DNA of 39,734 bases, taken from positions 1 through 39,734 of the forward strand of contig JAGBZM010000004.1 in NCBI GenBank assembly GCA_017628235.1, written 5' to 3'. Within the stretch, counting starts at the first letter, position 1, and every line of letters begins with the position of its first letter. This DNA is from Lentisphaeria bacterium (lineage in GTDB: Bacteria; Verrucomicrobiota; Lentisphaeria; Victivallales; Victivallaceae). Shown here piece by piece: positions 1-39,734 of the stretch. The notes under the pieces were generated by a model. That model saw nothing but the letters and a program-made list of their open reading frames with translations. It searched no databases and had not been told where the DNA came from. The position numbers were made by a program, and so were the translations under genes.

Positions 1-1
1 C

Positions 2-652
2 GGTCTGCTGCTGCAAAAAGGTTCGCACGATATCGACGTCCTTCACTGGCTGATGGGTTCATACACCGTCAAAACCGTCGGCATGGGTATGCTTTCAGTC
101 TACGACAAATGCAAACGCCGTGAAGATGACGGAACTCCCGGCAAAGCCGTCTGGGATTACGACAACTATCCTCCGGAAAAGTGCGAAGGATTCTCCCCGC
201 GTATCGACGTGGAAGATCACAATATGATCCTCATGCAGCTGGCTTCCGGCAAACAGTGTTCCTATATGCAGTGCCATTACACTCCGGATCTTGACCGCAA
301 CTACACCTTTATCGGCACTCGCGGCCGGATCGAAAATCACGGTGTCGGACTCAATGCCCAGATCCTGATCTGGCACACCCGGGCCCAGGAAACCCGGATG
401 CCGGATGAGAGCATAACTCTCCGCGGGATCCCCGGAACTCACTCCGGTGCCGATCCGGCGATCATGAAAAACTTCCGTGAATTCATCCGCTTCAACGCGA
501 AACCGGAAACCAATCCGGTCGAAGCGATGCGTGCGGTATTGGTCGGCATAATGGCCCATGAATCCATGCGCGGTGATATCAGCGGCCGGGATGTTCCGCA
601 GATCGCTCCAGACATAGTTGAATATTTTGACCGTATCTGTTCCGGCAATTAA
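2..652 (+). CDS. Gfo/Idh/MocA-family oxidoreductase, C-terminal part (5' truncated by window edge)
   Basis: The reading frame is open from base 2 and gives 216 residues. Only the C-terminal alpha/beta substrate-binding domain is present. The start reads GLLLQKGSHDIDVLHWLMGS, which matches the family's conserved helix around the catalytic His-Asp (K-x-x-H-D-x-D-x-x-x-W). The N-terminal Rossmann domain lies outside the window. Family members are NAD(P)-dependent sugar or inositol dehydrogenases, and no signal peptide can be judged here. The ATG at base 53 is internal and not the real start. The gene lies 26 bases before an exported-protein gene and appears to be part of the plus-strand glycan operon, where a sugar dehydrogenase would act on released monosaccharides. 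The family is secure; the substrate is unknown. Confidence 0.85.
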   Translation, partial: GLLLQKGSHDIDVLHWLMGSYTVKTVGMGMLSVYDKCKRREDDGTPGKAVWDYDNYPPEKCEGFSPRIDVEDHNMILMQLASGKQCSYMQCHYTPDLDRNYTFIGTRGRIENHGVGLNAQILIWHTRAQETRMPDESITLRGIPGTHSGADPAIMKNFREFIRFNAKPETNPVEAMRAVLVGIMAHESMRGDISGRDVPQIAPDIVEYFDRICSGN

Positions 653-678
653 TCAATCAGAGAAAGGAAAACATCAAA

Positions 679-1278
679 ATGAAAAAATCATTACTGACAA
701 TTTGTCTGGCATCGGCAGCGGTGTTTGTTTCAGCTGCAGAAGTTCCGGCAGCTGCACCGGCAGTTGCGGCAGCGGCGGAGAAAAGTGTTGAGTGCTTCAC
801 CAAAGAACGTATTTTCAAAGAAGATGTGCCGTGGAACAAATATTACTCCCCGGAATTTGTCCAGACTTCTGAAGACGGTACGGTAAAAATCACCGTCAAG
901 CGCGTTCCCGGCGGCCCCGTCGGCGGTATGATCATGTACTTTATTAAACTGGATCAGAAAGCGGCCGGTAAAATCACTGTTTCCTGCGAGAGCCGGGGCA
1001 GCGGATTCAAAGGCAAAGACGGTTATGCCTACCGGATGACTTGTGCTTTCAAGCGGCAGGGCGGCGGTACGACCAAAGAGGATCATGCCTATTTCCCCGG
1101 TACTCCCGACGGTAATTGGCACAAAGTGGAAAAGGTTTATGATATCGGCCGCCCGGTCGACACCCTTTATCTGCATGTTTCTCTTTGTTACCGTGACGGT
1201 GAAGCTGAATTCCGTAACTTTTCGGTCAAAGTCGATCCGGCGACATTGAAACCTTTTACTCCCCCGGTAAAAAAATAA
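679..1278 (+). CDS. Exported protein of unknown function, possible carbohydrate-binding-like beta domain
   Basis: The product has 199 residues. A clear Sec signal peptide (MKKSLLTICLASAAVFVSAAE) is followed by an Ala/Pro-rich linker (about residues 20-35) and a beta-rich domain (about 40-190) with scattered aromatic residues. An AAAGGAAAA-type ribosome site sits about 10 bases upstream. I recognise no catalytic motif. The size and the strand pattern (GKITVSCESRG, DGNWHKVEKVYDI, DTLYLHVSLCYRDGEAEF) resemble the jelly-roll modules of carbohydrate-binding proteins, but this is inference from pattern only. It sits between a sugar dehydrogenase and a GH20-like gene, so a role in glycan binding outside the cytoplasm is plausible but unproven. 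Confidence 0.75.
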   Translation: MKKSLLTICLASAAVFVSAAEVPAAAPAVAAAAEKSVECFTKERIFKEDVPWNKYYSPEFVQTSEDGTVKITVKRVPGGPVGGMIMYFIKLDQKAAGKITVSCESRGSGFKGKDGYAYRMTCAFKRQGGGTTKEDHAYFPGTPDGNWHKVEKVYDIGRPVDTLYLHVSLCYRDGEAEFRNFSVKVDPATLKPFTPPVKK

Positions 1279-1291
1279 GTCGAAACGACCA

Positions 1292-2635
1292 ATGATAAAA
1301 GAAAATTTACTTCATGTCGACTTCAAAGGTGTCCTGCCTGATTTCGACCGGGCCCTTGCGTTCCCTGAATTCTGGAAAAATTGCGGTTTTTCCGGAGTGA
1401 TCCTGGAGTTTGATGCCAAATACCCCTGGCGGACATGGCCGGGGGTAAAGCGGGGGAACTTCACCCGCACCCAATTCCGGAAGTTTATCAGCCGCTGTCA
1501 GGAACTCGGTCTGGAAACCATCCCGCTGATCCAGGTGCATGGTCATCTGGAGTGGCTGCTGGATTCGCCGCGTTATGCAAAATTCCGGGAGTGCGATTTC
1601 GTCAACGAGATTTGTCCCCATGCGCCGGGAATACGCAAAAAAATGAAAAAGTGGATCGATGAGGTCGCAGAACTTTTTGCCGGAAGTTCCCGTATCCATC
1701 TGGGCGGCGATGAAGCCTGGCATGCCGGAAGTTGTCCGGTGTGCCGGCAGATCGGTAAAAGGCGGATCTATGCGGAATATTTTTCGGAAATGTCCAATTA
1801 TGCGCTGAGCCGGGGCTTGATCCCGATGATCTGGGGAGATTTTTTCGCCCGGGAAAAAGCAACGGATATGTTGGATGATTTTCCGGAAGAACTGCAGTTG
1901 ATCAATTGGAACTACAATGCCGACTGTACATTTGAGAATGCTTTGGATTTAATGCAGGGCGATCATAAAGTGCTGGGGGCAAGCGGTATCGGCGTTTCCG
2001 GTGATGCCGGGGCCTTGCTTTGGTCTCCGCTTAACCGCCGTCTGGAAAACATTTCCCGCTGGCTGGATTTTGCAGAAAAACACCATATCGGTGTTATCCA
2101 TACCATCTGGGGCAGAGATACCAGTCTGGGCCGTCCTTATGCCAACTGGTATGCTGCAGTTGCCGGATGTATTGCCGCCGGAAATCCGGAAAAGTGGGAA
2201 TCGCATGCATGGAAAGAGGTTCTTATTCGCGCTTCCAAAGCGGTAGAGGAAAATCAGATCGGCAAATTATCCGGAGCGGCGGCCGAAGTACTGCAGCTGC
2301 CTGCTGATAATGAAATAGAGCGTGCCGCATTGGAGTATTATGCGCTTGCCATGCGTTTTCAGCAGTTGCGTCTGGAGATCTGCCAACAGGGTTTTGTCCG
2401 CCGCTGGCAGGAGAAAGCGCGTAAGCATATCGGCTTGGATGAGTACAGTTATGCTGCGACCTGCCGTTATTTTTACAAACTTGCCGGAGAATTGGCCGGA
2501 TGGAAAAAAGATTTCACCGGATTTTCCCGGAAAAACCGGCTTTCCGACTTCGCCGAAGTGCTGGATATGAATTACGCTCTGGTAAAAGAGGATCTGGAAC
2601 AGGAAATGAAAACCATCAAAGCCAGAGGATTCTGA
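1292..2635 (+). CDS. Glycoside hydrolase family 20-like, hexosaminidase D type
   Basis: The product has 447 residues and no signal peptide, so it is probably cytoplasmic. The N-terminal half is a TIM barrel. Visible motifs are KYPWRTWPG near residue 45, the strand ETIPLIQVHGHLEWLL followed by FREC (about 75-105), and IHLGGDEAWHAGSCPVC (about 135-152). The Asp-Glu pair in GGDE is the GH20 acid/base pair, where the aspartate orients the substrate N-acetyl group and the glutamate protonates the leaving group. The IPLIQxxGHLE and HxGxDE order fits the hexosaminidase D subgroup. The C-terminal ~150 residues are helical. The likely reaction is removal of terminal beta-GlcNAc or GalNAc from oligosaccharides after uptake. 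It is preceded by the exported-protein gene (13-base gap) and followed by a phosphodiesterase gene (3-base gap). No strong ribosome site is seen. Confidence 0.82.
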   Translation: MIKENLLHVDFKGVLPDFDRALAFPEFWKNCGFSGVILEFDAKYPWRTWPGVKRGNFTRTQFRKFISRCQELGLETIPLIQVHGHLEWLLDSPRYAKFRECDFVNEICPHAPGIRKKMKKWIDEVAELFAGSSRIHLGGDEAWHAGSCPVCRQIGKRRIYAEYFSEMSNYALSRGLIPMIWGDFFAREKATDMLDDFPEELQLINWNYNADCTFENALDLMQGDHKVLGASGIGVSGDAGALLWSPLNRRLENISRWLDFAEKHHIGVIHTIWGRDTSLGRPYANWYAAVAGCIAAGNPEKWESHAWKEVLIRASKAVEENQIGKLSGAAAEVLQLPADNEIERAALEYYALAMRFQQLRLEICQQGFVRRWQEKARKHIGLDEYSYAATCRYFYKLAGELAGWKKDFTGFSRKNRLSDFAEVLDMNYALVKEDLEQEMKTIKARGF

Positions 2636-2638
2636 AGT

Positions 2639-3502
2639 ATGGACAGATTAAGAAAAATCTTCACAATTTTAATGATCCTGACCGGAATAACCTGCGAGGC
2701 TGCGGAAATGAAAAAAATTATTCTGATCGTTGTTGACGGTATGCGTCCGGACGGTATGATCAGTTGCGGGCATCCGTTGATCGGGCAGTTGAAAAAGCAC
2801 AGTTTTTACACTTTCAGAGGCAGGACAGTTTTTCCATCGGTGACTTTGCCCTGTCACCTGTCACTGTTTCACAGCGTGCCGCCGGAGATACACGGTACCA
2901 TCGACAATAAATTTGTACTGCCGCCCCTGCCCGGAGCCGGGGAAGTGATGAAAAAACAGGGCAAAGAGGTCATGTTCTTTTATAACTGGGCGGAGCTGCG
3001 GGATCTGGCGCGTCCGGATTCTCTGAAACGCAGCGTTTTGATTTCCAGTCATGATTACGGCGGCAAAGCGGCGGCACAGATGATTACGGATGAGGTGATC
3101 CGGGTATTGAAAAAAGAACAGCCGGACTTCATTTTTCTCCATCTGGATCAACCGGACGGAGTCGGCCACGAACACTATTGGATGACGGAGGAGTATCTGC
3201 AGGCATTGCGGGATTGTTTTGACTGCATCGGTAGAATAATTCCGGTTCTGCCGGAAGATTACCTGCTGGTTCTGCTCTCCGATCACGGCGGTCACCGGGG
3301 ACGGCATGGGACTGAACTGCCGGAAGATATGACCATCCCGGTGTTTTTTTATCACTCTTCACTGGTTTCTCGGGAACTTCCCGGAGCAAATATCATTGAT
3401 GTTATGCCGACTGCATTGGTCGCAACAGGTATGGAACCGGATCGGGCATGGCAGGGAAAAGTATTGTTTCAAACCATCAACCACAAGGAAAAGGAAAAAT
3501 GA
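2639..3502 (+). CDS. Exported alkaline-phosphatase-superfamily protein (type I phosphodiesterase/nucleotide pyrophosphatase-like)
   Basis: The product has 287 residues. The first 22 form a signal peptide (MDRLRKIFTILMILTGITCE), so I prefer this start over the internal ATG at 2708. Superfamily metal and catalytic motifs appear in order: VVDGMRPD (first metal Asp), TVFPSVTLPCHLSLFH (PSVT carries the catalytic Thr), LDQPDGVGHEHYW (Asp and His ligands), LLSDHGGHRGRHGTE (DHG-H and the last His). These are the ENPP-type signatures for two-zinc phosphodiester or phosphonate hydrolysis. At 287 residues it is shorter than many ENPP proteins. It overlaps the next gene by 4 bases (ATGA), so the two are probably translationally coupled. 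It may remove phosphoryl substituents from glycans or scavenge nucleotides; the substrate cannot be told from sequence. Confidence 0.85.
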   Translation: MDRLRKIFTILMILTGITCEAAEMKKIILIVVDGMRPDGMISCGHPLIGQLKKHSFYTFRGRTVFPSVTLPCHLSLFHSVPPEIHGTIDNKFVLPPLPGAGEVMKKQGKEVMFFYNWAELRDLARPDSLKRSVLISSHDYGGKAAAQMITDEVIRVLKKEQPDFIFLHLDQPDGVGHEHYWMTEEYLQALRDCFDCIGRIIPVLPEDYLLVLLSDHGGHRGRHGTELPEDMTIPVFFYHSSLVSRELPGANIIDVMPTALVATGMEPDRAWQGKVLFQTINHKEKEK

Positions 3503-6246
3503 ACAAATTGAAAAAAATCATGGCCGGATATTTTGCCGCAGTATCCGTATTCACTATGGCGGCATCGGAATTGTCCATGCTCATCATACCGCAGGATAAT
3601 TATGTGCTGAATAATTTGACTGAACATTCAGGAAAACTTTACATTGCCGAAAATTTCAATGCGGTAATGAAAATATCCCCATTTGTCAAGTGGCAGAATG
3701 TCAATGAGGTAAAGCTTGATCTATTTCTGCCGGAGGGTCTTTTCTGCAACATTTTTGCTTTTCCCCAGCATTCAAGCAACACCATTGAAGTATTCCCGCA
3801 GATCAAAGATGTCCCCGGCGGCAAAATGTACTCTTTTGTCCTCAACAAACGCACCTGGGAACGGCGTGCTGCCCACTCGCTCTATTTCTACGGCAAATGT
3901 GAAAACGGGAAAAAAGTCTCTCTCCAATTTTATGCGGATGACAAAAAGGCCAATTACCGGGAATTTGCGGTGGAAATGATCAAAGTTCCTGCCACTGCGC
4001 TGCCGGAAAATTATCCGCTTTTCGGGTATTATGTGCGCGGAGTGGAGCTGCCCAATCAGAGTGTTGCCGCCCGCAATGCCGATCTGGCGGAATTTGTCAA
4101 TCTTAAAGCCATTCTGTCTCCGCGCAACCTTTCTCAGCCGGAAGTGCTGCCCTCCTACCGGATGCTGGAAAAACGCAACTGGTTCATTGCCCGCCAAATC
4201 GGTATGGAAAATATGAAACGTCTGGGGATCGGATATTCCGATGAAGTGGCCTGCCGTGATGAAGACGGCGATATCATCGCCAAAAACAACCCGGATTTCT
4301 GGACAAAATACTGCCCGGAATTTTTGAAAATCGAATTTGCCAAACGTTCCGGCACCCGGCAGACAGTCGATCCTGACATCAAATGCGATATGGTCTATCT
4401 GGATTTGGAAATCTACGCTGACAACCGGATGTTGGGTTTCTGCAAATGTGAACGCTGTCTTACTGCATTTTCCAGACATTCCGGGATCACCAGAGATAAA
4501 TTCACTGCCAAAAATCTGGAAAAGAAATACCCCGCACAATGGCTCGCTTTCCGCGAAAAACAGCAGGCCGAACTGGTGGAAATCTACGTCGATATGTTTC
4601 GCAACAAGGGCGTGAAACCCAAATTCGTCTGGAACTCCTTTTTTGAATCCAATACCGGAAATAATACTTTCGGCATTGTCAGAAACGCCCACTATGAGAA
4701 GTTTTCCTCGTATATCATGCCGATGGTCTATCTCCGGGGGACGAGAATTTTTGATGTTGTCGATTATAATGTCAAATCCACCCGCGCCCCTTTTGTCCCC
4801 ATGACCTATACCACCGCCGGAAGTTTTGCTCAAGATTGGAACACCCCCGAAGAGGTCGCTCTCAATCTGGTCATGGCCGCCGCCTGCGGAGCCAAAGGGC
4901 ACGCCTTCTATCTGGATATTGATATTGACGGCAGATATATCATGTTCATACGTCAAGCTCTGGCGGTGGTCGCTGCCGCCGAAAAACTCAACAGTGCCGC
5001 CCGGTGTGATCGGGAGGTGAAAGTGGTCAGCAATGCTCCCCGGCGCATGCTGGAAGTCGACGGCAAAGCGATCCCAACATCTGCCGAAACACTCGACTAC
5101 TTCCGTTACACTGCCCGCAAAGCTGACGGCAAATATCTGATTTCGCTTTTCAATTACCATCCGGCGGCCTCCTGCCGGGTGAAAGTTGCACTGCCGGAAA
5201 TCCCTGCCGGCAGCTATTCTGTTACCGATCTGGCAAGCGGCAACCGCTACTTTATGGACGGCAAGGCATCAATATCTGCCGGACAGTTGAAAGAAGGTCT
5301 GCCGCTGGTTATCGCCCCGCGCGGATACAGCGTCTTTGTGATCGAAGCGGATCAAAACGGTGATATTCCGGCCGCTGCTGCAGGGAAAGCGTGGGATTTG
5401 CGTTCTGCCGCAGATGATTCTGCCGGTGAAGTCGTGGAAAAACGTTTGAGTGACAATGGTTTGAGCATCAGCCGTACCGACCGGATGAAAAACGGGAAAT
5501 ATGCCGTTAAACTGGAATCTCCGGCATTGACCGCCTGGATCGATCTGGATGACAATGCCAAAATCGAACAGCTGCTGGACAAAAAAACCGGCAAAATGCT
5601 CCTCCGTGAACCGGGATTGGGATTGCTGCGTGAAGCTTTTGATGAACCCTACTGTGCCAAAATCGAAGTTCCATATCAGGTGGTCAACCGTCAGCTTTTC
5701 ACCGATCGCGCTGAGGTCGAATTGCTGGCGCAGATCCGTCACGGGTATCTGAAAGATTTTGAGATCGTTAAAAAATATACCATCTATCGTGACCGTCCTG
5801 AAATCAGGGCCGCTTACAAAATCACTGTCCGCCGGGATGTGAAAAATCAGGCCGACTTCCGTATGCGTATCCAGAACCGGATCGACATGGGCAATAAAGC
5901 GGCGGATCTGTGCGACTATTTGTCAATGAATGCGGTGTGCGGCGGCAAAGAATTGACATTCAAAGGCCGGGAACATATTGCATTCGGAGTGGCAGACGGT
6001 GCATTCAAAGGCTATCTTGCCAAAACCCTCAGAGGAGCTTTTGACCGTCCGGAATTTATCGTGAGTTCGCCGGATGCTGTGCTGAAATTCAGTTGTTCGG
6101 CTGACTCTGGAGCCAGTCAGTTTTTCAGCTGGCGCGCCGGAGTGCCGACGGCGGAAATATTCTTCCGCAAGACCGATTTCAGTCCGGACCCGCATCAGAG
6201 CCGGGTAAAGAACTTTGAAGTGACAGTTTCACTTATCCGCCGTTAA
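3499..6246 (+). CDS. Large exported glycosidase-like protein of unknown family
   Basis: The product has 915 residues. The start is the ATG overlapping the upstream TGA: it follows a GGAAAAGGAAAA purine tract and opens a signal peptide (MNKLKKIMAGYFAAVSVFTMAAS). A longer in-frame start at 3448 would lie inside the upstream gene and hide the signal. The N-terminal ~150 residues look like a beta domain. The middle (about 180-530) looks like a TIM barrel: MVYLDLEIYADNRMLGFCKC carries paired acidic residues and a FCKCERC cysteine cluster, followed by KPKFVWNSFFES and GAKGHAFYLDIDIDG. The last ~380 residues are beta-sandwich-like, as in accessory domains of large glycosidases. I cannot assign a CAZy family or name catalytic residues with confidence. 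It is the last gene of the plus-strand glycan operon. Confidence 0.7.
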   Translation: MNKLKKIMAGYFAAVSVFTMAASELSMLIIPQDNYVLNNLTEHSGKLYIAENFNAVMKISPFVKWQNVNEVKLDLFLPEGLFCNIFAFPQHSSNTIEVFPQIKDVPGGKMYSFVLNKRTWERRAAHSLYFYGKCENGKKVSLQFYADDKKANYREFAVEMIKVPATALPENYPLFGYYVRGVELPNQSVAARNADLAEFVNLKAILSPRNLSQPEVLPSYRMLEKRNWFIARQIGMENMKRLGIGYSDEVACRDEDGDIIAKNNPDFWTKYCPEFLKIEFAKRSGTRQTVDPDIKCDMVYLDLEIYADNRMLGFCKCERCLTAFSRHSGITRDKFTAKNLEKKYPAQWLAFREKQQAELVEIYVDMFRNKGVKPKFVWNSFFESNTGNNTFGIVRNAHYEKFSSYIMPMVYLRGTRIFDVVDYNVKSTRAPFVPMTYTTAGSFAQDWNTPEEVALNLVMAAACGAKGHAFYLDIDIDGRYIMFIRQALAVVAAAEKLNSAARCDREVKVVSNAPRRMLEVDGKAIPTSAETLDYFRYTARKADGKYLISLFNYHPAASCRVKVALPEIPAGSYSVTDLASGNRYFMDGKASISAGQLKEGLPLVIAPRGYSVFVIEADQNGDIPAAAAGKAWDLRSAADDSAGEVVEKRLSDNGLSISRTDRMKNGKYAVKLESPALTAWIDLDDNAKIEQLLDKKTGKMLLREPGLGLLREAFDEPYCAKIEVPYQVVNRQLFTDRAEVELLAQIRHGYLKDFEIVKKYTIYRDRPEIRAAYKITVRRDVKNQADFRMRIQNRIDMGNKAADLCDYLSMNAVCGGKELTFKGREHIAFGVADGAFKGYLAKTLRGAFDRPEFIVSSPDAVLKFSCSADSGASQFFSWRAGVPTAEIFFRKTDFSPDPHQSRVKNFEVTVSLIRR

Positions 6247-6276
6247 GTATAAAACGCTGAAAACGGCAATACCGGA

Positions 6277-6322
6277 GGCTGCTGCAAAAGCCGTAAAGGT
6301 GAGCAGCAGCCCCATTGTTTTT
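6277..6322 (+). terminator. Probable intrinsic terminator of the plus-strand glycan operon
   Basis: A perfect 9-bp inverted repeat (GGCTGCTGC at 6277-6285, GCAGCAGCC at 6303-6311) with a 17-base loop is followed by a T-rich stretch (CATTGTTTTTA). It begins 30 bases after the stop of the 915-residue protein, in the gap between converging operons. Confidence 0.55.
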
Positions 6323-6342
6323 ATGATATCTGCGGATTTGTA

Positions 6343-6367
6343 TGCCGGTAAAATTATTTTACCGGCA
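6343..6367. repeat. 25-base near-perfect palindrome at the end of the minus-strand operon
   Basis: TGCCGGTAAAAT at 6343-6354 pairs with ATTTTACCGGCA at 6356-6367 around one central base. It spans the stop codon (6354-6356) of the last minus-strand gene. No clean T-run follows on either side, so it could be a hairpin that protects or ends the minus-strand mRNA, or a protein-binding site. Confidence 0.6.
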
Positions 6368-8264
6368 GTTCCAGTATTTCTCCGGGAGCCAAAAGTATTT
6401 TTTCCCGATCTTTCTCCGACCAGTGGATGATAACGGGGGCATCCAGATTTTCTTCGGTATTGAGCAGATACAAAGTGCGTTCTTTGCCGGGATAAACGGC
6501 ATAGCGCACCCGGTCGGATGATTCGACTGCCGGATACCCGGTATTGGCCCGGCACGCTGCTTTCATCAAGAACAGATACAACTCTTTTACTCCGGAAGCT
6601 CCCGGATAATCCAGCGAGTTGAGCAGAATGACTTCACCTTTGCCGTTGCGGTATCCGGAGATCACACAATGGTCAAGTTTTTTCCATGCCTGCGATTCTG
6701 CTCCGGCATCATCAGAAGCATGGTCGGTGGTTCCGCCATCGGCTTTTGATTCATGTTCCTGATCGTTGAATTTATCGGAAGCCGCTGCGAGGATTCCGGC
6801 TCCGGCGGTTTGCAGATCGGCCATCGGGAAAGTGTTGCCGGAGAATTTCGGATCGCAGATGGTTGTCCAAAGCGGGAACACCCAGCCGCTGTCCGGCATT
6901 GCCCGGAATTTGATGCCGAACGGCCGGAAAACGGTCTCCGTATCCAGGGTCACGCCGCACAACTCCCGCCAGTCGCCGTTGTTGTACGGCAGATATTCCC
7001 CATCCGGTACGTCCCGGGTATTCATGTGGGCAGCCGTCAACAGCAGTTGTCCGCCGTTACGGACAAATTTGAGCAGTTTGCAATATAATTCATGACTCAT
7101 GACATTTCTGCCCAGCAGAATCACGAGTTTATAGTTCTGCAGTACTTCATCCGGGGTGTCCCAGGGGATGATATCAGCCTGTCCCAGCGGAGGATTGCCG
7201 GAAAGATCACAGTCACCGGTAAGTTCCCGGTTGTGCCACTCTGACCGGCGGTAAAGTTCGTGGAAAAGTTTCCATGATTCCTCGGCAGTGCCGGTTCTGA
7301 ACCGGTCATCATCCCGGATGCCCCAGAGGTGGGTTTGGTCTGCTCCGGCGTAACCGTCGAGATAACCCTGCATGACTGCGGCCGATGCTTCCGGCAGACC
7401 TGCCGGGCGGGGATGACCGGCGGTAAAGGCGCGGAAACGGCTTAAAACTTCACGGAATCTGACTGTTACCGGATCATCTGCCTGGGCGCTGTTGCCCAGC
7501 ACCTGTTTGAATCCGGCGATACCGTGTTCGGCATAGATCGGGTCAGCTCCCCGGATAAAGGCATGGCAGAGTGACGTGTGCCACCGTTTGAAAAACAATT
7601 CATCATGGACATTGCCGCCGTACCATAAAGTGGCCAGATCCACGCCGAAAGAGTCCTTGCCGAAGGCCAGAGAAGCTCCTTTTGCTCCGCTGTAAAGCAT
7701 TTCAGTATCAGGCTGATAGGTCATTTCCACATCAGCTTTGTCGACGCCGCCGCGCAGATAGTGGTGGATAGCCAAGCCTCTGGCTTCGACACTTTTCAGT
7801 GGGAGGTTTATCCCGGTTTTCCGCAGATTGGCGATACTGCGGCGCAGTTTATCCTGCAGTTCCTTTTCCGCTTCGGTGAAGCTGGAAACGTTTTCCGGAG
7901 TGTTGAAGCCGTATCCGATCGAACTTCGCGGCCAGTAAAAACGTACTCCGCCGTATTCATGGAGGATGCCGGCACACTCTATTACATCGGCATATTCATG
8001 GAGGATTTCCGCATATTGTCCGATATACGGCAGATAATCCTCTTTTACGGTTCCGGCCAGACGGCTGATAACTTCGTCCATTTGGATGCGCAGCTGATTT
8101 TTTCTGGCGAAATCACACACCCGTCGCAACATATCCGGCTGCCAGGGGCCGGAAAAAAGAGCAAGGAAAGAACCGAGATTTTCCCGTACGATCAGGTCGG
8201 GAGTATACATGCCGTCTCCGGCTTCACACAGTGCGCCGGTCAAAACTGTTTTTCTTTTTATCAT
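6354..8264 (-). CDS. Protein of unknown function, glycosidase-like with a glutamine-amidotransferase-like segment
   Basis: The product has 636 residues and no signal peptide. The start MIKRKTVLTGA at 8264 follows an AGGA site and lies 25 bases after the upstream AraC gene. The longer frame to 8381 would overlap that gene and adds unrelated sequence, so I rejected it. The N-terminal half (IVRENLGSFLALFSGPW, RMLRRVCDFARKNQLRIQMDEVISRL-like helices, then YADVIECAGILHEYGGVRFYWPR) resembles the TIM barrels of large glycosidases. The middle to C-terminal part (YKLVILLGRNVMSHELYCKL, FVRNGGQLLLTAAHM) looks like the GATase1-like domain of GH42-type beta-galactosidases, and VSGYRNGKGEVILL resembles strands that follow it. 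I cannot name a family or catalytic pair. It is the last gene of the pseudopilin-led operon. Confidence 0.65.
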   Translation of the reverse strand: MIKRKTVLTGALCEAGDGMYTPDLIVRENLGSFLALFSGPWQPDMLRRVCDFARKNQLRIQMDEVISRLAGTVKEDYLPYIGQYAEILHEYADVIECAGILHEYGGVRFYWPRSSIGYGFNTPENVSSFTEAEKELQDKLRRSIANLRKTGINLPLKSVEARGLAIHHYLRGGVDKADVEMTYQPDTEMLYSGAKGASLAFGKDSFGVDLATLWYGGNVHDELFFKRWHTSLCHAFIRGADPIYAEHGIAGFKQVLGNSAQADDPVTVRFREVLSRFRAFTAGHPRPAGLPEASAAVMQGYLDGYAGADQTHLWGIRDDDRFRTGTAEESWKLFHELYRRSEWHNRELTGDCDLSGNPPLGQADIIPWDTPDEVLQNYKLVILLGRNVMSHELYCKLLKFVRNGGQLLLTAAHMNTRDVPDGEYLPYNNGDWRELCGVTLDTETVFRPFGIKFRAMPDSGWVFPLWTTICDPKFSGNTFPMADLQTAGAGILAAASDKFNDQEHESKADGGTTDHASDDAGAESQAWKKLDHCVISGYRNGKGEVILLNSLDYPGASGVKELYLFLMKAACRANTGYPAVESSDRVRYAVYPGKERTLYLLNTEENLDAPVIIHWSEKDREKILLAPGEILELPVK

Positions 8265-8289
8265 TGATAAGTTGTCCTGGGGGTAAATA

Positions 8290-9081
8290 TTATTCCGGCA
8301 GATTTTTTTTCTGCTTGCGGAAAATAGACGGAGCCATGCCGTAACGTTGTTTGAACATTCTGGAAAAGTGGTAAACATCATTGATGCTGACGATACTGCA
8401 GATCTCTTTCAGAGTCATATCGGTGGTGCACAGCAGTCTGGCTGCGTATTCATAACGGCGTTTCAAAAGGTATTGATACGGCGAAGTGGACAGCTTCCGG
8501 CGGACTATCCGGTTCCTGGAACTTTTACTCATGTTTATTGAAGCGGCGACTGTTTTCAGTGACAGCGGATTCTGGTAGAAATCGTTGATTTCTCCGCAGA
8601 TGATCTGCAGCGGCACATCTTCCTGCTCTGGTTGGGAAAAGATATCTTCCGGCAATTTACGTATGCAGCTGGCGCACAGGGCGGTCAGATTGATCTTATC
8701 TCGCAGTATATTGCGTTTTTCCGGCGGAGTATCGGCCACCGCATGATAGAGGATATCCAATTCATCAGTGGCGTTGACCCGGTATATCCGGTTGCCGCGC
8801 AGCGGATTGATGATAAAATGTACTGAAAACTGCGTGAGTTTGGCCCGGCACCAGCTGGAAAAGGTGATCTGCGGCGGGATCAGATAGAAGCAATCCGGCA
8901 GAAATTCGATCTCTTTGCCGCTGCAGATGATTCCCGCCCCGTAATGGTCGTGACGGTAGAGCCGCCAGAAGCGGTTTTTCAAATTCCGGTGGTTCCATGA
9001 ACCGTAATTGAATGAGACCAGTGAATAGTTCAGAAGATCAAACTGGAACTTCAGAGCATTTTCCATATCGCCGTTTTTCAT
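8290..9081 (-). CDS. AraC-family transcriptional regulator
   Basis: The product has 263 residues. The C-terminal ~100 form the double helix-turn-helix of the family: LKTVAASINMSKSSRNRIVRR (first HTH), then MTLKEICSIVSINDVYHFSR and MFKQRYGMAPSIFRK (second HTH and its signature). The N-terminal ~150 residues look like a cupin-type sensor domain (HDHYGAGIICSGKEIEFLPDCFYLIPP), typical of sugar-responsive members. Its ATG overlaps the upstream isomerase stop by 4 bases, so it is co-translated within the operon. It probably controls its own operon in response to a sugar; the direct repeats at the promoter near 14,600 are candidate sites. No inducer can be deduced. Confidence 0.93.
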   Translation of the reverse strand: MKNGDMENALKFQFDLLNYSLVSFNYGSWNHRNLKNRFWRLYRHDHYGAGIICSGKEIEFLPDCFYLIPPQITFSSWCRAKLTQFSVHFIINPLRGNRIYRVNATDELDILYHAVADTPPEKRNILRDKINLTALCASCIRKLPEDIFSQPEQEDVPLQIICGEINDFYQNPLSLKTVAASINMSKSSRNRIVRRKLSTSPYQYLLKRRYEYAARLLCTTDMTLKEICSIVSINDVYHFSRMFKQRYGMAPSIFRKQKKNLPE

Positions 9082-9896
9082 ACTGTTTCTCCCTGGGGTG
9101 CAAAAATTTTCTGACAGTAATCAAACACTCCGGCCAGAATGGTTTTTTCCGGGATCCCCGGGGTGCGGAAGACCATTTCCAGATTGCACGGTCCGGTAAA
9201 ACCTTCCCGGCGGAGAGTCCGGAAACACTCTGCCAGCGGGATAGTGCCCTGACCCGGCGGCAGATGTTCTTCGCGCATGCCGTGATTGTCGGAAATATGT
9301 ACATGCCGGATCGAACCGGTATGTTTACGGATCACTTCAAAGGGATCTTCATGGAGATTGACATGGTTGAGGTCGAGAGTAATGAACATCCGGTTTTCTC
9401 CGAAAGAACGGGCAAAAGCGGCGACTTCATCCACATCCGGGTAACGTTCATTTACTTCCGGTTTGTAAGGGGCATTTTCCATACAGAAAATGAAGCCGTT
9501 TTTTTCCATTTTTTCCAGCAGCATGGCCGAAGTTTCGTGGAAATAAAGAGCTTTTTCCGGGGCATTGAAACGGTTCCAGTAGTGTTCAACAGCGGGAACA
9601 CCGGCAAATTCCGCAAATCTTTCCAGATATTCTCCGGCGGTACGGGCCGCATTTTCTCTGACTTCCGGAGTTGCCGAACAGCTGTCGCCGCCCATGATCC
9701 CGTGAACCGCGATCACCGGAGCGCGGGTATCCCGGAAGGCCTGACGGATACCGGTGGTATCCATTCCGGGATACATGGAGATTTCAAATCCGGCAAATCC
9801 GGTTTCCATTGCCAGATCCAATGCTTTCACCCATCCGGCATGATCTTCCGGCGGCAGGTTGAATGCACAGGTACTCAAGGTAAGCATGACACTCAT
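9078..9896 (-). CDS. Sugar phosphate isomerase/epimerase-like TIM-barrel protein
   Basis: The product has 272 residues, the usual length for the xylose isomerase-like/AP endonuclease 2 TIM-barrel family. Visible metal and active-site strands are GFAGFEISMYPG, APVIAVHGIMGG, FITLDLNHVNLHEDPFEVIRK, SIRHVHISDNHG and GPCNLEMVF, which place the expected Glu/Asp/His ligands at strand ends. Members isomerise or epimerise sugars, keto-sugars or inosose using divalent metal. There is no signal peptide, so it is cytoplasmic. It lies 25 bases after the beta-helix gene and overlaps the AraC gene. It probably processes a monosaccharide released by the operon's exported enzymes. The family is confident, the substrate unknown. 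Confidence 0.87.
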   Translation of the reverse strand: MSVMLTLSTCAFNLPPEDHAGWVKALDLAMETGFAGFEISMYPGMDTTGIRQAFRDTRAPVIAVHGIMGGDSCSATPEVRENAARTAGEYLERFAEFAGVPAVEHYWNRFNAPEKALYFHETSAMLLEKMEKNGFIFCMENAPYKPEVNERYPDVDEVAAFARSFGENRMFITLDLNHVNLHEDPFEVIRKHTGSIRHVHISDNHGMREEHLPPGQGTIPLAECFRTLRREGFTGPCNLEMVFRTPGIPEKTILAGVFDYCQKIFAPQGETV

Positions 9897-9921
9897 TTTT
9901 TATACGTTTGTTTCCCTATAT

Positions 9922-11025
9922 TTACTGAAAAAGTCCGATATTGCCGCCGTTGGTCCCATTTTTGAGCAGCGGGGAATTATCTGCCGGACGGTAATCGCCG
10001 TTGGCGGCATCTTTGAATAACGGATCGGCTTTGACGGAATTTCTGATTTCCGGGGCGGTGGACCCCGGGTTGACCGCTGAGATATTTTTCACCTGCCAGA
10101 AAAGGTTGTTTTCTGCGGTGACTTTACCGCCGTTGACCGAAATGGCCACCCGGGTCTTACAGATGGCGTTATCCCGGATGAGTACCGAAGCATCAGGGGC
10201 GGTTTTGGGGATGATGAATGCATAGAGGCAATCATAGATGCAATTATTGGCATAGATCGTTGAACCGCTGAAACTTTTACCTCCGGCATCAAAGGCGGTT
10301 TTTACATTTTCAAATAAATTGGCCGAAATGACGTTGCCGCTGCCGGAATGCCAGAGTTTGATTCCGGCTTTACCGCCGAAAATGGAGTTGCCGGTCACTT
10401 GCGTATTGCCGGCTTTGTTGTACAGAAAGACCGCCAGTGTGCAGTTTTCAAAACGGTTGTTGGCAAGCTGATTCAATTCCGAACCGTTGAGCCGGATACC
10501 GAAGTCACTCATATTGACAAAACTGTTATTGACGATCCGGTGTTCGCCGCTGTTGAAAAGGAGAATACCGTTTTCTCCATCGGTGAACTGATTGTTTTCC
10601 ACCGTCACTCCGTTGGAATTGAGCAGGGCGATTGCCGAAGATCGGTTGAAGGTGTTGCCGGAAACAGTACCTTTGGCGTACTGGATCCTGATGCTTCCAT
10701 CAATATGGCGGGCCGGAGTTTTGCAGATGAGATGGTCAAAGGTGCAGTTTTTCAGTGAAATATTGCCGTTGCTGAAGCGGATGCGGAATTGTTTTTCCAC
10801 CGGATTTTCAGCGGTGAATTCCGCGCCGTCGGCAGAGAAGCTGCCCTGCTGGACGATCAATTCACCCTTGCCTTTGAAAATGACTTTGCATCCGGGTTTG
10901 ATCAAAAGATCCTGTTTGGCGATAACGACCTCTTTGTCAATGATTTTTTCACCTTCCCAGACGGTTTGTCCGGGAAGAGTGAGCCAGGAAAATACAGCAG
11001 CGCAGAGTACGGAAAACTTTTTCAT
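9922..11025 (-). CDS. Exported right-handed parallel beta-helix protein
   Basis: The product has 367 residues. I place the start at the ATG that overlaps the stop of the upstream enzyme by 4 bases; it opens a signal peptide (MKKFSVLCAAVFSWLTLPGQ) after a GGAGAAACAAACG ribosome region. A longer frame to 11160 would overlap the upstream gene. After about residue 60 the sequence is a run of short beta-helix rungs (NGVTVENNQF, GENGILLFNSGEHRIVNNSF, FGIRLNGSELNQLANNRF, KAGIKLWHSGSGNVISANLF). This NosD/pectate-lyase-type fold is found in polysaccharide lyases, epimerases and adhesins. No lyase active-site motif is obvious. It could bind or cleave a polysaccharide outside the cytoplasm. Confidence 0.85.
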   Translation of the reverse strand: MKKFSVLCAAVFSWLTLPGQTVWEGEKIIDKEVVIAKQDLLIKPGCKVIFKGKGELIVQQGSFSADGAEFTAENPVEKQFRIRFSNGNISLKNCTFDHLICKTPARHIDGSIRIQYAKGTVSGNTFNRSSAIALLNSNGVTVENNQFTDGENGILLFNSGEHRIVNNSFVNMSDFGIRLNGSELNQLANNRFENCTLAVFLYNKAGNTQVTGNSIFGGKAGIKLWHSGSGNVISANLFENVKTAFDAGGKSFSGSTIYANNCIYDCLYAFIIPKTAPDASVLIRDNAICKTRVAISVNGGKVTAENNLFWQVKNISAVNPGSTAPEIRNSVKADPLFKDAANGDYRPADNSPLLKNGTNGGNIGLFQ

Positions 11026-13745
11026 CGTTTGTTTCTCCTCAACTTGATATTGGTAAAATATTCGATTGCATCCTGCACGATTTGGGCATTGATCCCGGAA
11101 AGTTCCGTTTGGGCGGTGACGAAAGTGTTGTTCACTCCTTCGAGATTGACCATGCCGCAAAATACCGCTTTGCCCAGACCGGCGCGTCCTCTGACGACCA
11201 CCGGCTTCCCGTCAGTCGAAGTAACGGTCGTTTCGCCGTCTTTGCCCGGTATCAATTCAAAATAATCGACATACATGCTTTTTACAAGGGTGCCGTCAGA
11301 CTTTTTCAGTTTTCTCTGGAAATTGTCCACTCTTGCCGGAGAAGTTTTCACGATTTCCGGGAATGGGGTTTTACTGTCGAAGCGTTCATGGCCGCAGAGC
11401 ATTCCCTCCAGCAGCACGCCGCCGCCGCCTTTGCGGACATAGGCGGGGATATTCTGGAAAAACTCTGCTTTTTTATAGTTTCCGGCGGTAACGATTACGC
11501 AGTCATATTTATCCAGTTCTGCCAGAGAGATATTGTCGATAAGCGTGGCACGGACATTGGCAAATCGGTCCAGAAACTTTTTGATCCCGACCGCTGAATC
11601 GCCTTGAGTAATGCCGACTTTGATAAATCTGCCGATACGCCGGGGCTGCAGCAGCACCTGAGCAGAAGCTCTGGCTTCATCGAGCTGTTTCTGCATGGTA
11701 TTCCGGTCAAGGCTCCAACTTATACGGCGCGCCATACTTTTTTCAGCGCGCAGAGCATCCAGATTTTTTTCGGCGGCAGTATAATCGGCATCCAGTTCTT
11801 TTTGGGCTTTTTCGAGCAGTTTCAACGCCTGAACGTTGTTTCCGGCGGCGATCAATTCTCCGGCACAGCGGATATTGTACTGGGCTCTGGCGGCGGCGAG
11901 CCACAGCGGAGCCAGCCGGGCGAAATTGACCAGATACCTGCGCTGATAAGGGTTGACCGAATCAAAATATTTTCCGGCACTTGCCAGTTGTTTGCAGACT
12001 GATTCAGCGGCAATGACCTGACGGCGCATGAGTTCCGGGGAATCCTCCACCGGCGGCAGGGAATTATTGACCAGAGTATCTTTTTTGACATTGGGATCGT
12101 ACATCGGATCGCGGCGGACTTTATTCCAGTAGGTGATGACCGCTGCCGGATTTTCGATATACCGGGGCATGATGCCGCTGGCCATGACGGCGGTCATATA
12201 CGGAGCGAGTTCCTTTCCCCAGAAAGTGTGACAGATCCGGGGCAGGGTTTTTTCCATGATGACTGCCGGGCCGGTGTGATCTTTCAAGCCGTCATAAAAA
12301 GCTCCGCCGGGGTAGATCCCGCTGCCCGGAGCGTTCCGGTTCCAGGTGTGTTCTCCGGCGAGGAAGATCGATTCCCACTGGCCGAATGTGTCCTGAGCCA
12401 CCGAGAGGAATACGTTTTCGGAATTTTCTTCGTACAGACTGCCGGCATAGCGGTGATAGGTGGCAAAGATACCGGCAGAAAGACAGTAGTGATCGGTATA
12501 ATTGATTTTGCGTTTGCTGCCGATGATTTCGCGGTACTCTTTCATGATGGAATGTCCGGGCATCCAGATGTTGAAAAAGAAGTTTTCATCTTTAATACCG
12601 GAACTGATATTTTTCCAATATTCAGTGACATTGGTATTGAATCTGCGGTCTCTCCTGTTCCGGGGAACGGCCAGCATATCTGCGTGATAAGGATAAATGC
12701 ATGAACCGATGACCGCTTCGGGGAAGTGTTTGCGCAGAGTGTTGTTGAGGATGTTGAATTGTCTGACTCCGGCTTTCCATCGCTCATCATCTTTGAATTT
12801 TTCCCGGCATTTCTGACAGCGTCGGCTCCAGAATTCCGGGTCTTTTTCCGAACCGCCATCGACCGGATGGATGACGAGCAGAAGTTTGGAAACGCCGAAT
12901 TTTTTCAGGAATTCCACCTGTCTTACGGCATTTTCTTCCGTAGCCCGGTCATCCGACCAGCAGTAGTAGCTTTCCACCCGGCGCGATGGACGGCCATCGG
13001 CGACGCAGTGCCAGTTTTTCAGGGTGGTACCGGCCGGTTTGGTAGTTTGATTGTACAGAGAAGTATTGGGCCAGATGCAGATCCAGATGCCGCGTTCTTC
13101 GGCGTAACGGCAAATTTCGGAAATAACTTCCAACTCCGCATCGGACAAGGTTTGACTGGTACGGTGAAAATCGGAAATAATATTGATCTTGTGGCGGAAC
13201 AGTGCATCAATGGCGGCTTTAGATCCGGCAAGGCCGCGTTCACCGTAATTCCACTTGGCGATGCCCCGGCCGTAGGACATTGCCCCGCGCCAGAGGATGT
13301 CCGGATAATCCCTGACAACGGTACATTCAATTTGTCCATCGGCAGCCATCTGGCGCAAAGTTACTGCACCATAGAGAGTTCCGATGTTATCGAAGCCGAC
13401 TGCTGCGATTTTTCCGTCAACGGCTTTGATCGTGTACCCTTGTTTTTTCTGCGGCACATCCAGAGCGAAATCCCGGATCAGCATCTCCCCCTCCGGTGAA
13501 GAAGCGACGGCGATATAGATGCCTTTTTCAGCGGTATTATTGAAGCCTTTGATCCTTTTTCTGTTTCCGGGAATTTCTCCGGCACCGATTTCACACTGCT
13601 TCTGATCCTGATAAAATACCGGCAGTCCGGTGATGGAAAAAGTGCCGTTGCCGGGGATATATTCTTTGACTTCCGGCTGCAGTACCGGTCTTGCGGCAAT
13701 CGGGAGAGTCACCAAAAAGAACAATATCAAAACAAACTTCTGCAT
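11022..13745 (-). CDS. Large exported GH20/hexosaminidase-like enzyme
   Basis: The product has 907 residues. I chose the ATG at 13745, which has AAGGG 8 bases upstream and begins a signal peptide (MQKFVLILFFLVTLPIAARP); a GTG six codons earlier is less likely. The N-terminal ~130 residues resemble the GH20 accessory domain (QGYTIKAVDGKIAAVGFDNI, GTLYGAVTLRQM). A barrel follows (VVRDYPDILWRGAMSYGRG, EISEICRYAEERGIWICIWP-like strand, KLLLVIHPVDGGSEKDPEFW, CQKCREKF). This layout fits GH20/GH84-type hexosaminidase relatives, but the HxGGDE motif is absent, so catalytic residues are uncertain. The C-terminal ~200 residues look like a Rossmann/GATase-like domain (YDCVIVTAGNYKKAEFF, RKGGGGVLLEGML). 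The gene follows the pseudopilin by 18 bases and overlaps the beta-helix gene by 4. Confidence 0.75.
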   Translation of the reverse strand: MQKFVLILFFLVTLPIAARPVLQPEVKEYIPGNGTFSITGLPVFYQDQKQCEIGAGEIPGNRKRIKGFNNTAEKGIYIAVASSPEGEMLIRDFALDVPQKKQGYTIKAVDGKIAAVGFDNIGTLYGAVTLRQMAADGQIECTVVRDYPDILWRGAMSYGRGIAKWNYGERGLAGSKAAIDALFRHKINIISDFHRTSQTLSDAELEVISEICRYAEERGIWICIWPNTSLYNQTTKPAGTTLKNWHCVADGRPSRRVESYYCWSDDRATEENAVRQVEFLKKFGVSKLLLVIHPVDGGSEKDPEFWSRRCQKCREKFKDDERWKAGVRQFNILNNTLRKHFPEAVIGSCIYPYHADMLAVPRNRRDRRFNTNVTEYWKNISSGIKDENFFFNIWMPGHSIMKEYREIIGSKRKINYTDHYCLSAGIFATYHRYAGSLYEENSENVFLSVAQDTFGQWESIFLAGEHTWNRNAPGSGIYPGGAFYDGLKDHTGPAVIMEKTLPRICHTFWGKELAPYMTAVMASGIMPRYIENPAAVITYWNKVRRDPMYDPNVKKDTLVNNSLPPVEDSPELMRRQVIAAESVCKQLASAGKYFDSVNPYQRRYLVNFARLAPLWLAAARAQYNIRCAGELIAAGNNVQALKLLEKAQKELDADYTAAEKNLDALRAEKSMARRISWSLDRNTMQKQLDEARASAQVLLQPRRIGRFIKVGITQGDSAVGIKKFLDRFANVRATLIDNISLAELDKYDCVIVTAGNYKKAEFFQNIPAYVRKGGGGVLLEGMLCGHERFDSKTPFPEIVKTSPARVDNFQRKLKKSDGTLVKSMYVDYFELIPGKDGETTVTSTDGKPVVVRGRAGLGKAVFCGMVNLEGVNNTFVTAQTELSGINAQIVQDAIEYFTNIKLRRNKR

Positions 13746-13763
13746 TTTCAATCCCTTTTGCAC

Positions 13764-14543
13764 TCAGTAGTAATAAGTTGCTCCATCTTTGAGGTAATAG
13801 GGTTTGGGATTGCCTTTTTCCTTATTGTGAGGATAAATGGCATAGATCATATCAGCCGGGCGGGGATTATTCGGGTAGGAACTGCCGTATGTCGTTCCTT
13901 TTTCGCTGGTAAGTACGGTTCCGCTTACTTCCAGATAATTTACCCGGTTGCTGTGACGGTAGGCCGCCTGGCTGCCTTTGTTACCGATTTCCCAGCGTCC
14001 TTTACAGGCTTTTTCTGCTTCACCCTCAACGGCGATACCCATGAAAGAGTTTGTCGGATCACAGAAATCGGCGAGATAGGCAAGTTTGGGCAGCATCGGA
14101 TCGGCACTTGCTTTGATTTTGCAAAGAGTATCACTTCCGGCACCGATCATATTCGGTACACCATAGCCCTGAACCCGGCTCAAATAGACTTCCTGAGCTG
14201 TCGGCAGTACTCCGGACGGGCAGGTCCAGAGAGATCCGGAAGTACTGTTATAATCCCAACCGTTGTACGGGGCCAGCCGTTCCGGGACGTTGACATAAGT
14301 ATTCCCGATGGTATTATCAGTGGCCGGCAGGAGATCATCGTTTGCCTGCAGATACATATTCAAAGAAGTCCCAAGCTGTTTGAGATTGCTGATGCAGGCA
14401 GCACTGCGGCCGCGTTCACGGGCGGAATTGAGAGCCGGAAGCAGGATCGCCGCCAATATCGCAATGATCGCGATGACGACTAAAAGTTCGATAAGCGTGA
14501 AGCCGTACGGCTTCACTTTCTGACTGGAAAGTGAATGTTTCAT
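13764..14543 (-). CDS. Type II secretion/type IV pilin-like pseudopilin (prepilin N-terminal methylation domain)
   Basis: The product has 259 residues. The start at 14543 has a strong AAAGGAG site 8 bases upstream; a longer frame to 14810 runs through the promoter and is not coding. The class III signal is clear: a short basic leader ending in PYG, cleavage at Gly14/Phe15, Glu at mature position 5 (FTLIE), then a hydrophobic helix [20 protein letters not shown]. The basic linker and [20 protein letters not shown] are typical of Lentisphaerota/Planctomycete pseudopilins. Near the C-terminus, [16 protein letters not shown] resembles the RH-x-x-x-x-N-x-L-F-A-D-G-x-V motif of that group, but the Asp-Gly is altered. 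It would sit in the inner membrane and assemble in a secretion pseudopilus or on the surface. It is the first gene of the glycan operon. Confidence 0.92.
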
Positions 14544-14570
14544 TTTGAGTTTTCTCCTTTGTTTCAGGTT

Positions 14571-14625
14571 GTTGTTATTGCGCGGCAGCCGCGTTGTTAC
14601 GGAGAAAATATATCCCGCGTTGTTA
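14571..14625. repeat. Three direct GTTGTTA repeats in the pseudopilin promoter/leader
   Basis: GTTGTTA occurs at 14571-14577, 14593-14599 and 14619-14625. The last two lie in an 11-base repeat, CCGCGTTGTTA (14589-14599 and 14615-14625, start-to-start 26 bases). The first and third share GTTGTTATTG. One copy lies in the promoter spacer and one near the predicted transcription start. Tandem direct repeats of this kind are typical of AraC-family operators; that function is inferred. Confidence 0.5.
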
Positions 14626-14635
14626 TTGATATCAA
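14607..14635 (-). promoter_or_regulatory. Sigma-70-type promoter of the pseudopilin-led operon
   Basis: On the minus strand, TTGATA (-35, 14635-14630) and TATATT (-10, 14612-14607) are separated by exactly 17 bases, each 5 of 6 to consensus. Transcription would begin near 14,600, leaving a leader of about 57 bases before the pseudopilin ATG. A small GC hairpin (CGCGG-CAG-CCGCG, 14581-14593) lies in the leader. Confidence 0.7.
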
Positions 14636-14722
14636 ACCTGATACAATGAAGAAAACAGTCAAATGGATGAAGAAAAATACACCCATGCAGAAAAGCTGCA
14701 AAAAGGTGATTTTGTGGTTTTG

Positions 14723-14746
14723 CCGCTGCGCCGGCAGGCGCAGCGG
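14723..14746. terminator. Perfect 10-bp GC hairpin after the ACT-domain gene
   Basis: CCGCTGCGCC (14723-14732) and GGCGCAGCGG (14737-14746) form a perfect stem with a 4-base loop. It is 30 bases beyond the stop of the minus-strand ACT gene and upstream of the pseudopilin promoter, so ending the long housekeeping transcript is the natural role. The T-run expected on the minus strand is missing (CAAAACCACAAAATC follows). The T-rich side is on the plus strand (GTTTATTT). Termination is therefore only probable. Confidence 0.45.
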
Positions 14747-14775
14747 GTTTATTTAAGACGGTGTGTTCACCGTTT

Positions 14776-15216
14776 TCAGCTGCGGATTTCGTCAGCTGTG
14801 AGCAATTCAATTCCGGCGGCGGTCAATTTTCCGGCCGCAGATTCCTGATCGTCGAAGCGGAAAATTATGACCGCTTTGCCCTGCTTGGCCGAGGGGATGG
14901 CGTACATGTACTCCACCGACATTCCCAGAGAACCGGTCTTTTCAAAAACTCCGGCCAGTCCGCCGGCACAATCGGGTACGGCGATGGCCAGCACGTTATT
15001 CTCCCGGGTGATGAATCCGGCTGATTTCAAGGCGGCATTGCCCCGGTCGATATCATCGAGCAGCATTCGCAGGATACCGAATTCAGTAGTGTCAGCCACG
15101 TTCATGGCACAGATATTGACATGGGCATCTTTCAGTACCCGGCAAACTTCCGAGATGGCACCAGGGCGGTTTTCAACGAAAAGAGAGAGTTGCTTGAGAT
15201 TTTTCATATTCTGCAT
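14776..15216 (-). CDS. Tandem ACT-domain protein linked to indolepyruvate oxidoreductase
   Basis: The product has 146 residues (143 if it starts at the ATG at 15207). It carries two ACT domains: [20 protein letters not shown] (about residues 6-70) and [20 protein letters not shown] (about 73-140). ACT domains bind amino acids. Stand-alone tandem ACT proteins of this size are commonly encoded beside iorAB and phenylacetate-CoA ligase genes. It follows iorB by 11 bases and ends the long minus-strand operon. A role in sensing an aromatic or branched-chain amino acid to regulate the Ior complex is likely from context and unproven. Confidence 0.88.
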
Positions 15217-15227
15217 CTTTCAGTGGA

Positions 15228-15701
15228 TTATTGATTTCTGCCGAGTTTGAACATTTCTTCATTGGCCGCATGCAGTTTTTCGGGGAAAGCGCGCTTCAGC
15301 GCGGCGAGGAAGAGCGATTCATCAAATTGCGGCAATTTGGCTGAGAGCGCACCCAGCAGCATCACATTGAGAGCTTTGGGGGTGGCAAGTTTATCTGTCG
15401 GCACATCTGCGGGAGCAATAACGATGCCGTCATCTTTCAATACCGGACGGGCCACATCCAGCTGGGAATCATCCAGTACCACCAGAATATCCCCTTCTCC
15501 GGCCGGAACCATCGGGCTGTTCACCTTTTCTCCGAACCGCACTTCGCTGGAGACCGAACCGCCGCGCTGACTCATACCGTGAACTTCACTCTTTTTGACA
15601 TCCAGTCCGGCAGAAAAGATGACATCCGCCAGAATATCCGTGATCTTCAAAACTCCCTGACCGCCCAATCCGGCGGCGATAATATTGGTAACTTTGCTCA
15701 T
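15228..15701 (-). CDS. iorB: Indolepyruvate:ferredoxin oxidoreductase, beta subunit
   Basis: The product has 157 residues. The N-terminal glycine loop IIAAGLGGQGVLKITDIL and KKSEVHGMSQRGGSVSSEVRFG are signatures of the gamma/beta-type domain of 2-ketoacid:ferredoxin oxidoreductases. IorB pairs with IorA to oxidatively decarboxylate aryl pyruvates (indolepyruvate, phenylpyruvate) to aryl-acetyl-CoA with reduction of ferredoxin, or to run the reverse reductive carboxylation in anaerobes. At 157 residues it is shorter than many IorB proteins (about 190-200). Only 2 bases separate it from iorA, so the two are coupled. Confidence 0.93.
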   Translation of the reverse strand: MSKVTNIIAAGLGGQGVLKITDILADVIFSAGLDVKKSEVHGMSQRGGSVSSEVRFGEKVNSPMVPAGEGDILVVLDDSQLDVARPVLKDDGIVIAPADVPTDKLATPKALNVMLLGALSAKLPQFDESLFLAALKRAFPEKLHAANEEMFKLGRNQ

Positions 15702-15703
15702 TT

Positions 15704-17281
15704 TCAGTTTTTCCCCATTTTAGCCATTTTCGCCACTGCCAGAATGCAGGGACGGCGGGCGATGATAACACTGCAGTCATTGGAAGCCAGACGCTGTTTC
15801 AGCAATTCGGCAAATTTTTCCGTTTCCAAAGTGGTATCGATCACATCACAATTGTCCACTCCGATGCCTTTAACGATATTTTCCAGAGATACTGCGTAAG
15901 CCGGAGAGTGATCCAGTTTGCGGCCGGTGGCCGGATTTTCCTGACAGCCGGTCATGGCAGTGATCCGGTTGTCGAGGATCAGAACCACATGGCCGGTGGC
16001 CGGACGGTTGTAAACCATTTCCACAATACCGTTGATACCGGTGTGCAGGAAAGTGCTGTCACCGATCACGCTGACCACTTTGCGGGCTTCATTTTCCGGC
16101 AGGCTGTGGCGCATACCCAGACCGACTGTAACACTGGCTCCCATGCAGACACAGGAATCGATTGCAGAGAATGGCGGCATGACCCCGAGGGTGTAACAGC
16201 CGATATCACCGGAAACGATGCATCCCAGATCGCGCAGGACTTCAAATGTTTTGCGGTGAGGGCATCCGGGGCAGAGCTGGGGCGGTTTGCCCGGGGCTCC
16301 GGCCGGTTCGGGGGTGGTATCTTTAGCGATCAGTTTACGGACGCGGGAAACATTCAATTCTCCGAAGCGGAACTCTTCGAGTTTATTTTCGACCTTGATT
16401 CCGGCGGCCATGATCTGTTCAAACAGCATCGGGTCGCCCTCTTCCACGATCAGACAGCGTTTGACTCCGGCAGCGAAACGGCCGATGGTCTCAAGCGGCA
16501 GGGGGTAGGTCATTCCGAGTTTGAGGACCGATGCTTCCGGGGCGGCATCCAGCACATGCTGGTAGCTTATGCCGCTGGTGATGATACCCAATTCGGAAGA
16601 ATTGTTTTTCTCAATGGTGTATTTGCCCTCTTCATTGAGCGACTGCATGGTGTGCAGATCGGCGCGCAGCCGCTTATGGGCGAGTTTGGCGAATGCCGGA
16701 ACCATCACATTGGCTTTGGGATCCCGGGTGAATGATGCCGGCTTTTTGGCCAATGGTGCATCGGCCAGACGGCGGTCGACGATACACTGGGAGTGGCAGA
16801 CCCGGGTGGTCATGCGGAACAATACCGGGCTGCGGAATTTCTCTGCCAGAGCAAAGGCTTCGCAGAGCAGATCGTAACACTCCTGGGAATCCGACGGTTC
16901 AAACATCGGTACTCCGGCGGCAACTGCGTAACGGCGGTTGTCCTGCTCATTCTGACTGGAAGCCATTCCCGGATCGTCGGCGGAAATTACCACCAGACCG
17001 CCGGGAGTGCCGCTGTAAGCGATGGTGAAAAACGGGTCGGCGGCGACATTCAATCCCACATGTTTCATGGTGGTCAGGGCTCTGGCTCCGGTATAAGCGG
17101 TGCCGATGGCCACTTCAAGGGCGCACTTTTCATTGGGGGCCCATTCGGCATTACCGCCGAGTTTGCTGAATTCGTCGAGGATCTCCGAGGAGGGTGTGCC
17201 GGGATAACCGCATCCCAGAGTTACACCGCAGTCGAAAGCTGCCATTGCGACAGCTTCATTTCCGCTTGCAAGAAGTTTCAT
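15704..17281 (-). CDS. iorA: Indolepyruvate:ferredoxin oxidoreductase, alpha subunit, lacking the C-terminal ferredoxin domain
   Basis: The product has 525 residues, with AGGAGAT 8 bases before the ATG. The N-terminus has the pyrimidine-binding domain (MKLLASGNEAVAMAAFDCG, GYPGTPSSEILDEF). A CPGCPHRK motif lies at Cys337-Cys340. The TPP domain shows SGDIGCYTLGVMPPF and VVSVIGDSTFLHTGINGIVE (the GDS...N motif). IorA usually reaches about 600 or more residues and ends in a two-[4Fe-4S] ferredoxin domain with eight cysteines. This one stops right after VIIARRPCILAVAKMAKMGKN, where that domain would begin, and iorB starts 2 bases later. Electrons must therefore pass to an external carrier or through another subunit. 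The enzyme requires TPP and is probably anaerobic. Confidence 0.92.
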   Translation of the reverse strand: MKLLASGNEAVAMAAFDCGVTLGCGYPGTPSSEILDEFSKLGGNAEWAPNEKCALEVAIGTAYTGARALTTMKHVGLNVAADPFFTIAYSGTPGGLVVISADDPGMASSQNEQDNRRYAVAAGVPMFEPSDSQECYDLLCEAFALAEKFRSPVLFRMTTRVCHSQCIVDRRLADAPLAKKPASFTRDPKANVMVPAFAKLAHKRLRADLHTMQSLNEEGKYTIEKNNSSELGIITSGISYQHVLDAAPEASVLKLGMTYPLPLETIGRFAAGVKRCLIVEEGDPMLFEQIMAAGIKVENKLEEFRFGELNVSRVRKLIAKDTTPEPAGAPGKPPQLCPGCPHRKTFEVLRDLGCIVSGDIGCYTLGVMPPFSAIDSCVCMGASVTVGLGMRHSLPENEARKVVSVIGDSTFLHTGINGIVEMVYNRPATGHVVLILDNRITAMTGCQENPATGRKLDHSPAYAVSLENIVKGIGVDNCDVIDTTLETEKFAELLKQRLASNDCSVIIARRPCILAVAKMAKMGKN

Positions 17282-17300
17282 GTGTGTTTATCTCCTGATT

Positions 17301-18767
17301 TTACTGATTGGCTTCGGTGGAAAAATCGCTCAATATCTCTTCCTGAATGGCGAGTTGATCGTCAATGAGGATCTCCAGATTCTCCTTTTCCTGATGATCG
17401 GGGGTGAAACCGGGGTGATTGAGCAGTTTGAGAGCTTCATTGAGTTTGGCACTGACATCGGCCAGACGGCGTATTTTCTCCTTTTCCGCATCGTTGGGGT
17501 CGCGTTCAGCGGCTCCGAGCAGCGACAGGTAGTCCATCCGGCGGGAGACTGCCTCCATGATCTGGGAACGGAGTTCCGCTTTGGGTTCATCATCCGCGCG
17601 GTTGTAATTTTCCATCAAGGTTTCAAAACGTTCCTCCAGGAAGTTGAGCAGCACTGCCTGCTGGGCCTCATCTGTCAGGGATATTTCGCTGCCGCCGGTG
17701 ATCCGGCTGTGGACTCCGGAGAAGTCGGTTTCCCGGCCGTATACCGCATCGAGGATGAAGCCGTCAAGTTCGGCGGCGGTCAGGGCGATCCCGGCATTGG
17801 CCAGCAGCTTGAATGGATCGTCAAGCTCGCTGCCGGAAATGGATAATCCTTCCGGCAGGATCGGGTCATCATCATCGTGACAGCCGCAATCGCAGTCGTG
17901 AGCATGTTCATGCTCCGGCATGACGGTCAATACCGCATGATCCCCCTCCGGGCGCAGCTGGACTTTTTCCGAACCGGAAATAAATTCATCGATCGACGCT
18001 CCGGGGATCTCCGGCAGACCGGCATAGTAGACCATCCACGCCAGTTGTTCAGGGATATCCGGGTAATCCTGAAATTCATCCCAGACCTTTTTGGCGGCGG
18101 CATCCATCTGCTGCAGGTACTCTTTGCGCGCCTGGAAGTGGCGGAGCGAACCGGAGAGATATTCAAAGGAGATGATGCCGTTTTCATAATCAGTTACCGT
18201 ACAGAGCAGAGCATCACCGAAAATGAACTCATGTTTCCGGTAAAAATCGGCCATATCGTAGACGGTCAGCGTTACCGAATCGGTTCTGGCTGCGCGCTGT
18301 TTGAGGATCTCATTGGCCGGATCATCGGCCAGAAAGAAATCAAAGATCTGTTCCGAACCCAGCAGGATGTGGTAGTGAAAACTGCTCCCAAGCGGAGTTA
18401 TCAGTTTTTTCATCGCTGCCGCCACGCCGTTTTGTTCGAGTTTTACAGTGGAGGGGAAAACTGTTTCCGGGACATAGGGGACAAAGCGGTGGCCGGGGAA
18501 GAGTATACCGTTGTTGATCTCCCACTCATCGGGAGTGATGACAAATTTTTTTCCGGTGAAAAAACTTTTCCGGGTGCAGCAGGACCAGTTTTCATCATGG
18601 AACAGAGTATCATCGGATGCGATAAAACGTTCCACCCGGCTCCGGAGTTCCGGCGGGGCGTCCGGCAGCAGACTCCGGGTCACGGCTTCGGCGGTGAAGT
18701 TTTTCCCGGCTCCGGCAATGGCGTTTTCAATATCCACGCTGTTGATGTTCTCCGGTGTTTTATTCAT
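17301..18767 (-). CDS. Protein of unknown function with a His/Cys/Asp-rich cluster
   Basis: The product has 488 residues, with no signal peptide or membrane helix, and is acidic. AAGGA lies 8 bases before the ATG, which overlaps the truB stop by 4 bases; iorA follows after 19 bases. Residues 20-60 include WSCCTRKSFFTGKKFVITPDEW, which reads like a small winged-helix or regulatory module. Residues 100-280 are mixed alpha/beta. A dense candidate metal-binding run lies at 286-301, with His286, 288, 290 and 297, Cys292, 294 and 296, and four Asp at 298-301. The C-terminal 150 residues look helical, with coiled-coil potential (EERFETLMENYNRADDEPKAE). I recognise no family. Placement between truB and iorA says little about function. 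Confidence 0.7.
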   Translation of the reverse strand: MNKTPENINSVDIENAIAGAGKNFTAEAVTRSLLPDAPPELRSRVERFIASDDTLFHDENWSCCTRKSFFTGKKFVITPDEWEINNGILFPGHRFVPYVPETVFPSTVKLEQNGVAAAMKKLITPLGSSFHYHILLGSEQIFDFFLADDPANEILKQRAARTDSVTLTVYDMADFYRKHEFIFGDALLCTVTDYENGIISFEYLSGSLRHFQARKEYLQQMDAAAKKVWDEFQDYPDIPEQLAWMVYYAGLPEIPGASIDEFISGSEKVQLRPEGDHAVLTVMPEHEHAHDCDCGCHDDDDPILPEGLSISGSELDDPFKLLANAGIALTAAELDGFILDAVYGRETDFSGVHSRITGGSEISLTDEAQQAVLLNFLEERFETLMENYNRADDEPKAELRSQIMEAVSRRMDYLSLLGAAERDPNDAEKEKIRRLADVSAKLNEALKLLNHPGFTPDHQEKENLEILIDDQLAIQEEILSDFSTEANQ

Positions 18768-19510
18768 AATGTGATTCCTTCTGAAAGTTTGACCAGCCGT
18801 CCGGCCATCATCGAGGTGAATTGATCCTGATCCATCGCTTTCAATTCATCGATCGTGACGGCATCGCGGATGGAAAATTTTCCGCAGCGGGTACGGTGCA
18901 GGGCAGTCAGAACCCCGCCGCAACCGAGTTTTTTCCCGATATCGGCGGCCAGTGTGCGGACGTAAGTGCCTTTGGAACAGTCAACGATAAAATCCACTTC
19001 CGGCAGTTCCATGCGGGTGATCTCCAAGCGGCTGACTTCGATTTCCCGGGCTTCTCTTTCGATTTCGACGCCCTGTCTTGCCAGATCGTAAAGTTTTTTG
19101 CCGCCGACTTTGACCGCCGAATACATCGGCGGCATCTGCATGGATTTGCCCCGGAATGAAGCAAATGCCGCTTCGGTGTCAGCGGCAGTAACATCGACTG
19201 CGGCGCGACTGACAACCTTGCCGTCCAGATCTCCGGAATCAGTTTCCACTCCCAGCATCAGCGAACCGGTGTACTGTTTGTCCACTCCGCTTAATCTGCC
19301 GCTTAACGAGGTGAATTTTCCCAGCACCAGCAGCAGCAATCCGGTGGCCATCGGATCAAGAGTACCGCAGTGTCCGACTTTGGGGACATTGAACCGGGCG
19401 CGGACAAAATTGACCACATCAAAACTGGTCCAGGTCGCCGGTTTATCCACCGGCAGCACGCCGCAGGCTTTGCACTCCGGCAGCCGGTGTTTTTTCGGGT
19501 TGTAACGCAA
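18764..19510 (-). CDS. truB: tRNA pseudouridine(55) synthase TruB
   Basis: The product has 248 residues from a TTG start at 19510, which has AAAGG 8 bases upstream; another TTG at 19531 adds seven residues but lacks a ribosome site. The family signature GVLPVDKPATWTSFDVVNFV precedes the catalytic motif GHCGTLDPMATGLLLLVLG with Asp52. YTGSLMLGVETDSGDLDG, MPPMYSAVKVGGKKLYDLAR and DFIVDCSKGTYVRTLAADIG are further conserved TruB blocks. The enzyme makes pseudouridine 55 in the T-loop of tRNAs. The N-terminal KKHRLPECKACGV contains a Cys-x2-Cys that is not typical. Its stop overlaps the next gene. A weak promoter may lie within the end of the upstream membrane-protein gene, so it is unclear whether this is the same transcript as pyrH-lpxA. 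Confidence 0.94.
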   Translation of the reverse strand: MRYNPKKHRLPECKACGVLPVDKPATWTSFDVVNFVRARFNVPKVGHCGTLDPMATGLLLLVLGKFTSLSGRLSGVDKQYTGSLMLGVETDSGDLDGKVVSRAAVDVTAADTEAAFASFRGKSMQMPPMYSAVKVGGKKLYDLARQGVEIEREAREIEVSRLEITRMELPEVDFIVDCSKGTYVRTLAADIGKKLGCGGVLTALHRTRCGKFSIRDAVTIDELKAMDQDQFTSMMAGRLVKLSEGITL

Positions 19511-19560
19511 AATAAAAACCTTTCTTTCCAAGTTTACTGTTCAGTATATAATGTAGCACG

Positions 19561-20193
19561 TCAAGTGCGTTTACTCAAATTTTTTTTCCGCGAACCGGGC
19601 AATTGCAGATGAAAACGGATTGCCAGCAGCCGGATCATGATCACGGCAACTGCAACAACCGTGAACCGGGTGAATACCGGCGCGGAAGTTTTGCCGAGCA
19701 GAATGTATATGCCGCCGCCGATAAGGGATGCTGTGGCGTAAAAGTCACTGACCAGTACCGCCGGAATCCTTTGCGCCATCACATCCCGCAGAATACCGCC
19801 GCCGACCGCTGAAAGTGTACCGCAGAGCATGATCCCGGCCGGACCCAGATTGTACTGCATTCCTTTGGCCGCCCCGATCGCGGTGAATACCCCCAGCCCG
19901 AAAGCATCACAGAACATGATGATCTCCTTGTGATGATCCAGCAGCGGAGAGATGAAAAAGATCAGCAGACTGACGAGGATGCAGGCAATCAGATAAACCT
20001 CGTTCTGCAAAGATGCCACCGGGGTTGCCCCGATCAGGGAATCGCGCAGCATCCCGCCGCCGACTCCGACGGTGCAGCCGAAAACGATCACTCCGAGCAT
20101 GTCAAGACGTAGCTTGACAGCACTGACCGCACCGGTGATAGCGAAGATCACCGTGCCGGTAAGGTCAAAGTAAAATATCAGTTTTTCAAACAT
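19561..20193 (-). CDS. YicG/TRIC-family (UPF0126) integral membrane protein
   Basis: The product has 210 residues with about seven hydrophobic helices. It shows the internal duplication typical of UPF0126: each half ends in a Gly-rich motif followed by an arginine-aspartate pair (GVGGGMLRDSLIG near residue 45 and AVGGGILRDVMAQRIP near 130). The start MFEKLIFYFDLTGTVIFAITGAVSA is typical. Bacterial members belong to the TRIC cation-channel superfamily; some (YicG) have been reported to transport glycine. It lies 21 bases after the binding-protein gene and 50 bases before the truB start, in the same direction. Confidence 0.92.
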   Translation of the reverse strand: MFEKLIFYFDLTGTVIFAITGAVSAVKLRLDMLGVIVFGCTVGVGGGMLRDSLIGATPVASLQNEVYLIACILVSLLIFFISPLLDHHKEIIMFCDAFGLGVFTAIGAAKGMQYNLGPAGIMLCGTLSAVGGGILRDVMAQRIPAVLVSDFYATASLIGGGIYILLGKTSAPVFTRFTVVAVAVIMIRLLAIRFHLQLPGSRKKNLSKRT

Positions 20194-20214
20194 GGCGGTC
20201 TGCGGTTTTTCCGG

Positions 20215-21429
20215 TTACTCAATGATTTTATAATCCTGCAGTTTGGAGTACTGCATTTTTTTGGTCACTACCGGTCGCGGGGTGACGGAATCTGTCAATC
20301 TCTCCACACTGAAACGCTTCAGATATATGGTGCGGTCGACAGCTCCTTTTTTCAACATAGTATAATCGGCGGCAGCTCCGGTGAAGCCTTTTATCTGCCG
20401 CCAGTTGCGGTCAAAGTCAAAGAGATTTCGGGCATTCTGCAGTCCGATAGCCAGAAAGATCATTGCATCGTAACTCTGAGTTTCACACGCCCCGGGATTG
20501 TGGAAGAAACGCTTGCGGAACTCCCCGGAAAACTCCCGGAACTCCCGCGATTTATTCGCCGGATCAAAGAATGCCGTAAAGATACATTCGCCCGGATTGA
20601 AGTTTTTCAGCGCACTGGTCAACTCCTGATCGTCCCAGCTTTCCGGTCCGCACAGGAATCCGGTGAATCCGGCATTGCGTATTTGTTTTATCATTTTCGC
20701 CGCCCGTTTGCCGCTTGCCGCGATCATAATGAATCCGGGGTCGGCCATCAGCAGGGATTTGATCTCCTCTTCCTGCAGTTCTTTGCCCGGCCTGACGGTT
20801 ATTTCTCCGGTGACGGAACAATTCAAATCGCGCATGACCTGGATGAAGTTGCGGCAGATGCCCCGGGAGTATTCGGCATCACCATTCTGATCGTTGATGA
20901 CTGCTCCGGAATCCAGTTTGCGCCAGAAAAGCAGATAGTGGGCCAGCACTTCCATCTGCTGAAGATCGGAAAAGCAGTTGCGGTAGACAAATGCACTGGA
21001 CTGCACATGGTAATCACTGGTTGCCAGCGGAATGACCATCGGCATCTGCAGATGGTCGGCATGGGCGATTATTGCACTGACTTCCTGCGTGCTGTACCCG
21101 GCGATCGCGGCGACGGCATGATGTTTTTCGGCCTCAGCCAGAGCTGCGAGGGTACCGGCATCAGTGCCTTTGGTATCGCAGAAAATGACCTGCAGCCGCC
21201 GGTTGCTGATGCCGTTGAAGTTGTTGATTCTGCTTTCAGCGGCGAGAATGCCCTCTTTCATCTGTTCGGCGTAAATACGGTTGCTGCCGGTAAGCGGCAG
21301 GAGAGCAGCCACCGTGACCGGTGCGGCGGGATCTTGCGGCAGTTCGCGCAGCTGCAATTCAGCCGGGACACATCCGGCAAACAGCATGAGCACCGGCAGC
21401 AGTACGGCATATATTTTTTTCAGTTTCAT
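20215..21429 (-). CDS. Type-1 periplasmic-binding-fold lipoprotein (ABC amino-acid/receptor-type substrate-binding protein)
   Basis: The product has 404 residues, with AGGGAGG upstream of the ATG. The lipoprotein signal ends in the lipobox LMLFAGC. The mature part is the two-lobe type-1 periplasmic binding fold: VTVAALLPLTGSNRIYAEQMKEG, QVIFCDTKGTDAGTLAALAE, VAAIAGYSTQEVSAII, MPMVIPLATSDYHV, and later QIRNAGFTGFLCGPESWDD. These match the Leu/Ile/Val-binding and penicillin-binding-protein activator (LpoA/LppC) families. No permease or ATPase gene is adjacent. Its place between lpxA and a YicG protein fits either a transport receptor or an envelope-synthesis activator; I cannot choose between them. 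Confidence 0.85.
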   Translation of the reverse strand: MKLKKIYAVLLPVLMLFAGCVPAELQLRELPQDPAAPVTVAALLPLTGSNRIYAEQMKEGILAAESRINNFNGISNRRLQVIFCDTKGTDAGTLAALAEAEKHHAVAAIAGYSTQEVSAIIAHADHLQMPMVIPLATSDYHVQSSAFVYRNCFSDLQQMEVLAHYLLFWRKLDSGAVINDQNGDAEYSRGICRNFIQVMRDLNCSVTGEITVRPGKELQEEEIKSLLMADPGFIMIAASGKRAAKMIKQIRNAGFTGFLCGPESWDDQELTSALKNFNPGECIFTAFFDPANKSREFREFSGEFRKRFFHNPGACETQSYDAMIFLAIGLQNARNLFDFDRNWRQIKGFTGAAADYTMLKKGAVDRTIYLKRFSVERLTDSVTPRPVVTKKMQYSKLQDYKIIE

Positions 21430-22251
21430 TTACTTTTCCTCCCTGGGATTGCCGCCGAGTGCGGCGAGAGCCGGACTGCCCGGCATGATTCCCCGTTTGC
21501 TGTTGATAATAAATCCGGTAAATCCGGCGGCATCCGGATCGCCGGGGAAATCCGCCTTGATCTGTTCGATCGCCTGAATGGAGTTGAGTTTGCGGAAAAA
21601 GTAGGTTTTGATGATCTTTTTGATCCGGAAACGGCGTTCATCATCGAATCCCGCCCGGCGCAGACCGATCACATTCATTCCGCAAACGGTATTGTCTTCC
21701 GAGAGCATACAGAAATCCGGCACATCCTGCCGCACCAGGGTCCTGCCGCCGATCATGGCCAGTTTCCCGATCCGGCAGAATTGGTGAACCAGTACATAAG
21801 CCGAAATCACCGCCCCGTCATCGACGGTAACGTGTCCGGCGAATACTGAATTATTGGCCACAGTGACATTTCTGCCGATCCTGGCATCGTGACCGACATG
21901 GACAAAGGCCATCAGCAGTGTCCGGTCACCGACTTCGGTCAGACCGTTTTCAAAGGGAGAACGGTGGATGGTCACATATTCGCGCAAAGTCACGTTATCC
22001 CCGATCCGCGTATGGGAGAGGACACCGGGTTTGAAGCGGTGATCCTGCGGATCATCACCGACCACTGCCCCGAAATAGATACGGCAATTGGAACCGATCG
22101 AGGTGTGCGGAGCGATTTTTACATGGGCATCGATAACACAATTTTCACCGATGACACAATCTTCTCCGATTATCGAATAGGCTCCGATGGAAACGTTTTC
22201 TCCGATCTCTGCTCCCGGCATGATAACGGCTGTCGGATGGATGCTGTTCAC
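21430..22251 (-). CDS. lpxA: Acyl-[ACP]--UDP-N-acetylglucosamine O-acyltransferase LpxA
   Basis: The product has 273 residues from a GTG start at 22251, which follows a GGGGGGAT tract and gives the usual MNSIHPTAVI; a TTG at 22275 overlapping the pyrH stop is an alternative. The left-handed beta-helix hexapeptide repeats fill residues 5-190. TLLMAFVHVGHDARIG carries the catalytic His (His121, equal to His125 of E. coli), and VLVHQFCRIGKLAMIGG plus RQDVPDF match conserved blocks. The C-terminal helical domain is present. It catalyses the first step of lipid A synthesis in the cytoplasm, which implies an LPS-bearing outer membrane. Its neighbours are pyrH and a binding-protein gene rather than fabZ/lpxD/lpxB. 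Confidence 0.94.
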   Translation of the reverse strand: MNSIHPTAVIMPGAEIGENVSIGAYSIIGEDCVIGENCVIDAHVKIAPHTSIGSNCRIYFGAVVGDDPQDHRFKPGVLSHTRIGDNVTLREYVTIHRSPFENGLTEVGDRTLLMAFVHVGHDARIGRNVTVANNSVFAGHVTVDDGAVISAYVLVHQFCRIGKLAMIGGRTLVRQDVPDFCMLSEDNTVCGMNVIGLRRAGFDDERRFRIKKIIKTYFFRKLNSIQAIEQIKADFPGDPDAAGFTGFIINSKRGIMPGSPALAALGGNPREEK

Positions 22252-22271
22252 CTGTATCCCCCCGGCTGTAT

Positions 22272-22982
22272 TCAACGGACAATCGTCCCGCAGGCGGTGT
22301 CACCGGCAAGGATACGGTCGATATCGGCGGTAAAAAAGTCAAAAACCACGATCGTCAGCGCATGGTCGCGGCAAAGCGAAAACGCCGAAGCATCCATCAC
22401 TTTCAGCCGGTGATCGAGAGCTTCATCGTAGCTCAACTCCTCATAGCGTACTGCGTCGGGGAACTTTTTGGGGTCAGCGGAATATATCCCGTCAACTTTG
22501 GTCGCTTTGAATACTGCATCGCACTCCGTTTCCAGTGCGCGCAGTACGCTGGCGGTATCGGTGGTGAAAAAGGGATTGCCGGTACCGCCGGCGAAGATCA
22601 CCAGCTGGCCGGATTCCAGCGCGCGGATGGAAGCTTCACGGTCGTAGACCGGCAGGAAACCGCCGGTGGGAATGGCGCACTGGAGCAGTACCGGAATGCC
22701 GATGGCATTACAGTAATTTTTGATCGTGATGGCATTCATGGCGGTGGCGAGCATTCCCATTTTGTCGGCATCGACCCGATTCATTTCCCCGGCGGCTCCG
22801 GCCCCGCGCCAGAGGTTGCCGGCACCGACAACAATGGCAACTTCCACTCCGGCATCGAGCAGACTTTTGACCCTCCGGGCCACGAAGCGGCAGCTGTCGG
22901 GATCATAACCGGTCTCAGAAGCATTGTTGAGAGTTTCGCCACTCAATTTGAGCAGTACGCGGGAATAAAGGGACTTTTCCAT
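22272..22982 (-). CDS. pyrH: UMP kinase PyrH
   Basis: The product has 236 residues. The start MEKSLYSRVLLKLSGE at 22982 has CCGGAGA 7 bases upstream; a longer frame to 23024 crosses the promoter region. Bacterial UMP kinase motifs are present: VLLKLSGETL, VAIVVGAGNLWRG, VDADKMGMLATAMNAI, FAGGTGNPFFTTDTAS and ATKVDGIYSADPK. It phosphorylates UMP to UDP and belongs to the amino-acid kinase superfamily, usually as a hexamer regulated by GTP and UTP. It is the first gene of the long minus-strand operon. The common tsf/frr neighbours are absent; lpxA follows directly. Confidence 0.96.
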   Translation of the reverse strand: MEKSLYSRVLLKLSGETLNNASETGYDPDSCRFVARRVKSLLDAGVEVAIVVGAGNLWRGAGAAGEMNRVDADKMGMLATAMNAITIKNYCNAIGIPVLLQCAIPTGGFLPVYDREASIRALESGQLVIFAGGTGNPFFTTDTASVLRALETECDAVFKATKVDGIYSADPKKFPDAVRYEELSYDEALDHRLKVMDASAFSLCRDHALTIVVFDFFTADIDRILAGDTACGTIVR

Positions 22983-23029
22983 GATTTTCTCCGGAATTTT
23001 TATTGAATATTCATCTTTGTACATTTGTT

Positions 23030-23057
23030 TCTATATAAATATAGCGCAGTTTTGCAA
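23030..23057 (-). promoter_or_regulatory. Candidate promoter of the pyrH-lpxA operon
   Basis: On the minus strand TTGCAA (23057-23052) and TATAGA (23035-23030) are 16 bases apart, each 4 of 6 to consensus, in an AT-rich divergent gap. The match is weak, but the position is right for pyrH. Confidence 0.35.
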
Positions 23058-23084
23058 AATCGCCACAAAAAAATTTAAAAGAGC

Positions 23085-23114
23085 TTGTATTTATTTGCAA
23101 AAAAGGTGTATATT
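23085..23114 (+). promoter_or_regulatory. Candidate promoter of the Gfo/Idh/MocA-ispE operon
   Basis: TTGTAT (23085-23090) and TATATT (23109-23114) are separated by 18 bases in the AT-rich divergent gap, 44 bases before the ATG at 23158. The -10 is good and the -35 poor. Confidence 0.4.
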
Positions 23115-23157
23115 AATAGAGTTTACATTAAATCAACCCCCAAAAAAGGTGCTTTTT

Positions 23158-24174
23158 ATGGAAAATATGCCGAAATTGAAGGTAGGGGTCATCGGTACCG
23201 GCGCGCTTGGCCGTCACCATGCCCGGTTGTATGCCCAGAGTCCCAATGCAGAAATGGTCGGTATCTTTGACGTTCAGCAGGAAGCTGCGCGCAAAGTGGG
23301 TGAGGAATTCAACCTGCGGGTATTCGACCGGTGGCAGGATCTGGCCGCCGAATGCGATGCCCTGAGTGTAGCTGTTCCGGCAAATTATCACGCCCTGACC
23401 ACGATCCCGCTGCTGGAAATGGGCAAGCATGTGCTGGTGGAAAAACCTATCGCCGCCAAACTCGAAGAAGCCCGCGCCATGTGCGAAGCGGCAGAAAAAC
23501 ATAACTGTGTATTCGGTGTCGGTCATGTTGAGCGTTTCAATCCGGCAATGGATTTTCTGGAAAAATATGCCCATAATACCCGGTTCATAGAGGCCCACCG
23601 GCTGGCAGCTTATCCGCCGCCGCGTCCGGGAATGCCCCGCCGGGGAACGGAGGTCAGCGTGGTGCTGGATCTGATGATCCATGATATCGATCTGGTGTTG
23701 CGGATGGTCAATGCGGAGATCGAAAAGATCGATGTGGTGGGTATCCCGGTGCTTTCCGGCAGCGAAGATATTGTCAATGCCAGAATCAAATTTGTCAACG
23801 GCTGCTGCGCCAGTCTGACCGCCAGCCGGGTCAGCCAGAATCCCATGCGCCGGTTCAGAGTATTCCAGAAAGACAGCTATATTTCAATGGATTACGGCAA
23901 ACACTTCGGCATGGTGCTCAAACGCAACAAACTCGGTTTGGCGCGCAAAGATGTTGAACTGGACGAGAAAAACGCTCTGGCCGAGGAACTGGAAGATTTC
24001 ATCGCCGCTGTGCAAAAGAGCCGGGCCACCGGAGAATTGCAGCAGCCGCGTGTTTCCGGACGGCAGGGATTGAACGCTCTGGAAGTGGCGGTCGCCATTG
24101 AAAATGAAGCCCGCCGTTACAACAAGGAGTACGGCTTTGAGTTCCCCACATGGTCACCGGATGAAATGGTGTGA
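23158..24174 (+). CDS. Gfo/Idh/MocA-family oxidoreductase
   Basis: The product has 338 residues from the ATG at 23158 (AAAAAAGGTG upstream). A longer in-frame opening at 22981 would cross the promoter gap. The Rossmann domain starts LKVGVIGTGALGRHHARLYA (GxGxxG), the catalytic EKP motif is in HVLVEKPIAAK, and the C-terminal domain has VVLDLMIHDIDLVL with the catalytic His-Asp pair. It is a cytoplasmic NAD(P)-dependent dehydrogenase, probably of a sugar or nucleotide sugar. It is divergent from pyrH-lpxA. In bacteria that make 2,3-diamino-glucose lipid A, a protein of this family (GnnA, UDP-GlcNAc 3-dehydrogenase) is encoded near lpxA, so that role is possible, but no GnnB-type aminotransferase is in the window. 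It overlaps ispE by 14 bases. Confidence 0.9.
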   Translation: MENMPKLKVGVIGTGALGRHHARLYAQSPNAEMVGIFDVQQEAARKVGEEFNLRVFDRWQDLAAECDALSVAVPANYHALTTIPLLEMGKHVLVEKPIAAKLEEARAMCEAAEKHNCVFGVGHVERFNPAMDFLEKYAHNTRFIEAHRLAAYPPPRPGMPRRGTEVSVVLDLMIHDIDLVLRMVNAEIEKIDVVGIPVLSGSEDIVNARIKFVNGCCASLTASRVSQNPMRRFRVFQKDSYISMDYGKHFGMVLKRNKLGLARKDVELDEKNALAEELEDFIAAVQKSRATGELQQPRVSGRQGLNALEVAVAIENEARRYNKEYGFEFPTWSPDEMV

Positions 24175-25036
24175 GAGTACCGGTTGCGGATGCAAGATCA
24201 ATCTGCGGTTGAAAGTTACCGGCCGCCGTCCGGACGGGATGCATGATTTATCCAGCTGTTTCCTCTTTTTCGCTGAACCCGGTGATGTACTGACCGTTGC
24301 CGGAGAACAGGAGTCAATGACTCTGGAGTGTCCGGGATTTCCGGAATTGGCCAATGAAAAAAATCTGGTCTGGCGCGCGGCGGAAGCATTTGCGGCAGCC
24401 GCCGGTATCGTGCCGCAGTGGAAGATCGTTCTGGAGAAAAAAGTTCCGCTGGCTGCCGGTTTGGGCGGCGGCAGTGCTGATGCCGGAGCGTTGCTCAAAG
24501 TGCTTAACGGCCGCTATCAGATATTCGATGACCGGCAGTTGAGTGAAATCGGATTTTCGCTGGGGGCGGATGTGCCGTTTTTTCTCCATCGCCGGGCGGC
24601 GTGGATCACCGGAGCCGGGGAAAATTGCCGGATGTTGGAAAAACTCCCGCCGATACCGCATATATTGATCGTCAATCCGGGATTCCCGGTTTCGGCGAAG
24701 TGGGCCTATACCCATTTATCTCCGGAATTGATCGGGCCGGATGATCCGGAGATGGAAAAAGCTTTTGTTTCCGGGCGGTGCAGCTGGCGGCAATTCTGTA
24801 TCAACGATCTGGCTCCGGCGGTGTTCCGCAAATTTCCGCTGCTGGAGATGCTGCGGGATGAGTTGTATTGCAACGGTGCGCAGCTGGTGCAGATGTCCGG
24901 CAGCGGACCGTCGCTTTTTGCACTCTTTGAGGAGAATGCAGAAGAGTGTGCCGGTAAAATACGGGAAAAGTTTGCCGGGATGGACGGTTTGCGGGTCTTC
25001 TGCCCGCCGGCGGTACAGTTATTGGAAAAAGAGTAG
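24161..25036 (+). CDS. ispE: 4-diphosphocytidyl-2-C-methyl-D-erythritol kinase IspE
   Basis: The product has 291 residues. I start at the ATG at 24161, which overlaps the upstream gene by 14 bases and places CKINLRLKVTGRRPDGMHDL, the usual N-terminal block, near residue 12. The GHMP-kinase ATP loop is VPLAAGLGGGSADAGALL, and the C-terminal glycine motif is QMSGSGPSLFALFEE. The usual Tyr/Asn/Phe-rich variation is minor. It phosphorylates CDP-methylerythritol in the MEP pathway of isoprenoid synthesis in the cytoplasm. It is co-transcribed with the oxidoreductase before it and probably the histidine kinase after it (19-base gap). Confidence 0.93.
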   Translation: MKWCESTGCGCKINLRLKVTGRRPDGMHDLSSCFLFFAEPGDVLTVAGEQESMTLECPGFPELANEKNLVWRAAEAFAAAAGIVPQWKIVLEKKVPLAAGLGGGSADAGALLKVLNGRYQIFDDRQLSEIGFSLGADVPFFLHRRAAWITGAGENCRMLEKLPPIPHILIVNPGFPVSAKWAYTHLSPELIGPDDPEMEKAFVSGRCSWRQFCINDLAPAVFRKFPLLEMLRDELYCNGAQLVQMSGSGPSLFALFEENAEECAGKIREKFAGMDGLRVFCPPAVQLLEKE

Positions 25037-25055
25037 TGATATGAAAGGATAATTT

Positions 25056-26951
25056 ATGGATTTGCAGATCGCAACTGCTTTTCTGCAATTACTTTTTATA
25101 TTCGTGATCCTGGCGGCTCTCTGCCATCAGCGCAACCGCATCGGAGTGGCTCCGGTGACGATGTCTTTCGGGGCGGTAATGTTTTTCGGGACCTTGATGA
25201 GTGCCGCTGAAGTTTGCGCTCCGCTGCCCTGGGGAGGTCAGATCAATATCGCGCAATTTTCGGTGTTCCTGCCGCTGCTTACGGCGTTTCTGATGGTTTA
25301 TATCACGATGGGAGTGCTGAAAGCTCAGCGGCTGCTGCTGGGGATCATGATCTGCTTTCTGCTCTACATCTATTTCGGCATGCTGATAAAAATGCAGTGC
25401 CGCAATATGCCTCCGGGAGCGTTGCGTGATGTGGTCATGATCATGCTCAATGATGGTACTGCTTCGGTGAATCTGAGTGCGGTATCCAATCTGATATCTT
25501 TCTTTACGGTTCCGCTGCTCTACTCATTCATGCCCCGGAAAATCGGGCGGACCGGCCGGATCGTTGCGGCACTGTTTCTGGCGGTGCTGCTGGGGCTGAT
25601 CCCCGAAGCGGTACTTTACAAACTGGGCAGCAGCAACGGTTCCTCCTCATATCAGGGAATGCTCACTATTCTGGCGGTTGCTCCGCTGCTGGGGATACTG
25701 CTCTCGTTTTACCTGACCGTTCTGGCGCGGGAAGTTACGGATACCGGCGGGGGCAAATGGGATTTCCTCTTTGCTTTTTTCGGCAGTTACAGCCGGGTGA
25801 AGGAGCTGGAAGATGACTTGAGCAACTGGGAGAACCGTTATCACCTGATTTTGCGGCATACGGCGGAAATGGTGGTGATGACCGACGGGAACGGGGTGAT
25901 CCAGGAGCTGAATATCGCCGCCGGAAAAATTTTCGGGGTCCGGAATATTTCTGCGCTGATCGGGCGCAACCTCTTTGATATGCTCTGCCGGATCGAATCG
26001 GAGGAGGATCTGCGCCATGCGGTCGATCATCCATTGTCATTCAATTGTGTGATAAATTCCGGAGATACGGAGAAAATCCTTTCGGCTTCACTCTCGCCGG
26101 TACATCTGAAGTCCCGGCTGCTGCTGGTGCTGGTCGGCCGGGATATCACCGGAGAGATCACGCTTGCCCGTGAAAAAGAGGAGCTGTCCGAACAGTTGAT
26201 GCACTCTCAACGTATGGAGTCGCTAGGGATGCTTGCCGGAGGGGTGGCGCATGACTTCAACAACTGCATTCATGCCATCATGGGCCATGCCGATGTGGTT
26301 TCCATGCTCTATGCCGGTGATCCGGAAAAGGTTTCCAGCCATCTCAAAAAGATCTCCTCCATTGCGGAAAAGGCCGGTAAACTGACTTCCCAGCTGCTCG
26401 GCTTTGCCCGCAAAGGCAAGTACAATGTTGTGGATATCGATCTGGTTAATCTGCTCAATGAAAGTATCTCTCTGCTCGATCCGATGCGGCGGCAGGATGT
26501 GGATATCAAATGTGATTTTGCTTCCGGGCCGCTGCTGATCCGGGGGGATCTGATACAGATGCAGCAGGTGGTGCTGAATCTGCTGATAAATGCTTTGGAT
26601 GCCACTTCCGGCAATCCGGGAGAGAGAATCTTGAATTTGAGTGCCGGACATGCGGCAGATGCACCGCTGAAATTCACTCCGCCGTCGGATAATCCGGAAG
26701 CGGAAGTGGACAAGTATCTTTACTTCGCCGTAAAGGATAACGGCAGCGGTATGGATGCCGATACGAAAAAGCGGATATTTGAACCGTTTTTCACTACCAA
26801 ACCGGTTGGTGCGGGGACCGGTATGGGTTTGGCAATGGTCTATGGAACAGTAACTCATCATCGCGGTTGGATCCAACTTGACAGTATGATCGGCAAAGGA
26901 ACGATTTTCTGTTTCTTTTTTCCGGAGGTATCACCGGACGGTAAAATATGA
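25056..26951 (+). CDS. Membrane-bound sensor histidine kinase with PAS domain
   Basis: The product has 631 residues, with AAGGAT before the ATG. The N-terminal ~235 residues hold about six or seven hydrophobic helices ([27 protein letters not shown] and others), a membrane sensor region without a large periplasmic loop. A PAS domain follows ([20 protein letters not shown], about 265-370). The H box is [20 protein letters not shown] with His399. The N box is [12 protein letters not shown], and the G boxes are [20 protein letters not shown] and [13 protein letters not shown]. The HDFNN style fits the HPK4-like group often paired with NtrC or hybrid REC regulators. There is no REC domain here and no response-regulator gene adjacent, so its partner is elsewhere. 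It overlaps radC by 4 bases. Confidence 0.93.
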
Positions 26952-27661
26952 TCGAATATCTCAATGGCCACCGCGCACGCTTGCGGGAACGTTTCATCCG
27001 GGCGGGGCGTGCCGGATTGGCAGATTACGAATTACTTGAATTGCTGTTGTTTTATGCGATTCCGCGCCGGGATGTCAAAGGAATTGCGAAGGAGCTGCTG
27101 GCCCGCTTCGGTTCTCTGGCGATGGTGCTGAATGCTTCTCCGGAACAGTTGATGCAGACCGGAGGTATCGGTCCCGGGGCGGCGGTGTTGTTTCAACTGT
27201 TCAAGGTTCTGGAAGTAGAGCTGTCTTCGCACTCTCTGACCGGCGGCAGATTGCTCAAAGACCCTGATGTTCTCAAGCATTATCTGCTTTCGGTGTTTGC
27301 CGACTGCCGGGAGGAGGAGTTGAAACTGCTGCTTCTGGATAAGGAATTCCGTTTGCTCGATGTGGTCACTTTTTCCGGAAATCAACGCAATGTGGCAGTC
27401 AACCGCAAACCACTGACGTACCGATTACTGGCCTGCCGCAAATTGCGTCAGGTGATTATGTGCCATAATCACCTTGATCAAATAATACCTTCAAAAGCTG
27501 ATATCCGCAATACGATAATCATGAAAGACATTTTGCATGGATTGTCTGTCACGCTGCTGGATCATATCATTGTTTGCGGCGATCAATACCTGTCGCTGAT
27601 GAAACATTCCGGTTTTCTCACCGGGGATACCAGCAGGCAAAGCTCCTCTCCCCGTCATTGA
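26948..27661 (+). CDS. radC: RadC-like JAB/MPN domain protein with altered JAMM motif
   Basis: The product has 237 residues, and its ATG overlaps the kinase stop. The N-terminal ~75 residues have the RadC helix-hairpin-helix region (HRARLRERFIRAG, LADYELLELLLFYAIPRRDV, LMQTGGIGPGAA). The C-terminal JAB domain has LLDKEFRLLDV and LLDHIIVCGDQYLSLMKHSGF, both typical. The metal motif, normally HNHPSG...PS-x-x-D, reads HNHLDQIIPSKAD: His173, His175, Ser182 and Asp185 are kept, but Pro-Ser-Gly is replaced and one residue is missing. RadC proteins have no settled function in repair. Its 3' end overlaps the convergent OppF-type gene by 44 bases. Confidence 0.88.
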   Translation: MIEYLNGHRARLRERFIRAGRAGLADYELLELLLFYAIPRRDVKGIAKELLARFGSLAMVLNASPEQLMQTGGIGPGAAVLFQLFKVLEVELSSHSLTGGRLLKDPDVLKHYLLSVFADCREEELKLLLLDKEFRLLDVVTFSGNQRNVAVNRKPLTYRLLACRKLRQVIMCHNHLDQIIPSKADIRNTIIMKDILHGLSVTLLDHIIVCGDQYLSLMKHSGFLTGDTSRQSSSPRH

Positions 27662-28577
27662 CCGGAGTAAGCGGCGGTTTTTCTTCCCGGCACCGTTTTC
27701 CGGCGTAAGGACACCTTTCATGGAAAGGGCATCCGGATGGCGGAGCCAGCGGCGAAGGGACATCGCCGGTCAGGCGGATACGGTTTTTCAATCCGCTGCC
27801 GGTGACCGGTACTGCTGAGAGCAGAGCTTCAGTATACGGGTGATGCGGCGAAGAAACCAGCTGCCGGGCCGGGGCGCATTCGACGATATTGCCCAGATAC
27901 ATCACCATGATCCGGGCGGAAATGTGTTCGACGACCGCCAGATCGTGAGCGATGAAAAGTATGGCGGTATTCTGTTTCTGCTGAATATCCTGCAGCAGAT
28001 TGACAATCGCTGACTGAACACTGACATCCAGGGCGGAAACCGGTTCATCCGCGACAATGAAATCAGGTCCGGCGGCCAGAGCGCGGGCAATGCCGATACG
28101 CTGCCGCTGTCCGCCGGAAAACTGGTGGGGGTAACGATTTAATGCATCGGCGGTCAAACCGACCATCTCCAGCAGAGAGGCAGCTTTTTCCCGCCTCTGA
28201 CTCTCCGGCATGCGCTGATGCAGACTGATGACTTCATCCAATGTGGAAAAGACCGGCAATCTTGGATTGAGTGAACCGTAAGGGTCCTGAAATATCATTT
28301 GAAACTGTTTCCGCATCGCTTTGAGTTCCCGTCCCCGGGCGCGGACCAGATCTTTCCCGTCCAGCAGGATCTTTCCGGAACAGGGATTTTCAAGTTTCAC
28401 CAGAGTTTTGCCCAGAGTACTTTTGCCGCAGCCGGATTCTCCGACCAGCCCGAGGGTCTCGCCCCGGTCGAGGGTGAATGAAACATTGTTGACTGCCTCC
28501 AGATAACGCTGTTTGCAAAACCAGGGGGTGCGGACCTTGTAACGGACAGAGAGATTTTCGACTTCGAGCAGCGGCAT
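27618..28577 (-). CDS. Oligopeptide/dipeptide ABC transporter ATPase (OppF/DppF type)
   Basis: The product has 319 residues. Walker A is GLVGESGCGKSTLGKTLVKLE, the Q-loop region MIFQDPYGSLNPRLPV, the signature HQFSGGQRQRIGIARAL, Walker B FIVADEPVSALDVSVQ, and the switch His is in ILFIAHDLAVVE. The C-terminal oligopeptide-permease extension contains CPFHERCPYAGKRCREEKP, the cysteine motif of DppF/OppF. It energises peptide or nickel uptake with OppBCD partners. No permease, binding protein or OppD gene is present in the window; the upstream neighbour is a PP2C gene 3 bases away. The final 44 bases overlap radC on the other strand. Confidence 0.93.
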   Translation of the reverse strand: MPLLEVENLSVRYKVRTPWFCKQRYLEAVNNVSFTLDRGETLGLVGESGCGKSTLGKTLVKLENPCSGKILLDGKDLVRARGRELKAMRKQFQMIFQDPYGSLNPRLPVFSTLDEVISLHQRMPESQRREKAASLLEMVGLTADALNRYPHQFSGGQRQRIGIARALAAGPDFIVADEPVSALDVSVQSAIVNLLQDIQQKQNTAILFIAHDLAVVEHISARIMVMYLGNIVECAPARQLVSSPHHPYTEALLSAVPVTGSGLKNRIRLTGDVPSPLAPPSGCPFHERCPYAGKRCREEKPPLTPVNDGERSFACWYPR

Positions 28578-28580
28578 GAT

Positions 28581-29342
28581 TCACTCTTTCCTGCCGCCGG
28601 GAACAGAGGCGGCGCAAATGATGGTTATATTATCTTTTTCTCCGGCGAGCAGTGCGCCCCGGAGCAGCTGGTTGACGGCCTGACGGGCGGAAAAGTCATC
28701 GCTGCCCAGAATTCCGGAGAAAAGCTGTTCGGGCTGACGGTTGTAAAGCCCGTCGGAACAGAGCATATATCTGGCATCCGGCATCCGGGCAACGGTCTGC
28801 ATGTCCAGATTCAGAAATTTGGCGGTTCCCAGAGAACGGGAGACCAGACTGGTGTGAAGCAGCCGTCCGGTTTTCTGCAGTTCATCGTATCCCTCCGGGC
28901 GGTGATCGACCGACAGCTGGCGCAGCGGTTTGTGCCCCGGAGCGCGGTGAAATTCGTAAATGCGGCTGTCTCCGGCGTAGGCGCAGATCACTTCGGCGGC
29001 AGTGAAGATGGCTGCGGCGATGGTGCAGCCCATCGGTTTGACCCGGCGGCCCTTGAGATTGAAGTCAAATATTCTCTCATTGGCATATTCCAGGGTTTCC
29101 CGGAGGAAACGGGCATCCCACTTGCGGCTGTCCAGTTTGCTGGCGGCATTGTAAAGTTCGCGGCAACAGATGTAACTGGCCACTTCTCCCCGGCTGTGGC
29201 CGCCGATGCCGTCGGCAACTGCCGCCAGTACCGCGCTGCCTCCGGGCGGGGCGTAGATCAGAAAATTGTCCTCATTATGATGGCGGACGGGGCCGGTGTT
29301 GCTCTCTCCGGCGATATCCAATCCGGCAAAATTGATATTCAT
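28581..29342 (-). CDS. PP2C-family serine/threonine protein phosphatase
   Basis: The product has 253 residues from the ATG at 29342; a longer frame to 29417 runs through the promoter region. The metal-binding motifs are VRHHNEDNFLIY (motif 1), AAVADGIGGHSRGEVASYI (motif 2), VICAYAGDSRIYEF, YMLCSDGLYNRQ and EKDNITIICAAS. All aspartates for the two-metal centre are present, so it should be active. It is a soluble cytoplasmic phosphatase that reverses Hanks-type Ser/Thr kinase signalling, but no such kinase is in the window. It forms an operon with the OppF-type ATPase and is divergent from the MurC-like gene. Confidence 0.92.
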   Translation of the reverse strand: MNINFAGLDIAGESNTGPVRHHNEDNFLIYAPPGGSAVLAAVADGIGGHSRGEVASYICCRELYNAASKLDSRKWDARFLRETLEYANERIFDFNLKGRRVKPMGCTIAAAIFTAAEVICAYAGDSRIYEFHRAPGHKPLRQLSVDHRPEGYDELQKTGRLLHTSLVSRSLGTAKFLNLDMQTVARMPDARYMLCSDGLYNRQPEQLFSGILGSDDFSARQAVNQLLRGALLAGEKDNITIICAASVPGGRKE

Positions 29343-29355
29343 GGCAAAAAATCTC

Positions 29356-29384
29356 TTGAAAAATCGTCTTTTGTTTAGTATAGT
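29356..29384 (+). promoter_or_regulatory. Sigma-70-type promoter of the MurC-like gene
   Basis: TTGAAA (29356-29361) and TATAGT (29379-29384) are 17 bases apart, each 5 of 6 to consensus, about 50 bases upstream of the ATG at 29437. Transcription would start near 29,391. Confidence 0.65.
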
Positions 29385-29405
29385 ATGAAAAATGCTTAAA
29401 AGCAA
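29377..29405 (-). promoter_or_regulatory. Candidate promoter of the PP2C gene, overlapping the divergent promoter
   Basis: On the minus strand TTGCTT (29405-29400) and TATACT (29382-29377) are 17 bases apart; the -10 is 5 of 6 to consensus and the -35 is 3 of 6. Its -10 shares four bases with the -10 of the plus-strand promoter. Confidence 0.45.
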
Positions 29406-29436
29406 ATCAAATTTCAACTTCCGGAGATAAATATTG

Positions 29437-30819
29437 ATGAAAAGTTTTCATTTTATCGGAGTCGGCGGTATCGGCATGAGTGCGCTTGCCGCCGGAGCAG
29501 CGGCACGCGGATGGCAGGTCAGCGGCAGTGACCGGGGCGCGGACAAGCCGGAAAATGCTCCGTTGATATCAGCGTTACGGGCGCAGGGAGTGAAGATTTA
29601 TCCGCAGGATGGATCACGTTTTTCTTCCGGAAACATGCCGGAAGCTCTGGTTTTCAGTACCGCCATTGAGGAGGACAATCCGGATCTGCTGGCTGCCGGG
29701 GATATTCCCCGGATGCACCGCTCTGAATTTCTGCGGCTGCTGCTGGATGATTCCGGGAAAACGACCATCGCCGTGACCGGCAGCTGCGGGAAAAGTTCGG
29801 TGACGGCCCACATTACGGAAACCCTCGATCATCTGGGGGCGGACCCGGAGATGATATCCGGAGCGTTATCCAAAAGTTACCGCCGGAGCGACAATGCCGG
29901 TAATTACCGGGCCGGAAATGGAAATTTTCTGGTCTTTGAAGCCGATGAAAGCGATAAAAGTCTGCTGGCTTACGGAGCAGATTATGCCGTGATCCTCAAT
30001 ATCGGTACCGACCATTATGAACAGGACGAATTGGTGCGGGTATTCGGGGAATTTCTGCACAATATCCGGCGCGGCGCGGTGCTTTCCCGGCAGGTGGCCG
30101 ACGCTTTGGCCGGAAGGATACCCGAACATCTGCAGATCAAAATTTTTGATGAGGTACAAGGCAGCGAAGCAGCTCTGACTCTGCGCAAATATATTCCCGG
30201 TCCGGTGCCTGCGGCCGATTGTGCCGACGGTACGCTTCTGAATCTGCCGGCTCCCGGCAGGCATACGGCACTCAATGCGCTTGCCATCCGGGGATTGACC
30301 GCACTGCTGGGATTTGATGACCGTTTGGCACTCAATGCGCTTGGTGAGTTCGGCGGGGTGTGGCGGCGCAATGATTATGCCGGAAAGACTCCGTCCGGCG
30401 CGGCGGTTTATGATGATTACGCCCACAATCCGGAAAAGATCATCTCCTGTTTGTCTGCTATGCGCGAATCTGCTTCCGGAACTTTGCTGGCGGTTTTTCA
30501 GCCGCACGGTTACGGACCATTGGGGTTTATGGCCGGTGCGCTGTTTGAAAAACTGGAGGAGTTCCTGCAGAAGGATGATATTTTCGTTTTGATGGAACCT
30601 TACTACGCCGGGGGAACCACCTCCTTTTCTCCGCACAGCTGTGACGTGTGCCGGTCATGGCAGGAAGCAAGCACCCACCCGCAAACTTATATCAGCATCA
30701 GCGACCGCAATGAACTCAAGAGATTTCTGCAGCAGCGTGCCGGGAAGGGGGATGTGGTGGTGATAATGGGGGCCAGAGATAATTCATTGAGCATTTTTGC
30801 CCGTACTCTCACCTTGTAA
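29437..30819 (+). CDS. MurC-like Mur ligase with unusual nucleotide-binding and substrate motifs
   Basis: The product has 460 residues, the normal length for MurC; the ATG at 29437 follows CCGGAG, and a TTG three bases earlier is an alternative. The N-terminal UDP-binding fold is SFHFIGVGGIGMSALAAGAAA. The ATP loop is VTGSCGKSSVTAHI (Lys119) rather than the usual GTHGKTTT. FEADESD and NIGTDHYEQDELVRVFGEFL match the MurC central domain. PGRHTALNALA and GVWRRND replace GRHNxLNA and GxxRRF. The C-terminal DDYAHNPEKI and VFQPHGYGPL replace DDYGHHPTEI and VFQPHRYSR. It may be a true but diverged UDP-MurNAc:L-Ala ligase, or a paralogue acting on another substrate. It is alone rather than within a dcw cluster. 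Confidence 0.88.
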   Translation: MKSFHFIGVGGIGMSALAAGAAARGWQVSGSDRGADKPENAPLISALRAQGVKIYPQDGSRFSSGNMPEALVFSTAIEEDNPDLLAAGDIPRMHRSEFLRLLLDDSGKTTIAVTGSCGKSSVTAHITETLDHLGADPEMISGALSKSYRRSDNAGNYRAGNGNFLVFEADESDKSLLAYGADYAVILNIGTDHYEQDELVRVFGEFLHNIRRGAVLSRQVADALAGRIPEHLQIKIFDEVQGSEAALTLRKYIPGPVPAADCADGTLLNLPAPGRHTALNALAIRGLTALLGFDDRLALNALGEFGGVWRRNDYAGKTPSGAAVYDDYAHNPEKIISCLSAMRESASGTLLAVFQPHGYGPLGFMAGALFEKLEEFLQKDDIFVLMEPYYAGGTTSFSPHSCDVCRSWQEASTHPQTYISISDRNELKRFLQQRAGKGDVVVIMGARDNSLSIFARTLTL

Positions 30820-30897
30820 AATCACCTTGCCGGAGATATATTAAACAGACGGAAGCAATAATCAGCAATTCACAAGAACAAAGCAGAGGATTTCCCG

Positions 30898-31167
30898 ATG
30901 AAAGCAGTTATCAGTGTAACCGGTTGCGATGCAGTAGGCATCATCGCCAAAGTCAGTGCCGTTTGTGCCGAATATCAGGTCAATATCGTAGATATTTCCC
31001 AGACGGTGCTGCAGGAGTATTTTTCCATGATCATGCTGGTGGAAATCGACCGGATCAATTCTCCTTTCACCGCTTTTGTTGACCGCATGAGCGAATTGGG
31101 GCGGCAGAGCAATCTGGAGATCCATACGATGCACGAAGATATATTCAATGCGATGCACCGGATTTGA
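30898..31167 (+). CDS. ACT-domain protein (UPF0237)
   Basis: The product has 89 residues, with GAGG 8 bases before the ATG. It is a single ACT domain: MKAVISVTGCDAVGIIAKVS is followed by VNIVDISQTVLQEYFSMIML and ends FNAMHRI, matching the UPF0237 family almost throughout. Such proteins are regularly encoded directly before a UPF0210 protein, as here (12-base gap). It probably binds a small ligand such as an amino acid and modulates its partner; the ligand is unknown. Confidence 0.93.
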   Translation: MKAVISVTGCDAVGIIAKVSAVCAEYQVNIVDISQTVLQEYFSMIMLVEIDRINSPFTAFVDRMSELGRQSNLEIHTMHEDIFNAMHRI

Positions 31168-31179
31168 GGAGATGGCCGC

Positions 31180-32535
31180 ATGTTGAAAAACCACGATATA
31201 TTTGAAACCATCAATATGATCCGGGAGGAGTGTCTGGATATCCGGACGATCACGATGGGAATTTCGCTTTTCGATTGTCAGAGCGATGACGAAAAGCGTT
31301 TGTGTACTAAAATATACGATAAAATAATGTACCATGCCCGCGATCTGGTGCAGACCGGGGCGGGTATTGAGAAAGAGTACGGAATACCCATTATCAACAA
31401 ACGGGTTTCCGTCACTCCGGTATCCCTGATGTGCGGCGGCATTTCCCGCGACGGAGCTTTGAATATCGCCCATACTCTCGATCGGGCGGCGGCGGAATTG
31501 GGGATCAACTTCATCGGCGGTTACAGTGCGTTGGTACAGAAAGGATTTTCCAACGGTTCCCGGACATTGATCTCCGCGATCCCCGAAGCTCTGGCTGCGA
31601 CCAAAAGACTCTGTTCCTCGGTGAATGTCGCTTCCACCAAGGCCGGGATCAACATGGATGCGGTGGCACTTATGGGGCGGGTGATCTGTGAAACTGCAGA
31701 GTTGACCCGCAATGAATCGGCCATCGGTTGTGCCAAGTTGGTGGTGTTCGCCAATGTGCCGGAGGATAATCCGTTTATGGCCGGAGCGTTTCACGGCATG
31801 GGTGAACCGGAAACGGTGATAAATGTCGGAGTTTCCGGGCCGGGAGTGGTGGCTTCCGCCATCCGCCGGGCCGGAGATTCATGCAATTTGACCGATATCG
31901 CCGAAACGATCAAGCGGACGGCATTCAAGATCACCCGGGTGGGGCAGTTGGTGGCCAAACTTGCCAGCGAAAGACTCAATGTCCCCTTCGGAATCGTCGA
32001 TCTTTCACTTGCTCCGACTCCGGCAGTCGGGGATTCAGTGGCTTATATTCTGGAGTCCATCGGGTTGGAAAAGTGCGGTTGTCCGGGAACTACTGCTGCT
32101 CTGGCCATGCTCAATGATGCCGTAAAAAAGGGCGGAGTGATGGCTTCCAGCCATGTCGGAGGCCTTTCCGGTGCATTCATTCCGGTATCAGAAGATGCCG
32201 GGATGATCGCTGCCGCCGGGTGCGGGGCTCTTTCTCTGGAGAAACTCGAAGCGATGACCGCAGTCTGTTCCGTCGGACTGGATATGATCGCCATTCCGGA
32301 AGATACTCCGGCAGAAGTTATTTCCGGCATTATCGCTGACGAGATCGCCATCGGTGTGGTCAATACCAAAACCACTGCTGTCCGGCTCATTCCCGCCGGT
32401 AAAGCCGGGGATATGGTTTGTTTCGGCGGTCTGCTCGGCGAAGCTCCGGTGATCCCGGTATCGCGTTACTCTCCGGCTAAAATGATCAATCGCGGCGGCC
32501 GGATACCTGCGCCATTGCAAAGTTTGAAAAATTAA
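31180..32535 (+). CDS. UPF0210 (PFL) family protein
   Basis: The product has 451 residues, the usual size, with GGAG before the ATG. Conserved blocks seen include [67 protein letters not shown] and [20 protein letters not shown]. The family name PFL comes from weak similarity to pyruvate formate-lyase; no enzymatic activity is established, and I see no glycyl-radical motif. The tight pairing with the UPF0237 ACT protein upstream is conserved across many bacteria and suggests an ACT-regulated enzyme. dnaE follows after 9 bases. Confidence 0.93.
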
Positions 32536-32544
32536 GGAGTATTC

Positions 32545-35500
32545 ATGGCTGTCGATTTCGTTCATCTGCATTTGCATACCCATTACAGTATGCTCGACGG
32601 TGCCTGTACTGCCGCCGGTTTGATCCCGATGGCCAAAGAGATGGGCATGCCCGGTATCGCTATTACGGATCACGGTTACATGGGCGGTACGGAGGAATTT
32701 CACAAAAAACTTACCGCCGAAGGTTTGACTCCGATCATCGGGGTGGAGGCGTATGTTTCCCCCACCACCCGGCAGGATACCAGTGCGTCAGTGGATTTCA
32801 TTAAAGGTCACCACCTGGTGCTGCTGGCGGAAAATCAGCAGGGATATCACAACCTCTGCAAAATTATGAGCGAATCATGGCGCAGCGGATTTTACTACAA
32901 GGCCCGCTGTGACAAACAGCTGCTTGCTCAGTACCATGAGGGGATCATCGCCCTCTCTGCCTGTATTGCCGGAGAGATCCCCCGCAAACTCTCGGTCGGG
33001 GATATTTCCGGCGCGAACCGGTCACTGGATGATTATCTGGAGATTTTCGGCCCGGAAAACTTCTTCATCGAGCTGATGGATCACAATATGCCCGAGGAAA
33101 AAGAGGTCAATCCCCGGTTGATCGAACTCGCCCGCAGCCGCAACATTCCGCTGGTGGCAACCAATGACGTCCACTATATGCGTAAGGAAGATGCTGATGC
33201 TCACGAAATCATGCTTTGTATCCAGACCGGCGACCGCCTGTCCAATGACCGGCACTTCCGTTTCCCGACCCGGGAATTTTATTTCAAATCCCCGGAGGAG
33301 ATGGCCGATATTTTCCACGATATTCCGGAAGCATTGAGCAATACCAAACTTATCTGCGACCGCTGTGCTGCCGATCCGGTCAAATTTGACTACAAGACCA
33401 ACCACTATCCGGTATTTTACATGCCGGACGGCAAAGAAGCCGACCGCAAAGTGCTTTTTGATGTCTGCTGTGCCAACCTGCCCATGCGCTATGACTTCAG
33501 TTACACTGAAGGTATGGAACTGACGGAAAAGCAGAAACAGATCATGGACCGGCTCAATTATGAATTGAATGTGATCGAAAAGACCGGTTTCTGCAGTTAC
33601 TTCATGGTGGTTTCCGATTTTATCCGCTGGGGTAAGGAACACGGCATTCCCGTCGGGCCGGGACGCGGTTCCGGAGCCGGAAGTGTGGTCGCTTATCTGA
33701 TGCTGATAACCGACATCGATCCCCTGCGTTACGAATTGCTGTTTGAGCGTTTTCTCAATCCGGAACGGGTCAGCCCGCCGGACTTTGATATCGACTTCTG
33801 TGAAAAACGGCGGGCCGAAGTTATCGAGTATGTCCGCCAGAAGTACGGATTCGACAACGTTGCCCAGATCTGTACTTACGGCCAGCTGAAAGCCAAAGCT
33901 GTGATCAAAGATGTGGCCCGGGTACTGGATTTTACCTTTGATGAAGGCAATAAATTAACCAAAATGATCCCGGATGATCTGAAAATGACCATCCCGAAAG
34001 CGATCAAGCAATCCAAAGAGATTGCCGACTTGATCGAATCGGATAAGAGAGTGGCTCAGGTTTTTGAATTCGGACAGATCCTGGAAGGCTTGAACCGTCA
34101 GGCCGGTGTCCACGCGGCCGGAGTTATCATCGGGGATCAGCAGCTGGATAATCTCGTGCCGCTTTCGCGCAGTGCCACCGGGGATATGGTCGTGCAGTAC
34201 CCGAAAGAACCGTGTGAAAACCTCGGACTGCTGAAAATGGACTTTCTCGGTTTGCGGACATTGACCATCATCCGCAACGCTCTGGATATGATAAAAGAAC
34301 AACACGGCGTGGATATCAACCTTTCCAAAATGCCGCTGGATGATCCGGCCACCTATGCGATGCTGCAGCGCGGCGATACCGTTGGCGTGTTCCAGTTGGA
34401 ATCCGGCGGTATGCAGGATCTCTGCCGCAACCTCGGCGTGGAGACCATCGAACACATTATCGCTCTGGTTGCTCTCTACCGTCCGGGACCCATGCAGTTC
34501 ATTCCCCAGTATATCGCCCGTAAAAAGAATGAGGAAGTGACCATCTACGACCATCCGAAAATGGAACCGATCCTCAAAGAAACTTACGGCATCATGGTCT
34601 ATCAGGAACAGATCATGCAGGTGGTGCAGGCTCTGGCCGGATTCAGTCTGGGCGGGGCGGATATCCTGCGCCGGGCCATCGGCAAAAAGAAAGAAGATGT
34701 GATGAAACAGCAGCGGGAAAAATTCATTTCCGGCTGCAAGGAAACCAGCGATATCGATGCCGAACTGGCCGATAAGATCTGGGAGAAAATCAAAATATTC
34801 GCCGGTTACGGCTTCAATAAATCCCACTCCGCAGCTTACGGTGTGGTCTCTTATCAGACCGCTTATCTGAAAGCAAATTATCCGGTGGAATTCATGGCAG
34901 CCGTACTCACCGGCGAAATCGAAAATGCCGAAAAACTGGCATTCTTTATCAATGAGTGCCGTGAAATGGGCATCGAGATCCTGCCGCCGGATGTGAACAG
35001 CAGCAATATTCTCTTTTCCGTCGATAAGGGCCGTATCCGCTTCGGACTCGGTGCGATCAAAGGATGCGGCGAAGCTGCTGCCAGCAAGATCATTGCCAGC
35101 CGTCAGACCGACGGACCATTTACCAGTTTCCTCGACTTCTGTGAAAGATGCGGCAGTGATATCAACTCCCGGATGCTGGAATTTCTCACCCGCGCCGGAG
35201 CTTTCGATTCGCTGGGCCTGCGCCGGTCGCAGATCCTGGCCGTTGCCGAACCGATGATGGCTTTCGCCATTCAGCAGGCCAAAGATAAAGCCAGCGGTCA
35301 GGGGTCGCTCTTTGATCTGCTCGGCGGAGATGATGACGATAACAGTATGAGTGCCGGAGTTCCCATTCCCGATATCCCGGAATTCGACTGGCTCGATCTT
35401 TTGAAAAGCGAAAAGGAACTGCTGGGATTTTACGTTTCCGGACATCCGCTGCAGCCTAAATCAATGCTTCTCAAATCCTATGGTACTCCTCTCCTGAAAA

Positions 35501-36111
35501 TCGAAACTCTCAATCAGGAGATGAAAGAAAAGCATTCCGACAGCGTTTCTCTGCGTCTGGCCGGTATGGTCGGCAGTTTCGTGACCAAAATCAGCAAAAA
35601 AACTCATAAACCTTTCAGCATCATGATGCTGGAGGATTTGGAAGGCAGTTGCGAAATCATGCTCTACGAAAGAGCTGTGAATGCACTCAAAGAACGCAAT
35701 ATCTCTCTTGCCGTCGGTGATGAGGTCATCCTTGAAGTTACTGCCCGCCGCAACGATGAGGGCGATAAACCCCGGCTCGTGGTGGAAAAACTGTATATGC
35801 TCGATCAGGCTCCCGAACTTTATACCGAGGAACTCTATCTCCATATCTATGAAAAAGAACTTCAGCCGGGCGCATTGGAGGAACTTGCTTCTCTCTGCCG
35901 TCAGCGGGTTATTCCCAAAGGCGGGGCCAAAGTCGTTCTCTGCATCGTCAATGACCGCGAAACCGTCTTTGTTGAGTCCGGTCTCGGTTCCATCGCCGTC
36001 GATATGGCATTCCTGAGAAAGTGTGACCGGCTGCTCGGTGCCAGAAATTACCGGATCAAAGTCAAAGAACTTCCTCCACCACCTTACTTCTTTTCCCGTG
36101 AAAAGAAGTAA
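32545..36111 (+). CDS. dnaE: DNA polymerase III alpha subunit DnaE
   Basis: The product has 1188 residues, the normal length for DnaE1, with AAGGAG 6 bases before the ATG. The N-terminal PHP domain is FVHLHLHTHYSMLDG and GIAITDHGYMGG, with most metal residues kept. The polymerase core has VGPGRGSGAGSVVAYL and the catalytic PDFDIDFCEKRR, followed by GRQAGVHAAGV-like, FQLESGGMQDLCR and GYGFNKSHSAAYG blocks. The C-terminus has helix-hairpin-helix and OB-fold segments (VSLRLAGMVGSFVTKISKK). It is the replicative polymerase. A hairpin begins at the base after the stop. Confidence 0.97.
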   Translation: MAVDFVHLHLHTHYSMLDGACTAAGLIPMAKEMGMPGIAITDHGYMGGTEEFHKKLTAEGLTPIIGVEAYVSPTTRQDTSASVDFIKGHHLVLLAENQQGYHNLCKIMSESWRSGFYYKARCDKQLLAQYHEGIIALSACIAGEIPRKLSVGDISGANRSLDDYLEIFGPENFFIELMDHNMPEEKEVNPRLIELARSRNIPLVATNDVHYMRKEDADAHEIMLCIQTGDRLSNDRHFRFPTREFYFKSPEEMADIFHDIPEALSNTKLICDRCAADPVKFDYKTNHYPVFYMPDGKEADRKVLFDVCCANLPMRYDFSYTEGMELTEKQKQIMDRLNYELNVIEKTGFCSYFMVVSDFIRWGKEHGIPVGPGRGSGAGSVVAYLMLITDIDPLRYELLFERFLNPERVSPPDFDIDFCEKRRAEVIEYVRQKYGFDNVAQICTYGQLKAKAVIKDVARVLDFTFDEGNKLTKMIPDDLKMTIPKAIKQSKEIADLIESDKRVAQVFEFGQILEGLNRQAGVHAAGVIIGDQQLDNLVPLSRSATGDMVVQYPKEPCENLGLLKMDFLGLRTLTIIRNALDMIKEQHGVDINLSKMPLDDPATYAMLQRGDTVGVFQLESGGMQDLCRNLGVETIEHIIALVALYRPGPMQFIPQYIARKKNEEVTIYDHPKMEPILKETYGIMVYQEQIMQVVQALAGFSLGGADILRRAIGKKKEDVMKQQREKFISGCKETSDIDAELADKIWEKIKIFAGYGFNKSHSAAYGVVSYQTAYLKANYPVEFMAAVLTGEIENAEKLAFFINECREMGIEILPPDVNSSNILFSVDKGRIRFGLGAIKGCGEAAASKIIASRQTDGPFTSFLDFCERCGSDINSRMLEFLTRAGAFDSLGLRRSQILAVAEPMMAFAIQQAKDKASGQGSLFDLLGGDDDDNSMSAGVPIPDIPEFDWLDLLKSEKELLGFYVSGHPLQPKSMLLKSYGTPLLKIETLNQEMKEKHSDSVSLRLAGMVGSFVTKISKKTHKPFSIMMLEDLEGSCEIMLYERAVNALKERNISLAVGDEVILEVTARRNDEGDKPRLVVEKLYMLDQAPELYTEELYLHIYEKELQPGALEELASLCRQRVIPKGGAKVVLCIVNDRETVFVESGLGSIAVDMAFLRKCDRLLGARNYRIKVKELPPPPYFFSREKK

Positions 36112-36129
36112 GGCGGCAAACGTGCCGCC
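36100..36129 (-). terminator. Hairpin between dnaE and the convergent membrane-protein gene
   Basis: GGCGGCA (36112-36118) and TGCCGCC (36123-36129) form a perfect 7-bp stem with a 4-base loop. On the minus strand it is followed by TTACTTCTTTTC, a fair T-rich tail, so it probably ends the minus-strand operon. It starts at the first base after the dnaE stop and may serve both directions. Confidence 0.5.
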
Positions 36130-36215
36130 GCGTTAAGTGCATCTTCGCTTTCGCCGGGCGCATGGTGATCTGCCGGAGCAGACAAAGAGACCCTGATAAA
36201 CGTGCCGCCGCGTTA
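36118..36215. repeat. 18-base direct repeat flanking the dnaE/membrane-protein gap
   Basis: AAACGTGCCGCCGCGTTA occurs at 36118-36135 and again, identical, at 36198-36215, 80 bases apart. The second copy ends in the stop codon of the minus-strand gene, and the first supplies one arm of the terminator hairpin. This suggests a local duplication or slippage. Confidence 0.7.
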
Positions 36216-38222
36216 TTCGGATATTATCCGCAGGGCTCTCCGGTCATCTGTCCGGTTGCCATCCTCTCCGGTAATATCGGCAAGCCCCCGGTCATCGACT
36301 CTGTTTCTGCCGATGCTCCAGACGGCTATCCCCTGTACGCTCCCGGTGCGGAAATCCAGTGAAACATCAGCTGAAAACAATTCTCCATCAACTTTTTCCC
36401 GGTCACGTAAAAACGCTTCACGCATTTTATGGCTGCCGATTTCGTACCGCAATTTCCCGCCGCTGAAGTGATCGGTAACCGTCAGCGGTGATTTTTCCGG
36501 ATACTTTCCGGTTTCCCGTTTGATTTTTTCTGCTTCGATAAGAATATTGAATGCCTGATAGCGCATTTCAAGCGCGTGCAAAGTTTCTCCGGCGGTATTC
36601 AGGGCCGGCAGCAGCATGAGCGCCAGCATGTTTTCCGGAGAACGGGCCGGAGCAGCATTGACCTGGCAGAGACTTTGCACATTGTAATATTCCAGCAGAT
36701 ACCGGTAGTTGCAGTTGGCCAGATACCACAATCCGGGCAGGAGGAAGCGGTAATTTTTCAATCCCTCTGCTCCTGAAGCTTCCGGCGCGGAACTTATGGA
36801 ACCATCGGCAAAACCGCAGACGGTATCGTTGGCAAAGACTGCTTCAAAGTGGAGGGCATTGCGGTTGATTTCCGGTATTTTTCCGGCTGATTTCTGCATA
36901 TATTGCTGGATTTGTGATAATTCAGCATCACTCAAAATATCACTGGAAAGCATCATCTCCAAACCGTCCAGCCGGATATTTTCAACAGCAACCAGTACCA
37001 GTATCGCGATCAGACTGGTATCATGGGTCAGATATTCGGTGATAACTGCAGAGCGTTGCCATGCCTGCATTGCCTTTGCGTGATCCTTGTTTTCACAGGC
37101 GAAGCGGATCTGCCAGTTGAAAAATCTTGCCGCCTGCCGCATGATCTGCAGATCCGCCAGCATCAGTGACATCAGCCGGCCGGGGGAATAATCCCGCCGG
37201 TCTGCCGGCAGCGGGGCATCGAAAAATCGGCCGAAATTTTCCGCTTCCGATGATAACAGCTGTTTACGGTATTGTTCCGGCAACTGCGTCATGGCAGCCG
37301 CTTCGGAAATGATCTGGTGCAAAACAGTATTATCTGTACCGTAAAAATCATTCCATGCTTTTCTCATACTGAGATGGAAGTCTCCGTCGGTTTTCCGGTT
37401 CTGAAAATAGAGTTTTTCAAGAGCTTTTGCCGAAATTTCACGCTGGAAATTATTTTCCAGATCAGACAATGCCTTTTCACATGCTCTCTGCTGATAAAGT
37501 GCTGCTGTCACGGTGCCGGTTACAGTTAATATCAACAGTATCAATAAGCAGCTGCATCCGGTTTTCCATACTTCGCGCAAACGTTTGCCAACTGCCGATG
37601 CCCACAAATTGAGATCACAGAAGACAAGAACAGCAAAAAAGAGTACGGATAAGTGAACCGACAGAATTCTCCACCCCGGCGGGAACGGATTGACCGCGAC
37701 TTCACCGCATCCGAGCCAATCGAAGGAGTTGGCCAGATCCACCGCGCATGCTGCTCCCGGCAGACAGGCAAGAAAAGAGATGATTGCGGCGATATACCAC
37801 CGGTAATTATGTTTCCGGATGCACAACGCATTGAAGCCGGCAACAGTCAGCAATCCGCAGAATAATCCGCCGGTCCGGAAACAATCCAGTTCCGCACATG
37901 CGGTCAGAATCGCCAGATGGGCAAGGACGATCACCCAGAATATCCATTTGTACCGGCTCCGGTCCTGCTGCAGAAAAAAACGGCTCAGGAGAAACAGCGT
38001 GTACAGTGCAGAAAGCCACTGCAGAATCATAAATACAGCACCAAGAGTATTCCACAGCGGATTTTCGTAAATTATTACTCCCCGCAGTATCAGCAGGAAA
38101 TGCCAGTTCAAGCACGCCGTATTGGCAAAACAGAAACCGGAAATGATCGACAGCAGCCAGCCGAAAGCTGCCCCGGCCGCCGGATCATCCCGAAAGAAAA
38201 TGGCATTGAGAAATTTTTTCAC
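36213..38222 (-). CDS. Polytopic membrane protein of unknown function
   Basis: The product has 669 residues. The N-terminal ~260 contain about seven hydrophobic helices (FGWLLSIISGFCFANTACL, ILQWLSALYTLFLLSRFF, WIFWVIVLAHLAILTAC, YIAAIISFLACLPGAACAV, LSVLFFAVLVFCDLNLW, LLILLILTVTGTVTAALYQ). The remaining ~400 form a soluble, mostly helical domain rich in Ala, Leu and Gln. Near the end, GGKLRYEIGSHKM and VQGIAVWSIGRNRVDDRG resemble the C-terminal strands found in Planctomycete and Lentisphaerota pseudopilin-associated proteins, which is only a hint. I recognise no family. It is encoded 7 bases after the symporter gene on the same strand, so it may be co-expressed with it. Confidence 0.7.
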   Translation of the reverse strand: MKKFLNAIFFRDDPAAGAAFGWLLSIISGFCFANTACLNWHFLLILRGVIIYENPLWNTLGAVFMILQWLSALYTLFLLSRFFLQQDRSRYKWIFWVIVLAHLAILTACAELDCFRTGGLFCGLLTVAGFNALCIRKHNYRWYIAAIISFLACLPGAACAVDLANSFDWLGCGEVAVNPFPPGWRILSVHLSVLFFAVLVFCDLNLWASAVGKRLREVWKTGCSCLLILLILTVTGTVTAALYQQRACEKALSDLENNFQREISAKALEKLYFQNRKTDGDFHLSMRKAWNDFYGTDNTVLHQIISEAAAMTQLPEQYRKQLLSSEAENFGRFFDAPLPADRRDYSPGRLMSLMLADLQIMRQAARFFNWQIRFACENKDHAKAMQAWQRSAVITEYLTHDTSLIAILVLVAVENIRLDGLEMMLSSDILSDAELSQIQQYMQKSAGKIPEINRNALHFEAVFANDTVCGFADGSISSAPEASGAEGLKNYRFLLPGLWYLANCNYRYLLEYYNVQSLCQVNAAPARSPENMLALMLLPALNTAGETLHALEMRYQAFNILIEAEKIKRETGKYPEKSPLTVTDHFSGGKLRYEIGSHKMREAFLRDREKVDGELFSADVSLDFRTGSVQGIAVWSIGRNRVDDRGLADITGEDGNRTDDRRALRIISE

Positions 38223-38229
38223 GGTGATC

Positions 38230-39480
38230 TTATTCTTTTTTCAGAATCGTGCTATCCTGCCAGAAATCGGTGGGAATATCGATACCGGCAGCTTGAGCAT
38301 TGAATTCCGGATCAAGGCCGCGTTTGCGCTGTTCCCGGTAGTCATTCAGAGCTTTATAAGCTGCCCCGCCGATGAATATGCAGACCGGAATATTGATGAA
38401 TGCCAGAATGCACTGCGAAATGTCAGCTATTCCCCATGCCAGCTCCAGTTCCAATCCGGCACCGGCAAAAATCAGAATCGTACCGCCCAACCGGATCAGG
38501 ATCAGAGATTTTTTTCCGGGACGCCGACCGAAAATGTAGGCAAAGCAGTTTTCCACATAGTAGAAGTTCCCCAACAGGGTGGTAAAGGCAAACAGCATCA
38601 TCGCCGCCGCAATGAAATACGGACCGCAACTGCCGAAAGTTGCTCCCAGAGCCGCCTGCACATAAGGGGCCCCCTGTATGGAGGCTTCCGGGGTAATTCC
38701 GCTGGACAGGCACATCAAAGCGGTTGCCGTACAAAGTAAATTGGTGTCGATGAATACCGACAGCATCTGCACCAGACCCTGTTTGACCGGATGGGAAACA
38801 TCGGCCGAAGCTGCCGCATTGGGAGCTGAACCGATACCGGCTTCGTTGGAGTAGAGGCCGCGTTTCAATCCCAGCATCACTACGGAACCGGCAAAGCCGC
38901 CGCAGATCGCCCGGAAGTCAAAGGCACTGCGGAATATTTCTGCGAACATGCCCGGCAGTTTCTCAAAATTGATCGCCAGTGCAGTTACCGCCAGCAGGAT
39001 ATAGACGATTCCCATTACCGGCACCAGCGAACCGGTTATCCTGACCAGCCGTCCGGCTCCGCCGGAAATGGCAAAAAGAAATGCTGCCGCCGTGAGGCCG
39101 CCGATAATCCAGCAGCTTATCCCGCTGCGGTAAAAATCAAAGGCTTCAAAGGAACTTTGCAGATTGAATGATGCCAGCATATTGTAGCCGACTCCGTAGG
39201 TGAAAATCAGCGCGATGGCGAAAATCACCGCCAGAACCTTGCTCCGGCAGACACTTTCAATATAAAAGGACGGACCGCCGTAACTGCCGCCATTGGCGTC
39301 TCTGCGCTTGCAGATCTGGGCCAGAGTGGATTCGATAAAAGCCGATGCCCCGCCGATCAGAGCAGTCAGCCACATCCAGAATGCCGCCCCCGGGCCTCCG
39401 GCGCAAATGGCCACTGATACACCGATGATGTTGCCGGTACCGACCCGGGAGGCTGTGGAGATCATCAGCGCACCGAATGA
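38230..39480 (-). CDS. AGCS-family sodium:alanine symporter, N-terminus missing at a chimeric junction
   Basis: About 417 residues remain; the family is normally about 450-490. The frame shows SFGALMISTASRVGTGNIIG, the canonical second-helix motif (the Ser/Thr-x-x-VGTGNI region for Na+ and alanine), then GGPGAAFWMWLTALIGGASAF, YGGPSFYIE, GLYSNEAGIGSAPNAAASAD and the C-terminal helices. The homology runs upstream of the ATG at 39465 to about 39480 and stops there. The frame stays open across the junction but becomes unrelated sequence, so 39465 is not a real start. The first ~60-70 residues are lost. It is an inner-membrane Na+-coupled amino-acid carrier if the full gene exists in the source genome. 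Confidence 0.9.
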   Translation of the reverse strand, partial: SFGALMISTASRVGTGNIIGVSVAICAGGPGAAFWMWLTALIGGASAFIESTLAQICKRRDANGGSYGGPSFYIESVCRSKVLAVIFAIALIFTYGVGYNMLASFNLQSSFEAFDFYRSGISCWIIGGLTAAAFLFAISGGAGRLVRITGSLVPVMGIVYILLAVTALAINFEKLPGMFAEIFRSAFDFRAICGGFAGSVVMLGLKRGLYSNEAGIGSAPNAAASADVSHPVKQGLVQMLSVFIDTNLLCTATALMCLSSGITPEASIQGAPYVQAALGATFGSCGPYFIAAAMMLFAFTTLLGNFYYVENCFAYIFGRRPGKKSLILIRLGGTILIFAGAGLELELAWGIADISQCILAFINIPVCIFIGGAAYKALNDYREQRKRGLDPEFNAQAAGIDIPTDFWQDSTILKKE

Positions 39481-39482
39481 AA

Positions 39483-39734
39483 GATGTATGCGTGATCAAC
39501 ACCTGTTCTGTTACCGATAATGCCGACCACAAAGATCGACAAGCCATACACCGTATCCATAGACAAAACCCAAACGCACTCATCATAGTAACAGGATGTT
39601 ACGCACAACTACAACCCGAACAAATTGCACAAATCGAGGGTGTGGATTATGTGCGAGGACAAAATGAGAAATTCGATATTCCTGCGCTTGTCCAAGCTTT
39701 GGAATCGGATGTCACCAAGGCGACTATGGGACGC
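39483..39734 (+). CDS. MtaB-type tRNA methylthiotransferase fragment, both ends missing, foreign to the rest of the window
   Basis: From 39483 the plus strand reads DVCVINTCSVTDNADHKDRQ, then LIIVTGCYAQLQPEQIAQIE and GVDYVRGQNEKFDIPALVQ, open to the window end (84 codons). This is the N-terminal UPF0004 domain of MiaB/MtaB radical-SAM methylthiotransferases: the NTC and GCYAQ cysteines are the second and third iron-sulfur ligands. The first cysteine (the TLGCK-like start) is missing because the homology begins abruptly at the junction with the symporter. Codons such as CAA, ATA, CTA, ACA and AGA are used here and are rare elsewhere, and CCGG, very common in the rest, is absent. MtaB modifies A37 of tRNAs that read ANN codons. 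Confidence 0.85.

Follow-up and report, generated by a model that had tools for sequence, protein, structure and literature searches.

Disordered stretches rich in histidine, cysteine and acidic residues, variable among close relatives and attached to a conserved core, have been described for the tails of the proteins SlyD and HypB (PMC7055735). A histidine stretch is likewise carried by about 40% of the COG0523 sequences analyzed in another study (PMC2770081). P0001, a protein of 488 amino acids encoded at 17301..18767 on the minus strand of the window (the whole stretch of DNA analyzed, 39,734 nucleotides), is comparable to both systems. Its linker is, like the SlyD and HypB tails, disordered, rich in His, Cys and acidic residues and variable beside a conserved core, and, as in COG0523 (CobW-type) proteins, only part of the family bears the stretch (26 of 75 members, compared with about 40%). 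The differences are equally clear. While the SlyD and HypB tails are terminal, the stretch in P0001 is internal and links two domains; the P0001 core is neither an FKBP nor a G3E GTPase, neither core being found in the 75 members in NCBIfam or among the 25 of 31 Pfam families listed, and nickel-hydrogenase maturation genes are mostly absent. In contrast to COG0523, no GTPase domain was found in P0001, and its stretch is central and mixes His with Cys.

The P0001 family and its His/Cys/Asp stretch

The first-pass annotation had placed here a 488-residue open reading frame for a soluble protein of no recognized family, with four His, three Cys and four consecutive Asp clustered at residues 286-301. 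This description holds: the coordinates are right, the strand is minus, the frame opens with ATG, and the family is without a named model in Pfam, NCBIfam, PHROGs or PDB sequences. On the plus strand, the same frame of 17301-18767 is interrupted by a stop. The cluster, HEHAHDCDCGCHDDDD (17865..17912, minus strand), is a putative metal-binding linker composed of four His, three Cys, six Asp (four of them in a row) and one each of Glu, Gly and Ala; it contains three of the six cysteines of the protein, and in the P0001 lineage it takes the form H-x-H-x-H-D-C-D-C-G-C-H. Its composition is non-random: in 20,000 shuffles of the residues of P0001 itself, 16-residue windows with at least seven His or Cys appeared at a frequency of 0.0002, and none reached 13 His, Cys or Asp. 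The protein has a pI of 4.52 and is acidic throughout, both putative nucleic-acid domains included.

Relatives of P0001 were found by protein search in 55 of 60 related genomes, and those bearing names come from Lentisphaerae/Lentisphaeria and Victivallis MAGs. In a sample of 387 genomes from across the phylum, a profile of 75 rows detected the family in 102; its presence is near-complete in Victivallales-like Lentisphaeria, the order of the source genome, and scattered outside it. The 75-row set comprises 78 family rows minus two short L089 fragments and the shorter second L046 copy, with P0001 in place of L001; the further genomes retrieved by the 387-genome profile search were fetched in part. 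Across these rows E83 is invariant, and the columns conserved in at least 90% include F70, F75, P79, P91, G92, R94, N152, D171, G184 and D185, together with E333, D366, E382, D393 and R400 toward the C-terminus, so that conserved columns flank the cluster on both sides. No description of the family was found in a literature search conducted mostly at the level of titles and abstracts, and no relatives were found in the viral contigs scanned. Second, more divergent copies occur in some genomes (G056, G041, G039, G299, G307, G367 and G373). Moreover, in L085, L086 and L088, which are distant relatives from other parts of the phylum, a PRiA4_ORF3 domain (PF07929) comes after the family region, whereas P0001 stops after its helical domain; the source genome contains no PF07929 match.

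Linker state across relatives

The cluster lies in an inter-domain linker, residues 284-306 (17850..17918, minus strand), which is predicted to be disordered (block pLDDT 30-36) and has low identity in the source clade. Among the 75 relatives, the His and Cys residues of this linker number zero in 39 rows, one in 10, two or three in none and 4 to 24 in the remaining 26, and a C-x-C motif is present in 25 of the 26 His/Cys-rich rows versus none of the 49 others. The median length of the linker is 42 residues in the rich rows versus 22 in the others, and its acidic fraction is 0.27 in both classes, which suggests that His and Cys were added to a linker that was already acidic. When the linker columns are left out of the tree, the His/Cys-rich state changes at least five times, a rough minimum from a quick tree with long branches in which gain and loss look alike. 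The lineages bearing this state are the P0001 clade (12 rows), family f4 (10 rows), L093 with L095, L096 and L042, and in the two larger ones it is kept in every row (12 of 12 and 10 of 10). Within the P0001 clade, linker identity is 0.40 versus 0.72-0.73 in the flanks, yet all 12 linkers retain at least two His and a C-x-C; a segment that drifts while keeping these residues would appear to be held for its composition, as in a metal-binding tail.

This comparison does not support a reading in which the cluster is a metal site conserved throughout the family. With 49 of 75 relatives having a plain acidic linker with at most one His or Cys, and with homologs of about the same length in this state (e.g., L029 and L035/L036), which is the outcome that the first-pass annotation had named as refuting its reading, the family cannot depend on the cluster as its essential site. 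The aligned sequences indicate instead that the His/Cys stretch is an optional linker, acquired or dropped several times among relatives. Within a short stretch of evolution, in other words, one linker of a conserved protein has had a segment of metal-binding type switched on and off, and the 26 relatives with the cluster and 49 without it constitute a natural test set.

The style of the motif is met again elsewhere in these genomes. In the source genome, C-x-C-G-H-x-H gives four matches versus none for the reversed control. Three of these fall in the tail at the N-terminus of a P-type ATPase (PF00122), and the fourth, C-F-C-G-H-S-H, belongs to a different protein; the ATPase with three C-x-C-G-H-D-H motifs is encoded at 34685-36238 on contig 23 of G000 (L148). 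The looser H-x-C-x-C DNA pattern gives 100 matches in the source genome and is too permissive to be informative. Across the order, the C-x-C-G-H-x-H DNA pattern is far more common than its reversed control, and it occurs in 97 of 100 genomes of the order sample, part of this figure being due to the C-F-C-G-H-S-H protein. The ATPase tail, which also contains His/Asp runs, resembles the P0001 linker in its C-x-C-G-H-D-H style; it is, however, terminal and bears three motifs, while the linker has a single C-D-C-G-C-H. The tail is His/Cys-rich in most parsed relatives, among genomes with and without the linker cluster, with no clear pairing of the two; the corresponding His plus Cys medians (18.5 vs 11; 37 of 46 genomes parsed) are unreliable, as several rows were parsed in the wrong frame, e.g., G015, G010, G045, G176 and G037. 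Tails of metal style are also found on unrelated proteins, with CGCGCGCGHKH-type C-termini in L158 and L167 (family f4), which we take to belong to a pyruvate phosphate dikinase-like protein and a small FmdB-like zinc-ribbon protein. In another genus, a gene on the minus strand of L163 (about 1650-2771) with a weak DUF4380 match ends in a long Cys/His/Asp run.

Because the His/Cys content is all-or-none, recurs with C-x-C in separate lineages and has the style of the metal-ATPase tail, we infer from sequence that the cluster linker likely binds metal. The reading we favor, with somewhat more confidence than doubt, is that the cluster is a metal-buffering linker, an accessory that a protein of the translation operon has gained repeatedly, and not a catalytic metal center. 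The explanation that survives best beside it is neutral low-complexity drift, in which slippage within an acidic linker would generate His-Asp and Cys-Asp repeats that serve no function. The rapid change of linker length and order among close relatives fits such a process, as do the many relatives that manage without a cluster and the occurrence of His/Cys tails on unrelated proteins of the same genomes. Drift would not, however, readily produce two discrete states with none intermediate, C-x-C in nearly every rich linker, retention in all rows of two clades, or His mixed with Cys in place of His runs alone, and we regard it as a doubtful explanation, albeit one to be taken seriously.

Predicted domains on either side of the linker

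Residues 1-70 (18558..18767, minus strand) are predicted to form a winged helix-turn-helix, a fold lead based on an AlphaFold model of residues 1-284 with a mean pLDDT of 61.0, in which residues 1-50 score 74-87 and residues 51-70 score 64-66. For this region the VIA-align rows show winged helices, among them Fur, Fox proteins, RNA polymerase delta, RNase R and SelB, with Z of about 4.8-5.9. At the sequence level, winged-helix Pfam matches are weak, with HTH_20 in two of the 75 members (best E 0.027) and E2F_TDP in one.

The conserved core that follows, residues 72-208 (18144..18554, minus strand), is predicted to adopt a B3-like β-barrel. Foldseek placed B3 domains first in both models (mean pLDDT about 61), with E-values of 0.036-0.13 and probabilities of 0.90-0.97, and no match reached E 0.001; B3 domains also take the top five VIA places, at Z 6.1-6.3, a range to be read against the Z of 7-8 that unmatched models typically reach. 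In both models, the weak fold likeness is to plant B3 DNA-binding domains and to the N-domain of the bacterial restriction enzyme LlaJI.R1. These domains differ from P0001 in that a match at the sequence level is absent, the 75-row profile finding no B3 chain and no B3 model appearing among the 25 of 31 Pfam families listed, and in that the predicted domain of P0001 is acidic. A viral fold library returned nothing clear for P0001.

Beyond the linker, residues 308-488 (17304..17846, minus strand) constitute a conserved helical C-terminal domain, predicted to consist of short and then long helices. The whole-protein model, built with seven sequences, has a mean pLDDT of 60.8, being low at residues 207-316 and reaching block values of 72-92 over residues 321-480, with one block at 60. 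In addition to the C-terminal residues listed above, D340 and Y388 are conserved in this domain across the 75 rows. UPF0149 (YgfB/YecA) came into consideration for the helical domain through a short motif likeness, a Foldseek row for 1izm (E 3.7) and one member with a Pfam E-value of 0.036, and was rejected after hhalign gave a probability of 1.7% over 45 columns, with a template of only three UPF0149 sequences.

Taken as a lead from the predicted folds, P0001 is probably nucleic-acid-associated. The acidity of the protein and of its putative nucleic-acid domains argues against plain DNA or RNA binding.

Gene neighborhood and further readings of the cluster

Immediately upstream of the P0001 gene lies truB, the gene of a tRNA-modifying enzyme (18764..19531, minus strand; TIGR00431, E 4e-71), and the translational coupling proposed for the two genes is apparent in the sequence, where the TGA stop of truB and the ATG of P0001 overlap as ATGA (18764..18767, minus strand). 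Within the family, truB adjoins the gene in 46 of 61 loci, a count that leaves aside loci below 5 kb, the duplicates L057, L058 and L090, and L089; 45 of these were scored by script, and L060, whose truB had been overlooked because a stop-to-stop ORF overran it, was corrected by hand. Adjacency to truB is seen in 19 of 20 cluster-bearing loci, and 14 of the 41 loci without a cluster are not beside truB. L047 has infB, rbfA, a DHH/DHHA1 gene that we take to be nrnA-like, truB and the family gene in that order, and in L091 a DHH/DHHA1 gene and truB precede the family gene, which is followed by a helicase. A family for which the searches returned no name, and which almost all members of an order of gut-associated bacteria possess, is found behind truB in the infB-rbfA-truB operon.

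Since the gene follows truB and elsewhere ends an infB-rbfA-nrnA-like-truB run, the core function of P0001 is probably tied to RNA or translation; this function would be independent of the cluster, which most relatives lack. Under the favored buffering reading, the disordered acidic linker would join the conserved N-terminal half (predicted winged helix and B3-like barrel) to the helical C-terminal half and, when filled with His and Cys, would be expected to take up a single soft divalent ion or a few of them (Zn, Ni, Co or Cu), discriminating only modestly among metals, like the tails of SlyD, HypB and COG0523 proteins. The bound metal would most likely be buffered or held near P0001, perhaps shifting the relative placement of the two halves. 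If the linker does gate the function of P0001, the bacteria concerned would have metal status coupled to RNA or translation. A stronger version, in which binding of Zn, Cu or Ni acts as a hinge that pulls the N-terminal half, facing nucleic acid, toward the helical C-terminal half, would make a protein of a translation-initiation and tRNA-maturation operon metal-responsive through a device inserted several times independently in one order, in the C-x-C-G-H style of the metal ATPase; we consider this improbable.

A dedicated nickel chaperone, whose linker would store Ni for delivery by P0001 to a nickel enzyme, is less probable still and in our judgment very unlikely. The linker chemistry does resemble that of the SlyD and HypB tails, but no GTPase or FKBP core was found among the families listed in the Pfam scans, and HypA above cut-off accompanied by NiFe-hydrogenase-family matches is found in only three of 21 cluster-bearing genomes (G035, G099 and G250), a rarity on which a link between the cluster and NiFe-hydrogenase was rejected. 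Among genomes without a cluster, HypA exceeds the cut-off in 10 of 31. These counts were made by hand in the genomes common to both samples, and the source genome is only 54% complete.

Downstream, the stop of P0001 at 17301 is followed after a gap of 19 bases by the ATG (17281) of an iorA-like gene (15704..17281, minus strand), so that the annotated position directly upstream of iorA is correct for the source genome. The further description of an iron-sulfur-linked enzyme operon stands as regards the neighboring iorA and is weak as regards iron-sulfur, because this IorA lacks the C-terminal ferredoxin part: it matches TIGR03336 partially, over positions 3-538 of 595, with 557.5 bits, below the cut-off of 650.9, and its translation contains no ferredoxin-type cysteine motifs at the C-terminus. 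That a metal center of P0001 serves the IorAB 2-oxoacid oxidoreductase, assisting in the assembly or filling of a cofactor, iron-sulfur or other, is the least credible reading and can hardly be right, for although the two genes are close on the same strand and iorA comes next in 23 of 59 scorable loci, the source-genome IorA lacks the ferredoxin part, the adjacency of the family to truB is far wider, and the supposed linkage of cluster and iorA breaks down in homologs, where iorA follows in eight of 20 loci with a cluster and 15 of 39 without, an equal adjacency on which it was rejected as an explanation of the cluster. The adjoining IorB (15228-15701) is short, with 157 amino acids that reach to around the midpoint of the usual profiles, and is likewise short in close relatives such as L031.
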